Below the pieces are notes generated by a model. That model was not told the DNA's origin and did no database searches. It worked only from the letters and a program-made list of their open reading frames with translations. Position numbers and translations under genes: made by a program. Shown in pieces: positions 1-64,000 of a DNA stretch of 64,000 nt. The DNA lies in assembly GCA_017500935.1 (NCBI GenBank), contig JAFVXW010000005.1, forward strand, positions 1 through 64,000, read 5' to 3'. Source of the stretch: Lachnospiraceae bacterium (GTDB lineage: Bacteria; Bacillota; Clostridia; Lachnospirales; Lachnospiraceae). How positions within the stretch are numbered: the first letter of the stretch is position 1; every line of letters begins with the position of its first letter.

Positions 1-2
1 CC

Positions 3-257
3 GGAAAATGGGCAGTGCCTGGTTATTCTGGTTATAAATCCTTTGCTGCAGCATGGGCGGCGAAGGATACCTACGGGCATCACATAAGCAGAATGCTCTG
101 TGAAGCAGAGCAGATGATTGTGCCGGCTGAAAAAGTGGCATTCACGGTAAATCTGTTGGATGTATGGGAAAAGAAGGAAAAGGCTGAAAGCGTCCGGAAA
201 CAACTGGAGATTTTGGGAGTAAACAGTTGTGTACAGGAATTGAAGATTGTAGAGTGA
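3..257 (+). CDS. 3' end of an unrecognised protein (partial)
   Basis: The reading frame is open from the first bases of the window to a TAG stop, so this is the C-terminal piece (about 84 residues) of a gene that begins upstream. A GTG at 15 could be read as a start, but no ribosome binding site precedes it and the frame is open before it. The visible part has a Gly/Ser/Tyr/Lys stretch, then a mixed-charge helical stretch rich in Lys and Glu, and ends in KIVE. I do not recognise a family. A good terminator follows directly. It may belong to the same inserted segment as the ParA-like gene next door, but nothing in the sequence proves that. Confidence 0.5.
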   Translation, partial: GKWAVPGYSGYKSFAAAWAAKDTYGHHISRMLCEAEQMIVPAEKVAFTVNLLDVWEKKEKAESVRKQLEILGVNSCVQELKIVE

Positions 258-260
258 GAG

Positions 261-302
261 AAAGCCAGGTAATTCCGGGGATTGGGGTGTACCTGGCTTT
301 TT
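261..302 (+). terminator. Rho-independent terminator
   Basis: An 11-base inverted repeat (AAAGCCAGGTA with TACCTGGCTTT) is followed by further T residues, 4 bases after the stop of the partial gene. It ends transcription of the rightward gene at the left edge. Confidence 0.8.
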
Positions 303-375
303 GTGCATCTAAATAAAAATACTCATTTCATAAATACAAAAAGACAGGGAGCTCTTTTTGCTCCCCGTCCATTTT

Positions 376-1437
376 TCAACTATCAATTAAGTCAAATGCG
401 TAATCTAATTCTTTTTTATATCTCTTAACACTTCTATTAACTTCGACTTTTTTGCCTTCAATTCTATATTGGCTTCCTTCTGACAATTTCGCAATTGGTA
501 TTGCTTTTGAACCACTTATTCTTCCGGAACTATGAAAATCTGATAATAATGCAAAGTGATTGATAATATTGTTTGTCGAAAAAACATCTGAATATTTTTC
601 TGCGATTTCCAGAGCTCTTTCAATATACATCCTTGAGGCTTTATCAATTTGGTAATCAGCCTGCCTATTCCAACCGCAGTGAGTCATTAAGATGGCCTGC
701 ACAACAGGTTTCCTATCAATACCTGCACGTTCACGCCACAGGTTAAAGTCGCTCGAAGGATTTTTTAACATATTAAGTGTTAATTCCAATGAGTATATTG
801 ACTGCTCATCTACGCGTACCGGAATAATTAGTGCTTCTGAAGCTGCCCAAGCCAAGTGTGTTCCGCCAGCAAAAAACGGACTTGTATCAATTAACACTTT
901 TTCGGTTTTGGTTATCTGCATCTGTTGAGAAATAATATCTTTCAACATATTCAAAACAACTGCCACAGCTTTTGTGTTTCCTCCAGAAGTGGTCATACCA
1001 AAATATTCGTTAAGTCGAGAATAAAATTGACTTGGGTAAAGAAACAATTTACTACTTCCAGGAATAAAATAACATGTTTTTCCATCTTGAAATTCAACGT
1101 TTGTATCTTGGACCCTACATGCAAGTTTCTCTAAATCAGCTTCCCAAGCTTCTCCCATCATCTTTTCCATCAAGGCATCATGTATAGTATTGACATCTCG
1201 CGGAATAGCGTTATTTAAAAATAGAGATGAAAAATTTTGCTGAGGGCACATATCCAAAAATAATGTCATATATTTTTGGCACATAGCGTAAGCCAAGTTA
1301 AAAGAAAGTGTTGTTTTGCCGATGCCACCTCTGAAATTTGTCACAGCATATGTCGTAAATTTTTCAGCTTCCGGCAATCCTATTACCGCTTTATCGCCTG
1401 AAAGAATTTTTTCGTATCTATCAAATATTTCTTGCAT
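376..1437 (-). CDS. ParA/Soj-type ATPase, orphan
   Basis: 353 residues of the ParA/MinD P-loop family, whose members use ATP-driven dimers to position DNA or protein cargo. The deviant Walker A is NFRGGIGKTT with Lys41; the usual first lysine of KGG is Arg here. Walker A' follows as FLDMCPQQN, and Walker B is KVLIDTSPF. The start is well placed: an AAAGGAGGT ribosome binding site lies 7-8 bases upstream on the minus strand. No ParB, replication protein, relaxase or integrase is visible next to it. The gene is clearly more A+T rich than the metabolic genes that follow, which suggests acquisition. It is read towards the partial gene on the left. Plasmid-, ICE- or phage-type partitioning is the likely origin; a role in positioning another cargo is possible. 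Confidence 0.8.
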   Translation of the reverse strand: MQEIFDRYEKILSGDKAVIGLPEAEKFTTYAVTNFRGGIGKTTLSFNLAYAMCQKYMTLFLDMCPQQNFSSLFLNNAIPRDVNTIHDALMEKMMGEAWEADLEKLACRVQDTNVEFQDGKTCYFIPGSSKLFLYPSQFYSRLNEYFGMTTSGGNTKAVAVVLNMLKDIISQQMQITKTEKVLIDTSPFFAGGTHLAWAASEALIIPVRVDEQSIYSLELTLNMLKNPSSDFNLWRERAGIDRKPVVQAILMTHCGWNRQADYQIDKASRMYIERALEIAEKYSDVFSTNNIINHFALLSDFHSSGRISGSKAIPIAKLSEGSQYRIEGKKVEVNRSVKRYKKELDYAFDLIDS

Positions 1438-1635
1438 CTCTCAATTACCTCCTTTTTACGAAGTATACTACATGGATGTTTTTATGTCAAATGCCAGTTT
1501 ACGTCATTTCTGCCAGTTTTTGCACTGAGCAGTCGAACCGCACATATTCAAATATCAAGACGTTTATTCTTTTCAATTTTTATTTACTTGACAAAGTGAT
1601 AGAATAATTTAGAAAATGGAAGTAGTAAACATTGA

Positions 1636-2073
1636 TATACCGTCGAGTTTGAACCTCATGCCACGGCATTGGAAGAAAAAGGTGACGGTTATGTGGTGGC
1701 TTCCCTTGGCGAGGAATCCGGCTATGTGCCTTACACAGCCTTTTCTGCAAAGAAAAGTTATTTAGAGGCTCATCCGGAGGTGATTCAGGCATTTACCAAC
1801 GCGCTGCAAAGAGGAATGGATTTTGTGGCTGATCACAGTCCGGAGGAGATTTCAGCAGTGATCAAACCACAGTTTCCGGAGACGGCAGACGCAACGCTGA
1901 CCACTATTGTAACACGTTATCATGAGCAGGATTCCTGGAAACAGGATCTGATTTTTTCAGAGGATGCTTTTATGCTTTTACAGAACATTCTGGAAGAAGC
2001 AGGGGAGTTGAAAGAGAGAGTGCCTTATGAGGAACTGGTAGATACCGGTTTTGCACAAAAAGCTGCCGAATAG
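1636..2073 (+). pseudogene. 5'-truncated NMT1/SsuA-type ABC solute-binding protein
   Basis: The C-terminal part of a periplasmic-type binding protein for taurine/sulfonate, nitrate or thiamine-precursor transporters. The frame reads EFEPHATALEEKG then YVVASLGEESG and VPYTAF, which is the typical late region of this family, and continues to a normal C-terminus. A TGA stop precedes residue 1 of the open part at 1633, and no signal peptide or first lobe is present, so about the N-terminal half or more is missing. A TTG at 1669 is the only start-like codon near the break and has no ribosome binding site. No permease or ATPase partner follows; a terminator does. The break lies about 200 bp from the ParA-like gene, consistent with a deletion or insertion having removed the rest of a transporter operon. 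Confidence 0.75.
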
Positions 2074-2097
2074 TTGTAACCAGGATTATGCAGTCTT

Positions 2098-2157
2098 AAA
2101 AACCTCCATTTACCTGTGCATGAATCAAAGTGCACAGTAAATGGAGGTTTTATTTTT
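2098..2157 (+). terminator. Strong Rho-independent terminator
   Basis: Long inverted repeat AAAACCTCCATTTAC / GTAAATGGAGGTTTT, extended inwards by TGCA/TGCA, followed by ATTTTTT. It lies 25 bases after the truncated binding-protein frame. Its survival supports the view that this was once the end of a real operon. Confidence 0.85.
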
Positions 2158-2183
2158 TCGTGACTAATGTTTGGAAAAGACTC

Positions 2184-2212
2184 TGTGACACTGCGTAAAA
2201 AAGTGGTATACT
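2184..2212 (+). promoter_or_regulatory. Promoter of the glycyl radical enzyme gene
   Basis: TGTGAC at 2184-2189 and TATACT at 2207-2212 with 17 bases between them, and a TGG immediately before the -10 box (extended -10). It lies about 75 bases before the start codon, leaving room for a short leader. Confidence 0.55.
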
Positions 2213-2285
2213 TGTTTCAGAATAGTAGCACAACAAACTGCTGTAATACCTGGGATAATAATCTATCATAGGGAGGAAGAGCTTT

Positions 2286-4451
2286 ATGATATCAGAACGA
2301 ATCAAAACATTGGAAAGAGAATGTGCCTTACGGGGAGAAAAAGAACGGCTGAATCCGCGTTCTCATTTTGAAAAAGATTATCACACAGCGGGACTTACGC
2401 TGTATGCAGGTCTTCCTCAATGGGAAAAAGCGGCAAAAGCAAGAGCTTATGCAATGGCAAACCAGGAGGCGCTCGTAGACGAAAATGACCGCCTTGGCGG
2501 ACGAGTCTATATTTTCGAAGTGCCTTGTGAAACCACTGATCCGGATTTGAATTACTGGGAAGCAGCAGATAAAGCGTTTCGTGAGAAATATCCGGATGCA
2601 GATGAAATGATAAAAAACCAGCTGATCGGCGGTATTAACAGAGGACACATTACCTGGTTTTTTGACAGAATTCTGACGCTGGGTCTGACGGGTTTTCGTG
2701 CACGATACGAAGAAGCGCTTTTACATGCAAAGGATGAAGAGGCAGAACAGTTTTATCAAGGTGTTCTGATCATGCTGGATGCAGTGCAGGCGTTTAATGA
2801 TAAGCATATAGAAGCTTATGAAAAAATCGGAAATACCAGGCTGGCAGAAATGATGAAAAAAGTGCCGAGATATCCGGCCGAAAGCTTTGAAGAGGCAGTG
2901 CAGTCTTTCTTTATGCAGCATATCTGCGTGATGAAAGACAGTCCATTTGGCGGAAACGGTCCCGGAAGACTGGATTATTATCTCTGGCCATATCTGGAAA
3001 GAGATTTAAAGGCAGGAAGATGCACACTGGAACAGGCCAAAGAGATCATTGATGAGCTGTTTTTGCGTATGGATGAGCGGGTACATGCCAGTGATTCCTG
3101 GGTTGAGGCTGTTATGGTGGGGGGAACTTACCCGAATGGGGCGTCTGCCGTCAATCCGCTTACCTATATTATGATAGAATCCATTATTGATCTGGACATT
3201 ACACATCCGTCTGTCTATGTCCGTCTTCCCGAGAATCCGCCGGAGGATCTTTTGAAGTTATGTGCCAGATATATGATGGCAGGAAAGAATCGGGCGCAGG
3301 TTTTATCTGATCCGTCCATTATCAATGCCCTTGTAAAAAATGGAGTCTTTTACCGTGATGCTGTGGAATATGCCTGCGGCGGATGCATGGAAGTCGGGAT
3401 CCAGGGTATGACATCCGATTTTTTGTGGCAGGGTTTTCAGAATCCGCTTAAAATGCTGGAACTGATGATCACCGGAGGTATTTGTCTGAGAACCAGTAAA
3501 CAGATTCCTTGTTTTAAAGCGACAAAGGGTCTGGAAGCATATCAGGATTTTGAAAGTTTTTATCAGGATTATTTAAAAGAGGCGGAACGATTTACCAGGA
3601 TCTATATGGAGGAACAGGATATCGGCAGCCGGATCGATCAAAAATACCGCCCCTCTTATCTGATTTCCAGTATGATCGATGACTGTCTGGAACGCGGCAG
3701 AAATATGCATGCAGGCGGTGCCAGATATCATGATTATGGAATGTCTCAGATTGCCCTGCCCAATATCGCAGACGCATTGTATGCGATCAAAAAAGCGGTA
3801 TTTGAAGATAAATTCTGTACCGCAGGAGAATTGACGGCAGCAATGAAAGCGGATTTTAAAGGGTTTGAAATGCTGCAGGCAAAGTTAAGGAAGCTCCCCA
3901 AATATGGAATAAACGATGAGGAAGTGGATGCTTTGGCAGCCCGTGTGGTCAGCGATTTTGCGGATATGCTTTTAAGATATCGCACCAGATGGGGCGGAAA
4001 AGGAAAACCGGTTATTATGACATATGTATTTTCTCCTGTTGCGGCGGCAATTATGGGGGCTACTGCGGATGGACGAAATTCCGGAATGGGCATTGCGCAT
4101 GGTCTGACTCCTTATTCTGGTTCCATGATCGATGGCGTGACATCAGCGATCAACTCCTGTGCCAAGCTTCCCTATGAAAAGATCCCGGGCGGCGCTTCTA
4201 CTATGTGGGATTTTGACAGCTCCTGGGCAACAGAGGAAATCGTGGAAGCATTGTTTATGACCTATTTTAAAGGCGGTGGTCAGATTTTCCAGGGAAATAC
4301 CACGCCGATAGAAGATCTTTTAAAGGCCAGGGAAAATCCTGAAGAATATCCGAACCTGATCGTTCGTGTGGGCGGATTTTCGGCACGCTTTGTATCACTG
4401 CCGGAGGAATTGCAGGAAGATATCATTAACCGGATCAGACATTCGGCGTAA
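2286..4451 (+). CDS. Glycyl radical enzyme (PFL/dehydratase-like), substrate unknown
   Basis: A 721-residue member of the pyruvate formate-lyase/diol dehydratase superfamily of oxygen-sensitive radical enzymes. The thiyl-radical site reads CGGCME with Cys367 and Glu369 in the GCxE arrangement used by eliminating members (glycerol, hydroxyproline and choline enzymes), not the Cys-Cys pair of true PFL. The glycyl radical loop RVGGFSARF places the radical at Gly697, 24 residues from the end. At 721 residues it is shorter than most characterised eliminases (about 780-850). The start has an AGGGAGGAAG-type site 7-8 bases upstream. No radical-SAM activase lies beside it, although one is required; it must be outside the window. 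The neighbours (DMT transporter, URO-D-fold protein, AraC regulator) do not identify the substrate. The class is certain, the reaction is not. Confidence 0.9.
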   Translation: MISERIKTLERECALRGEKERLNPRSHFEKDYHTAGLTLYAGLPQWEKAAKARAYAMANQEALVDENDRLGGRVYIFEVPCETTDPDLNYWEAADKAFREKYPDADEMIKNQLIGGINRGHITWFFDRILTLGLTGFRARYEEALLHAKDEEAEQFYQGVLIMLDAVQAFNDKHIEAYEKIGNTRLAEMMKKVPRYPAESFEEAVQSFFMQHICVMKDSPFGGNGPGRLDYYLWPYLERDLKAGRCTLEQAKEIIDELFLRMDERVHASDSWVEAVMVGGTYPNGASAVNPLTYIMIESIIDLDITHPSVYVRLPENPPEDLLKLCARYMMAGKNRAQVLSDPSIINALVKNGVFYRDAVEYACGGCMEVGIQGMTSDFLWQGFQNPLKMLELMITGGICLRTSKQIPCFKATKGLEAYQDFESFYQDYLKEAERFTRIYMEEQDIGSRIDQKYRPSYLISSMIDDCLERGRNMHAGGARYHDYGMSQIALPNIADALYAIKKAVFEDKFCTAGELTAAMKADFKGFEMLQAKLRKLPKYGINDEEVDALAARVVSDFADMLLRYRTRWGGKGKPVIMTYVFSPVAAAIMGATADGRNSGMGIAHGLTPYSGSMIDGVTSAINSCAKLPYEKIPGGASTMWDFDSSWATEEIVEALFMTYFKGGGQIFQGNTTPIEDLLKARENPEEYPNLIVRVGGFSARFVSLPEELQEDIINRIRHSA

Positions 4452-4713
4452 TTTTTTGAGGGCTACAAACAAAAAAGAAAAAATGTCAGAGAGTTCTCGG
4501 GAATTTCCGCACTGGCGGTACCGGTGGGAGGACTGGCCATTTTAAAAAGAGTATGAGGAAGATAAAAACTGCCTTTTTTGAAGGAATTTGCCGGATTTAT
4601 GGATTTTATTTATGGAATAAACAGGTACAATCGTCTATAATAGAGCCGTTCAGTAAAAAAAGCAGACATAATCTGTATCAGCCGGACAATCTATAGAATC
4701 AGGAGCAAATGTG

Positions 4714-5574
4714 ATGTATTACGGATTAATTATTATCGCTGTTATCATATTCGGCGGAAATTTTGCACTCAATGATGTCTACCGCAAAATGCGAGGCAGC
4801 AGTCCGAAGGTCAGTCTGCAAAGTGCGCTGATCAGCTCGGCAGCCGGACTGGTCGTTTTTATGATCATGAATGGTTTTCAGCTGGAGTATACATTCTTTA
4901 CGCTTGTTATGGCACTTTTGGCATCTGTCAATTCGCTGCTTTCCACATTTTGCACGTTCCGTGCACTGGATACCATTAACCTGTCTCTGTATTCTCTTTT
5001 TACCATGCTTGGCGGAATGGTGCTGCCTTTTCTGCAGGGAATTCTCTTTTACGGCGAGAAGATGACAGCCGCAAAGATTGTATGCTTTGTTCTGATCTGC
5101 ATTGCATTGCTGATGACTACGGAAAAGGGAGAAAAAAGAGGCGGAACCATTTATTACATAGGAATCTTTGTGTTAAACGGCATGAGTGGTGTCATTTCCA
5201 AATGGTTTACGTCAGCTCCTTTTGAAAAGACCAGTGCGACTGGCTATTCTATTTTAAGTGCATTTACAACGATCGTGCTCTCTGCTGCGCTGCTGTATTT
5301 CTTTTTCCGTACAAAACCTGCTCCGCCGGAAACACCTCTTTCTGCCGGTGTATGTGCGTTAAACGGTGTAAGCAACCGGATCGCGAACTATCTGCTTCTG
5401 ATCGCTCTTGTGCATGTGGACGCTTCTGTGCAGTATCCTATGGTAACGGGAGGCGTTATCATCGTATCGACGTTGATCTGTTTCTTTGGTAAGAACAAAC
5501 CCAGCAGAAAGGAAATGATTTCTGTTGTTCTGGCATTTATCGCAACCCTTGCACTGGTGGCGATTCCGGAATAA
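4714..5574 (+). CDS. EamA/DMT-family membrane transporter
   Basis: About 286 residues with ten hydrophobic segments, as expected for the drug/metabolite transporter superfamily (two repeats of five helices). The ATG at 4714 is preferred over the GTG at 4711, because AGGAG at 4701-4705 then sits 8 bases upstream. A TATAAT at 4636-4641 may be its -10 box. It lies 260 bp after the glycyl radical enzyme on the same strand, so a shared physiological role such as product export is possible but unproved. Substrates of this family (amino acids, sugars, drugs, nucleotide precursors) cannot be read from sequence. Confidence 0.8.
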   Translation: MYYGLIIIAVIIFGGNFALNDVYRKMRGSSPKVSLQSALISSAAGLVVFMIMNGFQLEYTFFTLVMALLASVNSLLSTFCTFRALDTINLSLYSLFTMLGGMVLPFLQGILFYGEKMTAAKIVCFVLICIALLMTTEKGEKRGGTIYYIGIFVLNGMSGVISKWFTSAPFEKTSATGYSILSAFTTIVLSAALLYFFFRTKPAPPETPLSAGVCALNGVSNRIANYLLLIALVHVDASVQYPMVTGGVIIVSTLICFFGKNKPSRKEMISVVLAFIATLALVAIPE

Positions 5575-5633
5575 CCAGACAGATTCGGAACAAGTGTACG
5601 CTTCGTACACAGAAACATATTATACAGAAACGT

Positions 5634-5664
5634 AAAAAAAATCGCGCTCATCCGAGCGCGATTT
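5634..5664 (-). terminator. Terminator overlapping the stop codon of the leftward URO-D gene
   Basis: A perfect 11-base stem, AAATCGCGCTC at 5639-5649 and GAGCGCGATTT at 5654-5664, with a 4-base loop. Read leftward it is followed by a run of T (A run at 5634-5640 on the plus strand). The stop codon of the leftward gene (5648-5650) lies at the stem-loop boundary. A separate small hairpin, GTGTACG/CGTACAC at 5594-5610, lies after the rightward transporter gene. Confidence 0.8.
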
Positions 5665-6667
5665 CGTCGTATAAAGCCTGCAGGCTTTCTTTTTTCCAGT
5701 CTTTCGTAGCACCGTTGCCCATGGTCATCATAAAACGTCCGTCAGGGCGGGAGAAGGTATTGATCAGGTAGCGGGCTTCCGCGCGGACTTCCTCAGGTGT
5801 TCCGAAGGGAATTGTCTGCTGTACGTCAAAGCCGGAGAGGAAGCAGATGCGTCCGCCGTATTTTTCAACGATTTCTTTTTCATCCATGGTGTGTTTCTGA
5901 ATCGGATGGATGACGTCAAGGCCGATCTCAATGAAATCTTCCAGGAAGGGTTCGATATTGCCGCAGGTATGCATCCAGAAATGCATGCCAAGCTCATGAG
6001 CCTTGTCAAACATCTGCTTGTAGTAGGGCTTGAAGAAGGTACGGAAAATTTCGGGAGAGAAAAACGGTCCGTTCTGGGTGCCGATGTCATCGGAGGTAAA
6101 AATTGCGTCTACCTGATGCTCTTCTTTGGCTCTTTCCATAATACGGATATAAAAGTCAGTCAGTTTCTGGTAGAGGCGGTGTACTTCCTCGGGGTAGAGA
6201 TAATAGTCGGTCAGTGCATTTTCCATGCCGCGCAGGGACCAGTGACGTTCAAAAAGACAGTAAAACCAATGGCCCAGAATATACTTGGAATGATCCAGCT
6301 CCTTGGGGATAAATACGCAGGGGGAATCCGGAGAGGGGAATTTTGCGTACATTTCTTCCACAAATTCGGTATCTTCCCAGTCTTCGATATAAACAGTGCT
6401 GTCATGGGCGCCGATGATCTGTTCTTTTTTGCCGGCAGGCATCCAGCAGTACTCAGGATCTTCGGCAGGACCCTGGGTCATATAGGGAACCTGAATGGTC
6501 TGCACATCCACATCATAAACCTGATTGTCCAGCCATTCTCTCATTTCTGCTTCACGCTCTTCAAAAGCATCCGGATAAATCCAGAAGGTACAGAGATTGG
6601 GAATACGCTCTGTGGTGCGCTTGCCTTCGATTACATTTTTAACTTCCTGTTTGGTTAAGGATTTCAT
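5648..6667 (-). CDS. URO-D-fold protein (corrinoid methyltransferase-like)
   Basis: About 339 residues of the uroporphyrinogen decarboxylase-fold superfamily, which includes MtaA/CmuA-type methylcobamide:thiol methyltransferases. The zinc-type HxC motif is present (MHTCGN), but the third Cys ligand of MtaA is not evident: the matching C-terminal region reads MTMGNGA. The start is set at the fourth codon of the longest frame (6667), because AGGAG then lies 10 bases upstream; the outer ATG overlaps the binding site. It is divergent from the AraC regulator, with about 125 bp between them, so that regulator is a plausible controller. No corrinoid protein or activating reductase is nearby. It is not likely to be a haem-pathway HemE, since no haem genes accompany it and the sequence is of the Clostridial multi-copy type. 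Confidence 0.75.
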   Translation of the reverse strand: MKSLTKQEVKNVIEGKRTTERIPNLCTFWIYPDAFEEREAEMREWLDNQVYDVDVQTIQVPYMTQGPAEDPEYCWMPAGKKEQIIGAHDSTVYIEDWEDTEFVEEMYAKFPSPDSPCVFIPKELDHSKYILGHWFYCLFERHWSLRGMENALTDYYLYPEEVHRLYQKLTDFYIRIMERAKEEHQVDAIFTSDDIGTQNGPFFSPEIFRTFFKPYYKQMFDKAHELGMHFWMHTCGNIEPFLEDFIEIGLDVIHPIQKHTMDEKEIVEKYGGRICFLSGFDVQQTIPFGTPEEVRAEARYLINTFSRPDGRFMMTMGNGATKDWKKESLQALYDEIALG

Positions 6668-6791
6668 AGATGGCATTCTCCTGTTATTTAGTATATATCT
6701 TTATTATGCCGCAACTTTGATCTGCTGTCACTTGCGAAAATGGCTTTGATACTATACTATATTGCTATAGAAAGTGGATGAGGAGCGCAAT

Positions 6792-7574
6792 ATGGAACTG
6801 ATACACTGCAGCCAGCTGAATCTGGTATATCATCAGGAGACACCGGAAGGAACGGAAGGCAAAAGCATTGGACAAAGAGTCACCGATGCGTATGAATTTG
6901 ATTATATTCTGACTTCCCATCAGGGAAAAATGATAACAGAAGGCGAAACGCTGGATTTGATTCCGGGGATGTTTTTTGTGAGAAGTCCCGGCACGAAGGT
7001 GGAAGGGATCAACAGGTACAGTTCCTGGTATCTGCAGTTTCAGACAGAGGAAAATTTGGAAATACCCTGTTCGCTATGTATTCTTCCTGCAAATCTGTGT
7101 CAGCCTGTTTTCAGAAGGATTTACGATCTGCATGTACAGCAGCCTGTAGGCTATCAGTATGAGATTGATTATTATATGAATACGCTGCTGTTTTACCTTT
7201 ATCAGGAACAGAACCGGCAGAAACAGAATGAAAAAAAGAACCATCCCCTTGCCGGGATCAGGGAAGAAATTGAGCAAAACTGGAATAAGAATTATCCGCT
7301 GGATCATTATGTCCGGATGTCCGGATACAGCAAATCGCGCTTTTGCCACTTGTTTCAGGAACTGTACAGTATTTCTCCGATTCAGTTTATGCATGAAGTG
7401 CGGATGCAGAAGCTTTGTTATCAGCTGATCGAAACAGAAAGACCGGTTAAGGAGCTGATGGTTGAACACGGATACAAAAATGAACAGAGTTTTTACAGGC
7501 TGTTTAAGGAACACACTGGGGAAACACCTTTGTCTTACCGGCAAAAGCACCGTATCCGGCATCCGGGGATGTAA
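6792..7574 (+). CDS. AraC-family transcriptional regulator
   Basis: 260 residues: an N-terminal cupin-like sensing domain (about 1-150) and a C-terminal double helix-turn-helix of about 100 residues with the AraC pattern (GYSKSRFCHLFQE, then EHGYKNEQSFYRLFKEHTG and PLSYR). The ATG at 6792 is chosen over a GTG at 6774 because GAGGAG lies 6 bases before it. TATACT/TATATT boxes sit about 30 bases upstream, with a weak TTGCGA at 6732. It is divergent from the URO-D-fold gene, the usual layout for a regulator and its target. The ligand is unknown; the glycyl radical enzyme cluster is the other possible target. Confidence 0.85.
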   Translation: MELIHCSQLNLVYHQETPEGTEGKSIGQRVTDAYEFDYILTSHQGKMITEGETLDLIPGMFFVRSPGTKVEGINRYSSWYLQFQTEENLEIPCSLCILPANLCQPVFRRIYDLHVQQPVGYQYEIDYYMNTLLFYLYQEQNRQKQNEKKNHPLAGIREEIEQNWNKNYPLDHYVRMSGYSKSRFCHLFQELYSISPIQFMHEVRMQKLCYQLIETERPVKELMVEHGYKNEQSFYRLFKEHTGETPLSYRQKHRIRHPGM

Positions 7575-7648
7575 ATTTATAAAAATTCCCCCTTTTCAAC
7601 CAGCATAAAATCCGTTACACTATAAAAACACAAACACATGATCGGTTT

Positions 7649-7670
7649 CCGGCGGTTTGCCGGATTTTTT
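7649..7670 (+). terminator. Rho-independent terminator after the AraC gene
   Basis: CCGGC, a 5-base loop, GCCGG, then ATTTTTT. It separates the AraC gene from the helicase gene 27 bases further on, so the helicase must have a start site beyond it or depend on read-through. Confidence 0.65.
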
Positions 7671-7696
7671 GCAGTATATTTTTAGTAAGAGGTAGT

Positions 7697-10165
7697 ATGA
7701 GTATTTACGATATGTTAAATGACAGACAGCGTGAGGCTGTTTTTAAAACAAAAGGCCCTGTTCTGATCCTTGCCGGTGCAGGGTCCGGTAAGACAAGGGT
7801 GCTGACGCACAGAATTTCCTATCTGATCGAGCATGACAGGGTGAATCCCTGGCATATTCTGGCGATCACCTTTACCAACAAGGCTGCCGGTGAGATGCGT
7901 GAGCGTGTGGATGATACCATCGGACATGGCTCTGAACAGGTGTGGGTTTCAACCTTCCATTCCACCTGTGTGAGGATTCTGCGCCGTTATATTGACAGGC
8001 TTGGCTATGACACCAATTTTACAATTTACGATACAGATGATCAGAAGAGTGTGATCAAGGAAGTGTGCAAGCGTCTGCAGATCGACACCAAGGTTTACAA
8101 GGAAAAAAGTCTGATGTCTGCCATCTCCTCTGCCAAGGACAGTCTAATCTCACCGACAGAATATGAGCTGCAGGCGATGGGTGACTTTGGCAAAAAGAAG
8201 ATTGCGGAAGTTTACAAAGAGTACCAGATTGCGCTGAAAAAGAATAATGCGCTGGATTTTGACGATCTGATCGTAAAGACAGTGGAACTGTTTAAATCCT
8301 GTCCGGATGTGCTGGATCATTATCAGGAGCGCTTCCGCTATATCATGGTGGACGAGTATCAGGATACCAATACCGCGCAGTTTGAACTGGTGCGCCTGCT
8401 GGCAGGCAAGTACCGCAATCTGTGCGTAGTGGGTGACGATGACCAGTCTATTTATAAATTCCGCGGAGCCAATATCAACAATATTCTTGACTTTGAAAAA
8501 TACTTCCCGGAAGCGGCAGTCATCAAGCTGGAACAAAATTACCGTTCCACCCAGACGATTCTGGACGCTGCCAATGCGGTGATCAAAAATAATATCGAAA
8601 GAAAACCCAAAGCCCTCTGGACCGAAAAAGGGGAGGGTGACCTGATCTGCTTTAAGCAGTTTGATACCGCTTATGATGAAGCGGATTATATTGCGCGGGA
8701 TGTGGCGCGCAACAAAAGAAACCGGGTGGCAGATTACCGGGATTTTGCTGTGCTTTACAGAACCAATGCCCAGTCCCGTCTTTTAGAAGAACGTTTTATC
8801 ATGGAAGGCATTCCCTATGATGTGGTGGGCGGCGTGAATTTCTATGCCCGCCGCGAGATCAAGGATATCCTTGCCTATTTAAAGACGATCGACAACGGTC
8901 AGGATGACCTGCAGGTACGCCGTATCATCAATGTGCCCAAGCGCGGGATCGGAGCCACTACCATCAGTAAGGTGCAGGCATTTGCCGAGGATAATGATAT
9001 GAGCTTTTACGATGCACTTCGCTGTGCGGATGAGATTCCGACCCTTGGCAGAAGCGGTGCAAAGCTGGAACCTTTTGTGACACTGATTCAGTCCCTGCGT
9101 GCCAAGATGGAATTTTACAGCTTAAAAGAGCTGGTAAATGATATCCTGGAGTCCACCGGCTACATTAAGGAGCTTAAAGAAACAGAAGATCCGGAGGAGG
9201 CAGAAGACCGTATCAATAACATCAACGAGCTGATCACGAAGGTGGTTGCTTATGAAGCGTCCGTGGATGAACCTACGCTGAGCGGTTTTCTGGAGGAAGT
9301 GGCGCTGGTGGCGGATATTGACGGTGTGGATGCCGATGACAACAAGGTGCTTCTGATGACCCTGCACTCCGCCAAAGGTCTGGAATTTGACAGAGTGTTC
9401 CTTGCAGGTCTTGAAGACGGTGTGTTCCCCAGCTATATGACGATCGTGGATGACGATCCGACTGCGATCGAAGAAGAACGCCGCCTTGCCTATGTGGGCA
9501 TCACCAGAGCCAGAGAAAATCTGACGATCACCTGTGCAAGACAGCGTATGCTGCGCGGGGAGACACAGTACAATCCGGTGAGTCGTTTTGTGCGCGAGAT
9601 TCCGGCGCATTTGATGGACAATGCACCGGCACCTGTAAAAAAGAGCTCCTTTGGAAGCTTTTTTGAGGATAAAGAAGATACTGCAGATGACAGCAGCGGA
9701 TTTTCGGGCTTTTCCGGTTTTTCGGGATTTAAAGGGTTTGACAAGGAAAACAGCAATCCGGCAGGAAAGAAGAATTCCTTCGGGGAAGCAAAGTCCTTTG
9801 GAAAAAGCGCCGGCAGTACCTCGGGTTCGGGCTGGGGCAGCAGCTTTGGCAGTACGGCAGATGTCTATGCCGGTTACGCTAAGCCCAAGGCAACGGTAAA
9901 ACCCAAGCGCACAGCGACTGAAAACAAACCCTATATTGCCCAGGGGATCGGCAGTCTCAACAATGTTCCCGGACTGCACAAGGGCGGCAGCAAAGCTTCG
10001 GGTCTGGAATACGGCGTAGGAGACAGAGTGCGGCACTTAAAATACGGCGACGGAACGGTCAGCAATATTCAGGACGGCCCCAGAGATTATCAGGTTACCG
10101 TACAGTTTGACGGAGCAGGGCAAAAGATCATGTATGCAGCCTTTGCCAAGCTGAAAAAACTCTGA
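7697..10165 (+). CDS. pcrA: ATP-dependent DNA helicase PcrA/UvrD
   Basis: 822 residues of superfamily 1A 3'-5' helicase, involved in repair, replication restart and clearing of RNA polymerase. Q-motif region MLNDRQREAV; Walker A AGAGSGKT near residue 30; motif II VDEYQDTN; motif III GDDDQSIYKFRG; motif VI VGITRARENL. After the helicase core comes a flexible low-complexity stretch (about 660-765) containing repeated SGF units. The protein ends in the Tudor-like PcrA domain (about 770-822: YGVGDRVRHLKYGDG then the VQFDGAGQKIMY region), known in this family to contact RNA polymerase. The ATG has AGAGG about 6 bases upstream. Family assignment is firm. Confidence 0.95.
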   Translation: MSIYDMLNDRQREAVFKTKGPVLILAGAGSGKTRVLTHRISYLIEHDRVNPWHILAITFTNKAAGEMRERVDDTIGHGSEQVWVSTFHSTCVRILRRYIDRLGYDTNFTIYDTDDQKSVIKEVCKRLQIDTKVYKEKSLMSAISSAKDSLISPTEYELQAMGDFGKKKIAEVYKEYQIALKKNNALDFDDLIVKTVELFKSCPDVLDHYQERFRYIMVDEYQDTNTAQFELVRLLAGKYRNLCVVGDDDQSIYKFRGANINNILDFEKYFPEAAVIKLEQNYRSTQTILDAANAVIKNNIERKPKALWTEKGEGDLICFKQFDTAYDEADYIARDVARNKRNRVADYRDFAVLYRTNAQSRLLEERFIMEGIPYDVVGGVNFYARREIKDILAYLKTIDNGQDDLQVRRIINVPKRGIGATTISKVQAFAEDNDMSFYDALRCADEIPTLGRSGAKLEPFVTLIQSLRAKMEFYSLKELVNDILESTGYIKELKETEDPEEAEDRINNINELITKVVAYEASVDEPTLSGFLEEVALVADIDGVDADDNKVLLMTLHSAKGLEFDRVFLAGLEDGVFPSYMTIVDDDPTAIEEERRLAYVGITRARENLTITCARQRMLRGETQYNPVSRFVREIPAHLMDNAPAPVKKSSFGSFFEDKEDTADDSSGFSGFSGFSGFKGFDKENSNPAGKKNSFGEAKSFGKSAGSTSGSGWGSSFGSTADVYAGYAKPKATVKPKRTATENKPYIAQGIGSLNNVPGLHKGGSKASGLEYGVGDRVRHLKYGDGTVSNIQDGPRDYQVTVQFDGAGQKIMYAAFAKLKKL

Positions 10166-10245
10166 TTTTTCATATTTTTATAGTAAAATACGCAGTTTGG
10201 TGGTATGATATAAAAAAACAGACGGCGCAGAAAGGACGGTATATT

Positions 10246-10554
10246 ATGGAAAAGATGAATGAAGTTCTGGAAATGATCAAGATGAGCGAACTGCTTCAGA
10301 AGAAAGAAAAGAAGAATGTACTGCTCTGGATTCTGGCAGTGATCGGTGCTGTGGTTGTGATTGCAGGCATTGCTTATGCAGTATATCGTTATCTGACACC
10401 GGATTATCTGGAAGAGTTCGACGATGATTTTGACGATGAATTTGAAGACGAAGAAGAGGATGCAGTTTGTGAACCGGCAGCTGATGAGGTGTGTGAAGAA
10501 CCTGCAGCAGAAGCTGAAGCCGCAGAAGAAACAGCAGAAGTTGTGAACGAATAA
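10246..10554 (+). CDS. Small acidic single-pass membrane protein
   Basis: 102 residues. A basic N-terminal region rich in Lys is followed by one hydrophobic helix (about 24-46, WILAVIGAVVVIAGIAYAV) and a very acidic tail dominated by Asp and Glu, then Ala/Glu. It has a GAAAGGACGG-type ribosome binding site. A hairpin follows, and then an rRNA methyltransferase gene. I cannot assign a function; small proteins of this layout are common in Lachnospiraceae. The charge pattern suggests the basic end is cytoplasmic and the acidic tail is outside, though that is inference. Confidence 0.75.
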   Translation: MEKMNEVLEMIKMSELLQKKEKKNVLLWILAVIGAVVVIAGIAYAVYRYLTPDYLEEFDDDFDDEFEDEEEDAVCEPAADEVCEEPAAEAEAAEETAEVVNE

Positions 10555-10578
10555 AGCAGCAGAACAGGAAAAACCGCT

Positions 10579-10612
10579 CAGGCGGGATGCATTGCCATCC
10601 CGCCTGTTTGCT
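10579..10612 (+). terminator. Hairpin terminator between the small membrane protein and RlmD
   Basis: An 11-base stem, CAGGCGGGATG / CATCCCGCCTG, with a 6-base loop, followed by the imperfect T tract TTTGCTTG. It could be a partial terminator, reducing expression of the methyltransferase 20 bases downstream. Confidence 0.6.
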
Positions 10613-10633
10613 TGTACGACAGGAAAGGCATGA

Positions 10634-12190
10634 ATGATTAAGATGAAAAAGGGACAGATTCGGACAGGAATTGTTGAAAAAGTAAAATTCCCCAATAAAG
10701 CGGTGGTCAGACTGGAACCGGTGATCACGGAAGGAGAACAGGCGGCTGCAGACAATACCGTCAGCGCAGCTGCAAACAATGCGGTTAATGCTGCAGAAGC
10801 AGAATACTGCGTGGTGAAAGGTGCACTGCCCGGACAGCGTGTGCAGCTTGTTGTCACCAAAGTCAGAAACGGCAGGGGAGAGGGCAGATTAAAAGAAATC
10901 CTGCAGATCTCTCCTTTGGAGACCTGTGTGCCCGGCGGCGAAGAATGCTGTAAGCATTTCGGAAGCTGCGGCGGATGTACATATCTTTCCATGTCCTATG
11001 AGGAGAGCTTAAAGATCAAACAGCAGCAGGTGTATGATCTGTTAACACCCGTACTGAAAAAACAAAAAAACATTTGTCAGATGGAGCCCATCAAGGCAAG
11101 TCCGGTTTATTTTGGATACCGTAATAAAATGGAATTTTCCTTCGGCGATGAAGTAAAGGACGGTCCGCTTATGCTGGGAATGCATAAAAAGGGCAGTTTT
11201 TACGATGTTGTGACCGTGGATGACTGCCGTATTGTGGATGCAGATTACAGACAGATCCTGACAGCGACCCTGCAGTATTTTAAGGAACGCAGTATTTCTT
11301 ATTTTCACCGGATGACCCATGAAGGATATCTGCGTCATCTGCTGGTCAGAAAGGCAGCGCATACCGGTAAGATTTTGGTCGCTCTTGTAACTACCAGCGC
11401 AGAAGGTGTTGATATTGAAGGCTGGAAGAATATGCTGCTTGCCCTGCCGCTGGAAGGAAAATTTGCAGGAATTCTTCATATTAAGAATGATGCGCTGGCA
11501 GACGCTGTAAAGAGCGATGAGACTATTGTTTTGTACGGACAGGATCACTTTTATGAAAAACTGCTGGGACTGACCTTTAAAATCTCTGTCTTTTCCTTCT
11601 TCCAGACCAATACCCATTCTGCAGCGGTGCTTTATGAAACTGCCAGAGAATATGTGGGAAGTCTGCTTGACAAAGATGGCAGACCAAACAGCATTGTATA
11701 CGATCTTTATTCCGGAACCGGCACCATTGCACAGCTGATGGCGCCCGTTGCCAAAAAGGTGATCGGTGTGGAGATCGTGGAAGAAGCGGTGGAAGCAGCA
11801 AAGAAAAACGCACAGCATAACGGTCTGGATAACTGTGAATTTATTGCAGGTGATGTGCTGAAAGTACTGGATGATATCGAAGAAAAACCGGATTTTATCA
11901 TTCTGGATCCGCCCCGTGACGGCATTCATCCCAAGGCACTGACCAAGATCATTGATTATGGCGTGGACAGACTGGTTTATATTTCCTGCAAGCCTACCAG
12001 TCTGGCGCGTGATCTGGAAGTTTTCATTGAAAACGGATACGAAGCTGTGCGGTGTGTACCTGTGGATCAGTTCCCCTGGACTTCCGGGATTGAAACTGTG
12101 TGTCTGCTGGTCAAAACACCGCAGCAGCCTGTTAAAAAATTTGAATATCAGGAAGAAGAAGTTGCAGACTGCGCCTGCATTTATGGATAA
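10634..12190 (+). CDS. rlmD: 23S rRNA (uracil-5)-methyltransferase, RlmD/RumA type
   Basis: 518 residues; an S-adenosylmethionine-dependent RNA m5U methyltransferase of the TrmA/RlmD family. An N-terminal TRAM-like domain (1-90) carries an unusual Ala/Asn/Glu-rich insert around residues 36-55. A cysteine cluster follows (CCKHFG, then CGGC), which matches the family's 4Fe-4S site. The SAM site is DLYSGTGTIAQ, the catalytic region is LDPPRDGIHP, and YISCKP carries the nucleophilic Cys. ATG 10634 follows AGGAAAGG by 5 bases. Its 3' end overlaps the convergent serine hydrolase gene by 10 bp with no terminator in between. The exact target uridine cannot be read from sequence (RlmD and RlmCD are alike). 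Confidence 0.88.
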   Translation: MIKMKKGQIRTGIVEKVKFPNKAVVRLEPVITEGEQAAADNTVSAAANNAVNAAEAEYCVVKGALPGQRVQLVVTKVRNGRGEGRLKEILQISPLETCVPGGEECCKHFGSCGGCTYLSMSYEESLKIKQQQVYDLLTPVLKKQKNICQMEPIKASPVYFGYRNKMEFSFGDEVKDGPLMLGMHKKGSFYDVVTVDDCRIVDADYRQILTATLQYFKERSISYFHRMTHEGYLRHLLVRKAAHTGKILVALVTTSAEGVDIEGWKNMLLALPLEGKFAGILHIKNDALADAVKSDETIVLYGQDHFYEKLLGLTFKISVFSFFQTNTHSAAVLYETAREYVGSLLDKDGRPNSIVYDLYSGTGTIAQLMAPVAKKVIGVEIVEEAVEAAKKNAQHNGLDNCEFIAGDVLKVLDDIEEKPDFIILDPPRDGIHPKALTKIIDYGVDRLVYISCKPTSLARDLEVFIENGYEAVRCVPVDQFPWTSGIETVCLLVKTPQQPVKKFEYQEEEVADCACIYG

Positions 12191-13035
12191 TTTGCGGCAA
12201 ATTCTGTGAAGTCATTTTCATCACTGCATCCCTGCCAGGCAACGACCCTGTCAGTTTCCGGGATGAGCATCAGCATCTGTCCGCGCATACCGCCTTTGCC
12301 GAAGGCCTTGCCGCGGCAGATGCTTTTTAATTCATAGCCTTTTTCCAAAACAGTATCCACCCATGTCCGGGAGAGAATACGTTTTCCCTCATACACGCCG
12401 CCGTGCAGATAGATCATGCCAAGCTTTACCATATCTTCTGCGCGGATGTAAAGACCGGTAGCGCCTATTGTATGCCCCTGCGGACAGTGGCTGAAAGCAG
12501 CTTCGCGGCAGCCGGTGGGGAAAAAGAGGTATTTCCAGAGAAAATTGTCACATCCCATGCCGGAGCGTTTTTCTATAATACGGGACAGCAGATAAAAGGC
12601 AGCATCGGTGTAGGTATACGGATTTTCGGTATAATCGCCGCGCAGAGGCGCATTTAAAGTATAGGAAAGATAATCGGAGCCAAAAGCTGACGCGTCCAGG
12701 CAGTCGATGTCCAGAAAACCTTCCGGAAGGGCTGTATGATGCAAAAGAAGATCATGAACCGTAACGGTATCCCAGTATTGGTTGTAGGATGCAGGCAGTT
12801 CATCGGCTAAAACAGCAGTCAGGTATTCCGGGGTGGACAAAAGCCCCTGATCCGCCAAAAGACCGATGGCAGTCACAATAAAAGCCTTTGTGACAGAATA
12901 AATATTCTGACAGGGGTTGGTATTGGCAAAGGCTTCGGTATGAATTTGGCCGTTGTGGTATTCGGCGGCAAAAAACAGATTTGCATAGGAATGGGAGGCG
13001 TATTCTTTTTTGAGATCTGTTAAAAATGCGGACAT
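12181..13035 (-). CDS. Serine hydrolase of the beta-lactamase/S12 family
   Basis: 284 residues from the internal ATG at 13035, chosen because AAAGGAG lies 6 bases upstream; the longest frame adds 21 residues with no binding site. The active-site SxxK is Ser47-Val-Thr-Lys50 within IYSVTKAF. The second-motif tyrosine lies in the YTDAAFYLL segment, and a late GKGGMRGQ stretch sits where the KTG-like triad is expected. There is no signal peptide, so it is probably cytoplasmic. Class C-like esterases, D-aminopeptidases and penicillin-binding relatives share this fold; true beta-lactamase activity should not be assumed. It is convergent with and overlaps the RlmD gene. Confidence 0.8.
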   Translation of the reverse strand: MSAFLTDLKKEYASHSYANLFFAAEYHNGQIHTEAFANTNPCQNIYSVTKAFIVTAIGLLADQGLLSTPEYLTAVLADELPASYNQYWDTVTVHDLLLHHTALPEGFLDIDCLDASAFGSDYLSYTLNAPLRGDYTENPYTYTDAAFYLLSRIIEKRSGMGCDNFLWKYLFFPTGCREAAFSHCPQGHTIGATGLYIRAEDMVKLGMIYLHGGVYEGKRILSRTWVDTVLEKGYELKSICRGKAFGKGGMRGQMLMLIPETDRVVAWQGCSDENDFTEFAANYP

Positions 13036-13179
13036 GGACGGCTCCTTTATAAGAAGTTTTGTTATCTGCAACGTACCGGAATTTTCAACATTTGTCAAGA
13101 TTTGGTTGGCTTTTTGGACGGACTGTCATATACTAAGAATAACGAACGAATTGTAATATGTCATACGGAGGAAAAGAAT

Positions 13180-14265
13180 ATGACAGGAAAAGAACGACTG
13201 ATCGCTGCACTTGACAGAAAGGTACCGGATCATCTCCCGGCAACCACACATCATCTGATGGAAACCTTCTTGCAGGCTGAAATGGGCGGCTGCAGCAATC
13301 TGGAATTTTTCAGACAGATGGAACTGGACCCTATCGTGTGGGTAGGCGACAATATTTTGACCCAGGAGCAGAAGGACAACTGGAGAATTGAGAAAGAGCC
13401 GGTAGAGGCAACCGATTACCGTACCGAGAAGATCTCCTTTGTAACGCCTGCCAAGACTTTTTCTGTCTTAAATAAATATGATGTACATACCACCTGGCAG
13501 ATCGGTCATCTTCTGGAAGATAAAAATGATATCGAGATCATTCAGCGTTACTGGCCTGTACCGAAAGTAGACAAGGAAGCGGTAAAAAGAGCGGCAGCAG
13601 AGAATCCGGAATGTCTGATCCGCGGTGCGATGTATGGTTTTTACCAGCCGGGCTGCTGGCAGGATCTGTGCGGCTTTTACGGTGTTGAAAATGTGATCAT
13701 GGAAACCTTCGATGATCCTGACTGGGTAAAAGAGGCGCTGACCATTATCCGTGATAAAAAGCTGGAATATGCCGACAGTATGGAAGGATGTCCTTTTGAC
13801 GTGATCGAGCTTGGCGGCGGGGACGCTTCCACCACCGTTATTTCTCCCTCTATCTTTGAAGAGTTTGTAGCACCTTTTGATGCACCGGTTATTAAGAGAA
13901 TGCAGGAAAAGGGACAGCGCGTGGTTTATCACACCTGCGGCGGCATGATGCCGATCCTGGAACAGCTGGCAGATATGGGACCTAATGCGCTGGAAACCTT
14001 TACACCCGAAGGTATGGGCGGCGATGCCAACCTTGCGCTTGCAAAGAAGCGTATCGGTGACAGAGTGTGCATGATCGGCGGTTTCGACCAGTTCCATTAT
14101 TTTAACGGATGTACCCCTGAAGAAACCAGAAAATATGTACGTAAGTGTTTTGAAGAAGCGGGCGAAGGCGGCGGATTTATCCTTTCTCCTTCCGATCATT
14201 TCTTCCAGGCAGAAAAAGAACTGATCCGTGCGTTTGCCCAGGAAGCGATTGCCTGCAAATATTGA
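13180..14265 (+). CDS. URO-D-fold protein (corrinoid methyltransferase-like), first of a tandem pair
   Basis: 361 residues from ATG 13180, which follows a GGAGGAAAAG site; the 26 extra codons of the longest frame have no start signal. Uroporphyrinogen decarboxylase fold of the MtaA/CmuA branch. It carries the HxC zinc motif as VVYHTCGG. The third ligand region reads ILSPSDHFF, with no Cys. The N-terminal MTGKERLIAALD is typical of family members found in groups in Clostridia. It is followed after 51 bp by a second member, so the two are probably one operon. Methyl transfer from or to a corrinoid is the family-based guess; the actual substrate is unknown. Confidence 0.78.
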   Translation: MTGKERLIAALDRKVPDHLPATTHHLMETFLQAEMGGCSNLEFFRQMELDPIVWVGDNILTQEQKDNWRIEKEPVEATDYRTEKISFVTPAKTFSVLNKYDVHTTWQIGHLLEDKNDIEIIQRYWPVPKVDKEAVKRAAAENPECLIRGAMYGFYQPGCWQDLCGFYGVENVIMETFDDPDWVKEALTIIRDKKLEYADSMEGCPFDVIELGGGDASTTVISPSIFEEFVAPFDAPVIKRMQEKGQRVVYHTCGGMMPILEQLADMGPNALETFTPEGMGGDANLALAKKRIGDRVCMIGGFDQFHYFNGCTPEETRKYVRKCFEEAGEGGGFILSPSDHFFQAEKELIRAFAQEAIACKY

Positions 14266-14316
14266 TAAATAGACTGTTTGCCGGATGATAAGACTTTTGG
14301 TAAGGAGAGATGTGGT

Positions 14317-15333
14317 ATGACATCCAGAGAAAAAGTAAGAGCGATTTTTGAACACAGAAGCAATGGCGAGGGCGCTATGTGGACAGGACATCCCAATGAT
14401 GCCACCATTCCGCTGTATGCAAAAGAATGGGGAATCGAGCCTTCCAGAGAAGCAATTTATTCTTATTTAAATGATGACTGCCGCTGGTTTATGTCTGATG
14501 CCGGTTATAAACATCCGGAAGGCCGTCCTATGTTTGATACTGCCTGGGGAATGGAAGGCGGACGTGCTACTTTGAGTGCAGAGGGCTGTTTTGCCAATGC
14601 GGAATCTTCCAAAGATCTTGAAAAGTATCCCTGGCCGGAGGTGAAATATCTGGATTTTACCGATATCTATGCAGAAATCGATAAACATCAGGATAAGATG
14701 ATCTTTACCGGTATGTGGTGCAGTTTCTATCATCTGGTGGCAGATTTTCTGGGAATGGAAAATTACTTTATCCAGATGTACGAAAATCCGGCGCTGGTGG
14801 AAGCACTGACAGAGCGTATCGTGGATTTTTACGTGGAAGCAAATGAGAAATTCTTTGCAGGTCTTGGAGATCGTGCCGATGTCATGTTTTTTGGCAATGA
14901 CTTTGGAACACAGCTGGATCTGTTCATTTCTCCGGAGATGTTCCGTAAGTTTGTGCTTCCTTCCACGAAGCGGATAATCGCGGTTGGCAAAAAATACAAC
15001 AAAAAGATCATGCTGCATTCCTGCGGATCCATTTACCGCGTGATCCCGGATCTGATCGATGCCGGTGTGGATATTCTGCATCCGATTCAGGCAAAAGCAG
15101 TCGGCATGAGCGCGGATGATTTAAAACAGTATAAAAATGATCTGGCATTTGTGGGCGGTATTGACGCACAGTCTTTCTTTGTCAATGCAACGCCTGAACA
15201 GATCAAAGAGGAAGTGCATCGTGTAAGAAGCATTCTTGGTCCCAATATTGTGGTTTCACCCAGTCATGAAGAAATTCTGCCCAATGTTCCGGCAGCCAAT
15301 ATTCTGGCAATGGCGCAGGCAAGCAGAGAATAA
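14317..15333 (+). CDS. URO-D-fold protein (corrinoid methyltransferase-like), second of a tandem pair
   Basis: 338 residues from ATG 14317, after an AAGGAGAG site. It has the same fold as its upstream neighbour but is clearly diverged from it. HxC motif: MLHSCGS. The third ligand region reads VSPSHEEILPNVP, where a His occupies the area in which MtaA has Cys. Sequences ending in SHEEILPNVP-type motifs are frequent in Clostridial URO-D-like proteins linked to sugar or one-carbon metabolism. A strong terminator ends this two-gene unit. No corrinoid-binding protein is encoded nearby. Confidence 0.78.
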   Translation: MTSREKVRAIFEHRSNGEGAMWTGHPNDATIPLYAKEWGIEPSREAIYSYLNDDCRWFMSDAGYKHPEGRPMFDTAWGMEGGRATLSAEGCFANAESSKDLEKYPWPEVKYLDFTDIYAEIDKHQDKMIFTGMWCSFYHLVADFLGMENYFIQMYENPALVEALTERIVDFYVEANEKFFAGLGDRADVMFFGNDFGTQLDLFISPEMFRKFVLPSTKRIIAVGKKYNKKIMLHSCGSIYRVIPDLIDAGVDILHPIQAKAVGMSADDLKQYKNDLAFVGGIDAQSFFVNATPEQIKEEVHRVRSILGPNIVVSPSHEEILPNVPAANILAMAQASRE

Positions 15334-15413
15334 ATTGAAAGCCTGCAGGCATAAATGCCGCTGATCGGCTTGGCGGGATATGCAGTGGATAAAGTGAGAG
15401 AAAGTTAAAAATG

Positions 15414-15446
15414 AGAGCCTGGTCATTGAGATCAGGCTCTTTTTTT
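15414..15446 (+). terminator. Rho-independent terminator
   Basis: An 11-base stem (AGAGCCTGGTC / GATCAGGCTCT, one G-T pair) with a 5-base loop, followed by TTTTTT. It ends the tandem URO-D unit before kdpD. Confidence 0.85.
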
Positions 15447-15513
15447 GTGGATGCCGGGAGAGATTTGTGATAAAATCAGAAAAACATCACCAGACAGGAG
15501 TGGAAAGACAAAA

Positions 15514-18108
15514 ATGGAATCAGGCAGTAAGGGACGTCTGAAGATTTTTTTCAGTTATGCAGACAGTACCGGAAAAACACAGGCCATGATAGATGCGGCT
15601 GCAACAGCAAAAACGCAGGGCGTGGATGTTGTTGTCGGGTGTATGGGAGAGTATTCTTTTTTTGAATCCCATAAGCCAAGTCAGGAGGCAGACTTTGAGG
15701 TACTTCCTGCACTGGTCATAAACGGAATAAAAGAGCTGGACCTGGACGGTGCCTTAAACAGAAAGCCGGAACTGATCCTGATCGACAATCTGGCGCATTC
15801 CAATCCGGAGGGCTGCAGGCACCGCAAGCGTTACAAGGATGTGGAGGAACTGTTAAACGCCGGTATTGATGTGTACACGACGGCAGATGTTTCCAATATA
15901 GAAAGCCTTCATGATACAGTGGCCTCCGTTACCGGCGTGACAACCTGGGAGAGGATACCGGATTATGTTTTTGACGATGCCGATCAGGTAGAAATGATCG
16001 ATGCAGATGCCATGGAACTGATCGTGCATCTGCGTGAAAAGGATGCGGCGGACAGGATTGTGCTGGAACAGATGACTGCTTTGCGTGAAGTGGCCTGGCA
16101 GCATTGTGCGGAACGTGTCAGACATATTTCCGATCAGCTGCGCAAACGCAGGGTGCATACAGAGGAGCACGTTATGGTGTGTCTGTCCACGTCGCCTACG
16201 AATGCCAAAAGTATCCGTACAGCAGCACGTATGGCGCGAGCATTCCGCAGTCAGTTTACAGCCCTGTTTGTAGAGACACCGGATTTTTCGGCAAAGCCAT
16301 CCGAACAAAAGCAGCGTCTTCGTGATCATCAGCGGCTGGCAGAGCATCTTGGCGCTTCTGTGGAGACGGTATACGGAGAAGATATTGCCTTTCAGATCGC
16401 AGAGTTTGCACGTCTTTTTGGTGTGACCAAAATTGTTTTGGGCCGGAGTGTTTTTTCGAGGAGGCATTTGTTTGGCCGTCCTACTATGTCAGAGCAGCTG
16501 ATGGACTATATTCCTGAGACAGAAATTCATATCATTCCGGACAGGCATACAAGCGGCGGTTATTTCCGCAGGCATGCCCGGGAAGATCTGCTGGGGATCG
16601 TCAAAAATACTGCCAGAAGTTTGGGGATTCTTTCGGCAGCAACACTGCTGGGATTTTTGTTTGAAAGTCTGGGTTTTACTGATGATAATATTATCATGGT
16701 TTATATATTGGGCGTTGTTCTGACATCGGTTGTCACTTCCAAAAGAATTTACAGTCTGATCTCGGCGGTGGCCAGCGTAACGGTATTCAATTTTATTTTT
16801 ACCATCCCCCGGTATTCTTTTGATGCATATGGCACGGGCTATCCGGTGACTTTGGTGATCATGTTTCTGACTGCTTATATTACAGCAACATTTGCAGGAC
16901 GCTATAAGGAACAGGCAAGACAGGCGGCACTGATCGCACGGCGAAACAGAATTTTGTTTGACACCGACCAGCTTCTTTCCAAGGCGGGAAGCAGGGAAGA
17001 AATCCTGGCGGCGGCAGCACAGCAGATCATCAAGCTTTTGGGGCGTAATATCGTAGTGTACGAAAATACACAGGAGCAGCTGGCGGAGCCGCGCAGATAT
17101 ATGGCGGGAAATGCGGAAACAGCTGCGTATGACAAAGAGAAAGAACTGGCATGTGCAGAGTGGGTAATGAAAAACAATCATGCCGCCGGAGCTACTACGG
17201 ATACCATGTCGGATGCGGGATATTTATATCTGGCACTGCGGGTGAATGAACGTGTCTATGGTGTTGTCGGTGTGGAAGTTCATAATGAGCCGCTGGATTT
17301 TTCGGAACACAGTATTTTATTGTCCATTCTTGGCGAATGTGCACTGGCATTGGAAAATGAAAAAAACGCCCGTGAAAAGGAAGAGGTGGCGATCCTTGCA
17401 AAAAGTGAGCAGCTGCGCGCCAATCTGCTGCGTGCCATTTCCCATGATCTTCGTACTCCCCTGACCTCTATTTCCGGCAATGCCAGCAATCTTTTAAGCA
17501 ATCCGGACAGCTTTGATGAAGAAACCCGACAGCTTTTATATCTGGATATTTACAATGATGCAATGTGGCTGTACAATCTTGTGGAAAACCTGCTTTCGGC
17601 AACCCGGTTTGAAGAGGGACGCATGAATCTGCGTACCTCCGCAGAGCTTCTGGGTGATATTGTGGATGAGGCTGTCCGCCATGTGCAGCGCAAAAAGGCC
17701 GCCCACCGTGTCACCGTGATCAACGAAGAAGAGCTGCTTTTGGTGAAAGTGGATGTACGGCTGATCGTGCAGGTGATCATCAATATCGTAGATAATGCGA
17801 TCAAATATACGCCTCCGGAATCAGAGATCAGGATCGTGATGCGGGAAAAGGAAGGAATGGCAGAAATTTTGATCGCGGATACGGGAAACGGTATTCCGGA
17901 TTATGAAAAGAGCAGGATTTTTGAGAAGTTTTACTGCGGAACAAATAAGGTAGCAGATAACCGGCGCAGTCTGGGACTGGGATTGTTTTTGTGCAAAGCA
18001 ATCGTAGAAGCACATGGCGGCACGATTTATGTGACGGACAATCAGCCCCATGGAACTGTTTTTGGGTTTACGCTGCCTCTGGAGGAGATTAATTTTTATG
18101 AATCATAA
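15514..18108 (+). CDS. kdpD: KdpD-like sensor histidine kinase with universal-stress domain
   Basis: 864 residues from ATG 15514. Order: KdpD ATP-binding-like domain (about 10-220), USP domain (about 220-345), four membrane helices of the DUF4118 type (about 370-475), GAF-like domain (about 500-620), HisKA with phospho-acceptor His644 (ISHDLRTPLTS), and an ATPase domain with NIVDNAIKYT, ADTGNGIPD and GLGLFLCK. The P-loop of the first domain is degraded (SYADSTGKTQ). The USP domain contains Ser225-x-Ser227, exactly 20 residues, then FTALF at 248-252. This matches the c-di-AMP binding motif SxS-x20-FTAxY described for Staphylococcus aureus KdpD, with Phe for Tyr. It overlaps kdpE by 11 bp. No kdpFABC pump is present in the window. 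Confidence 0.9.
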   Translation: MESGSKGRLKIFFSYADSTGKTQAMIDAAATAKTQGVDVVVGCMGEYSFFESHKPSQEADFEVLPALVINGIKELDLDGALNRKPELILIDNLAHSNPEGCRHRKRYKDVEELLNAGIDVYTTADVSNIESLHDTVASVTGVTTWERIPDYVFDDADQVEMIDADAMELIVHLREKDAADRIVLEQMTALREVAWQHCAERVRHISDQLRKRRVHTEEHVMVCLSTSPTNAKSIRTAARMARAFRSQFTALFVETPDFSAKPSEQKQRLRDHQRLAEHLGASVETVYGEDIAFQIAEFARLFGVTKIVLGRSVFSRRHLFGRPTMSEQLMDYIPETEIHIIPDRHTSGGYFRRHAREDLLGIVKNTARSLGILSAATLLGFLFESLGFTDDNIIMVYILGVVLTSVVTSKRIYSLISAVASVTVFNFIFTIPRYSFDAYGTGYPVTLVIMFLTAYITATFAGRYKEQARQAALIARRNRILFDTDQLLSKAGSREEILAAAAQQIIKLLGRNIVVYENTQEQLAEPRRYMAGNAETAAYDKEKELACAEWVMKNNHAAGATTDTMSDAGYLYLALRVNERVYGVVGVEVHNEPLDFSEHSILLSILGECALALENEKNAREKEEVAILAKSEQLRANLLRAISHDLRTPLTSISGNASNLLSNPDSFDEETRQLLYLDIYNDAMWLYNLVENLLSATRFEEGRMNLRTSAELLGDIVDEAVRHVQRKKAAHRVTVINEEELLLVKVDVRLIVQVIINIVDNAIKYTPPESEIRIVMREKEGMAEILIADTGNGIPDYEKSRIFEKFYCGTNKVADNRRSLGLGLFLCKAIVEAHGGTIYVTDNQPHGTVFGFTLPLEEINFYES

Positions 18109-18799
18109 TTTTCAGCTGCTGGTCGTTGAGGATGACGCACCGGTGCGCAATCTGATCACTACGACATTAAAGGCAAATGCTTACCGGTTTATGACGGCTG
18201 CGACCGGAGAAAGTGCAGTTATGGCAGCGGCAACGGCAAATCCGGATATCATTCTGCTGGATCTTGGTCTGCCGGATATGGACGGCGTGGAAGTGATCAC
18301 ACGGATCAGAAGCTGGTCCAATGTGCCGATTCTGGTATTGAGTGCCAGAAATGAGAGCAGCGATAAGATCGATGCGCTGGATGCCGGGGCGGATGATTAT
18401 CTGACAAAGCCTTTTTCTGTGGACGAACTGCTTGCCAGACTGCGCGTGATCCAGAGAAGGATCACGATGATGCAGGCCAATACCCCGCAGCAATCGATAT
18501 ATATCAATGGCGCACTCAGGATTGACTACGGTTCCGGATGTGCATATATGCATGATGTGGAACTGCATCTGACACCTATCGAATATAAGCTGTTATGTCT
18601 TCTGGCACAGAACACCGGTAAGGTGCTGACACACAAATACATTACCCAGAGTATCTGGGGCAGCGGCTGGGAAAACAATGTGGCGTCCTTGCGTGTATTT
18701 ATGGCAACACTGCGCAAAAAGCTGGAAAGCAGTCCTGAAATTCCGCAGTACATCCAGACGCATGTGGGAATCGGATACCGGATGTTAAAGCAGGAATAA
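18098..18799 (+). CDS. kdpE: KdpE-like OmpR-family response regulator
   Basis: 233 residues. The receiver domain has the acidic pair Glu11-Asp12-Asp13 and phospho-acceptor Asp55 (ILLDLGLPDMDG). A winged-helix OmpR/PhoB DNA-binding domain forms the second half (LTPIEYKLLCLLAQN, then VGIGYRM at the end). The ATG at 18098 lies inside the end of kdpD and is preceded by GGAGGAG, so translation is coupled to the kinase. As the partner of KdpD it should regulate potassium uptake or another osmotic-stress target; the target genes are not visible here. Confidence 0.92.
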   Translation: MNHNFQLLVVEDDAPVRNLITTTLKANAYRFMTAATGESAVMAAATANPDIILLDLGLPDMDGVEVITRIRSWSNVPILVLSARNESSDKIDALDAGADDYLTKPFSVDELLARLRVIQRRITMMQANTPQQSIYINGALRIDYGSGCAYMHDVELHLTPIEYKLLCLLAQNTGKVLTHKYITQSIWGSGWENNVASLRVFMATLRKKLESSPEIPQYIQTHVGIGYRMLKQE

Positions 18800-18961
18800 G
18801 CGGATCGCAGCCGTAAAAAAAGCAGAAATAATGTTATTTTCTGAGAGGATAAAGCTGGATTTATACAGCAGTCGATGATACAATAACAGTAATGACACGG
18901 TCAGCCGGTGTGTGCCGGCAGTGACTGTAAAGGATCAGGTAATAAAGAAAGGATGATTATT

Positions 18962-20758
18962 ATGGCAGAAAACAGATTGATCGGCAGCTATCCCGTAATC
19001 GGTATCCGCCCTACTATCGACGGCAGACGCGGTTACATGAAAGTGAGAGAGTCTCTGGAAGAACAGACCATGAATATGGCACTCTCTGCAAAGAAACTTT
19101 TAGAGGAAAATTTAAAATATTCCAACGGCGAACCTGTCAAGGTTGTGATCTCTCCCACCACCATCGGCCGTGTTGCGGAGGCTGCAAAATGTGCGGATTA
19201 TTTTGCAAAAGAAGGCGTAGAGATTACTCTGACCGTTACTCCCTGCTGGTGCTACGGCGCAGAAACCATGGATATGGATCCCAGAACCATCAAAGGTGTT
19301 TGGGGCTTTAACGGTACTGAAAGACCCGGTGCGGTTTATCTGGCATCTGTTCTGGCAACTCATGCGCAGAAAGGTCTTCCTGCATTCGGCATTTACGGAC
19401 ATGATGTACAGGACGCTGATGCAACTGAGATTCCTGCTGACGTAACTGAAAAGCTGCTTCGTTTTGGTCGTGCTGCTGTAGCAGCTGCATCCATGAGAGG
19501 CAAATCCTATCTGCAGATCGGTTCCATCTGTATGGGTATCGGCGGCTCTATCATTGATCCTGATTTCATCGAATCCTATCTTGGCATGAGAGTGGAATCC
19601 GTGGATGAAGTGGAAATTATCCGCCGCATGACCGAAGGCATCTATGATGAGGCTGAATACCAGAAAGCGATCGCATGGGCAAAAGAAAAATGCACCATCG
19701 GCTTTGACAAAAACCCTGAAGAGATCCAGAAGACTCCCGAAGAAGTGGAAAAAGATCTGGAATTTGTTGTAAAGATGATGTGCATCATCAAAGACTTAAT
19801 GAACGGCAATCCCAATCTGCCTGCAGGATGCGAAGAAGAGATGGTTGGACATAATGCCATCGCAGCAGGCTTCCAGGGTCAGCGTCAGTGGACTGACTTT
19901 TATCCTAACTGCGACCTTCCCGAAGCGCTGCTTAACACTTCCTTTGACTGGAACGGCGCAAGAGAACCTTACATTCTGGCAACTGAAAATGACGTGTTAA
20001 ACGGTCTTGGCATGCTGTTTATGAAACTGCTGACCAACCGTGCACAGATCTTTGCGGATGTTCGTACATACTGGAGTCCTGAAGCTGTAAAGAAAGCTAC
20101 CGGCTATGATCTGGAAGGCGTTGCAATGGAAAACGGCGGCTTTATCCATCTGATCAACTCCGGCGCAGCATGTCTGGATGCCAACGGACAGGCAAAGGAT
20201 GCTGACGGCAACGGCGTGATGAAGCCCTGGTATGAAGTGACAGAAGAAGATCAGGAAGCGATCTTAAAGGCTACTACCTGGAATGCAGCTGACTACGGAT
20301 ACTTCCGCGGCGGCGGCTTCTCCTCCAGATTTGTAACCGAAGCTGAAATGCCTGTTACCATGATCCGTCTGAATCTGGTTAAGGGAATCGGTCCTGTGAT
20401 GCAGATCGCAGAAGGCTGGACCGTAAAACTTCCCGATGAAGTAACTGATACCTTATGGAAACGCACCGACTACACCTGGCCCTGCACCTGGTTTGCACCC
20501 AGATGTGACGGCAAGGAAGGACCTTTCAAGACCGCTTATGATGTAATGAACAACTGGGGCGCTAACCATGGCGCGATCAGCTACGGCCACATTGGTGCTG
20601 ATGTGATCACTCTATGCTCCATGCTCAGAATTCCTGTATGCATGCACAATGTTCCTGAAGAGAAAATCTTCAGACCTGCAAGCTGGAATGCATTCGGTAT
20701 GGACAAAGAAGGTCAGGACTACCGCGCATGTGCAGCATACGGCCCTCTTTACAAATAA
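18962..20758 (+). CDS. fucI: L-fucose isomerase
   Basis: 598 residues, the full length of the FucI family (about 590), which converts L-fucose to L-fuculose with Mn2+ in the cytoplasm. The expected metal/catalytic acids are present at the family spacing: Glu342 ([10 protein letters not shown]) and Asp366 (IFADVRTYW). The C-terminus (ASWNAFGMD, then [10 protein letters not shown]) is also typical. The start is the third ATG-type codon (18962), with AGAAAGG about 9 bases upstream; an ATG at 18953 is too close to the site. The fucose mutarotase gene follows after 18 bp. Genes for fuculokinase, aldolase and permease are not in the window. Some relatives also act on D-arabinose. Confidence 0.93.
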
Positions 20759-20776
20759 GATAGAGGAGAAACGGTC

Positions 20777-21211
20777 ATGTTAAAAGGAATTCCCAAGATT
20801 CTTTCCCCGGAATTGTTAAAAGTGCTTTGCGAAATGGGACATGGTGACCGTCTTGTGATCGCAGACGGCAATTTCCCGGCAGAAAGTGTCGGAAAAAATG
20901 CGATTGTGATCCGTATGGACGGACATGGCGCCTGTGATGTTCTGGAAGCAATCCTTAAACTGTTCCCGCTTGATACCTATGTGGAAAAACCTGTCAATCT
21001 GATGCAGGTGGTTCCCGGTGACAATGTGGAAACTCCTATCTGGGATGAATATGCCAAGATCATCGAAGAAAATGATGGCCGCAGTGATATCATCGGTCAG
21101 ATCGAAAGATTTGCATTCTATGAGGAAGCAAAGAAAGCATATTGTGTGATCGCCACAGGTGAAGGCGCTTTGTATGCAAATATCATGTTGCAGAAGGGCG
21201 TTGTGGTATAA
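20777..21211 (+). CDS. fucU: L-fucose mutarotase, FucU/RbsD family
   Basis: 144 residues, normal for FucU, which interconverts alpha- and beta-L-fucose for the isomerase. The conserved start region EMGHGDRLVIADGNFP includes His22 and Asp24 of the family active site, and the C-terminal YANIMLQKGVV is typical. AGAGGAG lies 9 bases before the ATG. It is the second and last gene of the fucIU unit, followed by a strong hairpin. Confidence 0.9.
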   Translation: MLKGIPKILSPELLKVLCEMGHGDRLVIADGNFPAESVGKNAIVIRMDGHGACDVLEAILKLFPLDTYVEKPVNLMQVVPGDNVETPIWDEYAKIIEENDGRSDIIGQIERFAFYEEAKKAYCVIATGEGALYANIMLQKGVVV

Positions 21212-21225
21212 AGTATAAAATTGTT

Positions 21226-21262
21226 ACAGGTCAGACATTTAGAATGTCTGACCTGTTGTTGT
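21226..21262 (+). terminator. Hairpin terminator after fucU
   Basis: A perfect 14-base stem (ACAGGTCAGACATT / AATGTCTGACCTGT) with a 3-base loop, 14 bases after the fucU stop. The following TGTTGT tract is only partly T, so it could also be an RNA-stabilising structure. Confidence 0.65.
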
Positions 21263-21310
21263 ATTGGAAGCGGAGTGGTGAACCAAAAGAAATCAATGGA
21301 GTATGAGTGT

Positions 21311-21496
21311 TTACCTACTGTATAGAAGATTAAGTTTTTCAATAGGGAATTTTAGGTGGATTCTCAAGCCTTTTACCTATTATGCAGTATTTTTTTGTGT
21401 GCAGTGGGGAATATAGCTCAAAATTTCTCCCCAATTACCTATTGTACACGATTTTTATATGTAAAGTATGTAAGGGACTTTGACAGCTGTTATATT
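21311..21496. repeat. Three degenerate 62-bp repeats headed by TTACCTAYTRTRYA
   Basis: In the 366-bp gap between fucU and the leftward LacI gene, the motif TTACCTA occurs at 21311, 21373 and 21435, exactly 62 bp apart each time, each time followed by a TRTRYA-like sequence. Further similarity follows in the first two copies (for example ATAGGGAATTTTAG versus GTGGGGAATATAG). The copies are well diverged. No open frame or known riboswitch is seen here. Confidence 0.5.
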
Positions 21497-21502
21497 GAAA
21501 TA

Positions 21503-21541
21503 AAAATCCGGACTGTATTGTAATTCACAGACCGGATTTTC
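21503..21541 (-). terminator. Bidirectional terminator of the LacI-family gene
   Basis: AAAATCCGG at 21503-21511 pairs with CCGGATTTT at 21532-21540, and the arms extend inward with ACTGT/ACAGA. It has A/T runs on both sides and lies 37 bp downstream of the leftward LacI gene. Confidence 0.7.
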
Positions 21542-21577
21542 CAATTATATGACTGTCACACGATAAAAGGACGTTTT

Positions 21578-22696
21578 TTAATCTTTGATCTTAAAGGATT
21601 CCCGCTTTTCACCGGCTTCAAAGAAAGCCTTGGTTTCGGGGGAAAGATTTAAGGGATTGGGATCAGGATTGATATCTTCGTCCGTCAGGGTGATGTGTTT
21701 GGCTGAAACGGGAACAGGAGCGGTGGAACTGCGGACAACCAAAGTGGCACGCAGCTGAATATTGCCGATCGGTACATCGCTTAACAGACTGATCATGGCA
21801 TAATAGCCGCATTTGCCAAGAGAAAGGCGGTCCTGCCGGATCGTAGTCAGCGGAGGCTGGGTAAATTCTGTCATGGGCAGATCGTCAAATCCGATGATGC
21901 TTAGATCAGACGGAATGGAGATACCGCGGTCACCGCATTCCGTGATCGCGGAAATGGCACGAATGTCATGGGAAAATAAAATCGCGGTAACGCCCTGATT
22001 GACAAGAAGCGGAATGTATTTTCTGGTGGATTCCGCCACATAATAACCAATGCCGATATAATCTTCATTGATCTCAAGACCGTATTTTTCCATGGAACTT
22101 AAATAGGCATTATAGCGGGCTTTCATGACATAGGAATTGGAGGGGCCGGAGATCAGACCGATCTTTGTGTGTCCCAGTTCCTTTAGGTGCTTGACCGCCA
22201 GATCAAAGCCTTCCTGATTGTCACAGCCAACGGAAGCAACGCAGGGATTTCCTTTGATATAGTTATCATATAAAACGGTGGGAATATGCGTGGTACGGAA
22301 TTCCTTCATCCAGGGATCGATCAGGGTAAATCCCAATGCAAAAGAGGCCTGATAGCCATGTTCCATCATGTAGACATTATAGGGAGTCATTTTCTGCATT
22401 TCGGAAGTGACAGGGATCACATCCACGATCCATCCTTCCGGTTCAGCCTTCTGCTTAAAGCCAAGCACGATGTCATGGCCGAACTGATTGGGTGTATCAT
22501 ATTCCATATTTTCCACAAGGATACAGATCTTGTGCTCTTTTTTATGGGAACGTCGGTTGATATAGCCCATTTCGACAGCTGTTTCAAGAATTTTGCGGCG
22601 CATTTCCGCACTCACATCGGTGGCGTTGTTGAGTGCTTTGGATACGGTACTTTTGGATATGCCAAGCTTGGCAGCGATATCATTGATAGTTGCCAT
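21578..22696 (-). CDS. LacI/GalR-family transcriptional regulator of the maltodextrin operon
   Basis: 372 residues. The N-terminal helix-turn-helix is canonical (ATINDIAAKLGISKSTVSKALN, hinge MGYINRRS), followed by a periplasmic-binding-protein-like sugar domain (about 60-340, with IGFDDLPMTEFTQPPLTTI near its end) and a charged tail ending in SFKIKD. GGAGGT lies just before the ATG on the minus strand. It is divergent from malE, with 390 bp between, which makes it the likely local regulator of the alpha-glucan operon (MalR-like). Candidate operators are described separately. The effector, presumably maltose or a maltodextrin, is inferred from context. Confidence 0.88.
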   Translation of the reverse strand: MATINDIAAKLGISKSTVSKALNNATDVSAEMRRKILETAVEMGYINRRSHKKEHKICILVENMEYDTPNQFGHDIVLGFKQKAEPEGWIVDVIPVTSEMQKMTPYNVYMMEHGYQASFALGFTLIDPWMKEFRTTHIPTVLYDNYIKGNPCVASVGCDNQEGFDLAVKHLKELGHTKIGLISGPSNSYVMKARYNAYLSSMEKYGLEINEDYIGIGYYVAESTRKYIPLLVNQGVTAILFSHDIRAISAITECGDRGISIPSDLSIIGFDDLPMTEFTQPPLTTIRQDRLSLGKCGYYAMISLLSDVPIGNIQLRATLVVRSSTAPVPVSAKHITLTDEDINPDPNPLNLSPETKAFFEAGEKRESFKIKD

Positions 22697-22884
22697 AATG
22701 ACCTCCGAAATTTGTGAAAGATGCCGGAAAAAAACTTCTCCTTTTGCCGATTATAGCAAAAACACGTATAAAAAACAATGCAATCATCTAAACTTATCGT
22801 GTATACAATGGAAGAGGAAACGGCAGGAAAGACTGTATTTATGCCTTTTTTTCTGAAAAACAACACGAAAACAAAAAACGACAA

Positions 22885-22894
22885 GTTTCGAAAC
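22885..22894. promoter_or_regulatory. Candidate LacI-type operator (upstream)
   Basis: GTTTCGAAAC, a perfect palindrome with a central CG as in LacI/GalR operators, extended to AAGTTTCGAAACAA. It is followed 5 bases later by a further GTTTCGG half-site. Confidence 0.45.
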
Positions 22895-22986
22895 AAAAGT
22901 TTCGGAAAAAGTCGAAAAATGGGTAAAAGTGCACAAAAATATCGTTTTATTGTGTCGAATATGTGCAAAAATACGGTTTCTGACTA

Positions 22987-23013
22987 TTGACTTAATAAAA
23001 AGTTTATGATAAT
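22987..23013 (+). promoter_or_regulatory. Candidate promoter of the malE operon
   Basis: TTGACT at 22987-22992 and GATAAT at 23008-23013, 15 bases apart, within a TTTATGATAATTTTATAA context. The spacing is short, and an alternative -10 (TAATTT at 23010) would give 17. Confidence 0.45.
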
Positions 23014-23032
23014 TTTATAAACGTTAAGGCAT

Positions 23033-23050
23033 TGCGAAACTTGTTTCGCA
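23033..23050. promoter_or_regulatory. Candidate operator just downstream of the malE promoter
   Basis: TGCGAAACTTGTTTCGCA is a perfect 18-base palindrome sharing the GAAAC/GTTTC half-sites of the upstream candidate. It sits roughly 15-40 bases after the -10 box and 37 bases before the malE start, a good position for repression. It could also form an RNA hairpin in the leader. Confidence 0.5.
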
Positions 23051-23086
23051 AAATAATATCATTATTACCCTGGGAGGTACAAGATC

Positions 23087-24325
23087 ATGAAAAAGCTTAT
23101 TGCTACCGCTCTGATCGCAGCTATGTCCCTGACTATGCTTGCAGGTTGCGGAAACAGTGGTGCTGCTGGAAAAGGTGATGTTACCGATGTAGCACTGAAA
23201 GTATGGGTTCCTCAGAACCAGCTGGACACCGGTATCATCGAAGAACAGCAGAAGGCATTTGCTGAACTTCACCCTGAATGGAACATCACCTGGACGACTG
23301 AGATTGTTGGTGAAGACGTTGCAAAAGAAAACATTTTAAGAGACGTGGAAGCTGCTGCAGACGTATTCCTGTTTGCATCTGACCAGCTGGTAGAACTTGT
23401 AAATGCAGGTGCTATCGCAAGACTGGGCGGCGAAGCTGAAAAGATGGTAAAGGAAACCATCGCTGAATCCGTACAGGCTACCGCTATGGTAGGCGATGCT
23501 GTTTACGGCATTCCTTTCACCCACAACACTTTCTATATGTACTATGACAAGACCCTGATGACCGAAGATGATGTAAAGACCATCGAAGGCATCGTGAACA
23601 AAGAAACTGCTGATGATGTATACAACTTCTACTTCGAGTCCGGCGGCGGCTGGAAACTGGGAGCATGGTATTATGGCGCAGGCTTAAGTGTATTCGGCCA
23701 GGATGGCTATGATATCGAAGCTGGCGTTGACTGGAACAACGAAACCGGTGTTGCAGTTACCGATTACCTCATCGACCTGATCAACAATACTAAAGTTGCT
23801 TACGACGGCGAAATTTCCGTATCCGAGCTGATCGCTGAACACAGACTTGGTGTTTGGTTTGACGGTTCCTGGAACGATCAGATGTATGTAGATGTTCTTG
23901 GCGATGACCTTGGCAGAGGCGTTATCCCTACATACAACCTGAACGGTACTGATACCCAGCTCAAGGGCTTCTACAGCTCCAAGTGTATCGGTGTAAATGC
24001 AGCTTCCAAGAACATGGCTCCTGCAGTTGCATTCGCTGCTTTCCTTGGCAACGAAGAAAACCAGATCCTTCGCTTTGAAAAATCCGGTCAGATCCCTGCA
24101 AACATCAACGCAGGCAACAGCGATGCAGTAAAAGCTGACGCTCTGGCAACAGTTATCGCATCTGAAGCAAATATCGCATCTGTAATGCAGCCTACTTCCG
24201 CAGAGTTCAACTCCAAATACTGGAACTATGCGAACACCATTCCTACCGAGATCAGAAGCGGTGACCTCACCCATGACAACGTAAAGGAAAAGCTGGATGC
24301 ATTCGTAAAGGCTATGACTGAATAA
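23087..24325 (+). CDS. malE: Maltose/maltodextrin ABC transporter solute-binding lipoprotein
   Basis: 412 residues. Lipoprotein signal with lipobox LAGC (Cys21) for membrane anchoring outside the cell. The mature part is a family 1 sugar-binding protein (KVWVPQNQLD, DVFLFASDQLVEL, YGIPFTHNTFYMYYDK). It captures maltodextrins for the MalFG permease encoded downstream. GGGAGGT precedes the ATG. It is the first gene of a six-gene rightward operon (malE, F, G, pullulanase, MalQ, debranching enzyme). The codon choice is strongly biased, as in highly expressed genes. A hairpin follows that probably protects the malE message. Substrate is inferred from the operon. Confidence 0.9.
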   Translation: MKKLIATALIAAMSLTMLAGCGNSGAAGKGDVTDVALKVWVPQNQLDTGIIEEQQKAFAELHPEWNITWTTEIVGEDVAKENILRDVEAAADVFLFASDQLVELVNAGAIARLGGEAEKMVKETIAESVQATAMVGDAVYGIPFTHNTFYMYYDKTLMTEDDVKTIEGIVNKETADDVYNFYFESGGGWKLGAWYYGAGLSVFGQDGYDIEAGVDWNNETGVAVTDYLIDLINNTKVAYDGEISVSELIAEHRLGVWFDGSWNDQMYVDVLGDDLGRGVIPTYNLNGTDTQLKGFYSSKCIGVNAASKNMAPAVAFAAFLGNEENQILRFEKSGQIPANINAGNSDAVKADALATVIASEANIASVMQPTSAEFNSKYWNYANTIPTEIRSGDLTHDNVKEKLDAFVKAMTE

Positions 24326-24352
24326 GCTGAGAAAACGATTTGTATGATGATG

Positions 24353-24376
24353 GGGATACCATAAAAGTGGTATCCC
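24353..24376 (+). terminator. Intercistronic stem-loop between malE and malF
   Basis: GGGATACCA and TGGTATCCC with a 6-base loop and only a weak T tract. This is typical of a processing or stabilising structure that lets the binding protein be made in excess over the permease. Confidence 0.6.
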
Positions 24377-24412
24377 TATTCTTGAAAATGTTGTTTGACA
24401 CTGGAGGTAATT

Positions 24413-25810
24413 ATGGGTATCTCAAAGAAAACAAAAGTTGAGCCCTTTTATACCAAACCCACCGATTACGGCTGTCTGGAAGCATTCAGAAAAGGTGACA
24501 AGATCACCAAGCTGTCTGCCTTTGTTTTTGGTCTGGGCAACCTGATGAACAAACAGATCGCAAGAGGCTGCATCTTCCTTGCGCTGGAACTTGGCTATCT
24601 GATCTACATGATCGTGTTTGGTATCAATGCAATGGTTGATTTTGTGACACTGGGCACACAGACACAGGGTGAGGTTTACAACGAAGCACTGGGTATTTAC
24701 GAATATTCCATGGGCGACAACTCCATGCTCTGTCTGTTATACGGTGTAATCACCATCGTACTGACATTTGCTGCAGTATTTGTTGGATTAATTTCCTGTA
24801 AGAGTGCATTCTGCACACAGTTCCGTAAGGAAAAAGGCAAAAAGATTCCTACTTTTAAAGATGATTTAAGATCCTTAAAAGAAGAAAATCTGCATTCCCT
24901 GCTTCTGACTGCGCCCCTGCTTGGTATCATCGTGTTCACGATCGTACCCCTGATCTTCATGATCCTGATCGCATTCACAAGCTATGACAGAAATCATCAG
25001 CCCCCCGGAAACCTGTTCGAGTGGGTTGGCCTGCAGAACTTTACATCCATGTTCTCCATGGGCGGAAGCCTTGCAGCTACTTTCTGGCCTGTACTGGGCT
25101 GGACTTTGATCTGGGCAGTATTTGCAACCTTCTCCAACTACGTTCTTGGTCTGATGCTTGCGCTGATCATCAACCGCAAGGGCACCAGAGCAAAGGGCTT
25201 CTGGAGATTTATGTTCGTGCTTTCTGTAGCGGTTCCCCAGTTCGTTACCCTGCTGAGCATGAGAACCATTTTCAACACCAACGGTCCTGTTAACGTAATG
25301 CTCAGAGAATTTGGTATCATCGGTGCGACCGAAGCAATTCCTTTCTTCACCGATCCTACCATCGCAAAGATCACCATCATCCTGATCAATATCTGGATCG
25401 GTGTACCTTACACCATGCTGTCCACCACCGGTATCTTACAGAATATTCCCGGTGAACTGTATGAAGCAGCAAAGATCGACGGCGCAAATGCACCTACCAT
25501 CTTCCGTAAGATCACCCTTCCTTACATGTTATTTGTTATGACACCCAACCTGATCACCGCATTCACCGGCAATATCAATAACTTTAACGTTATTTTCCTG
25601 CTGACAGGCGGCGGTCCCGAATCCATGGATTACTACTATGCCGGTAAGACAGACCTTCTGGTTACATGGCTGTACAAGCTGACTATTACCCAGAAAGACT
25701 ACAACCTGGGTGCGGTTATCGGTATTATGACATTTATCATCCTGGCAACCATTTCACTGATCACTTACCGCAACACAAGTTCGTATAAAGATGAGGGGGC
25801 GTTCCAATAA
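24413..25810 (+). CDS. malF: Maltodextrin ABC transporter permease MalF
   Basis: 465 residues from ATG 24413 (GGAGGTAATT just upstream). A long N-terminal region adds hydrophobic segments and a soluble insert (about 45-150), as in Clostridial MalF. The binding-protein-dependent transport domain follows, with the EAA-type loop ELYEAAKIDGANAPTIFRKITLP that docks the ATPase. The last base of its stop codon is the first base of the malG start. No malK-type ATPase lies in the operon, so a shared MsmX/MsmK-type ATPase elsewhere must energise it. Confidence 0.92.
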   Translation: MGISKKTKVEPFYTKPTDYGCLEAFRKGDKITKLSAFVFGLGNLMNKQIARGCIFLALELGYLIYMIVFGINAMVDFVTLGTQTQGEVYNEALGIYEYSMGDNSMLCLLYGVITIVLTFAAVFVGLISCKSAFCTQFRKEKGKKIPTFKDDLRSLKEENLHSLLLTAPLLGIIVFTIVPLIFMILIAFTSYDRNHQPPGNLFEWVGLQNFTSMFSMGGSLAATFWPVLGWTLIWAVFATFSNYVLGLMLALIINRKGTRAKGFWRFMFVLSVAVPQFVTLLSMRTIFNTNGPVNVMLREFGIIGATEAIPFFTDPTIAKITIILINIWIGVPYTMLSTTGILQNIPGELYEAAKIDGANAPTIFRKITLPYMLFVMTPNLITAFTGNINNFNVIFLLTGGGPESMDYYYAGKTDLLVTWLYKLTITQKDYNLGAVIGIMTFIILATISLITYRNTSSYKDEGAFQ

Positions 25811-26661
25811 TGAGAGCAAAAAGATTTATTACCAATTCCCTTGTTCATGTGCTGTTAGCTATTCTTAGCTTTATCTGGGTGCTTCCGATCTTTTACGTAG
25901 TGCTGACTTCATTCCGTAAAGAAGGCGGTTCCTATAAGACTTATATCTTCCCTAAGGAATACACTTTTGATAACTATATCAATCTGTTCCAGGGAAGCAG
26001 CATCATTAACTTCAACAGATGGTTTATGAATACACTGATCATTGCGATCTTCTCCACTCTGATCGCTGCATTCTTCACCCTCTGCGTATCTTACGTAATG
26101 AGCCGTCTGCGCTTCAAAATGCGTAAGACCTTCTTGAATATCGCGCTGATCATGGGTATGTTCCCCGGATTTATGTCCATGATCGCAGTTTACTACATCT
26201 TAAAGGGACTTGGCTTCCTTGAGACTGGTGTGTTAAAACAGGTTGCGCTTGTGCTGGTTTACTCCGGCGGTGCCGGTCTGGGCTTTTATATGGCAAAGGG
26301 CTTCTTTGATATGATCCCCAGAACCATTGACGAAGCTGCTTACATCGACGGTGCTACCAAATGGGATACCTTCATGCACATCACCATCCCCATGTCCAAG
26401 CCCATCATTACCTACACGCTGATCACTGCATTCATGGGCCCCTGGGTTGACTACATCTTTGCAAAGGTTATCATGGGTAATGATACTCCTTACTACACCA
26501 TCGCGATCGGTCTGTGGACGATGCTGGAAAAAGAATATGTGGAATACTACTATACACAGTTCTATGCGGGCTGCGTTGTTATCTCGATTCCGCTGTGTAT
26601 TCTGTTCCTGCTGACCCAGAAGTGCTATGTAGAAGGCGTTTCCGGTGCGGTAAAAGGTTAA
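25810..26661 (+). CDS. malG: Maltodextrin ABC transporter permease MalG
   Basis: 283 residues with six membrane helices. The ATPase-docking loop is TIDEAAYIDGATKWDTFMHITIP. It ends in VEGVSGAVKG, the typical MalG C-terminus in Firmicutes (EGLTAGAVKG-like). It is translationally coupled to malF through TAATG. Together with MalF it forms the sugar channel. Confidence 0.93.
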   Translation: MRAKRFITNSLVHVLLAILSFIWVLPIFYVVLTSFRKEGGSYKTYIFPKEYTFDNYINLFQGSSIINFNRWFMNTLIIAIFSTLIAAFFTLCVSYVMSRLRFKMRKTFLNIALIMGMFPGFMSMIAVYYILKGLGFLETGVLKQVALVLVYSGGAGLGFYMAKGFFDMIPRTIDEAAYIDGATKWDTFMHITIPMSKPIITYTLITAFMGPWVDYIFAKVIMGNDTPYYTIAIGLWTMLEKEYVEYYYTQFYAGCVVISIPLCILFLLTQKCYVEGVSGAVKG

Positions 26662-26706
26662 AGACTGATTATTTTAGCAGAAAAAACGCTCAGGAGAGAC
26701 GGTTTG

Positions 26707-28704
26707 ATGACAAAATCATTTGTTGCCTATAATAAGGATTTCGATAATCAGTTCAGATACGATAAAAAAGATCTGGGCGCTATCTGCTCAAAGGAGGGCA
26801 CCATATTCAAAGTATGGTGCCCTCTTGCTGACAGAGTGGAATTACATTTATATAAGGACGGCGATAAGTCAGATGCTTACGCTGTCTGCGACATGATTCC
26901 GGAAGAAAAAGGGACATGGAAATTTGAATCTGCAGAATATTTGCACGGCGTATATTATGATTATACCGTGACAAGAGCCGGGGAAGTGACAAAAACTGCC
27001 GATCCCTATGCGGTTGCCTGCGGCATAAACGGTGTGCGCAGTATGGCAGTTGACCTTACTTTGACAGATCCCGAAGGATTTGCGGAAGATAAGGCACCGG
27101 CACAGCAGACAGAAAACATTATTTACGAACTTCATATCAAGGATTTTTCCTACGATCCTGAAAGCGGTGTGCCTGAAAACTACCGCGGCAAATACATGGC
27201 ATTTACACAGAATCAGACCGGCACAGAATATCCTACCTGTGTGGATTATCTGAAAAAACTGGGTGTGACCCATGTACATCTGCTTCCCATGTATGATTTT
27301 GGATGGCTTGATGAAGCCGGAAGTGATGAGCAGTTTAACTGGGGATATGACCCTGTCAATTACAATGTGCCGGAGGGATCATTTTCTACCGATCCCTATG
27401 ACGGATGTGTACGTATCCGTGAATGTAAGGAAATGGTGCAGGCGCTTCATAAGGCGGGTATCCGTGTGATCATGGACGTGGTATATAACCACACCTATGA
27501 GCCGGACTCTTTCCTTGAGAGAATGGTACCCGGTTATTACAACAGAAGATGGGATGACGGAAAACTTGCAAATGGTTCTGCGTGCGGCAGTGATATTGCA
27601 TGCGGCAGAGCGATGGTAGATAACTATATTGCAGATTCCGTGATGTACTGGGCAAAGGAATATCATATTGACGGTTTCCGTTTTGACCTGATGGGACTTT
27701 TGACTGTGGAACTGATGAACCGGATCCGCACCGAGCTGGATGCAGAATTTGGAAAAGGCGAAAAGCTTCTTTACGGCGAACCCTGGAGAGCATGTGAGTC
27801 TCCTATGGAGGAGGGCACCAATGCCGCATTAAAATGCAATGTGCAGCTTCTGGATGAAGGGATTGCCATGTTTTCCGATGATACCAGAGACGTTGTAAAG
27901 GGACATGTATTCTTTGAAGAAATCCCCGGTTTTGTAAATGGCGGAAAAAATCTGGAAGAAAAACTTCTGGGCGCTGTTACCGGCTGGCGTGACAATGCAG
28001 ATGATGCAGAGTTTAAGCCTTTAAGCTGTGCACAAATCATCAACTATGTGTCTGCGCATGACAATTTTACCCTCTGGGATAAACTGGTGCTTTCCATTCT
28101 CGGCGGTCATGGCGTCAACAACGAATACCGCGAGAATACAGAGCCGGTGACAGATATGAGCGTGTATACCACAAAGCATGCGGATATTCTGGAAGCCAAC
28201 AAACTGGCGGCGTTTATTTATTTTACCTGTCAGGGACATTTGTTTATGCAGGCCGGTGAAGAATACGGCAGAACCAAGTTCGGTGACGGCAACAGCTATC
28301 GTTCCGATCCGAAGCTGAACATGATGCGCTGGCACCAGACTGTGGAATTTGCGGATCTGCTTTCCTATTATGAAGGTCTGATCAGTCTGCGCAAAAAACT
28401 GCCCGGTCTGTACGACAAGAGTGCAGATGCAAACAGACGCATTACCGATAAAAAGGTATGGGCAGAAGGCGTGGTTTCCTATTGTGCGGACAATACTGCA
28501 GATGCAGCAACTGACAATGTATACAGCAAACTGTTTGTTGTATACAACAGCAACAAGGAAGCGGTTTCCGTAGAGCTTCCCAAAGGCGACTGGGTTGTTC
28601 TGGCAGACAAAAATGAAACTGACTGCTGCAAAAATCCTGTACTGACAGCAGACGGCAAGTTGACCGTTTCCGAATGCTGCGGTATGATGTTGGGTATGAA
28701 ATAA
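26707..28704 (+). CDS. pulA: Type I pullulanase (GH13)
   Basis: 665 residues from ATG 26707 (AGGAG 10 bases upstream; a TTG at 26704 is also possible). There is no signal peptide, so it acts on imported branched maltodextrins. An N-terminal CBM48-like domain (about 10-100) is followed by the GH13 barrel. The pullulanase signature is FNWGYDPVNY. Catalytic residues are nucleophile Asp327 (GFRFDLMG), acid/base Glu358 (YGEPW) and stabiliser Asp452 (SAHDN), with MDVVYNHTY as region I. It cuts alpha-1,6 branches, feeding MalQ and the debranching enzyme encoded next. Confidence 0.93.
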   Translation: MTKSFVAYNKDFDNQFRYDKKDLGAICSKEGTIFKVWCPLADRVELHLYKDGDKSDAYAVCDMIPEEKGTWKFESAEYLHGVYYDYTVTRAGEVTKTADPYAVACGINGVRSMAVDLTLTDPEGFAEDKAPAQQTENIIYELHIKDFSYDPESGVPENYRGKYMAFTQNQTGTEYPTCVDYLKKLGVTHVHLLPMYDFGWLDEAGSDEQFNWGYDPVNYNVPEGSFSTDPYDGCVRIRECKEMVQALHKAGIRVIMDVVYNHTYEPDSFLERMVPGYYNRRWDDGKLANGSACGSDIACGRAMVDNYIADSVMYWAKEYHIDGFRFDLMGLLTVELMNRIRTELDAEFGKGEKLLYGEPWRACESPMEEGTNAALKCNVQLLDEGIAMFSDDTRDVVKGHVFFEEIPGFVNGGKNLEEKLLGAVTGWRDNADDAEFKPLSCAQIINYVSAHDNFTLWDKLVLSILGGHGVNNEYRENTEPVTDMSVYTTKHADILEANKLAAFIYFTCQGHLFMQAGEEYGRTKFGDGNSYRSDPKLNMMRWHQTVEFADLLSYYEGLISLRKKLPGLYDKSADANRRITDKKVWAEGVVSYCADNTADAATDNVYSKLFVVYNSNKEAVSVELPKGDWVVLADKNETDCCKNPVLTADGKLTVSECCGMMLGMK

Positions 28705-28726
28705 CGTAACAGAGAGGTTAACTGAT

Positions 28727-30436
28727 ATGAAAAGAGCAAGCGGAATTTTGCTTCCGGTAGCAAGCCTGCCTTCCAAATACGGCATCGGCTGCTTTTCCAA
28801 GGAAGCATATGAATGGGTAGACCAGTTAAAGAAAGCAGGTCAGAGTTATTGGCAGATTCTGCCTCTGGCTCCCACCAGTTACGGAGATTCTCCTTACCAG
28901 TCTTTCTCCTCCTTTGCAGGAAACCCTTATTTTATCGATCTGGAAGAACTGATCAAAGAAGGCGTTCTGACCAAAGAAGAATGCGACGCGGTGGATTTTG
29001 GCGATCATCCCAATTACATTGATTACGGCAAGATTTACAACAACCGTTTTGCACTGCTTCGTACTGCTTACGAAAGAAGCAATATTTCTCAGAATGCAGC
29101 GTACAACAAGTTCATCAAGGAAAACAGCGAATGGCTGGATGACTATGCTCTGTTTATGGCTGTGAAAAAACGCTTTGACGGCAAGGCATGGAGCGAGTGG
29201 GCAGAAGATATCAAAAAACGCTGGGGTTATGCGCTGGATTACTATCGCAGAGAGTGTTATTTTGAGATCGAATTTTACAAATATCTGCAGTTTAAGTTCA
29301 AAGAACAGTGGGATAAGCTGAAAAAATATGCCAACGACAACGGCATCGAGATCATCGGTGATATTCCGATCTATGTGGCATTTGACTCTGCAGATGCATG
29401 GGCATCTCCCGAACTGTTCCAGTTTGATGAAGATTTCAAACCCAAGGCAGTGGCTGGATGTCCTCCGGATGCTTTTTCTGCTGACGGACAGCTTTGGGGA
29501 AATCCTCTGTATCGCTGGGATTACCACAAAGAAACCGGTTATGAGTGGTGGTGCAAGAGACTCGATCACTGCTTTAAGATGTATGATGTGGTAAGAATCG
29601 ACCATTTCAGAGCATTTGATGAATATTACAGCATTCCTTACGGCGACAAGACCGCAGTAAACGGCAAATGGATGCCCGGTCCCAATATGGCACTGTTTAA
29701 CACCTTAAACGCACGTTTCGGTGAAAAGCAGATCATCGCAGAAGACCTTGGCTTCCAGACCCCTACCGTTGAAAAACTCTTAAAGGACAGCGGATATCCC
29801 GGCATGAAGGTTCTGGAATTTGCGTTTGATCCCAGAGAAAAGAGCAATTACCTGCCTCACAGCTATGATCCCAACTGCGTGGTTTATACCGGTACTCACG
29901 ACAATGAAACACTGGTACAGTGGTATAAGGGACTCAGTGAAGAAAGCAAGGCTTATGCGCTTGAGTACATGAACAATCCCCATACTCCCGACGAAGAGAA
30001 ATACTGGGATTTTGTACGTCTGGCAATGTTGAGCAGCGGCAATACCTGCGTAACTCCCGTACAGGATCTGATGGGTCTGGATGCAGAAGCAAGAATCAAC
30101 CATCCTTCCACCCTTGGCAGCAACTGGAAATGGCGTATCAGTGCAGAAATGCTTCCGGAAGAAGTAAGCGACAGACTTTACCGTCTGACCAAATTAAGCG
30201 AACGTCTTTCCGAGGAATGCGCAAAGAAGGAAGCGGCTATCTTAAAAGCACAGGCAGAAGCAGAAAAAGCAGCTAAAAAAGCGGCTGAAAGAGCAGCAAA
30301 GATTGCGGCAGGCGAAATCGCAGAAGATGAGGAAGAAGAAACCGAAACTGATGCTGATACTGCAGTAAAAGCAGAAAAGGCTGCGGCAGATGCAAAAGAA
30401 GCAGACAGCAAAGCAGCTGAAACTGCGGAGGAATAA
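28727..30436 (+). CDS. malQ: 4-alpha-glucanotransferase (GH77) with an extra C-terminal tail
   Basis: 569 residues. The GH77 amylomaltase core spans about 1-490 and disproportionates maltodextrins in the cytoplasm. Predicted catalytic residues are nucleophile Asp292 (RIDHFRAF), acid/base Glu339 (AEDLGF) and Asp392 (GTHDNE). After the usual end of the family comes a tail of about 75 residues made almost only of Ala, Lys, Glu and Asp (AAKKAAERAAK, then DEEEETETDAD), predicted as a charged helix or coiled coil. The tail ends at the ribosome binding site of the next gene. The core identification is firm; the tail has no known role. Confidence 0.93.
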   Translation: MKRASGILLPVASLPSKYGIGCFSKEAYEWVDQLKKAGQSYWQILPLAPTSYGDSPYQSFSSFAGNPYFIDLEELIKEGVLTKEECDAVDFGDHPNYIDYGKIYNNRFALLRTAYERSNISQNAAYNKFIKENSEWLDDYALFMAVKKRFDGKAWSEWAEDIKKRWGYALDYYRRECYFEIEFYKYLQFKFKEQWDKLKKYANDNGIEIIGDIPIYVAFDSADAWASPELFQFDEDFKPKAVAGCPPDAFSADGQLWGNPLYRWDYHKETGYEWWCKRLDHCFKMYDVVRIDHFRAFDEYYSIPYGDKTAVNGKWMPGPNMALFNTLNARFGEKQIIAEDLGFQTPTVEKLLKDSGYPGMKVLEFAFDPREKSNYLPHSYDPNCVVYTGTHDNETLVQWYKGLSEESKAYALEYMNNPHTPDEEKYWDFVRLAMLSSGNTCVTPVQDLMGLDAEARINHPSTLGSNWKWRISAEMLPEEVSDRLYRLTKLSERLSEECAKKEAAILKAQAEAEKAAKKAAERAAKIAAGEIAEDEEEETETDADTAVKAEKAAADAKEADSKAAETAEE

Positions 30437-30439
30437 AAT

Positions 30440-32464
30440 ATGAGGTTTATCTACGGCAAACAGGACTGGAAGTCCTTTGAACGTGGAGAAGAGACCTGCT
30501 ATTTAATGACCAACGGGCTGGGGGGCTTTTCGTCCCTCAGCCTGATTGGTTCCTGCAGCCGGAATGACCAGGCTGTATTGATGGCATGTACTCATTCTCC
30601 CAATCACAGATACAATATGATCCACAGACTGGAAGAACATTTTTACGTGGGTGAAAAAGAAGTGTTCTTATCCAGTCAGGATTTTCAGATTCATCAAAAA
30701 AGGGAGCAGGGCTGGCTGTATCAGACCAGCTTTTGCTTTGAATATTTTCCCAGATGGACCTATCTGGTGGACGGTGCTGAAGTTGTACGCAGCATTGTGC
30801 TGGATCAGGGAAAAAATACTATCGGTATCTCTTATCAGATCAAAAACCGTTCCGGAAGGGAAGTAAATCTTGCAGTAGCACCGCATCTGCAGTTTGTACC
30901 CAAGGGGGCAAGACTGAGATATCATCCTGAATTTACTATGGAAGGCAATGTGATCTCTTCCAACGGCCAGAAGCTGTATTACCGCACCAATGGTTTGTGC
31001 AGGGAGGTTGAGCAGCGTTTCTGCGACACTTTATATTACATTCACGATGTGGAAGACGGCAAAATGCCGCTGGGCCGTTCTGTTGTGACACATGAGATTC
31101 TCTTTTCTGTCAGTGCAGGACAGGAGGATACACTGGAGATTGTATACAGCACAGAGGAACTGACCGGTGACAATGATGTGTCCGTTTCTCAGATCATGGC
31201 GCATGTAAAGGAATACAGGGAAGGCTTGAGCCGTCAGGCTGCCTATACTGACCCGGTTGCCGATCAGCTGGCAGTCAGTGCAGACCAGTTTATTTCCGAC
31301 AGAACCTCCACCAATGGCAAAACCATTCTGGCAGGTTTCCCCTTCTTTGAAGACTGGGGCAGAGATACCATGATCGCCTTGATGGGCTGCTGTCTGTCCT
31401 CCAGACAGTTTGAGACCACAGAGAGTATTCTGCGTACCTTTATGGCTTATACCGATAAAGGCCTGATGCCCAATCTGTTCCCGGAAGGCGGCAATAAACC
31501 TCTTTACAACACCGTTGACGCGGCACTTTTGTTTGTGACTGCAGTTTATGAGTATTATCAGAGAACACAGAACCTTGCATTTGTAAAAGAAGCATATCCT
31601 GTCATGAAGCAGATCGTGACCTGGTACCGCAAGGGAACTGATTTCCATATTTACATGGACAAAGACGGTCTGATCTGTGCCGGCGGCGGTCTGGAACAGG
31701 TGACCTGGATGGATGTACGTGTGGAAAACATCCTGCCCACACCCCGTCACGGAAAACCTGTGGAAATCAACGCCTACTGGTACAATGCCTTGCTGATCAT
31801 GGATCTGTTTGCAGGCATGCTGGGTGAGGATACCGTGATGGAAGCGTTGGAAGATGCAGACGAAAGCAGTGTGTTTGGAGAGATTTCCTATGCCCAACTG
31901 GCAGCAGTTGTAAAGGAAAGTTTCTGCGCACAGTTCTGGAACGAAAAAGAAGACTGTTTAAAGGACGTTATTTCCGGCGAACATGCCAAAACCTATGAAA
32001 ATGGCGTCAATGTGGACGAACAGGTTCGCTGCAACCAGATCTGGGCAGTTTCCATGCCTTTCTCCTTACTGGACAAAGAACAGGAAAAAGCAGTTGTGGA
32101 AACCGTTTTCAGAAAGCTTTATACTCCTTACGGTTTAAGAACTCTTTCTCCCGATGATGCGCAGTTTCGTCCTTTCTACGGCGGCGCACAGCTTGACCGT
32201 GATCTTGCATATCACCAGGGAACTGTATGGCCCTTCCCCATGGGCGCTTATTATCTGGCATACTTAAAAGTCCATGACTATTCCGAAACAGCCAGGGCTT
32301 ATGTCAGAGAACAGCTGGATGCCATCGCGGCAGTTTTGCGCGAAGGCTGTATCGGACAGATCGCAGAAATTTACGACGGTGAAAACCCTGTTTCTTCCAA
32401 GGGCTGTTTTGCACAGGCCTGGAGCGTGGGCGAAATTCTGAGAGTATATGATGCACTTAGATAA
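30440..32464 (+). CDS. Glycogen debranching enzyme, amylo-alpha-1,6-glucosidase type (GH133)
   Basis: 674 residues: an N-terminal GDE_N-type domain (about 1-220) and a C-terminal (alpha/alpha)6 catalytic domain with the signature FEDWGRDTMIAL and a late AYHQGTVWPFPMGAY-like region (here LAYHQGTVWPFPMG). It removes alpha-1,6-linked glucose stubs. It begins 3 bases after malQ, using GGAGG within malQ as its binding site, so the two are coupled. It is the last gene of the alpha-glucan operon and is followed by a 12-bp stem-loop. It may serve both dietary dextrins and internal glycogen. Confidence 0.9.
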   Translation: MRFIYGKQDWKSFERGEETCYLMTNGLGGFSSLSLIGSCSRNDQAVLMACTHSPNHRYNMIHRLEEHFYVGEKEVFLSSQDFQIHQKREQGWLYQTSFCFEYFPRWTYLVDGAEVVRSIVLDQGKNTIGISYQIKNRSGREVNLAVAPHLQFVPKGARLRYHPEFTMEGNVISSNGQKLYYRTNGLCREVEQRFCDTLYYIHDVEDGKMPLGRSVVTHEILFSVSAGQEDTLEIVYSTEELTGDNDVSVSQIMAHVKEYREGLSRQAAYTDPVADQLAVSADQFISDRTSTNGKTILAGFPFFEDWGRDTMIALMGCCLSSRQFETTESILRTFMAYTDKGLMPNLFPEGGNKPLYNTVDAALLFVTAVYEYYQRTQNLAFVKEAYPVMKQIVTWYRKGTDFHIYMDKDGLICAGGGLEQVTWMDVRVENILPTPRHGKPVEINAYWYNALLIMDLFAGMLGEDTVMEALEDADESSVFGEISYAQLAAVVKESFCAQFWNEKEDCLKDVISGEHAKTYENGVNVDEQVRCNQIWAVSMPFSLLDKEQEKAVVETVFRKLYTPYGLRTLSPDDAQFRPFYGGAQLDRDLAYHQGTVWPFPMGAYYLAYLKVHDYSETARAYVREQLDAIAAVLREGCIGQIAEIYDGENPVSSKGCFAQAWSVGEILRVYDALR

Positions 32465-32479
32465 TGATTGATGTTAAAG

Positions 32480-32507
32480 CAGGTCTGCGAATTGTTTCGC
32501 AGACCTG
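32480..32507 (+). terminator. Stem-loop after the debranching enzyme gene
   Basis: A perfect 12-base stem CAGGTCTGCGAA / TTCGCAGACCTG with a 4-base loop but no T run. Its inner part (TGCGAATTGTTTCGCA) resembles the palindrome before malE. It may be a 3'-end stabiliser or a processing site rather than a true terminator. Confidence 0.5.
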
Positions 32508-32522
32508 TGACGGTATAAAGGA

Positions 32523-33302
32523 ATGAAATATCAGAATTATATCTTTGATCTGTACGGAACCTTACTTGATATCCGCACCAACGAAAATAAGCCCTATCTG
32601 TGGAAAAAAATGAGCGAGATCTATTCTGCGCTGGGAGCTGTGTATACACCGGCTGAACTGAAAAAAGAGTTCAGAAGACTGGAACGGGAAGCGGTAAAAC
32701 ATGCTGCTTCTGAACAAGGAGCAGCAGAAAATACTTCGGCCTCAGAACAGGAAGATTTATGTCATTTGCCTGCACATATTGAAGTGGATCTGCGTCAGGT
32801 GTTTATGCAATTGTTTGAGCAGAAAGGTGTTGCCTGTGATGATGCTTTGGCTAAAACGGTCGCTGTGACTTTCCGTGCACTTTCCAGAAAGATGATTTGT
32901 GTCTATGAAGGTGTGCATGAGACATTGGCGGCACTCAAAGCACAGGGAAAAGGTATCTATCTTCTTTCCAATGCCCAGTCAGATTTCACCCGGCCGGAAC
33001 TTGCCATGACCGGGCTGGAAGGTTATTTTGACGGAATCCTGATCTCTTCGGAAGAAGGAGTCAAAAAGCCGGGAACGTCATTTTATGAGTGTCTGTTTGA
33101 ACGTTTTGGTCTGGAAGCATCTGCATGCCTGATGGTGGGGAATGATGAAACTTCGGATATCGCCGGTGCATTGGCAGTTGGAATGGATTCTTTGTATGTT
33201 CACACAGAAATTTCACCGCCCATAGAGAGCGTGAAAGGAATTGCAGCCTATTCTGTAATGGACGGCGACTGGGGAAAAGTAAAAGAGCTGTTGTTGAAGT
33301 GA
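32523..33302 (+). CDS. HAD-superfamily hydrolase
   Basis: 259 residues. Motif I is DLYGTLLDI (Asp nucleophile), motif II is the LLSNAQ Ser/Asn, motif III is the Lys of GVKKPG, and motif IV is GNDETSDI. The cap is helical, as in subfamily IA. Such enzymes are small-molecule phosphatases (sugar or nucleotide phosphates). The start follows AAAGGA with almost no spacing, so translation may be weak or coupled to the upstream operon, 58 bp away. Substrate unknown. Confidence 0.85.
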   Translation: MKYQNYIFDLYGTLLDIRTNENKPYLWKKMSEIYSALGAVYTPAELKKEFRRLEREAVKHAASEQGAAENTSASEQEDLCHLPAHIEVDLRQVFMQLFEQKGVACDDALAKTVAVTFRALSRKMICVYEGVHETLAALKAQGKGIYLLSNAQSDFTRPELAMTGLEGYFDGILISSEEGVKKPGTSFYECLFERFGLEASACLMVGNDETSDIAGALAVGMDSLYVHTEISPPIESVKGIAAYSVMDGDWGKVKELLLK

Positions 33303-33342
33303 AGCAAATTGTTGAGGTAGAGCGATTTGATTGAGGTAATGT

Positions 33343-33674
33343 ATGCAAATTGGGAAAAATTGGGAATTTGCATGCAAAAAATGGCTAAAATTTCCGCCTG
33401 ATTCATGCAAAATCAAGAAAATTCCTTTTTTGACTGCTCAAAAAAGTTAAAAATGAAACTTGATTCATTCAAATATGGAAAAAATATGAATTTGCCTGCC
33501 CGTTCATACCGAAACGGGCAGGCAAATTTTGGTATTTGGAACTTTTGCATGCTTTCGAGATTGAAATTATTAAAATCAGGCATTCAAAACAACCGGATTT
33601 GTAAATTTGGATGCAAAACATGCTTTAAACAGCGTTTTTTAGCATGCAAATATGAAAAAACAGCAGTTTTGCAT
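33343..33674. repeat. Cluster of ATGCAAA / TTTGCAT motifs
   Basis: In the 393-bp gap between two convergent genes, ATGCAAA or its complement occurs at 33343, 33367-33378 (the full palindrome TTTGCATGCAAA), 33405, 33543, 33611, 33642 and 33667. The region is very A+T rich and I see no credible gene in it. The motif density is far above chance for this length. Confidence 0.6.
33489..33530. terminator. Bidirectional terminator between convergent genes
   Basis: A 14-base stem (AATTTGCCTGCCCG / CGGGCAGGCAAATT) with a 12-base loop, followed by TT on the plus strand and an A/T-rich run on the minus strand. It lies between the HAD gene and the leftward phosphodiesterase-like gene. Confidence 0.7.
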
Positions 33675-33695
33675 GAACCGGCAAATATGAAATCT

Positions 33696-34490
33696 TTACA
33701 GAGTCGCAAAGAAATGCAGAATATTCATATCCTCGATCTGCTTGCTGCCGTGAGCGCCGTGATTGCCTGCAACAGGGTGCTGGCCGTGGTCGGGAGAGTA
33801 AGTCAGAAGAGTGGTATGTCCTTCATTTTTCTTTAAAGCTTCCGCGATGCGTGCAAAACCGTCAGCTTCCAGACAGATGGCGTTTAATCCCTGTTTGGAT
33901 TCGGGGCCAAAAGCGTGGGCAGCATTGTCATAGTCAAAGGTGTGAATGCTGATCACATCGTATGCATCGGTTGCGATCAGTTCAAGGGCTTTTTCCTGAA
34001 CGGAAAGTCCGTTGGGCTCTTCAAAATAGTCCAGTTCGCGGCCTTTGAAGATATGCAGGAATGTGGAGTCTGCCTGCGCTACGATGGCAACCTTTTTGCC
34101 GGCTGCGATCAGTACGTCAAACAGAGTGCTGCAGGTCAGCTGGGGGCGTGTGTAGGTCTGGATGCCGTGTCCTTCGGGATCAAGTCCTGTATACATGGAA
34201 GCATGTGCAACCGGGGTAACGGATTCTACGGTGCTTAAAAAAGGAATTGCCAGAGAGGTATATTTGTAGACAGGTGCAAAATAACTGGTGTATTTCTGCC
34301 ATATATACTGGCCGACAGCGTCTGCGTGATAAAGAACCACGCGGTCAGCGGTTTTGCCCAGACGTTCTTTTAAAATTTCAGAAACCCAGGGAATGGTGGG
34401 TTCGTATTCTCCCGGAAGGGGAAGATCCATACAGTCAGCAACGATGGATGCAAAATGTTTTAAGGGATAAAGATTAAAATGATCAGCCAT
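33696..34490 (-). CDS. Alkaline-phosphatase-fold hydrolase (type I phosphodiesterase-like)
   Basis: 264 residues from the ATG at 34490, with AAAGGAG about 9 bases upstream on the minus strand; the longest frame adds 16 residues without a site. Metal-binding and nucleophile regions of the type I phosphodiesterase/nucleotide pyrophosphatase branch are visible: PVAHASMYTGLDPEGHGI, then DVISIHTFDYDNAAHAFGP and the late PDHGQHPVAGNHGAHG with metal His/Asp. No signal peptide is seen, so it is cytoplasmic. It is divergent from the GH36 gene. Substrate unknown; phosphonoacetate, phosphoglycerate or nucleotide esters are options within the fold. Confidence 0.75.
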   Translation of the reverse strand: MADHFNLYPLKHFASIVADCMDLPLPGEYEPTIPWVSEILKERLGKTADRVVLYHADAVGQYIWQKYTSYFAPVYKYTSLAIPFLSTVESVTPVAHASMYTGLDPEGHGIQTYTRPQLTCSTLFDVLIAAGKKVAIVAQADSTFLHIFKGRELDYFEEPNGLSVQEKALELIATDAYDVISIHTFDYDNAAHAFGPESKQGLNAICLEADGFARIAEALKKNEGHTTLLTYSPDHGQHPVAGNHGAHGSKQIEDMNILHFFATL

Positions 34491-34594
34491 GACAGAGTCT
34501 CCTTTTTGATTATGGGATAAATCCCTTTTTCCTATCATAACACAACTGCAGGGCTAAAAACTATTAAAATTTTACATATAAATATGAAATAGTA

Positions 34595-34603
34595 TGTTAT
34601 AAT
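34595..34603 (+). promoter_or_regulatory. Extended -10 box upstream of the GH36 gene
   Basis: TGTTATAAT, a perfect -10 hexamer with the TGn extension, 50 bases before the alpha-galactosidase start. No convincing -35 box is seen. Confidence 0.5.
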
Positions 34604-34653
34604 AAAGCAACAGGCAAACCTGTCAAGCAGGCTGCACAAGGAGGAAATGTATC

Positions 34654-36693
34654 ATGCGTACAAATTATCAGAATGTAAAAGCAGAAAGCTGGTACCGGGA
34701 AATGACCGCGTGTCCGGAAAACTTTCCGTTTTCCTTTGTTTATGACGGACAGAAGGTAAACGGATTTTCTAAGGAGCAGTTTACACTGATCGATCAGAAA
34801 ACTGTGAAAGAAGAGAAAAAAGAAACCGCAGATTTTGTGTTTTCTTTTGCCGGTCAGCTGGAAGTGACCTTAAAAACTGCTTTTTATCCGGCATACGGTG
34901 TTTCTGAATGGACCGTATGGTTTAAAAATATTTCTGATTCCGACAGCAAAGTGATCGAAAAGATGGAAAGCAGTCTGGAATTTGCAGGCGAAAGACCGAT
35001 TTTGCGCGGTATTCTGGGCGATCATGAGAATTTTTATCACCCTTATACTGTGGAGCTGGAAGAGATGCCGGCGACTTTTTATACCGACAGCGGCCGCGCC
35101 ACCCATATTCATTTCCCGTATTTTAATCTGGAATACGGCGACGGCGGCGTAATGCTGGCAATCGGCTGGGCCGGAACCTGGAAAGCGGATTTTGCCTTTG
35201 AAAACGGTGTGACAACATATTGTGCTACCAGTGTCAATGATCTGGCAGCCTATTTAAAACCCGGTGAAGAGATCAGAACAGCCCTGTTTGTCAGAGCGCC
35301 TTATCAGGTGCGCAATGAATACTATGCGACCAATTTTTGGAGAAGCTGGTTTGTTGACTGCAATCTCCCTCCCTATGATCAAAACGGCAGAAAGCTGGAG
35401 CCTTTTTCCACCTGCTGCTTAAGCAATGATACCGGTCTTCCCAACACCGACGGCAGTATTTCCGAACGGTATTTTACCTGGAAGCCTTCTTTGGAGAAGA
35501 TGATCGCAGAAAATTGTAAAGTGGATTTCCGCTGGTTTGATGCGGGCTGGTACGTGGCACCCAGCGGCAAGAGCCCTGACGGCTCCACACCGGACAATGA
35601 CTGGTGGACAACCGTGGGAACCTGGGAACTTGACCCGGTTAAATGGCCCGGAAAGACTTTCCTGGAATCCACCGATTTTGCCCGTGCAAACGGTATGAAG
35701 ACTTTGATGTGGTTTGAGCCGGAGCGTGTGACAGATCCTGACAATCTGGTGAAAAACTATGGCTATAAGAGAGAATGGGCGATCGAAAGAGAGGGCTTTG
35801 CCAATATTGCCAACAATATAGGTGATCCTGAATGTCTGGCGTGGACTACCGAGCGTGTATGTAAAACGCTTCGTGAAAACAAGGTGGAAATGTACCGCGA
35901 AGACAACAACTCCGATCCTGCGGCACTCTGGAAATATCTGGATGCGCGCGAAGGCGATAACCGCAAAGGTATCACTGAATGTAAGTTTATCATGGCGCAT
36001 TATAAAATGTGGGATGACATCATTGCCTGCACCTTAAGCTACGGCGGCTGCGGTTTTGTGGATTCCTGTGCCAGCGGCGGCGGAAGAAACGATCTGGAAT
36101 CCATGAGAAGAGGCGTGCCGCTGCTCCGCAGTGACTATGACCGTACCACCACCTCCATGCGTCTTGCCATGACCACTGCGTTTAACAAGTGGATCCCGTT
36201 CTGCGGTGCGCTTACCAAAGAGCAGGCGACCCAGCTTGCACCGACAGGTGTCAGCGATCCTTACGTATGGCGAGCTTCCTATCTGCCGGCACTGAATGTT
36301 TCCAGCCAGTTTGTGCAGGATCCCGATCAGGATTTTGGTATCCTTCGTTTTGGTCTGCAGGAATGGAAGCAGATCAACCGTTATCTGTTAAAGGATTTCT
36401 ATGTACATACTCCTTGGCATACCCAGGATGACAGAGCCGGATTTACCTCCTTTAGTTTCTTTGATCCCGAAGAGGAAAAGGGCATTCTGTTGATGTTCAG
36501 AATGGAGCAGTGCGGCATTGATACGCTCACCGTGCGTCTGCCCTATGCAGAATGCGGTGCAGAATATACCCTCACCAATGCAGATTCCGGCGAAGTGATC
36601 ACCTGCAGCGGAGAAGCACTCAAAAAGAAGGGCTTCACCTGCGTGATCGGAGAAAAACGTGAGTCCAGACTGTTTAAGGTGGAGAAAAAATAA
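34654..36693 (+). CDS. Alpha-galactosidase (GH36)
   Basis: 679 residues with no signal peptide, thus a cytoplasmic enzyme acting on imported alpha-galactosides. GH36 features: an N-terminal beta-sandwich, then the barrel with VDFRWFDAGWY, predicted nucleophile Asp417 in MYREDNNSDP, and predicted acid/base Asp480 in DSCASGGGRNDLE, followed by PLLRSDYDRTT. AAGGAGG lies 9 bases before the ATG. The next gene is a GH2 beta-mannosidase-like enzyme after a 62-bp gap with a hairpin, so the pair could clear galactomannan oligosaccharides. Other GH36 activities such as alpha-N-acetylgalactosaminidase are possible. Confidence 0.88.
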   Translation: MRTNYQNVKAESWYREMTACPENFPFSFVYDGQKVNGFSKEQFTLIDQKTVKEEKKETADFVFSFAGQLEVTLKTAFYPAYGVSEWTVWFKNISDSDSKVIEKMESSLEFAGERPILRGILGDHENFYHPYTVELEEMPATFYTDSGRATHIHFPYFNLEYGDGGVMLAIGWAGTWKADFAFENGVTTYCATSVNDLAAYLKPGEEIRTALFVRAPYQVRNEYYATNFWRSWFVDCNLPPYDQNGRKLEPFSTCCLSNDTGLPNTDGSISERYFTWKPSLEKMIAENCKVDFRWFDAGWYVAPSGKSPDGSTPDNDWWTTVGTWELDPVKWPGKTFLESTDFARANGMKTLMWFEPERVTDPDNLVKNYGYKREWAIEREGFANIANNIGDPECLAWTTERVCKTLRENKVEMYREDNNSDPAALWKYLDAREGDNRKGITECKFIMAHYKMWDDIIACTLSYGGCGFVDSCASGGGRNDLESMRRGVPLLRSDYDRTTTSMRLAMTTAFNKWIPFCGALTKEQATQLAPTGVSDPYVWRASYLPALNVSSQFVQDPDQDFGILRFGLQEWKQINRYLLKDFYVHTPWHTQDDRAGFTSFSFFDPEEEKGILLMFRMEQCGIDTLTVRLPYAECGAEYTLTNADSGEVITCSGEALKKKGFTCVIGEKRESRLFKVEKK

Positions 36694-36703
36694 GCTGATT
36701 TTG

Positions 36704-36734
36704 TACGGTCTGCGCACTCTCTGCGCAGGCCGTA
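36704..36734 (+). terminator. Intercistronic stem-loop between GH36 and GH2 genes
   Basis: A 13-base stem (TACGGTCTGCGCA / TGCGCAGGCCGTA, one G-T pair) with a 5-base loop and no T run. It is a likely processing or stabilising element within a two-gene unit. Confidence 0.5.
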
Positions 36735-36755
36735 AACTATAAGTGAGGAAATGCG

Positions 36756-39059
36756 ATGAAATGGACAATGTTTTGTGCGCCGCATCATGAGGTTGTAAAA
36801 AAGTTTCCCAAACTGACTCCCGTTTCTTATAGCCAGCTTTTGGAAGCAGGATGGGAGGAACTGGAAGCGGCCGTTCCGGGTAATTTCGAACTGGATCTGA
36901 TGCGTGCCGGAAAGCTTCCGGATTTATATTTTTCTGAAAATACCCTGCTTGCCCAGACACTGGAGGATATGCATGTCTGGTACTGTACAACGGTTACGGT
37001 CACAGATCCCGGTCAGTATCTGCGTTTTGAGGGCATTGATACCTTTGCGGATATCTATGTCAATGGCCTGCTGGCGGCATCGGCAGACAATATGTATCTT
37101 CCGCAGGAGGTATCTGCGGACTGGAAAATGGGAGATAACGAGGTCTTGGTGCATATCAGACCGACCATGATCAAGGCACGGGAGTATACCTCTCCGGTTG
37201 GCTGTTATGCGCTCAAATACGGATATCCCTCCCTTTATGTGCGAAAGGCAGCCCATATGTACGGATGGGATATCATGCCCAGAATCGTGTCTGCGGGACT
37301 CTGGAAGCCGGTTACGCTTTGTGATGTGAAACAGGATGCCATCCGGGAAGTTTATTTTGTGACAAATAAGGTGGATGTAAAGGCGCGCAGCGCAAAGATG
37401 CGTTTTTATCTGCATGCAGATATCAGCGGCTCTTTTGCAAAAGACTATCGGGTTAAGATCGAAGGACACTGCAAAGACAGCAGTTTTGTGAAAGAGGAAC
37501 AGCTCTGGCACAACACCCATGCCTTTGCTTTTGAGGTGGAAGACTGTTGTTTCTGGTGGCCTAAAAATGCCGGAGAACCGGATCTGTATGATACCACCGT
37601 TACCCTGTATTATAAGGAAGAAATCTGTGATACCTACCGGCTGAAGGTGGGAATCCGGACCATGGAGCTTGCGCGCAGCGAAAAGACAGACGCAGAGGGC
37701 AGCGGAAACTTCTGTTTCCGGGTAAACGGCAAAAATATCTTTGTGCTGGGCACCAACTGGGTGCCGCTGGATGCGTTTCATTCCCAGGACCCTAAGCGGC
37801 TTGATCAGGCACTTGCACTTTTGGATGATATCGGCTGCAATATGGTGCGCTGCTGGGGCGGCAATGTCTATGAATCGGATACTTTTTATGATTTCTGCGA
37901 TGCCCACGGTATTTTGGTTTGGCAGGATTTTGCCATGGGATGCTCGGTATATCCGCACGACAGCGAATTTATGGAGAGGCTGTCCAAAGAGGCGGTTTAT
38001 CAGATCAAGCGCCTCAGAAATCACCCGGCTTTGGCCCTGTGGGCAGGAGATAATGAAAATGATCAGGCATTATATGACTGGAACGGCTTTGTGAGAAATC
38101 CCAATCATAACATACTGACCAGACAGCTTCTTCCGGAGCTTGTGCGGATGCATGACTATGCGCGGCCGTTTCTGCCCAGTTCTCCTTATATCAGTGAAGA
38201 GGTGTTTGCAGGCAATGGTCTGATGCCGGAAAATCATCTGTGGGGCCCCAGAGACTATTTTAAAGGGGATTATTATAAAAATACTTTCTGCCATTTTGCC
38301 AGCGAGACCGGTTATCACGGATTTCCGGCAGTTTCTTCCCTGAAACGCTTTTTGCGCAGGCCGGAAGTGATCTTTCACGAGGAAGGCACTCCGACGGCAG
38401 AATATCTGGTGCATGCCACCTGTATGGAGGCAAAACCCGATGCCAATTATGCCTTCCGTATCCGGCTGGCCTATGATCAGGTGGTGACTTTGTTTGGCAG
38501 CGCATCGCAGGAATTGAAAGAGTTTGTGAAGCAGAGTCAGATTTCCCAGGCGGAAGCCAAGAAATATTTCATTGAAAAATTCCGTATCGGCAAATGGAAG
38601 CGCACCGGTATTATCTGGTGGAATCTTGTGGATGGATGGCCGCAGGTGTCAGATGCCATTGTGGATTATTATTTCACCAAAAAACTGGCATATCACTACA
38701 TCAAACGTTCCCAGCAGCCTCTGTGCCTGATGTTTGATGAACTTGTGGATAACCGGATCACACTGGTTGGCGTCAATGATCTTGCCGCTGACAAAAAGAT
38801 CAGCTACAGGGTAGTTAAGATCATACCCGGCCAGGGGACGGAATGTGTGATGACCGGTCAGATCTGTCTGGATGCAGATACGGCGGCCGAAATCGGAAAG
38901 CTGTCCATAGAAGAAGGAGAAAAGACTTTTTACCTGATCGAATGGGAGATGGATGGCAAAACTTATCGGAATCACTATATGACCAATATTCTGGCGATTG
39001 ATTACGGAAAATATCTGGAAGCACTCAGAATATGCGGTATGGACCAGTTTGAAGATTAA
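36756..39059 (+). CDS. Beta-mannosidase-like glycoside hydrolase (GH2)
   Basis: 767 residues, no signal peptide. GH2 layout: sugar-binding domain, Ig-like domain, then the TIM barrel with NWVPLDAFHS, CNMVRCWGGNVYE, predicted acid/base Glu434 in AGDNENDQ (usually NE in GNNE) and predicted nucleophile Glu517 in FASETGYHGFP. The RCWGGN motif and overall layout are those of the beta-mannosidase branch rather than LacZ. It is slightly shorter than classical beta-mannosidases (about 820-850). With the GH36 gene upstream it fits galactomannan use. A very strong terminator follows. Confidence 0.82.
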   Translation: MKWTMFCAPHHEVVKKFPKLTPVSYSQLLEAGWEELEAAVPGNFELDLMRAGKLPDLYFSENTLLAQTLEDMHVWYCTTVTVTDPGQYLRFEGIDTFADIYVNGLLAASADNMYLPQEVSADWKMGDNEVLVHIRPTMIKAREYTSPVGCYALKYGYPSLYVRKAAHMYGWDIMPRIVSAGLWKPVTLCDVKQDAIREVYFVTNKVDVKARSAKMRFYLHADISGSFAKDYRVKIEGHCKDSSFVKEEQLWHNTHAFAFEVEDCCFWWPKNAGEPDLYDTTVTLYYKEEICDTYRLKVGIRTMELARSEKTDAEGSGNFCFRVNGKNIFVLGTNWVPLDAFHSQDPKRLDQALALLDDIGCNMVRCWGGNVYESDTFYDFCDAHGILVWQDFAMGCSVYPHDSEFMERLSKEAVYQIKRLRNHPALALWAGDNENDQALYDWNGFVRNPNHNILTRQLLPELVRMHDYARPFLPSSPYISEEVFAGNGLMPENHLWGPRDYFKGDYYKNTFCHFASETGYHGFPAVSSLKRFLRRPEVIFHEEGTPTAEYLVHATCMEAKPDANYAFRIRLAYDQVVTLFGSASQELKEFVKQSQISQAEAKKYFIEKFRIGKWKRTGIIWWNLVDGWPQVSDAIVDYYFTKKLAYHYIKRSQQPLCLMFDELVDNRITLVGVNDLAADKKISYRVVKIIPGQGTECVMTGQICLDADTAAEIGKLSIEEGEKTFYLIEWEMDGKTYRNHYMTNILAIDYGKYLEALRICGMDQFED

Positions 39060-39100
39060 AAAAGTGTGCGTAAAGCGCACACTCCGCACAAAGCGCGTAT

Positions 39101-39148
39101 AAAAACAGCGAAAGCAGGGGAGAAAATTCTCCTGCTTTCGCTGTTTTT
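39101..39148. terminator. Strong bidirectional terminator between GH2 and degV
   Basis: A perfect 18-base stem (arms at 39101-39118 and 39131-39148, core CAGCGAAAGCAGG) with A and T runs outside on both strands. It serves both convergent genes. A smaller hairpin, AGTGTGCG/CGCACACT at 39063-39083, precedes it. Confidence 0.88.
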
Positions 39149-39180
39149 TACTTTTTTTGGAAATACTGTGCGGATTTGTA

Positions 39181-40068
39181 TCAGAGTTCTCTTTCTGCAC
39201 CCCAGAAAAACAGGGCAACGGTGCCGGGGCCGGTATGGCTGCCGATGGTGGTACCGATATTGTTGATCAGAACATTGCCGTTTAAATTGGGGAATTTGCT
39301 TTCCACAAGATTGGCAACCGCCTGTGCATCTTCAAGGCAGGCAGAATGGCAGATGTAGCATTTGCCGTTATAATCGGTGCCGTTTTGGGCATAAGCCTCC
39401 ATCTGTTTTACGATGGCTTCAATGACTTTTTTCTTGGTGCGGATCTTCTGGCGGGGGATCAGCTTTCCTTCGCTGTTGACGTTCAGCAGCGGGCAGATAT
39501 TGAGTAAGGTACCCACAAAACCGGAGGTCTTGGAAACGCGGCCGCCTTTGATGAAAAAAGTTAAGTCAGAGGAGAAAAACCAGTGCTGCAGCTTGTTCTT
39601 ATTGCTTTCTGCCCAGTCACGCAGATCATCAATGGACATGCCTGCATCACGCAGATCAGCCAATTTGTCCATAAGCAGACCATAGCCGGATGCGGCTGCC
39701 AGAGAGTCCACCACATAAAGCTTTCTCTCGGGATAACGCTCTTCCAGAATGGATTTTGCGATCAGAGCTGAGTTGATGGAACCGGAAATACCGGAAGAAA
39801 GGGTCAGGTGAAGGACATCTTTGCCCTGCTTTAAAAAGCCCTCGAAGTATTCTTCGTATTCGGAAGCATTGATCTGTGAGGTTCTGGTGTCGGCACCGTT
39901 TGCCATTGCCTGATAAAAATCCGTCAAGGAAATGGATTCACCAAGATCATCTGCATACTGGACTCCGTCAAGTTCGTAATGGAAGCAGATATAATGAATG
40001 TTGCGGGATAAAAAGTGCTCTTTTGAAAGGTCCGCTGTGGAACAGCAGCTCAAAATAAAATCAGTCAT
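39181..40068 (-). CDS. DegV-family fatty-acid-binding protein
   Basis: 295 residues of the DegV fold, which binds fatty acids for the FakA/FakB acyl-phosphate system in Firmicutes. The typical N-terminal TADL, the central LSSGISGS and the late SHTGPGTVALFFWG are present. AGGAGG lies 6 bases before the ATG on the minus strand. A well-formed promoter with an overlapping inverted repeat lies about 100 bp upstream, so this gene appears to be individually regulated. No FakA kinase gene is in the window. Confidence 0.88.
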   Translation of the reverse strand: MTDFILSCCSTADLSKEHFLSRNIHYICFHYELDGVQYADDLGESISLTDFYQAMANGADTRTSQINASEYEEYFEGFLKQGKDVLHLTLSSGISGSINSALIAKSILEERYPERKLYVVDSLAAASGYGLLMDKLADLRDAGMSIDDLRDWAESNKNKLQHWFFSSDLTFFIKGGRVSKTSGFVGTLLNICPLLNVNSEGKLIPRQKIRTKKKVIEAIVKQMEAYAQNGTDYNGKCYICHSACLEDAQAVANLVESKFPNLNGNVLINNIGTTIGSHTGPGTVALFFWGAEREL

Positions 40069-40139
40069 ATATCCTCCTGTGGCATCAGAGCTGTCTGCGG
40101 TGAAATGCGCAGGTTCTCTGATAACTGTTAAACAAAAAA

Positions 40140-40199
40140 CTAGTAATCATAAAGTGGTTATGATTACTAGATTATACAATACTGGATTACTGATGTAAA
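40140..40199 (-). promoter_or_regulatory. Promoter and inverted-repeat operator of the degV gene
   Basis: On the minus strand, TTTACA (40194-40199), 17 bases, then TATAAT (40171-40176): a near-consensus sigma-A promoter. Immediately downstream of the -10 box lies a perfect 13-base inverted repeat, CTAGTAATCATAA / TTATGATTACTAG, at 40140-40170 with a 5-base centre. It is placed over the transcription start like a repressor operator and is not a T-tailed terminator. Confidence 0.7.
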
Positions 40200-40277
40200 G
40201 AGCTATTTGTGAATGGATTGTTAAGATGCTGCAAAATAGCCGGTTATTATTTTTATGCTCCCGATACCTTCTTAGTG

Positions 40278-41618
40278 TCAGCGGGTGAGTTTTTTGGCCC
40301 AGTGGCCGTAATTGGCCTTGATAAAAGCGGGAATACATTTAAAAATCTGATCCAGATTCAGACAGATCACAACGATCGCGGGGGGAGCCTGTACCACGAA
40401 TGCCATAAATAAGGAAAGCGGCACCACAATACACCAGATACTGATCAGGTCAAGCTTTACAACATAAGTGGAACTGCCGCCGCCTCTGATGATACCGCAG
40501 TTGGTAGGCATCTGATAGGACATGGTGGCGCAGATCACGGAAAGGATGATCAGGAAAGTATTGGCAAGCTCACGGGTCTCGTCTGCCAGATCATACAGGG
40601 ACAGTACCGGAATGCGCAAGAAGAACAAAAGCACACCGGAAAAAACACCGATTACGGCAAACATGATCTGCAGACGTTTGGCATAAGCCTTAACAACGGT
40701 CATATCCCCTTCGCCGACAGCTTTTCCGATGATGACGCTGGCGGTGGAGGCGGCACCGACAGCCATGGATTTAACCATTAAGAACAGGTTGGAAGCCGCG
40801 CTGTTGGCAGCGATGGCACGGGTGTTCATGTGTCCTAAAACTGCGGTCTGCAGCGCTGTATTGACGCCCCAGAGGCTGTTGACTAAGAACATGGGCAGCA
40901 TGATGCGCAGATAGTCTTTGATCAGGATCATATCGATATGCAGAAAATCTGCCGGTCTTAACTTCAGATTTTGTTCTTTTACGAATACAAACCAGAGAAT
41001 AATACCAAATTCCGTGATGCGGGCGATCAAAGTACCGATGGCGGCACCGGTCACACCAAGAGCCGGCAAGCCAAAGTGCCCGAAAATCAATACATAATTG
41101 ATGCAGAAGTTGATGATCAGGGTGACTACGGAAAGCTGGAAAGCAATCTTAACAATATGTACGGTACGCATGGATGCTGTCAGGGTCATGGTCATGGCAA
41201 AGATCAGATAGGTAAAACGGATGATGCGCAGATAGGCTGTACCTTCTGCCACGATGGAGGAATCAGTGGTAAACAGACCAAGGATCTGTGTGGGGAACAG
41301 ACTGACTGCGAGGAATAAAACCACAGCGATTCCGACAGCAAACCGCATGGCAATGGCGGAAACCCTTTTGACTGAGGCAGAGTCCTTTTTGCCCCAGTAC
41401 TGACTGCCAAGGATCACAATACCTTCACCGACAGCTCCCAGCATCTGCTGGAAGACAAACTGGATCTGGTTGACAGCGGTGACACCGGAAAGGGAAATCT
41501 CACTGTAGGCACCCAGCATGATATTGTCGGTGAGATTGACGCTGAGTGTGATTACGTTTTGAAAAACAAGTAAAAAATAAAGAGAAAAAAAGCTTTTGTA
41601 AAATTTTCGGGAATCCAT
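40278..41618 (-). CDS. MATE-family efflux transporter
   Basis: 446 residues from the internal ATG at 41618, where GGAGG lies 6 bases upstream; nine codons of the longer frame overlap the binding site. Twelve hydrophobic segments in two related halves, with MATE-type repeats (DNIMLGAYSEISLSGVTAV in the first half, NTRAIAANSAASNL in the second). Cation-coupled export of drugs or metabolites is the family role. It is on the same strand as degV and 209 bp upstream, with the degV promoter in between, so the two are largely independent. Confidence 0.9.
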   Translation of the reverse strand: MDSRKFYKSFFSLYFLLVFQNVITLSVNLTDNIMLGAYSEISLSGVTAVNQIQFVFQQMLGAVGEGIVILGSQYWGKKDSASVKRVSAIAMRFAVGIAVVLFLAVSLFPTQILGLFTTDSSIVAEGTAYLRIIRFTYLIFAMTMTLTASMRTVHIVKIAFQLSVVTLIINFCINYVLIFGHFGLPALGVTGAAIGTLIARITEFGIILWFVFVKEQNLKLRPADFLHIDMILIKDYLRIMLPMFLVNSLWGVNTALQTAVLGHMNTRAIAANSAASNLFLMVKSMAVGAASTASVIIGKAVGEGDMTVVKAYAKRLQIMFAVIGVFSGVLLFFLRIPVLSLYDLADETRELANTFLIILSVICATMSYQMPTNCGIIRGGGSSTYVVKLDLISIWCIVVPLSLFMAFVVQAPPAIVVICLNLDQIFKCIPAFIKANYGHWAKKLTR

Positions 41619-41787
41619 ATTATACCTCCGCTCTGCATTTATCATAGCATGACATGGGGCAATTTACCACATCTAATCCTGCTTTGTGACGGAAATAAAG
41701 GGAGGATTTCGGCTCAAATAGCGGTGGCGGTATAGGGGAAACTGTGTTATGATTCACATGTAAGACAAAAGGAGGAGGTTAAAAATT

Positions 41788-42873
41788 ATGGCATTTGATC
41801 AGAATTCATTTGGCGGTCAGAATCCTTTCACAAAAAACGGCAGTACACAGGCTGATGATAATGTGGAACGTTTTGATTCCAAAGGAAGAAAAGTAAAAAA
41901 AGGCGGTTCGGGCAAGGCTCCCAAAGCGGCCATCATTACGGCGGTGATCGTTGTGCTGTTATTTGTTGTTGCGACCAACAGCTATTATATGCTGGATGAA
42001 GAAAATTATGCGGTTGTAACCACACTTGGTAAGGCGGAGGCGGTTTCCCAGGCGGGGCTTCATTTTAAGATTCCGTTTATCCAGAATGTTCGCAAAGTAT
42101 CCAAGGTCATTATGGGAATGCCCATCGGTTATAATGCAGATACCGGAGAATCCATCCAGGAAGAATGCATTATGATCACCAAAGATTTTAACTTTGTAAA
42201 CACTGATTTCTATATGGAATATATGGTAAGCGACCCGGTTAAGTATCTGTATAATTCCGAGGATCCGGAAGGCACCTTAAAGATGCTGGCACAGTCCTAT
42301 ATCCGTGATACCGTGGGTATCTACAATGTGGATGATGTGATCACAACCGGCAAGGCGGAGATCCAGTCTGCCATCAAGGAAAAGCTGACAGAGCGCATGA
42401 TCGCGGAAGATATCGGACTTTCTGTAGTCAATATCACCATTCAGGATGCATTTCCGCCGACGGAAGAGGTTATGGATGCATTTAAAAATGTAGAAAATGC
42501 AAAGCAGGGCAAGGAAACAGCGATCAACAACGCCAATAAGGACAGAAACGAAAAACTGCCGCTGGCAGAAGCAGAATGCGACCAGATCGTCAAAAATGCG
42601 GAAGCACAAAAGGAAGCACGTATTAACGAAGCGGAAGGTCAGGTTTCCCGTTTTGAACAGATGTATCAGGAATACAGTAAATACCCCCTGATCACCAAAC
42701 AGCGTATGTTCTACGAAACCATGGAAGATGTACTGCCCGGACTTAAAGTGTACATCATGGATGAGGGCGATACACAAAAGTTGCTGCCGCTGGATGATTT
42801 CTACGGAACTGATGACGCAGGAACTCAGAATGCGGGCGGTATGAATGCAGCAGAACAGGAGGCAGCAGAATGA
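41788..42873 (+). CDS. hflK: HflK-like SPFH/band 7 membrane protein
   Basis: 361 residues: a short hydrophilic, Gly- and Lys-rich N-terminus, one membrane helix (about 50-70, AIITAVIVVLLFVVAT), then the SPFH domain (about 80-250) and a coiled-coil tail rich in Glu/Lys/Ala. HflK pairs with HflC to form a cage around the FtsH protease or organises membrane domains. GGAGGAGG precedes the ATG. It overlaps hflC by 4 bases (ATGA), so the pair is translationally coupled. ftsH is not in the window. Confidence 0.88.
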   Translation: MAFDQNSFGGQNPFTKNGSTQADDNVERFDSKGRKVKKGGSGKAPKAAIITAVIVVLLFVVATNSYYMLDEENYAVVTTLGKAEAVSQAGLHFKIPFIQNVRKVSKVIMGMPIGYNADTGESIQEECIMITKDFNFVNTDFYMEYMVSDPVKYLYNSEDPEGTLKMLAQSYIRDTVGIYNVDDVITTGKAEIQSAIKEKLTERMIAEDIGLSVVNITIQDAFPPTEEVMDAFKNVENAKQGKETAINNANKDRNEKLPLAEAECDQIVKNAEAQKEARINEAEGQVSRFEQMYQEYSKYPLITKQRMFYETMEDVLPGLKVYIMDEGDTQKLLPLDDFYGTDDAGTQNAGGMNAAEQEAAE

Positions 42874-43733
42874 TGAAAAAAATAATCGGTATTTTTGCGG
42901 CATTGGCAGTGGTTGTCGCGCTGGCTTCTTCCCTCGTGGTAACCTATCCCAACGAATATAAAATGATCAAGCAGTTTGGAGAGATCGTAAAGGTCATCGA
43001 AGAACCCGGCGTATCCTTTAAGATTCCTTTTATTCAGGAAAGCAGTTCTCTTCCCAAGGCGCTTCAGCTGTATGATATCCCCAAATCCGATGTCATCACC
43101 AAGGATAAAAAGAGCATGATCGCGGATGCGTTCGTTCTTTGGAAGATTTCTGATCCGGTGCTGTTTACCCGTCACTTAAACGGTCAGGTGGCACAGGCAC
43201 AGTCCAGAATCTCTGCTTCCGTGTTTTCTTCCATGAAAACCGTGATTTCCAACATGGACCAGTCTGAGATCATTGAAAACCGTGACGGCAAGCTGGCAAT
43301 GGATATCAGCAGCAATATCGGCAGCTCTCTGGATGATTACGGTATTGTGGTGCTGGCAGTAGAAACCAAGTCTCTGGATATGCCTGATGACAACAAACAG
43401 GCGGTTTATGAGCGTATGATCTCTGAGCGAAACAATATTGCGGCAACCTATACTGCAGAAGGTAATTCTTCTGCACAGAAGATCAAGAACGATACCGCCA
43501 AGGAAATCTCTGTTATGACTTCTGAGGCAAAGGCAGAAGCGGAAAAGATCGTGGCAGAAGGCGAAGCACAGTACATGCAGATTCTTTCCAATGCGTACAA
43601 TGATGCAGACAAGGCTGATTTTTACAACTTCGTCCGCGCGCTGGACGCAGCCAAGGAATCCCTGACCAATAAGGAGAATATGCTGATTCTGGACAAGCAG
43701 TCTCCCATCACCCAGATCTTTTACGGATATTGA
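42870..43733 (+). CDS. hflC: HflC-like SPFH/band 7 membrane protein
   Basis: 287 residues with an N-terminal signal-anchor helix (about 4-25) and an SPFH domain (FGEIVKVIEEPGVSFKIPFIQ, then ASVFSSMKTVISNM), followed by a helical region with SEAKAEAEKIVAEGEAQ, the hallmark of HflC. AGGAGG sits inside the end of hflK. It forms a heteromer with HflK. A terminator follows 30 bases after its stop. Confidence 0.9.
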   Translation: MMKKIIGIFAALAVVVALASSLVVTYPNEYKMIKQFGEIVKVIEEPGVSFKIPFIQESSSLPKALQLYDIPKSDVITKDKKSMIADAFVLWKISDPVLFTRHLNGQVAQAQSRISASVFSSMKTVISNMDQSEIIENRDGKLAMDISSNIGSSLDDYGIVVLAVETKSLDMPDDNKQAVYERMISERNNIAATYTAEGNSSAQKIKNDTAKEISVMTSEAKAEAEKIVAEGEAQYMQILSNAYNDADKADFYNFVRALDAAKESLTNKENMLILDKQSPITQIFYGY

Positions 43734-43763
43734 CAGTCGGCAGACTGGTTTGACACAACTTAA

Positions 43764-43786
43764 GGGCAGCGGCAGCTGCCCTTTTT
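43764..43786 (+). terminator. Rho-independent terminator of hflKC
   Basis: GGGCAGC, loop GGCA, GCTGCCC, then TTTTT. Confidence 0.85.
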
Positions 43787-43845
43787 GCATGGAAAGGAAA
43801 GACTGCGCGTATACTGTAAGCAAATAAGCAATTTGGGAGTTGCGC

Positions 43846-45168
43846 ATGGAACTGTTAAATGGCCTGATCAGGGAATTGTGCGGTTTTTTGTGGAGTATGC
43901 CCATGCTTGTACTCTTGTTTGGAACGCATCTGTATTTTTCCGTAAAGACCGGATTTGTGCAAAAAAAGGTATTTGCCGGAATCAAATGGAGTCTTTTTTC
44001 GGGGGAAGGTTCTAAAAAAACAGGCGTTTCACCGTATTCTGCCCTGGCTACAGCGCTGGCGGCCACGATCGGAACCGGCAATATCATCGGGATTTCCACG
44101 GCGGTGGCCCTTGGCGGTCCGGGAGCTGTGTTCTGGTGCTGGATATCGGGTTTTCTGGGGATGGCGACCTGTTATGCCGAATGCTGTCTGGCTGCCAGAT
44201 TCCGGGTAAAAAGAGAGGACGGCAGCCTTGCCGGGGGGCCGATGTACATATTGGATAAGGTGCTGCACCGCAGGAAACTGGCGGTGCTGTTTTCTGTTTT
44301 TGCTATCATGGCTGCATTTGCAGCCGGCAGCAGTGTACAGGCGCATTCCATGGCAGCCGCGATCAGGGAGCATGCAGAGATTTCCCCGCATGTGATCGGA
44401 ATTGCAGCAGGAATGCTGACGGGACTTGTGATCATAGGCGGTGCCAGAAAGATTGCAGGTGTCTGCACCTGGCTTGTACCGGTTATGGGGACTTTTTTTC
44501 TGGCGGGCTGTATGGTCGTGATCTGGCAGAACCGCATGCTTTTGCCCAAAACGCTGGAGCTTATGATCAGATCGGCATTTTCGGCAAAGTCCATGGCAGG
44601 TGGTTTTACCGGTGTGGCTGTGATGACTGCCGTGCGGGTCGGTATGGCCAAGGGACTTTTTACCAATGAAGCAGGAATGGGGTCAATGCCTATGAGTGCG
44701 GCAGCAGCAGACGGGGAATCTTTTCAGAAACAGGCGGTGATCTCCATGACAGGTGTCTTTTGGGATACGATCGTAATGTGTGCGGTGACCGGTATTGCCA
44801 TTGTCAGCAGTATGCTCAAAAATCCTGAGCTGTTTGCAGAGGTTTCGGCAGACCGTCTTTGCTTTGCCGCCTTTTCCATGCTGCCCTGGGATGGGGAAAA
44901 AATGCTTTCGGTGTGCGTGGTGCTGTTTGCCTTTGCAACGATCATCGGATGGAGCTTTTACGGGGAATGTGCAGCGCATTACATCGGCGGTGAACGCGGA
45001 ACAAAGCTGTTTCAGATTGCCTATATGGTCTTTGTGTATCTGGGGGCAGTCATGAGTCTGGAGCTTGTGTGGAATCTGTCTGATCTGTGCAACGCCATGA
45101 TGACACTGCCGAATATTTACTGTCTCTGGAAGCTGCGCAGGCTGATTGGAAACGGGAAACAGATATAA
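43846..45168 (+). CDS. Alanine/glycine:cation symporter (AGCS family)
   Basis: 440 residues from ATG 43846 (GGAG 6 bases upstream). About eleven membrane helices. The family signature is clear: ALATALAATIGTGNIIGISTAVALGGPGAVFWCW, which continues with GMATCYAECCLA (quoted here in two pieces of one region, 44038-44185), and GLFTNEAGMGSMPMSAAAA near residue 275. It takes up alanine or glycine with sodium. The gene stands alone between the hflKC terminator and the folate riboswitch. A TATACT about 40 bases upstream may be its -10. Confidence 0.9.
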   Translation: MELLNGLIRELCGFLWSMPMLVLLFGTHLYFSVKTGFVQKKVFAGIKWSLFSGEGSKKTGVSPYSALATALAATIGTGNIIGISTAVALGGPGAVFWCWISGFLGMATCYAECCLAARFRVKREDGSLAGGPMYILDKVLHRRKLAVLFSVFAIMAAFAAGSSVQAHSMAAAIREHAEISPHVIGIAAGMLTGLVIIGGARKIAGVCTWLVPVMGTFFLAGCMVVIWQNRMLLPKTLELMIRSAFSAKSMAGGFTGVAVMTAVRVGMAKGLFTNEAGMGSMPMSAAAADGESFQKQAVISMTGVFWDTIVMCAVTGIAIVSSMLKNPELFAEVSADRLCFAAFSMLPWDGEKMLSVCVVLFAFATIIGWSFYGECAAHYIGGERGTKLFQIAYMVFVYLGAVMSLELVWNLSDLCNAMMTLPNIYCLWKLRRLIGNGKQI

Positions 45169-45206
45169 GAAACGAATACAGGAAACAAATACAACTGTGA
45201 ATATAC

Positions 45207-45235
45207 TTGCTATTCTGTGCCGATACTGATACAAT
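45207..45235 (+). promoter_or_regulatory. Promoter of the folT riboswitch transcript
   Basis: TTGCTA at 45207-45212 and TACAAT at 45230-45235, 17 bases apart, placed about 10-15 bases before the riboswitch begins. Confidence 0.6.
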
Positions 45236-45252
45236 GGTCAGGTAACAAATTA

Positions 45253-45357
45253 ATGCAGAGTAGGTTTATATGCGTTAAGTGCCCTTTGGACGGAGAGTCG
45301 CCATCGGGACGAAAAGCGGTTTTTTCGCTTGCGGTATATAGACCGCATCTCGCTGCA
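45253..45357 (+). promoter_or_regulatory. Tetrahydrofolate (THF) riboswitch
   Basis: The leader of folT contains the hallmark THF riboswitch segment TGCGTTAAGTG (45271-45281), then GGACGGAGAGTCGCC and GGGACGAAAAGCGG, and closes with CCGCATCTCGCTGCA (45343-45357), which can pair back to the opening TGCAGAG. The expected pseudoknot-type aptamer lies between. Downstream, ATGCCGCAT/ATGCGGCAT (45371-45389) followed by AAGTTTT could act as the expression platform. The folT binding site AAAGGAGG begins at 45426. Recognition is from memory of the consensus; a covariance search would confirm it. Confidence 0.8.
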
Positions 45358-45441
45358 TCTGAAGAGGAAGATGCCGCATTATGCGGCATAAGTTTTATCT
45401 CTCCTTTTGCGGCCGGATGTCTGGAAAAGGAGGTATTTTTT

Positions 45442-46002
45442 ATGAAAAAAATCCGTACCCTGTTCACAGATTCCGCCAGAGAGTTTCGCAGTATCCGCAC
45501 CCTTGCGCTGTGCGGTGTGTTTGCTGCGATGGCTTTCCTGCTGGAATCCTTCAATTTCCCGCTGGGACCGACAAAGGTGGGATTTTCCGGTTTGCCCAAC
45601 GAAATGGTAGACGTGCTGTTTGGCCCTGTTGTTGGTGCCATTTTTGCCGGAACGCTCGACATTTTTAAGCTGCTGCTCAGAGGTGATGTGTGGAATCCGG
45701 GACTTACGCTCAATGCGGTTCTGGCTGGTCTTATCTATGGAGTATGCTGGTACAAAAAGCCGATCCGTTTATGGAGATATCTGGCGGCGAAGCTGTTTGT
45801 GGGTATTTTTATCAATGCGTTTCTTGGAACATACTGGCTGTTGTCCTATTTTGGCAGCTGGGCAGTATTGCCGGGACGTCTGGTAAAGAATCTGATTTCT
45901 GCACCGGTGGATGCACTGATTTTGTATCTTGTGATGACAGCGCTGAATGCAGCAGGTGTATTTAAGATGATCGATGTTTACCTGCCCAAAAAGAAAAAAT
46001 AA
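45442..46002 (+). CDS. folT: Folate ECF transporter S component
   Basis: 186 residues from ATG 45442 (AAAGGAGG 8 bases upstream); the longer frame runs back through the riboswitch and is not real. Six hydrophobic segments, with the ECF S-component features ALCGVFAAMAFLLESF (AxxxA-type contact with the T subunit), FSGLPNEMVDVLFGPVVGA and FINAFLGTYWL. The riboswitch upstream makes folate or a reduced folate the expected substrate. The shared ECF module (EcfA, EcfA', EcfT) lies elsewhere. Confidence 0.9.
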   Translation: MKKIRTLFTDSAREFRSIRTLALCGVFAAMAFLLESFNFPLGPTKVGFSGLPNEMVDVLFGPVVGAIFAGTLDIFKLLLRGDVWNPGLTLNAVLAGLIYGVCWYKKPIRLWRYLAAKLFVGIFINAFLGTYWLLSYFGSWAVLPGRLVKNLISAPVDALILYLVMTALNAAGVFKMIDVYLPKKKK

Positions 46003-46016
46003 AGGAGAAGGACATC

Positions 46017-46325
46017 ATGGCAAAAGAATTTACAGTACAGAATTTTGAAACTGAGGTTTTACAGGCGTCCGGCCCTGTTTTGGTGGATTTCTGGGCAACC
46101 TGGTGCATGCCCTGCAAGATGCAGGGACCTGCGATCGATAAGCTTGCAGCAGAAGGTTATCAGGCGGGCAAGGTGAATGTGGATGAGCAGGAACAGCTGG
46201 CGTCGGCTTACGGAGTGATGAGTATACCGACACTGATCATTTTCAAGGACGGCAAGGAAGCAGAGCGCATGGTCGGTCTGCAGAGCAGGGATGTGCTGGC
46301 AAAGAAGCTTGACGCATACAAATAA
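46017..46325 (+). CDS. Thioredoxin with WCMPC active site
   Basis: 102 residues, a complete thioredoxin fold. The active site is Cys30-Met-Pro-Cys33 in WATWCMPCKMQGP, where classical thioredoxins have Gly-Pro. The cis-Pro region MSIPTLIIFKDG is normal. AAAGGAGAAGG precedes the ATG, 14 bp after folT, so the two may be cotranscribed. Met in the CxxC pair should change the redox potential or partner choice; no reductase gene is adjacent. Confidence 0.92.
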   Translation: MAKEFTVQNFETEVLQASGPVLVDFWATWCMPCKMQGPAIDKLAAEGYQAGKVNVDEQEQLASAYGVMSIPTLIIFKDGKEAERMVGLQSRDVLAKKLDAYK

Positions 46326-46334
46326 AGAGATCTT

Positions 46335-46366
46335 GGAGTGCTTTCATATGGAGGCACTCCTTTTTT
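46335..46366 (+). terminator. Rho-independent terminator after thioredoxin
   Basis: GGAGTGC, 12-base loop, GCACTCC, then TTTTTT. Confidence 0.85.
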
Positions 46367-46500
46367 ATGATATAGGAAAGTCCTTCGGACTTCCTATATC
46401 ATAAAAAAAGCTCCGCGGAGGATGCGCACTCGCGCGCGCGGAAAGATTGTCGCTTAAGCGACCGCATTCGGCGCGGGGGGACGCACAGCACGCTTTTTTT
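46361..46500. repeat. Composite structured element with a large inverted repeat and a GC-rich core
   Basis: First part (46361-46409): near-perfect inverted repeat with arms of about 22 bases (TATGATATAGGAAAGTCC / GGACTTCCTATATCATA, one base shorter on the right) and a 3-base loop. Second part: a GC-rich stretch (46410-46491) with CGCGCGCGCG and the hairpin GTCGC-TTAA-GCGAC, enclosed by AAAAAAAGC (46403-46411) and GCTTTTTTT (46492-46500). Composition differs sharply from its surroundings and there is no open frame. It looks like a dispersed intergenic repeat of the REP/MITE kind. Confidence 0.6.
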
Positions 46501-46528
46501 GATCAAAAATTCTGCAAATTGTGCGGAA

Positions 46529-46558
46529 TTGGGATTTAAAACCAGTCGGATATATGAT
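46529..46558 (+). promoter_or_regulatory. Possible promoter of the CbiG gene
   Basis: TTGGGA at 46529-46534 and TATGAT at 46553-46558, 18 bases apart, 29 bases before the start codon. Confidence 0.4.
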
Positions 46559-46587
46559 ATGATGAAAGCTGAAAACCGGAGGTTGTC

Positions 46588-47649
46588 ATGAAAATCAGTG
46601 TTATATCATTTACGCGTACCGGTGCGGTGAAGAATCTGGAAGTGACCGGGCTTTTGCAGGAAAAAAAGCATCAGGCTGCCAGTTTTTCGTGGCATAAATA
46701 CACAGGACGCAAGCTGATACCGTTTCAGAAACTGGATCAGCTGCTGATTGATCTGTGGGATAAGCAGGACGCGTTTATTTTTTTGTCAGATACAGAACTT
46801 GCCATGCGGGCAATTATTCCGCATCTGTCGGAAGCAGGAGTGGGACCGGCAGTATTTGTGATGGATGAAAAAGGACAGTATGTCCTGACTCTTTTAGAAG
46901 GAGCTTTAGCCGGCGCAGGAGACTGGTGCATGCAGTTTGCACAGCTTGTGAATGCGGTGGGCGTTGTTACCGGCAGAAGCAGGGAAGAAGAACTGTTTTC
47001 CCTGGATGCCTTTGCGCATAAAAACCGGCTGCATATTCAGGATGTTTACCGGATCAATGCCATCAAGGAAAAACTTAAGGCAGGAGAAAAGATTGGTATC
47101 TACAGCGATTATCCCATCGAAGGGGTATTGCCGGAAGGATTTGTGCCGGTCGGTGAGATGGCAGGGCGCAATGTGGAAAGACTGCCTGTTCCGGAGGTCG
47201 GAATTGCGGTCACAGATGACTGGGAGGCGGCTCATTTTGCAAAAGAGTGCCGGCTGTATCCGAAGAATCTCGTGATGGCAGTTTACTGTGACCGTGGAAA
47301 GACGGCAGAGGAACTGGATCTGTTTATCGGCAGTGCGCTGACAGAGGCGCATTTATCCAGAGAGCGTATCTGCGCGGTATTTTCCATAGAAGAAAAGGCG
47401 CAGGAACAGGGAATCCTGGAACTGGCGGAACGAATGGAGATTCCGTTTTTTACCTATACATCAAGGCAGCTGGCGGGCAGCAGAATGCAGCGGAAGGATG
47501 TGACAAGCGGTCTTCCCCTGTCAGTGCTTTGTGACCGCTGCGCGATCCTTGGCAGCGGACAGGGCAGTTTAAAGGTTGCCCATAAAATGGCGGACGGTAT
47601 GATGATCTCAGTCGGTGAACAGAATGTGGAACTGACATTCCAGATCTGA
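46588..47649 (+). CDS. cbiG: CbiG-like protein (cobalt-precorrin 5A hydrolase family)
   Basis: 353 residues with the three-part CbiG layout: an N-terminal domain (about 1-130: SDTELAMRAIIPHLSE, FVMDEKGQYVLTLLEGALAGAG), a central region and the C-terminal domain (about 220-353, with SALTEAHLSRERICAVFSIEEKAQEQGIL split around 47335-47410). CbiG opens the lactone ring in anaerobic cobalamin synthesis. In most CbiG the first domain has an SGHxGGAN-type motif; here that place reads EGALAGAG. No other cobalamin gene is adjacent. Family assignment is good; whether the active site is intact is unsure. Confidence 0.78.
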   Translation: MKISVISFTRTGAVKNLEVTGLLQEKKHQAASFSWHKYTGRKLIPFQKLDQLLIDLWDKQDAFIFLSDTELAMRAIIPHLSEAGVGPAVFVMDEKGQYVLTLLEGALAGAGDWCMQFAQLVNAVGVVTGRSREEELFSLDAFAHKNRLHIQDVYRINAIKEKLKAGEKIGIYSDYPIEGVLPEGFVPVGEMAGRNVERLPVPEVGIAVTDDWEAAHFAKECRLYPKNLVMAVYCDRGKTAEELDLFIGSALTEAHLSRERICAVFSIEEKAQEQGILELAERMEIPFFTYTSRQLAGSRMQRKDVTSGLPLSVLCDRCAILGSGQGSLKVAHKMADGMMISVGEQNVELTFQI

Positions 47650-47691
47650 GAATGATTCTTCCTGCGCAAAACATAAAATTAAAATTTTCGG

Positions 47692-48600
47692 ATGGATCTC
47701 AACATGCTTACATACTATTTACTCTATATTATTTCACTGATCGTGACCGGTGTGAACACCACCTATCTTTATAAGAAATTTCAGCTGACAGCCGGAACTG
47801 GACTGGCAGCCAGTATTCTTTACATGATCGTAAACGGCGTGATCTCCGCGATCCTGCCGGCAGTTGTGCTTCTTTTCAGCCCTGAATCCTTTGAAACAAC
47901 TGTGTACTCTCTGATTTTTGCGGCTGCGACTGTGATCGTGGCAGCGCTGAGTACCATTCTGATGTTTAAGGCTTACGAAAAAGGCCAGATTGCCATTGCC
48001 AACATCTGTACCACAGTGGGCGGTATTGTGCTGCAGTGTGCATGGGGCGTTATCTTTTTGAAGGAAGACTTTTCTGTCAAGGATCTGGTTGCGATCGTGA
48101 TCATGCTGATCGCGGTATTCCTGATCATGGACCGCAACGGTGAAAAAGCGGACAAAAAGCTGATCTGGCTGTATGTGCTGATCGTACTCTGCTCCTGCGC
48201 GGTGAATATGTTCAGTAAGCAGCATCAGGTGGAAACCAATTTCGCAACAGTCAATACCTTAAGCTACAGCATCTGGATCGGCGTGATCCGTACGGTTTTG
48301 TTTGCGGCATGCATTCCGTATGTTCTGATAAAGCAGGGCAAAAATGCATTCCGTTTTCCGAAGAATGCAGTTGGCTATGCAGCAGGATCTTCTGTTTTCA
48401 GCGGAGGCTGCTACATCATTCAGCTGTTTACCGCAGTTGTGCTGCCCATCGTTATCACCTCTCCGTTAAGCACCGGTGTGGGCATTCTTATGAGTACCCT
48501 GCTGCCCTGGTTTGTTTACCATGAAAAAATGAATAAGAAACAGATTGCCGGTGTTTCTTTGAGTCTGATCGGCAGTGTGCTGTTTTTGATCACAGTATAA
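47692..48600 (+). CDS. EamA/DMT-family membrane transporter
   Basis: 302 residues with ten hydrophobic segments in two halves (for example SLIVTGVNTTYLYKKF at the start, GVSLSLIGSVLFLITV at the end) and the typical late helix pair. Starts at 47692 or 47704 are both possible; no strong ribosome binding site is seen before either, so expression may be low. Substrate cannot be predicted. It lies between the cbiG gene and a GH31 gene, with a terminator after it. Confidence 0.78.
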   Translation: MDLNMLTYYLLYIISLIVTGVNTTYLYKKFQLTAGTGLAASILYMIVNGVISAILPAVVLLFSPESFETTVYSLIFAAATVIVAALSTILMFKAYEKGQIAIANICTTVGGIVLQCAWGVIFLKEDFSVKDLVAIVIMLIAVFLIMDRNGEKADKKLIWLYVLIVLCSCAVNMFSKQHQVETNFATVNTLSYSIWIGVIRTVLFAACIPYVLIKQGKNAFRFPKNAVGYAAGSSVFSGGCYIIQLFTAVVLPIVITSPLSTGVGILMSTLLPWFVYHEKMNKKQIAGVSLSLIGSVLFLITV

Positions 48601-48619
48601 ACTGACAACGAAAAATAAG

Positions 48620-48648
48620 AGAACCTGTTTTTATAACAGGTTCTTTTT
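48620..48648 (+). terminator. Rho-independent terminator
   Basis: AGAACCTGTT, 5-base loop, AACAGGTTCT, then TTTT, 20 bases after the DMT gene. Confidence 0.85.
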
Positions 48649-48664
48649 CAAAAAGGAGGGTCTT

Positions 48665-50698
48665 ATGGTTACAGTAGAAAATGGAAAGTTGGTCCGTTAT
48701 TATGACGGAGAAAAACTGCAGATTGAGTGTTGGGGAAAAGACAGTTTTCGCGTGAGAGTTACCAGATTTAATCGTTTCACGGATGAAAACTGGGCACTGA
48801 TCGAACAGGAGCCGCTGGAAGCTGAAATTAAAGTAAGAGCAGCGAAGGAAGAAAAAAGTGATCTCAAAGTCAATGCGGAGGAAAAGATCATCGGGGATTC
48901 CGCAACGATCACCAACGGTAATATCTGTGCTGAGATCCGCGAAAACGGAAAACTTGTATTTTATAATAAAGAAGGAAAGCTTCTTTTGGCAGAGTATGAA
49001 TATGAACGTCAGTCCAGCCTTGGGATCAATACCAGAGAGTTAAAGGGTCCCATGGGCAACTGCAAAGCCAGCATGAAATGGTGTTCTGATCCGGAAGAAA
49101 TGCTGTTTGGTATGGGACAGTATCAGAACGGTATCTTTAATCTGAAAGGGGCTTTTCTGGAACTGGCGCAGCGAAATTCCCAGGCAAGCGTACCGTTTGT
49201 TTACTCCAGCCTGGGTTACGGATTTTTCTGGAACAATCCCGCTATCGGCAAGGTTATGTTTGGTACTAACATGACCGAATGGGAGGCTTATTCCACCAGA
49301 CAGATTGATTTCTGGATCACTGCTGCAGATACCCCTGCACAGGTGCTTTCCAGATATATGGAAGTGACCGGAAAACCGCCTGTGATGCCTGAACACGGAC
49401 TTGGCTTCTGGCAGTGTAAGCTTCGCTATCAGACGCAGGAAGAGCTTTTGGAAGTGGCAAGAGAGTATCACAGAAGAGGTATTCCGCTGGATGTGATCAT
49501 TGCGGATTTCTTCCACTGGACTTTGGAAGGCACCTGGGCCTTTGATCCTCAGTACTGGCCTGATCCCAAGGCAATGGTGGAGGAACTCAATGCCATGGGA
49601 ACCAAACTGATGGTTTCTATATGGCCTACGGTTTCTGTTTATTCTCCCAATTATCAGGAAATGAAGGACAAGGGATATCTGATCCGCAGTGAAACCGGTG
49701 TCAAAGTGAATATGCTCATGATCGATCCCACTTCTTTTACGGATGCGACCAATCCCGGAGCAAGAGAGTATCTCTGGAATAAGGTAAAAGAAAATTATGT
49801 TTCCTACGGTATTACCGATTTCTGGCTGGATGTGGCAGAACCGGAGTATTCCAGCTATGATTTTGAAAACTACCGTTATTATAAGGGGGCAAATCTGGAA
49901 GTAGGCAATGAGTACCCTGCAATGTACACAAAGACCTTCTTTGACGGATTAAAGGAGGAAGGTGTCAATGCCGTAAATCTGGTTCGCTGTGCATGGGCAG
50001 GAAGTCAGCGTTACGGTGCGCTTGTCTGGTCCGGTGATATCAATTCTGATTTTGAAACCTTCAAAAAACAGATCATCTGCGGTATGCAGATGGCAATGGC
50101 GGGTATTCCCTGGTGGACCACCGATATCGGCGGCTTCCATAATGGCAATATTCATGATCCTGCATTCCAGGAACTTCTCATCAGATGGTTCCAGTACGGT
50201 GCATTCTGTCCCGTTATGCGTCTGCACGGCTGCAGACATCCTGAAAAAGCACCTATGAGTAATGTGGGCGGCGGACGCTGCGCGTCCGGTGCGGAAAATG
50301 AGATCTGGTCTTATGGCGAAGCTAATTATGAGATCATGAAGAGTTATATTGAACTGCGTGAGCGTATGAGACCTTATACCAGAGCAGTGATGGATAAGGC
50401 AAGCGCTGAAGGATGCCCGATCATTCGCCCGCTGTTCTACAATTTCCCTGCAGACAAGGCTGCGTGGGAGATCAAAGACCAGTTTATGTTCGGCGATGAC
50501 ATTTTAGTGGCACCTGTTACAGAGGCCGGACAGACTGAGAAAAAAGTGTATGTGCCTGCGGGTTCTGACTGGGCGGATGCACTGACCGGTGAGATTTATA
50601 AAGGCGGACAGTGGATCACAACGGATACACCCATTGAAAAGATTCCTGTATATGTGCGCGCGGACAGATATGAAGAACTTAAATACATTTTCGGATAA
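48665..50698 (+). CDS. Alpha-xylosidase/alpha-glucosidase (GH31)
   Basis: 677 residues, no signal peptide. GH31 features: an N-terminal beta-sandwich, the barrel with IIADFFHWTLEGTWAFDPQYWPDP region, predicted nucleophile Asp389 in FWLDVAEPE, predicted acid/base Asp458 in VWSGDINSDF, and GIPWWTTDIGGF. FGDDILVAPVTEAG and the C-terminal beta domain follow. AAGGAGGG precedes the ATG. The layout resembles the YicI/XylS branch (alpha-xylosidase), but alpha-glucosidase or other alpha-glycosidase activity cannot be excluded. A deacetylase gene follows after 30 bp on the same strand. Confidence 0.85.
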   Translation: MVTVENGKLVRYYDGEKLQIECWGKDSFRVRVTRFNRFTDENWALIEQEPLEAEIKVRAAKEEKSDLKVNAEEKIIGDSATITNGNICAEIRENGKLVFYNKEGKLLLAEYEYERQSSLGINTRELKGPMGNCKASMKWCSDPEEMLFGMGQYQNGIFNLKGAFLELAQRNSQASVPFVYSSLGYGFFWNNPAIGKVMFGTNMTEWEAYSTRQIDFWITAADTPAQVLSRYMEVTGKPPVMPEHGLGFWQCKLRYQTQEELLEVAREYHRRGIPLDVIIADFFHWTLEGTWAFDPQYWPDPKAMVEELNAMGTKLMVSIWPTVSVYSPNYQEMKDKGYLIRSETGVKVNMLMIDPTSFTDATNPGAREYLWNKVKENYVSYGITDFWLDVAEPEYSSYDFENYRYYKGANLEVGNEYPAMYTKTFFDGLKEEGVNAVNLVRCAWAGSQRYGALVWSGDINSDFETFKKQIICGMQMAMAGIPWWTTDIGGFHNGNIHDPAFQELLIRWFQYGAFCPVMRLHGCRHPEKAPMSNVGGGRCASGAENEIWSYGEANYEIMKSYIELRERMRPYTRAVMDKASAEGCPIIRPLFYNFPADKAAWEIKDQFMFGDDILVAPVTEAGQTEKKVYVPAGSDWADALTGEIYKGGQWITTDTPIEKIPVYVRADRYEELKYIFG

Positions 50699-50728
50699 CG
50701 ATTGTGTTGGAAGTAAGGGGAAAAAACG

Positions 50729-51439
50729 ATGTTCAACGGTAAAATGAAAGCACTGACTTTTAGCTATGATGACGGCGTGACACAGGATATCCGTTTGATC
50801 GAGCTTTTTAACAAATACGGCATGAAAGCGACTTTTAATATCAACAGTGAACTTTTGGGAAAAGAAGGTGCTCTGATTCGTGAGGGTGTTCATGTCAACC
50901 ACACCAAAAATAACCCTGAAGATCTGAAACATATTTATGCGGGACACGAAGTGGCAGTTCATACCCTGACCCATCCCAATTTACGTCTGGTGGAAGAAGA
51001 TGCCGAGGTGATCCGTCAGGTAGAACAGGACCGCATCAAGCTCAGTGAACTGTGCGGCTATGAGGTTGTGGGTATGGCATATCCCTGCGGCGGCGATTGC
51101 TTTGATGAAAGAGTCAAGAAGCTGATCCGGGAAAACACCGGCGTGAAGTATTCCAGAACCACCAATTCCACCTTCGATTTTGATCTGCAGACAGATCTTG
51201 TGGAATTTAACCCCAGTGTATACCATCATGTGGAATTTGACAAAATGATCGAGCTGGGAAAACAGTTTCTGGATTTAAAGACTGACAAGCCGCAGATTTA
51301 CTATGTATGGGGACATGCATATGAATTTGATATCTATCAGAACTGGGATAAATTCGAGGCATTCCTGGAAATGATGAGCGGCAGGGATGATATCTGCTAC
51401 TGTACCAATACAGAAGCACTGCTGGCTGGAAAGATCTAA
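50729..51439 (+). CDS. Polysaccharide deacetylase (NodB/CE4) family protein
   Basis: 236 residues. NodB motifs: TFSYDDGVTQD (catalytic and metal Asp pair) and the metal-binding HxxxH in VAVHTLTHPNL. AYPCGG supplies the later motif. No signal peptide is present, so it is cytoplasmic and probably acts on a small carbohydrate rather than peptidoglycan. It is linked to the GH31 gene upstream (30 bp gap) and shares its terminator, so the two may act on the same imported glycan. Confidence 0.85.
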   Translation: MFNGKMKALTFSYDDGVTQDIRLIELFNKYGMKATFNINSELLGKEGALIREGVHVNHTKNNPEDLKHIYAGHEVAVHTLTHPNLRLVEEDAEVIRQVEQDRIKLSELCGYEVVGMAYPCGGDCFDERVKKLIRENTGVKYSRTTNSTFDFDLQTDLVEFNPSVYHHVEFDKMIELGKQFLDLKTDKPQIYYVWGHAYEFDIYQNWDKFEAFLEMMSGRDDICYCTNTEALLAGKI

Positions 51440-51457
51440 TTTTTATTTGTACAACAT

Positions 51458-51517
51458 AAAAAAGAGCTGGAGCAGAGTGACGGATTACAAAACCGTCATT
51501 CTGCACAGCTCTTTTTT
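51458..51517. terminator. Strong bidirectional terminator
   Basis: A long stem containing GAGCTG, CAGA and TGACGG on one side and CCGTCA, TCTG and CAGCTC on the other, framed by AAAAAA and TTTTTT. It serves the deacetylase gene and the convergent LuxR-type gene. Confidence 0.85.
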
Positions 51518-51555
51518 GTATGGTGTGAAAAAGCTTGTTGAGGCAGGGGAGAAGT

Positions 51556-53076
51556 CTATTGTTCATCATCTGCTTTCAGACGGTTGATCAGCGCGGCAAG
51601 TTCAAGGCGGCTGTGTACGTTCATCTTACGATAGATGTTTTTGGTGTGGTCTTTTACTGTATGTTCGGAAATAAAAAGGGCTTTGGCGATATCGCCGTTG
51701 CTGTATCCATGACAGATCAGATCGACAACTTCCTGTTCCCGGCGGGAAAGAAGGGAGAGAGGGCTAAGAACAGCAGACTGGCTGGCGGCAGTTTCTGCGG
51801 TCGGTTCAGAAACAGGCTCTGTTTTGAGAGGCTGAGGCTCTCTGGCAGCGGCTGTAGATTCTGTAGAAACGGCAGAAGAAAGATGCGTAGCAGCTGTGGT
51901 ATGCTGCGCTGTGTCAGCAGTCGTCTCCGGAAGCTTACGATGCAGGGTATACAGGAAGTAAGGCTCAAACTGCAGGTAAATGATAACCAGTATGACCATG
52001 ATGACTGCATAAGTCAGATAAAGTATGGACGGCGCGTCGCGGAAGAGTTCCACCATAGTGCCCTGCACGATCACAGCTAAAACTGCCAGACCAATGGTGA
52101 TCGGGGACAGGTAGCGGGATGGATAGGTTTTCATCAGCACGGTACTGTAAAGCGGCACCATCTGACAGGATACCATTGCAAAGCCGATAAAGGCGCATCC
52201 AATATAAGCAAATGCCGGTATAGAAACAGAAGCCAGCATAAACAGATAGCCGGTTCCGCCAAGCCCGATGAAGATGGAGACGCAGCGGAAAGGATGGATA
52301 TTTGCTTTTTTATAAAGAAGATACAGCAATAAGCTTGTGAAGGCATCTACGGAATAGGAGATAAAGACACCATGCTTAACTTCGGCGGAGATGGCCGGAC
52401 CGGATACTCCCATGAGGGAAGCGATAAAAATTAAAATAAAAGTTCCGGCAAGCAGTTTTTTGGGCGTGGTAAAACCATCGCTTTTTTTTATGTAACGGGG
52501 GCAGGCTCCTTTGTGTACGGGCAGACGGAAATAAAAGGTCAGCAGTAAGAGCAATGCCGCAATGGTGGTCAGGCGAAAGGCAGGGAAGGAAATGGGCAGG
52601 AATTCATTCTGCACAACCGCGATCAAAATAAGGGAGACACTGTATGCCAGAGTCAGGTATAGGATGGCGCTTTTTTCTGAAAGATAGTTGACCAGAATAA
52701 AGGTTTCAAAACCGATCAGAAAACAGCAGCTGAATACGTGAACATAGATCAGCAGCTTCAAGAATTCTGTGGAAAAGGGGAAAAACAAGCCCAGCATTGT
52801 AAACAGTGAAACAAGCACCGTCACACGGCAGGCTTTGATGACGGTGGCCGGTGAAAAAATCATCCATGCGATGGAGAAAAAATAAGCCAGTACGATCAGC
52901 AGGGTGATATTGTCCATGGAAATCGGCAGCGGTGTCCGCCCGTCCAGCGTAAGGGATGGACCCATAAAATAAATAAAGCCCATCTGCCAGAAACAGAACA
53001 TGGAGAAGCATAAAAGCATCCATATGGGCTGTGAAAGTCTTTTTTTCTGGTTTTCCAAAAGAATAGAATAAATCAT
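51556..53076 (-). CDS. Membrane-integrated LuxR-type regulator
   Basis: 506 residues. About 1-380 form a polytopic membrane domain (some ten to twelve helices, MFS-like in look), then a linker of about 60 residues rich in Thr, Ala, Ser and Glu, and a C-terminal LuxR/GerE helix-turn-helix (about 440-506: LSRREQEVVDLICHGYSNGDIAKALFISEHTVKDHTKNIYRKM). AAAAGGAG lies 8 bases before the ATG on the minus strand. The same design, a one-component sensor with membrane and DNA-binding parts in one chain, occurs in gut Actinobacteria and Clostridia. It reads away from the zinc-ribbon cluster, which it could regulate across the 456-bp gap. Signal unknown. Confidence 0.85.
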   Translation of the reverse strand: MIYSILLENQKKRLSQPIWMLLCFSMFCFWQMGFIYFMGPSLTLDGRTPLPISMDNITLLIVLAYFFSIAWMIFSPATVIKACRVTVLVSLFTMLGLFFPFSTEFLKLLIYVHVFSCCFLIGFETFILVNYLSEKSAILYLTLAYSVSLILIAVVQNEFLPISFPAFRLTTIAALLLLLTFYFRLPVHKGACPRYIKKSDGFTTPKKLLAGTFILIFIASLMGVSGPAISAEVKHGVFISYSVDAFTSLLLYLLYKKANIHPFRCVSIFIGLGGTGYLFMLASVSIPAFAYIGCAFIGFAMVSCQMVPLYSTVLMKTYPSRYLSPITIGLAVLAVIVQGTMVELFRDAPSILYLTYAVIMVILVIIYLQFEPYFLYTLHRKLPETTADTAQHTTAATHLSSAVSTESTAAAREPQPLKTEPVSEPTAETAASQSAVLSPLSLLSRREQEVVDLICHGYSNGDIAKALFISEHTVKDHTKNIYRKMNVHSRLELAALINRLKADDEQ

Positions 53077-53532
53077 GTGTAACTCCTTTTTCGATGAATA
53101 AAACGAGAATAGATGGTAGTTTCCCTGTACAATTATGCAAGTTCCCTCGCCGGAATGGGGTGGAAACTGAGAAATCCCCCCTTTGTGGGATAGGAAATGG
53201 GAGGGGGACTATCTATGATAGAGATATACAGACCATAGTATTATCATTTGGATTCATAGTGTATATACAGACAGCATATCAAAAAACAGGAGTGATTTCC
53301 AGTGCTGGTACGAAAAAACTGTTTTCTGTTACATATAACAGGAAAACTACTACAAATAACAGTAATACTGTAAATGAGTTCAGATTTATACGAACAATAC
53401 CGGAAAAACTGCTATACATGGCGCGAAACCATTGTTTCGGACAGCGGAAATAATACGGGTAATCAGGTAATATAATAATTAGTTTTATTTATATCATGTA
53501 TAGCATGATATGACAGGAATGGAGGTGGATGA
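53077..53532. promoter_or_regulatory. Divergent regulatory region between two LuxR-type genes
   Basis: 456 bp without a convincing gene. It contains several dyads: GTTTTCTGTTA-CATA-TAACAGGAAAAC (53318-53344), CGAAACCATTGTTTCG near 53425-53440, and ATATCATGTATAGCATGATAT (53491-53511) just before the ribosome binding site of the small LuxR gene. These are candidate regulator sites; no consensus is known to me. Confidence 0.4.
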
Positions 53533-53811
53533 GTGGGCGAAAATTGTGATGTGATGAAATATTTTGATTACGTGAAGCTTGCCAAAAAAGAGTTTCAGGC
53601 TTTGCTGGATGTTCATCCCGAGCTGTCCGCCCTGTCCGCAAAAGAACTGGAAGTATTTGAACTGCTTTTGACGGATAAGACAATGGTAATGATTGCAGAG
53701 GAGCTGTTTATCTCGCTTTCTGCGGTGCATTTTCATTGTAAAAATATTTATAAAAAGCTGAATGTTTCAAACAGGCGGCAGTTTTTGATCACGTACAAGG
53801 ATTTATGCTGA
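53533..53811 (+). CDS. Small LuxR/GerE-type DNA-binding protein
   Basis: 92 residues starting at GTG 53533, with a strong GGAGGTGGA site 3-4 bases further upstream; the inner ATG at 53554 lacks one. The protein is almost only a LuxR-type helix-turn-helix (ELSALSAKELEVFELLLTDKTMVMIAEELFISLSAVHFHCKNIYKKL, positions 53620-53760). It has no receiver or sensor domain. It resembles the DNA-binding end of the membrane LuxR protein encoded divergently. It lies 55 bp before the first zinc-ribbon gene, so it may be the first gene of that operon and its regulator. Confidence 0.82.
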   Translation: MGENCDVMKYFDYVKLAKKEFQALLDVHPELSALSAKELEVFELLLTDKTMVMIAEELFISLSAVHFHCKNIYKKLNVSNRRQFLITYKDLC

Positions 53812-53866
53812 TATGTCATCCGGACAAGGCGGCAAAGAAAAAAATATTTTACAGGAGGAGTGCAAC

Positions 53867-54427
53867 ATGGCATTTTTTGACAAACTGAATGATTTCGCAA
53901 AGAACATTGGGGATAAGACCAATGATGCGATCGAGACGGGAAAACTTAACAGTAAGATCAACGCAGAGAATAACGCTGCAGGGGAAGAACTGAAAAAAAT
54001 CGGTGCTTTCTATTATGAACAGTTTATGGCAGGTGAATTTGTGGCAGAGCAGGTTCTGGAATTTTGCCAGAATGCAAAGGCTCACTACGATGCGGCAGCG
54101 GCAGCACAGGCTGAGATCGACAAGATCAAGGCTGAAAGTGAAGCTGCAAAGGCGGCAGCAGCACAGGTACAGGCAGCTGCTCAGGCAGCGGCAGTACAGC
54201 CTATGCAGACTGCACCCGTAAATGCGGCACCTGCGGCAGAGGGGGAAGTAATCTGCAGTGCATGCGGCGCAGCAAATGCAGCCGGTGTGAAGTTCTGCAG
54301 AGAATGCGGCAATAAGATGGAAATTCCGGTTCCGGCAGCACCTGCAAAACGTTTCTGCACAGCATGCGGAACAGAAGTGGCACCTGGTGTCAGATTCTGC
54401 CCGGAATGCGGCAGCAAAATGGAATAA
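53867..54427 (+). CDS. Double zinc-ribbon protein with helical N-terminus
   Basis: 186 residues from ATG 53867 (AGGAGGAG 6 bases upstream). About 1-105 are helical and charged (DKLNDFAKNIGDKTNDAIE, then Ala-rich), about 105-128 are an Ala/Gln linker, and two zinc ribbons follow: Cys130, 133, 144, 147 and Cys164, 167, 178, 181 (CSACG...FCRECG and CTACG...FCPECG). This N-terminal module is common in Clostridial zinc-ribbon proteins of unknown function. There is no signal peptide. It is the first of five zinc-ribbon/CxxC proteins in this cluster. Zinc or another metal binding, and protein-protein contacts, are the only roles I would infer. Confidence 0.82.
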   Translation: MAFFDKLNDFAKNIGDKTNDAIETGKLNSKINAENNAAGEELKKIGAFYYEQFMAGEFVAEQVLEFCQNAKAHYDAAAAAQAEIDKIKAESEAAKAAAAQVQAAAQAAAVQPMQTAPVNAAPAAEGEVICSACGAANAAGVKFCRECGNKMEIPVPAAPAKRFCTACGTEVAPGVRFCPECGSKME

Positions 54428-54473
54428 CGGAACAAGTTCCGGTTTTCCATATTAAACGGAGGGAGGTATTTAT

Positions 54474-55559
54474 ATGAACGCAAAACAACTTTTTTCAAAA
54501 ACAATGCCCTTTATCTGGGCTAAAATGCTTTTGGGCGGCGCAACGGTGCTGATCAGTGCCGTATTGCTGGCAATTTTTATGGGACTTGGCTGGCTGTTTG
54601 GTGAGAATGCGATGGTAATTATGTTCATTCTCTGGATTTCCGCAACAGGTGTGGTTCGCTATGCGATCATGCACTATATGGGATATCTGGTGAAAGCAGG
54701 ACACATCGCAGTTATCGCAGAAGCCTGCTTTACCGGTCAGATTCCTGCCAATCAGGTTGAGTACGGCAAAAAAATGGTTACAGAGCGTTTTGCAACCTCC
54801 AATATCTATTTTGCGGTGGATCAGCTTGTATCCGGTGCGGTAAAACAAATCCAGAACAAGATCGGCAAACTTGGAGACAAACTTGATTTTATCCCCGGAA
54901 TGAACGCAGTGACCGGTGCAGCACAGTTTTTTGTCAGTATTTCCTTAGGTTACATAGATGAGTGCTGTCTGGGATGGACATTCTACAACAAAGAGCAGGG
55001 CGCATTTAAGAGCGCGGCTGACGGCGTTGTGATCTATGCACAGAACTGGAAAGTGCTTTTAAAAGATGCGGCAAAGACCATGCTGAAAGTCATTATTCTG
55101 ACCGTTGTTATTACACTGATCATTTTTGTGCCGGTCGGACTGTTGTTTAAACTGTTGAAATGGAGCGGATTTCTGGCATTTATGCTGGCGCTTTTGATCG
55201 CATGGGTTGTGAAGTTTGCGTTTATGGACAGCTATATCATGATTGAGATGATGGCATCCTACATGCAGGTGGCTCCTGCCACACAGATTACGTTCGATCT
55301 GTATTCCACACTGTGCACCTGGTCCTCCAAGTTTAAGGAACTGTTTAAAAAAGGACAGGAAGAAAGTCCTGCACCCGCTTATACAGCTGCATCGGCAGCA
55401 GGATCTGCAGCGCAGACATTTGAAACTGCGGCAGCTCCCGCAGCGCCTGTACAGAGAACGGAAGCATCAGCCGGTACTAAACCTGTTTTTTGCGGACAGT
55501 GCGGCGCAAAAAATGAAGCCGGAACCAAATTCTGCGGTTCCTGCGGCGCAAAGCTCTGA
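54474..55559 (+). CDS. Polytopic membrane protein with C-terminal zinc ribbon
   Basis: 361 residues. Two hydrophobic helices near the N-terminus (about 18-38 and 42-68) and two or three more at about 200-255 (KVIILTVVITLIIFVPVGLLF, then FLAFMLALLIAWVVKFAF) enclose a mixed central region. The last 70 residues are an Ala/Pro linker followed by a zinc ribbon (FCGQCGAKNEAGTKFCGSCG). AGGGAGGT precedes the ATG. It lies 46 bp after the double zinc-ribbon gene. I know no function; the shared ribbon type suggests it assembles with the neighbouring ribbon proteins at the membrane. Confidence 0.8.
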   Translation: MNAKQLFSKTMPFIWAKMLLGGATVLISAVLLAIFMGLGWLFGENAMVIMFILWISATGVVRYAIMHYMGYLVKAGHIAVIAEACFTGQIPANQVEYGKKMVTERFATSNIYFAVDQLVSGAVKQIQNKIGKLGDKLDFIPGMNAVTGAAQFFVSISLGYIDECCLGWTFYNKEQGAFKSAADGVVIYAQNWKVLLKDAAKTMLKVIILTVVITLIIFVPVGLLFKLLKWSGFLAFMLALLIAWVVKFAFMDSYIMIEMMASYMQVAPATQITFDLYSTLCTWSSKFKELFKKGQEESPAPAYTAASAAGSAAQTFETAAAPAAPVQRTEASAGTKPVFCGQCGAKNEAGTKFCGSCGAKL

Positions 55560-55682
55560 TCGGGTTTGTTGGATCTAAATACATAAAGTGCAGCCTGTCG
55601 CTTTTATGATGTGTTGAAGTTGATGCGGGCGGTTGGCGGTAACAGCCAGCTGCCCGTATGACATTTATGAAGGAGGATGATT

Positions 55683-57245
55683 ATGAGTAGATTTTGTACT
55701 GGATGTGGCGCCCCCATATCCGATAATAAAAAATTCTGTACAGAATGCGGAACACCTGTACCTGTTGAAGAAGCGGCAGCGGTTCAGGAAACAATGATTG
55801 AGCAAATGCAGGAAGCGGCTGAGATTCCTGCAGAGACAGTGCAGCAGTCTGAGGCGGAAGCTGTATCTGTACCTTTGGCAGAACCTGTACAGCAGACAGA
55901 AGCTGTACAACCGACAGAACCTGTGCAGCCGGCACAGCCTGTTCGGCCCATGCAGCCGACTCCGGTGCAGCAGGTTTATCAGCAGACACCCGTACAGCCC
56001 GCAAGACAGCAGGCTTCTGCACAGCAGACATATCAGCAGCCTTCGGCACAGCCGGTAAGGCAACAGCAGGCAAAGCAGTCTGCAAGACAACCCCAGGCAA
56101 GGCAGCAGCAGACATCCCAGCCTGCATATCAGCAGCCCCCAGTGCAGCAGGCAGCCTCCCAGCAGTATTATCAGCAGCCTACGGTACAGCCTGTGTACCA
56201 GCAGGCAGCGCCTGCATATGATCCGGACGCAGTACCTCCAAAGGGCAGTAAATATGAGCCGATCACAGCTGGCGGATACATAGGGATCATGTTGTTAATG
56301 TGTATTCCGATCATCGGTCTGATCCTGACGATCATCTGGGCGTGCGGCGGATGTAAAAAGGTTAATAAAAGGAATCTGGCAAAGGCAACCCTGATCATGA
56401 TGGCAATCAGCCTTGTGCTCAGTCTGATCATGGGATTTGTGGTAAAAAAGGTGATCAATTCTGCAATCGAAGCTTCCGGACTTGGCGCAGTCATGTCTGA
56501 ACTGGAAGGCAGCGGTCTGACACAGGAGCAGGAAGATGAAAGTGCTGGTGCACTTGGCGGTCTTCTTGGTCTTATCGGCGGCGGTTCTGATGAAGAAAAC
56601 AGCCCGGCAACAGAACAGAACGGTTTATTCGGACAGAATGAATCTTCCGGACAGAGCGATGCTTCCGGACAAAGTGATTCTGCCGCACAAAGCAGCTCCA
56701 ACGGGCAGGCAGCAGAATCTGACAGCTCTCTGGCGGATGCGCTTGGCGCATTGGCAATTCTTGCCGGTACAGCATCCGGGGATAACAGCAATGTGACCAA
56801 CTCTGATATTGAAGAGTTACAGGCCCTTGGAGCGCTGATCGAAGGTCTGGAAGGTCTTGAAGGCAGCGGTGAGGAAAGCGGACTTGGCGATCTGATCGAC
56901 GGTGCGATCGCGGCAAATCAGGACGCAGAAGCACTCAATGACGGCTGGCCCAAAACTTTGCGTAATTATCCGGACGGAACAGCAACAGCAGTTGCTTCTT
57001 ACCGTACAGAGATTACCGGAACGACCAAAGAAACCATGCTTGGCTGGATTGATCAGCTTAAGATCGATGGTTTTGAATTCCAGGATTTTTACGGATTTGG
57101 TTTCTCTGAATCCGATATGCTGAGCATGGATGCATGGTGGGCATATGATGGAAAGACTTACTTAAGTGTTTCCTATTATGACGGCACAGTTACAGTGGAT
57201 CATACCAAGGAACTTCCTGATCTGGAGAGTTATTTTGGGGGATGA
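55683..57245 (+). CDS. Zinc-ribbon membrane protein with Gln/Pro-rich linker and C-terminal domain
   Basis: 520 residues from ATG 55683 (AGGAGG 6 bases upstream). Order: zinc ribbon (about 3-25, FCTGCG...FCTECG); a long Gln/Pro/Val-rich repeat region with PVQQ, QPVRQQ and YQQP units (about 45-180); two hydrophobic helices (about 197-220 and 232-258) separated by a basic loop with CGGCKK; an acidic Gly/Ser/Gln stretch (about 270-415); and a folded-looking C-terminal domain of about 95 residues (WPKTLRNYPDG, then FQDFYGFGFSESDMLSMDAWWAYDG). The topology is ambiguous because the basic loop between the helices should be cytoplasmic. Function unknown. Confidence 0.8.
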   Translation: MSRFCTGCGAPISDNKKFCTECGTPVPVEEAAAVQETMIEQMQEAAEIPAETVQQSEAEAVSVPLAEPVQQTEAVQPTEPVQPAQPVRPMQPTPVQQVYQQTPVQPARQQASAQQTYQQPSAQPVRQQQAKQSARQPQARQQQTSQPAYQQPPVQQAASQQYYQQPTVQPVYQQAAPAYDPDAVPPKGSKYEPITAGGYIGIMLLMCIPIIGLILTIIWACGGCKKVNKRNLAKATLIMMAISLVLSLIMGFVVKKVINSAIEASGLGAVMSELEGSGLTQEQEDESAGALGGLLGLIGGGSDEENSPATEQNGLFGQNESSGQSDASGQSDSAAQSSSNGQAAESDSSLADALGALAILAGTASGDNSNVTNSDIEELQALGALIEGLEGLEGSGEESGLGDLIDGAIAANQDAEALNDGWPKTLRNYPDGTATAVASYRTEITGTTKETMLGWIDQLKIDGFEFQDFYGFGFSESDMLSMDAWWAYDGKTYLSVSYYDGTVTVDHTKELPDLESYFGG

Positions 57246-57279
57246 TCCGATATCCTGAATGAAAAGATAGGAAAAAACA

Positions 57280-58857
57280 ATGAGTGTAAATAATAGTGAT
57301 TCTTCACAATATGTCAGACAGGCGACTATTACAAGATGTATCACCTACGATCAGATTCGTCAGGAGCCTTCATTTCCCAAGGGGCGTCTGCAATTTGTCG
57401 GCTGGCTGTTTCGGAATATGTGGAAGAGTCTGAAAGCAGGATTTCCTAAAAATCTGTTGATCGTACTCGGACTTGGTTTGTTTTACTGGATCTTCAATCT
57501 GATCTTTTTAGGAATCATCAATGACAGCTGTTTCTTCGGAAACGGACGGTTTTCAAGGTCCAGCGCGATCGCCTATTTGTTTGCGGGACTGGTCTATGAA
57601 AACGGCGCAAAAGGATTTGACTGGATACCGGGCGGCTCCATGACAACCTGGTTTTACAATCTGACATTTTTTACCGCATTATTCTGGCTGGTGGGAAATA
57701 TCTGGCGAAGAATCTGTAAGGAAGGATTTTTGGCACCGATGAAAGATATTTTCCGGATACCTGTCAATATAAAGACATGCTGGAATTCGGTGACAGTATC
57801 CTTTTTAGGAAAAATCATGCTGTATATGGGGCTTGGGATTCTGGCTGGATTTTTAATAAAAAGCCCGTTTACCATGGTCGCACTGACAATATGGCTGTTA
57901 TTGAATTTTGGTCAGGGTGGAGAAAGCTCACTGATCTATATGATGTTTATTTATCAGGGAGCTGTTAATGCAAAGAGTAAAAAGCCCAAAGCGCTGATAA
58001 CCGGTGCGGATGTTGCAGTAAATATTCTTGGTCTTGGACTGGGAATGCTGTTTGCGTTTGTTGTAAGCGTTGTGCTGTGGAATACCACAGATTACCGGAT
58101 ATTATCAAGAGTGCTTTGCTTTCTGCCTCTTGGTATTCTGCTTGTATTTTTTGGCGCTGGAGGCCGGATCACGATGCAGAGCAGAACACAAAAGGCTGCA
58201 ACCATCGTACTTTTGTGTATGGGCAGTGTCTGGCTCAGAACGTTGACCGCATATGCAGATGACGGCGGCTGGACGGAATCGGGCAGTAATATTCCCGGAT
58301 GGCTTGCTAATCCCGGAACACAGCTGATGGAAGCAGCGGGACTTGGCGGACCGGCCGGTATGATTGCCGGATGGCTTGGCAATATGGTAGGAAACGGCGC
58401 GTTGGATCATGTGACAGCAGGACTTGGCAGCGCAGCAGCAGGTATCGGCGCAGGCGCACAGGACGGAGGTATACTGGGAGCCGGACTGGGAGCATATGAA
58501 TCTGCGCTTGGCGGTCTTGGACCGATGGGAAATATGCTTTCCAACGCCTGGAGCGGTGCGATTGATGCGCTTGGAGGCGGTGGCCAGGGTGCGTCAGGAA
58601 GTTCCGGCAGCGGAAGCTGGGGCGGCAGCGGAGGTTCCGGCAGCGGAAGCTGGGGCGGCAGCGGAGGTTCCGGCAACAGTGGAAACTGGGGAAACAGCGG
58701 AAATTCCGGCAACAGCGGAAACTGGGGAAACAGCGGAAATTCCGGCAACAGCGGCAACTGGAACAACAGCGGTAATAATGGAAACAACGGAAATACGAAT
58801 ACGAAACCCGGTACAGGTCTTGAAGAACCGGGCACGGAAGAGGACGAACGTTGGTAA
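57280..58857 (+). CDS. Polytopic membrane protein with Gly/Ser/Trp/Asn repeat tail
   Basis: 525 residues. Residues 1-325 contain about seven or eight hydrophobic helices. The last one (about 305-322, after the basic SRTQK) ends in TLTAYA followed by DDGGW, which looks like a signal-peptidase I site (A-x-A) at the end of an internal signal-like helix. The remaining roughly 200 residues are Gly-rich (GLGGPAGMIAGWLG, then GAGLGAYESALGGLG) and end in 11-12-residue repeats of the SGSGSWGGSGG / SGNSGNWGNSGN type. If cleaved, a secreted Gly-rich domain would be released. Start: ATG 57280, with GATAGGAAA upstream. No family recognised. Confidence 0.75.
   Translation: MSVNNSDSSQYVRQATITRCITYDQIRQEPSFPKGRLQFVGWLFRNMWKSLKAGFPKNLLIVLGLGLFYWIFNLIFLGIINDSCFFGNGRFSRSSAIAYLFAGLVYENGAKGFDWIPGGSMTTWFYNLTFFTALFWLVGNIWRRICKEGFLAPMKDIFRIPVNIKTCWNSVTVSFLGKIMLYMGLGILAGFLIKSPFTMVALTIWLLLNFGQGGESSLIYMMFIYQGAVNAKSKKPKALITGADVAVNILGLGLGMLFAFVVSVVLWNTTDYRILSRVLCFLPLGILLVFFGAGGRITMQSRTQKAATIVLLCMGSVWLRTLTAYADDGGWTESGSNIPGWLANPGTQLMEAAGLGGPAGMIAGWLGNMVGNGALDHVTAGLGSAAAGIGAGAQDGGILGAGLGAYESALGGLGPMGNMLSNAWSGAIDALGGGGQGASGSSGSGSWGGSGGSGSGSWGGSGGSGNSGNWGNSGNSGNSGNWGNSGNSGNSGNWNNSGNNGNNGNTNTKPGTGLEEPGTEEDERW
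58603..58788 (+). repeat. Coding tandem repeat (33 then 36 bp units)
   Basis: Units begin with TCCGGCA at 58603, 58636, 58669, 58705 and 58741; the first two are 33 bp and the next two 36 bp, with a degraded fifth. They encode SGSGSWGGSGG and SGNSGNWGNSGN. Neighbouring units are almost identical at DNA level, so copy number is probably variable between strains. Confidence 0.85.
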
Positions 58858-58882
58858 AAATGAAACGGATTGGGGAAAACAG

Positions 58883-59902
58883 ATGAAAAAACGGATATGT
58901 GCAATGATGCTGGCTGCAAGTATGATCTGTATGAGCGGCTGCAGCATTGGAAAAACAGAAGTAAAGGAGGTCACAGTCTATACGGCAGTTGACCAGATTT
59001 ATGCGGAACCGGTATTTGAGGATTTTGAAAAAGAAACCGGTATCAAAGTCAATGCGGTTTATGATCTTGAAGCCAACAAAACGACAGGTCTTACCAACAG
59101 ACTGATCGCAGAAAAAGAAAATCCGGTATGTGATGTGTACTGGAATAATGAATTTACACAGACTATGCTTTTGCAGGATGAAGGACTTTTACAGCCCTAT
59201 GTGTCTGAAGCTGCTGCAGATATTCCCGATGCCTATAAGGATGCAGATGGTTACTGGACAGCCTTTGGCGGCAGGGCAAGAGTTATGCTTGTCAACACAG
59301 AGCTTTTGTCCGAGGAAGAATATCCGACCAGTATTTATGATCTGATCAGCGGAAAATATGATGCGAAACAGATCGCGATCGCATATCCGATGTTTGGTAC
59401 AACAAGAACACAGGCTGCGGCGGTTTATGCGGCGGTTGGTGCAGAGGAAGGCAGAAGGATTTTTCAGGAATTGGCAGACAGCGGTGTACAGGTGGTGGAT
59501 GGAAATTCCGTTACCCGTGATATAGCTGCTGCAGGACAGGCTGCAATCGGTTATACCGACACAGATGATGCCAAGGGCGCAGTGGAAGACGGAAAGCCTG
59601 TGACGATGGTATTTGCAGATCAGGAAGAAAATCAGATGGGAACATTGATCACTCCCAACACAGCAGCGATGATCGCAGGGGCACCCAACGAAGAGAATGC
59701 AAAGGTATTTATTGACTATATTGTTTCACTGGACAATGAAAAACGTCTGATTGAAGATGGATTTTTTGATCTTTCAGTACGTCCCGGTGTGGATGCCGGT
59801 GGACTTGATGTTATCGGCATGAAAGTGAATCTTAAGGAAGTTTATGAATGTCTGGAAGAAGCGAGCACAGATATGCAGGAAATCTTTGGAGATGCTTCCT
59901 GA
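58883..59902 (+). CDS. Iron/thiamine/phosphonate-type ABC solute-binding lipoprotein
   Basis: 339 residues from ATG 58883; the longer frame runs back through the previous gene and is not real. Lipoprotein signal with lipobox MSGC (Cys20). The mature protein has the AfuA/FutA/ThiB-type fold: VTVYTAVDQIYAEPVFEDFE, then DVYWNNE and TAFGGRARVMLVNT, with a late FIDYIVS and NEKRLIEDGFF. It captures ferric iron, thiamine, a polyamine or 2-aminoethylphosphonate; which one is not clear. It is the first of a coupled importer set with permease and ATPase genes. The cluster context (zinc ribbons) might favour a metal, but that is inference. Confidence 0.85.
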   Translation: MKKRICAMMLAASMICMSGCSIGKTEVKEVTVYTAVDQIYAEPVFEDFEKETGIKVNAVYDLEANKTTGLTNRLIAEKENPVCDVYWNNEFTQTMLLQDEGLLQPYVSEAAADIPDAYKDADGYWTAFGGRARVMLVNTELLSEEEYPTSIYDLISGKYDAKQIAIAYPMFGTTRTQAAAVYAAVGAEEGRRIFQELADSGVQVVDGNSVTRDIAAAGQAAIGYTDTDDAKGAVEDGKPVTMVFADQEENQMGTLITPNTAAMIAGAPNEENAKVFIDYIVSLDNEKRLIEDGFFDLSVRPGVDAGGLDVIGMKVNLKEVYECLEEASTDMQEIFGDAS

Positions 59903-61416
59903 AATGTAAAAAAATACAGCTTGTCGGCGCAGTGATCTGCATTATGTTTTTTGCTGCGCCGCTGGCAGCTCTTTTAGAGCAGGCCGGTGATCCGTTGCTG
60001 GCAATACCAAACGGGAGAAGGCTTAGACTTTTGGGAAATACCCTGCAGCTTGGAATTTTGACGGCGGCAGGATGTATGGTTATCGGTTTTTTTACGGCTG
60101 CGGCAATTTATACAGGCCGTCTGAAAAACAGTATTCTGCGCTGGTGGTTTTTGCTTCTGGCGCCGGTTCCGCAGTATATCTATGCATTGGCATGGATGGA
60201 ACTGGTCCGGATGGCAGGGCAGGTATGGCCAGAACTTTTGGGAATGCAGATATACGGACTTTTTCCTTGTGTGGCTGTAGAAATCATGGCTTATCTGCCT
60301 CTTTGTACAGGGCTTGCCTTGTTGGGACTTGAAAGGCAGGATGCTTCGCTGATACAAGCGGCATTGGTTTGCCGGAAAGGGGACTGTGTGCTGTATCGGA
60401 TATACCTTCCGCAGATGTTTCCCTGGCTTATTTGCGGGGCAGGATGTGTATTTGTTCTTTCGGCGGCAGATTTTTCGATACCGTCGCTGTTTCAGTATAA
60501 TGTGTACGCGATGGAGCTTTTCTCTGATTTTTCGGCATATGGTAAGGCGGTCAATTCCTTGTGGCTGGCTATGCCGTTGATGCTGCTGATCTTGCTGGTG
60601 GTATGGCTGACCCAAAGCAGACTTAAGCAGATTTTGCTTCCGGTTTCTTACAGGAAAACGGTTCCGCTGTATTTGTCCCGGACAACCGTAAGCCTTATGC
60701 GGGCAGCTGTGTTTTTGAGTGTTCTTCAGATTCTGATTCCGCTTTTGACACTGGCAGCTGGAATTGGCGGCTGGGAACAGCTGACGGCCTCGGTGGAGCT
60801 TTCACTGGAGGAATTGTGGGTTTCCTGCAGGATCGGAATCCTCGCGGCGGTGCTCGCGGTGGTTCCGGCAAGTCTGACGGCAGGGCTTCTTTGTGACAGC
60901 AAAAGTTCTTTTTGGCGGATTGTTTTTTTGTTTCCGTTGGCGATGCCTTCTGCATTGGTTGGCGTGGGATGGCTGACACTGCTGAATGGAAGCATTTTTC
61001 ATGGGGTGACTTCAACACTGCTGTTTCCGGCATTGGGCTGTGCAACACGATTTTTGCCTCTGGGTATGCTGGTTTTGATGGGAATATGTTTCGGTGTGGA
61101 TAAAAAAAGTCTGCAGGCGGCACTGCTGCTGCAGAATAACTGGTGGAAAGCAGTTGCTGTTGTAAAAATTCCGGTGTATGCGCCGGGTGTTTGGGCAGCA
61201 GGTTTTCTGGTGTTTCTTCTGACACTGGGAGATGTGGGAGTGACCCTGATGACAGCACCGCCCGGAAAGGAACCTTTTTCCATAAAAATTTACAATTATC
61301 TGCATTATGGTGCATCTGAAATGGTATCTGGGTTTTGTATGGTGATCATTGTCATCTGTCTGGCTGTCATGCTGCTTATGATGCGGATTGTAAGGGGAAG
61401 AAAAAATGGCGCTTGA
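59848..61416 (+). CDS. ABC importer permease, FbpB/ThiP-type fused double permease
   Basis: 522 residues from ATG 59848, which overlaps the binding-protein gene by 55 bp; the true start may be further in (no clear ribosome binding site, and the first helix begins near residue 23). Two homologous permease halves in one chain with about twelve helices. ATPase-docking EAA-like loops lie at about 160-180 (DASLIQAALVCRKGDCVLYRIYLP region) and about 420-445 (KKSLQAALLLQNNWWKAVAVVKIP region). This is the design of the ferric iron, thiamine and phosphonate importers. The stop overlaps the ATPase start by 11 bp. Confidence 0.83.
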   Translation: MSGRSEHRYAGNLWRCFLKCKKIQLVGAVICIMFFAAPLAALLEQAGDPLLAIPNGRRLRLLGNTLQLGILTAAGCMVIGFFTAAAIYTGRLKNSILRWWFLLLAPVPQYIYALAWMELVRMAGQVWPELLGMQIYGLFPCVAVEIMAYLPLCTGLALLGLERQDASLIQAALVCRKGDCVLYRIYLPQMFPWLICGAGCVFVLSAADFSIPSLFQYNVYAMELFSDFSAYGKAVNSLWLAMPLMLLILLVVWLTQSRLKQILLPVSYRKTVPLYLSRTTVSLMRAAVFLSVLQILIPLLTLAAGIGGWEQLTASVELSLEELWVSCRIGILAAVLAVVPASLTAGLLCDSKSSFWRIVFLFPLAMPSALVGVGWLTLLNGSIFHGVTSTLLFPALGCATRFLPLGMLVLMGICFGVDKKSLQAALLLQNNWWKAVAVVKIPVYAPGVWAAGFLVFLLTLGDVGVTLMTAPPGKEPFSIKIYNYLHYGASEMVSGFCMVIIVICLAVMLLMMRIVRGRKNGA

Positions 61417-62059
61417 ACTTTTGGGGGTATCAAAATCATATGGAGATGTCATTGCCGTTGATAAGGTCAGTCTGTGTATCGAAGAAGGGGAACGGGCAGC
61501 GGTGCTTGGAAGCAGCGGCAGCGGTAAAAGCACATTGCTGCATCTGATTGCCGGGCTTTTGGAAACAGATACAGGCAGAGTACTGTTTAGGGGAAAAGAC
61601 CTGGACAAAAGACCGTTTATGCGGGATGTGGCGATGGTTTTTCAGGAACCGGCACTCTGGAATCATATGACGATCGAAAAAAACATTGCGTTTGGATGCC
61701 CTGTCAGGGGGCGCAGAGAACGCAGCAGATATGTTGGCGAACTGGCACAGAAACTGGGGATTGCACATTTGCTGAAGCGGTATCCGGGTGAAATTTCGGG
61801 AGGACAGGCAAGGCGTGCAGCGATCGCAAGAGCACTTGCATGTCAGAGAAAAATACTGCTTTTGGACGAAGCGTTCACAAATCTGGATGAAGAAACCAAA
61901 AAACAGACCATGGATGTGGTAAGGCAGTATTGTGAGAATGCTTCGGCAGTGCTTTTGGTGACACATGATGAAGAAGAGGCACAAAGCTTTTGCAGCACCA
62001 TCTACCGGATGGAAAAAGGAAAGTTAGTCAGGGAGAGTACGGATCATGAAAAAGAATAA
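61406..62059 (+). CDS. ABC importer ATPase
   Basis: 217 residues, a single nucleotide-binding domain without the C-terminal TOBE domain found in many FbpC proteins. Walker A GSSGSGKST, Q-loop VFQEPALW, signature ISGGQARR, Walker B ILLLDEAFTNLD and the switch His in VTHDEEEA are all intact. The start overlaps the permease gene by 11 bp and its end overlaps the propeller gene by 14 bp, so all four are translationally coupled. It powers the importer. Confidence 0.9.
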   Translation: MALELLGVSKSYGDVIAVDKVSLCIEEGERAAVLGSSGSGKSTLLHLIAGLLETDTGRVLFRGKDLDKRPFMRDVAMVFQEPALWNHMTIEKNIAFGCPVRGRRERSRYVGELAQKLGIAHLLKRYPGEISGGQARRAAIARALACQRKILLLDEAFTNLDEETKKQTMDVVRQYCENASAVLLVTHDEEEAQSFCSTIYRMEKGKLVRESTDHEKE

Positions 62060-63140
62060 AGCTTTTTTGTTTCTGTTGTTTATACTGTTCCTGGCCGTAT
62101 GTCCGGCTTGCGCTGGTCTGATGCAGAATACAGAATCAGAGCCGAAGAATCTGAGCGGTATGAGTGTCTTTTTGGAAGGACAGGAAATATCTGCATTATA
62201 TGATGACGGCAAATATCTCTGGGTAGGAGGAAAAAGCGGCATTGTACTGCTTGACCGTTCCACTGGAGAATTACATAAAAAACTGGATGCAGAGATTGAA
62301 ATGGTGTATGCGTCCGGGATTGAAAAATCCGCTGACGGGCTGATATGGGCAGGGCACAGCGGTGGTGTTACAGCATTTTCTCCGGAGGGAGCAGAACTGT
62401 TTTCTATTTCGGAACCGCAGATTCCCGGCGGCAGAGTCAATGCGCTGCTGGCTGATGGAAAGGGTCTGTGGATCGGAGCGATGGAGGGAGCTGCTTATCT
62501 GGAAAAAAACGGAGAAAGCTGGCAGGTGAAGGAGATTCTGACATCTGAAAATGGATTGTCCGATGACTGCGTGAATGTACTTTTTAAAAATGAAGATGAA
62601 ATTTGGTTTGGAACATATCTGGCAGCAGGAAAAGGAGGCTGCAGCATCCGTGACAGGGATGGAAACTGGAAGCATCTTTCTGTGGATGAAGGATTGCCGC
62701 ACAGGTATGTCAATGCGATCCTGCCGGTTTTAAAACAGGAAATTCTGATTGCTGCGGGGCATTTGAATCATGGCGGTATGGCGAGAGCATACCGGCAGGA
62801 AGATGGCGGCTGGCAGATCACAAAAACCTGGAACCGGGAAGATAAGATACCCGGAGATAAAGTAAGATGGCTGTTTTTGGACAGCGCCGGACGGCTGTGG
62901 ATCACAACGGAATCCAATGGTATTTTGTTATGTCAGTCTGTGGATTCACTGCAGTCACCGATTGAAAATGCACTCGTGCTGACTACGCAGAGCGGTTTGT
63001 CGGACAATGAAGTGAAAGTGATCGCAGAATGTGATGACTGTATCTGGTTAGGCAGCAGAATGGGGCTGACCAGAGTGGAAAAATCGGAAATCGACCAATG
63101 GTTTCAAATATATTTACAAGGAGGAAACAACAATGGCTGA
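62046..63140 (+). CDS. Secreted beta-propeller protein with Reg_prop-like repeats
   Basis: 364 residues. The N-terminal export signal (about 1-24, KKNKAFLFLLFILFLAVC) is followed by seven or so short repeats with LW(I/V)G cores: YLWVGGKSGIVLLD, LIWAGHSGGVTAF, LWIGAMEGAAYLE, IWFGTYLAAGKGG, LWITTESNGILL and IWLGSRMGLTRVE, each preceded by a VxAL/VNVL strand. These are two-component-regulator propeller repeats, normally the sensor part of hybrid kinases; here they stand alone. The lipobox is not convincing (AVC or PAC before Cys), so lipid anchoring is uncertain. It overlaps the ATPase gene by 14 bp and the zinc-ribbon gene by 8 bp. Ligand unknown. Confidence 0.8.
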   Translation: MKKNKAFLFLLFILFLAVCPACAGLMQNTESEPKNLSGMSVFLEGQEISALYDDGKYLWVGGKSGIVLLDRSTGELHKKLDAEIEMVYASGIEKSADGLIWAGHSGGVTAFSPEGAELFSISEPQIPGGRVNALLADGKGLWIGAMEGAAYLEKNGESWQVKEILTSENGLSDDCVNVLFKNEDEIWFGTYLAAGKGGCSIRDRDGNWKHLSVDEGLPHRYVNAILPVLKQEILIAAGHLNHGGMARAYRQEDGGWQITKTWNREDKIPGDKVRWLFLDSAGRLWITTESNGILLCQSVDSLQSPIENALVLTTQSGLSDNEVKVIAECDDCIWLGSRMGLTRVEKSEIDQWFQIYLQGGNNNG

Positions 63141-63699
63141 TATTTTTAGCGGATTAGGATTGGGAGGACTTATGAAAGGATTGTCCAGCATTATGCCTCA
63201 GGATGATCCCGGAACACAGCTTTTAAAGATGCAGGGGGATGTCAGTGATTTAAAGAAGCAGGAAAATGATCTTTATACCCAGATCGGAAAAATGGCTGTG
63301 GAGCAGTATGGTCTGGAAAACTTTGGGGAACTTGCGGAGCGTCTGCAGCTGACACAGGCAAATCTGGCAGCAGCCCAGCAGAAGCTTGCAGCGGCACAGG
63401 CGGAAGCAGAAGAACAGGAGCGTATCCGCAAAGCGGCACTGGCAGAAAGAACCTGCAGTCAGTGCGGCTATGAAAATCCGGAAGGAACCAAGTTCTGTCA
63501 GGAATGCGGCAATAAGCTTGGAACTGTACAGAATCTTTGCCCTGCCTGCGGCGCGCAGAATGCACCGGGCGTAAAATTCTGTCAGGAATGCGGCAATAAG
63601 CTCAAAACAGAAAGCACCGGAATCTGTCCTGCCTGCGGAAAGGAAAACCCTGCAGGAACACGTTTTTGCGGTGACTGCGGAGAAAGATTGGAGGCGTAA
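63133..63699 (+). CDS. Triple zinc-ribbon protein with coiled coil
   Basis: 188 residues. A short Gly-rich start, a helical coiled-coil region (about 30-105, Ala/Gln/Glu-rich), then three zinc ribbons in a row: CSQCGYENPEG...FCQECG, CPACGAQNAPG...FCQECG and CPACGKENPAG...FCGDCG. The ATG lies within the end of the propeller gene, with AGGAGG 8 bases upstream. The layout matches the double zinc-ribbon protein at the head of the cluster, so the cluster is bracketed by two related proteins. Cytoplasmic; role unknown. Confidence 0.82.
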   Translation: MADIFSGLGLGGLMKGLSSIMPQDDPGTQLLKMQGDVSDLKKQENDLYTQIGKMAVEQYGLENFGELAERLQLTQANLAAAQQKLAAAQAEAEEQERIRKAALAERTCSQCGYENPEGTKFCQECGNKLGTVQNLCPACGAQNAPGVKFCQECGNKLKTESTGICPACGKENPAGTRFCGDCGERLEA

Positions 63700-63701
63700 G
63701 T

Positions 63702-64000
63702 ATGCTGACTTCTTTTACCCGGAATTATTATGATAATTCCACGGAAGCGGGTTTTCAGTTTACCTTTTACTGTGATATCTGCAATGACGGTTTCAAAAGC
63801 AGTTTTATTGAAAGTGAAACCTATAAAAAAGGAAAGCTGTTTAGGGGAATCGGAGACGGCGTGTATGCGATCGGAAGCATCTTTGGCGGCAGAATGGGGA
63901 ATCTTGGCTATGGAGCCGACCGTGCTACCGATATTTTGAGTGAACGCTTTACCGATCGTTCTCCGGAATGGCAGAGAGAACATGAGCTTGCTTTTGAAAA
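63702..64000 (+). CDS. CxxC-containing protein of the same cluster (cut by window end)
   Basis: ATG 63702 lies 2 bases after the stop of the triple zinc-ribbon gene, with GGAGG 12 bases upstream inside that gene, and the frame stays open for 99 codons to the window edge. It begins MLTSFTRNYYDNSTEAG, then FTFYCDICNDGFKSSFIE with a CxxC pair that may be half of a metal site. A Gly-rich hydrophobic stretch follows (GIGDGVYAIGSIFGGRMGNL). I do not know a function. It extends the operon beyond the window. Confidence 0.7.
   Translation, partial: MLTSFTRNYYDNSTEAGFQFTFYCDICNDGFKSSFIESETYKKGKLFRGIGDGVYAIGSIFGGRMGNLGYGADRATDILSERFTDRSPEWQREHELAFE

Follow-up and report, generated by a model that had tools for sequence, protein, structure and literature searches.

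Zinc-ribbon proteins, a complete ABC importer and an exported propeller are encoded one after another in a tightly packed run at the end of a 64,000-nucleotide stretch of a Lachnospiraceae contig (the "window"), and the question raised by this arrangement is whether the run represents one system or more than one. An earlier note had taken eleven of these genes as a single set. Our comparison points instead to two conserved modules, of which no description was found in the literature searched: a zinc-ribbon envelope cassette (module A: P3, P4, P10, P11, P12 and a polytopic LuxR regulator) and an importer module (module B: P5, binding protein, permease, ATPase and propeller). The reading we hold, tentatively and at less than even confidence, is that the stretch joins these two modules and that module B is an FbpA-type derivative with a new ligand, tied to a propeller, ribbon proteins and P5.

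All eleven genes are confirmed as open frames on the forward strand, and from the binding protein onward they are packed as the earlier note had described (overlaps of 55, 11, 14 and 8 bp through P10, then a 2-bp gap). Placed divergently before them is P0 (51556..53076, reverse strand; GerE, E 2.5e-19), the polytopic LuxR-type regulator of module A, with about 11 hydrophobic segments. The run opens with P1 (53533..53811), a small LuxR HTH protein (GerE, E 1.6e-15), and P2 (53813..54427), an open frame matching zinc-ribbon models, which encodes a coiled coil with two C-terminal ribbons and perhaps starts at an internal ATG (53867). Module A contributes P3 (54474..55559), a polytopic membrane protein with a C-terminal ribbon, and P4 (55677..57245), which combines a ribbon, a TM hairpin and a DUF6591-like tail and sits at the A/B seam. 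Module B follows with P5 (57280..58857), a polytopic membrane protein with an AYA/DDGGW site and a 199-aa Gly/Ser/Asn/Trp tail; a substrate-binding lipoprotein (SBP) of the FbpA superfamily (58883..59902; SBP_bac_8) that carries TDTDDA and in which a Met at 58883 precedes the lipobox MSGC; a fused permease (59848..61416; NCBIfam matches under cut-off); a short, 217-aa ATPase (61406..62059; ABC_tran, E 3.1e-35); and the exported propeller (62046..63140; Reg_prop, above cut-off). Module A resumes with P10 (63133..63699), a coiled coil with three ribbons recognized by profile in A loci, and P11 (63702..64000 in the window, ending at 64466 of the contig), a conserved multi-ribbon protein. Past the window edge, P12 (64517-65044, same strand; 175 aa, a ribbon and about three TM segments) adds a twelfth gene. 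GerE, zinc-ribbon models, SBP_bac_8, ABC_tran and Reg_prop exceed Pfam cut-offs in the run, and neither P5 nor the permease has a Pfam match up to E 0.1. As terminator-like sites between 50500 and 64000 occur at near the chance number (14 found vs. 11.0 +/- 3.3 expected), a single transcript is plausible. Beyond the window, L003 8656-17971 encodes a glycyl-radical enzyme, an activase, an aldolase, an aldehyde dehydrogenase and small shell-like proteins, and to the eye this looks like a microcompartment locus.

Judged by gene neighborhoods, module A is a separate zinc-ribbon envelope cassette. We sampled 81 other A loci, i.e., the best 80 of 169 confirmed P11 relatives in the species collection plus the truncated copy in G036, and at E 1e-5 none of these 81 matched the SBP, permease, propeller, P5 or B8 profiles. 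Here the single-set claim is not supported, with P3, P10, P11, P12 and the polytopic LuxR regulator belonging to the second cassette. Within the same sample (best 80 of 169 plus G036), P10 profile matches occur in 54/81 loci, a ~118-aa ribbon gene absent from the window in 67, one of three polytopic LuxR families in 26, P12-type genes in 19, the P4-type hairpin profile in 12 (and in B loci L218, L219 and L247), P2 profile matches in five (with weak matches in two B loci) and P3 in four. The P4 tail was found in L122 and L123, and the P0 family (cluster c8) adjoins P11 cassettes in six other loci. L122 keeps the window's order of ribbon gene, P3, P4, P10, small ribbon gene, P11 and P12 with no importer and no propeller.

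Three further features of these neighborhoods deserve mention. In 13 of the 81 sampled loci (best 80 of 169 plus G036; L122, L123, L139, L162, L165 and others), cassette A has next to it a solute-binding lipoprotein accompanied by a membrane LuxR protein whose outer domain is large, perhaps a ligand-sensing pair. In the G036 locus (L107 11821-12051), only 76 aa of P11 are present, next to intact relatives of P10 and of the small ribbon gene. P2-like ribbon proteins were seen by eye inside clusters of large EssC-, VWA- and RCC1-like envelope proteins in L110 (G003) and L111 (G256).

Among near relatives module B is rare. In 249 other genomes of the family, P5 and the propeller both lack an orthologue, and among 79 relatives (12 of the same genus) the best permease match scores 53.6 bits (23% identity). 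In this lineage, then, the importer module is accessory. The permease profile (E 1e-20) found 3/390 other genomes of the class, and the binding-protein profile (E 1e-40) found 20/397 other genomes of the phylum, six scoring 427-461 bits and 14 scoring 145-190 bits; the genome searches with permease, binding-protein and P5 profiles considered no more than 3 to 5 candidates in each genome. Among 49 cassette-A genomes searched, one has a permease orthologue (G330, the genome of L157, titled Oscillospiraceae). Its B locus (L214) encodes a binding protein, permease and propeller that share 72, 46 and 48% identity with those of the window, an ATPase, and a P5 gene (60% over 134 aa) that is cut by the contig start and divergent from the importer, with no ribbon gene alongside the importer genes.

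Thirteen loci carry an orthologous binding protein: the window, ten others on chromosomes and two on Picosynechococcus plasmids (the two that were opened of five such plasmids with the propeller). The propeller lies in the cluster in 12/13 (exception L218), a zinc-ribbon protein in 12/13 (exception L214), the ATPase in 11/13 (missing in L218 and L220) and a P5-like gene in 9/13. Importer, propeller and ribbon-bearing membrane proteins are thus a real recurrent unit, and the link between them drawn in the earlier note stands, but the ribbon genes next to them in the window are mostly those of the other set. That note had also regarded ABC genes recurring in relatives without the ribbon and membrane genes as telling against it; this does not happen within the B clade, but it does among the iron-type paralogues, where none of the 14 nearest loci has a propeller, P5 or B8 match. 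Two of these loci (L255 and L261) break off at the binding protein or close to it, leaving the downstream side out of view, and their genomes were covered for the propeller only; in L252 an ORF with a CxxC-pair motif lies five ORFs upstream of the binding protein. Genome-wide, the propeller is present in 11/11 B genomes searched vs. 0/14 paralogue-only genomes. The ATPases also differ in length: of the 11 present in B loci, 10 measure 215-242 aa (the exception, L219, has 366 aa), against 345-363 aa in 12/14 paralogue loci (L261 has 226 aa). In four genomes (those of L244-L246, plus G360) P5 has a further propeller next to it, elsewhere than at the importer, and in three it lies apart from the importer, which indicates that P5 and importer need not act together.

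The binding protein points to where the importer may come from and to what has changed. It is homologous to ferric binding proteins, which are its best PDB matches (phmmer E 5e-18 to 7w3w; profile E 9.8e-23 to 1y4t), and in a tree of these proteins a branch supported at 100/100 separates the 11 B sequences (those of the G genomes) from the 14 paralogues. In FbpA, a double tyrosine binds Fe(III). All 14 paralogues have NNYY(Y/F)H at this place, while all 13 B proteins have TDTDDA, a replacement that argues against ferric import by the B proteins. D41, D65, E67, E94 and D217 (numbered from 58871) are likewise invariant in the 13; the ligand of the B-type importer is probably cationic. FbpA/SfuA-type ferric importers thus share with module B the binding-protein superfamily, a fused permease and an ATPase, whereas module B has TDTDDA in place of the tyrosine pair, a short ATPase (compared by length, the 217-aa window protein has no FbpA-type C-terminal regulatory domain) and the propeller, P5 and ribbon partners. 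The best NCBIfam matches of the binding protein are the putative 2-aminoethylphosphonate importers PhnS2/PhnU2/PhnT2, far under the curated cut-offs; PhnS2, for one, scores 89.9 of the 392.75 bits that its equivalog assignment requires. One plasmid-borne binding protein annotated for 2-aminoethylphosphonate lacks TDTDD.

P5 carries the second conserved mark. In all 12 P5-like proteins read, with topology taken by eye from hydropathy, [AV]xA closes the last hydrophobic segment and (D/H)D(G/C)G comes directly after it, a site that fits the -3/-1 rule of signal peptidase. The tails beyond this site run to 106-607 aa, many of them repetitive, and vary in length and repeat type; that of PCC 7002 contains HEVKH in its end region, which matches a metallopeptidase family only below cut-off. 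The P5 profile (E 1e-8) found 11/383 other genomes of the phylum, some weakly, and of the 18 P5 places that it gave, the neighbor survey covered all but six (one each in G912, G1047, G787, G867, G899 and G1008). A further weak match in G911 (291 aa) is without the motif and has a B8-like gene near it. Around five further large stand-alone P5-like proteins (956-1603 aa), the stretches read contain no propeller; ADDGG is kept in three, with Leu at -3, and is absent in two. In one of the five (L289 5105-9916, G816) a P5-type membrane domain is joined to ten RHS repeats and DUF6531.

Known systems offer partial parallels. The window propeller has its repeats in common with the Reg_prop propellers of hybrid sensor kinases (PDB 4a2l, 3v9f), whereas it is stand-alone, exported and about 360 aa long, and no kinase or response domain, fused or adjacent, was found among the window proteins scanned. 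For the Bacillus subtilis membrane-stress operon pspA-ydjGHI, a zinc-finger protein and membrane anchors are reported to sit in one complex (PMC8581546), but the window proteins scanned contain no PspA or SPFH domain. The nearest published parallel to P5 is the PrsW route of polymorphic toxins, in which a polytopic N-terminal domain is reported to be joined to RHS repeats (PMC3482391). Unlike the PrsW-linked toxins, P5 would be cut at a signal-peptidase-like site, and Pfam gives no PrsW match in the P5-like proteins scanned.

How, then, do the two modules relate? P11 occurs in 2/11 B genomes, the window's and G330, which by binding protein is the window's nearest relative; among the loci examined, A and B stand side by side in the window only. 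Since module B is seated here between P4 and P10 of module A, the two are probably co-expressed in this genome. The tight junctions would also suit one envelope complex of all twelve genes that has been split in other genomes, and G330 does hold both modules, though on different contigs; with B absent from 81/81 other A loci (best 80 of 169 plus G036), P11 missing in 9/11 B genomes and ribbon proteins of their own in most B loci, we judge a single complex very unlikely. It is improbable, too, that B belongs to a delivery system resembling the polymorphic toxins, with P5 as the carrier of effector tails. The fusion in L289 and the differing length and repeat type of the tails favor such a role, but the RHS form is stand-alone with neither propeller nor importer beside it, the tail of the window P5 is of low complexity and matches no Pfam domain, and no immunity gene was identified. 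Pfam shows neither a repeat region nor a toxin domain in the window P5 itself, and RHS repeats appear only in the L289 relative.

A more serious alternative, doubtful as we hold it to be, is that B is a conventional importer of nutrients that takes up a new ligand, served by propeller, P5 and ribbon proteins as capture or assembly accessories, with nothing released. Binding protein, permease and ATPase are all present in 11/13 loci and the acidic positions of the binding protein are invariant, as an importer would have it; on the other hand, the P5-propeller pair lies away from the importer in four genomes, and P5 domains bear RHS repeats or other long tails that would be unusual for an importer subunit.

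For module B as an FbpA-type derivative with a new ligand, the gene associations, the residue swap in the binding protein and the conserved P5 site are direct observations, from which a working model may be drawn. The origin of module B would be a ferric importer of the FbpA type, with the invariant acidic TDTDDA taking the place of the Fe(III) tyrosines in the binding protein, and the importer may take up a small, probably cationic ligand (a divalent metal, polyamine or the like) via an acidic pocket. The last helix of P5 may act as an internal signal sequence, at which signal peptidase would expose or free the tail; the propeller could bind this tail, or the tail's target, outside the cell, while the ribbon proteins would hold the complex together on the inside. 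Extended further, B might be a surface-protein display and release machine of gut anaerobes and cyanobacteria, with P5 as the carrier whose tails (RHS-type in some relatives) are freed by signal peptidase, the repurposed ferric importer and propeller acting with P5, and the ribbon proteins assembling the machine from inside. We offer this last reading as speculative and, on present evidence, rather unlikely.

These data define a testable gene set, a clade of iron-type importers that has lost the iron ligands and acquired surface and ribbon partners that recur. Module B extends from gut anaerobes as far as Picosynechococcus sp. PCC 7002, a tractable cyanobacterium that carries it on plasmid pAQ7. 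Calling TDTDDA-type genes iron importers from similarity would mislead, and the P5 domain may be an unrecognized carrier of variable exported tails.
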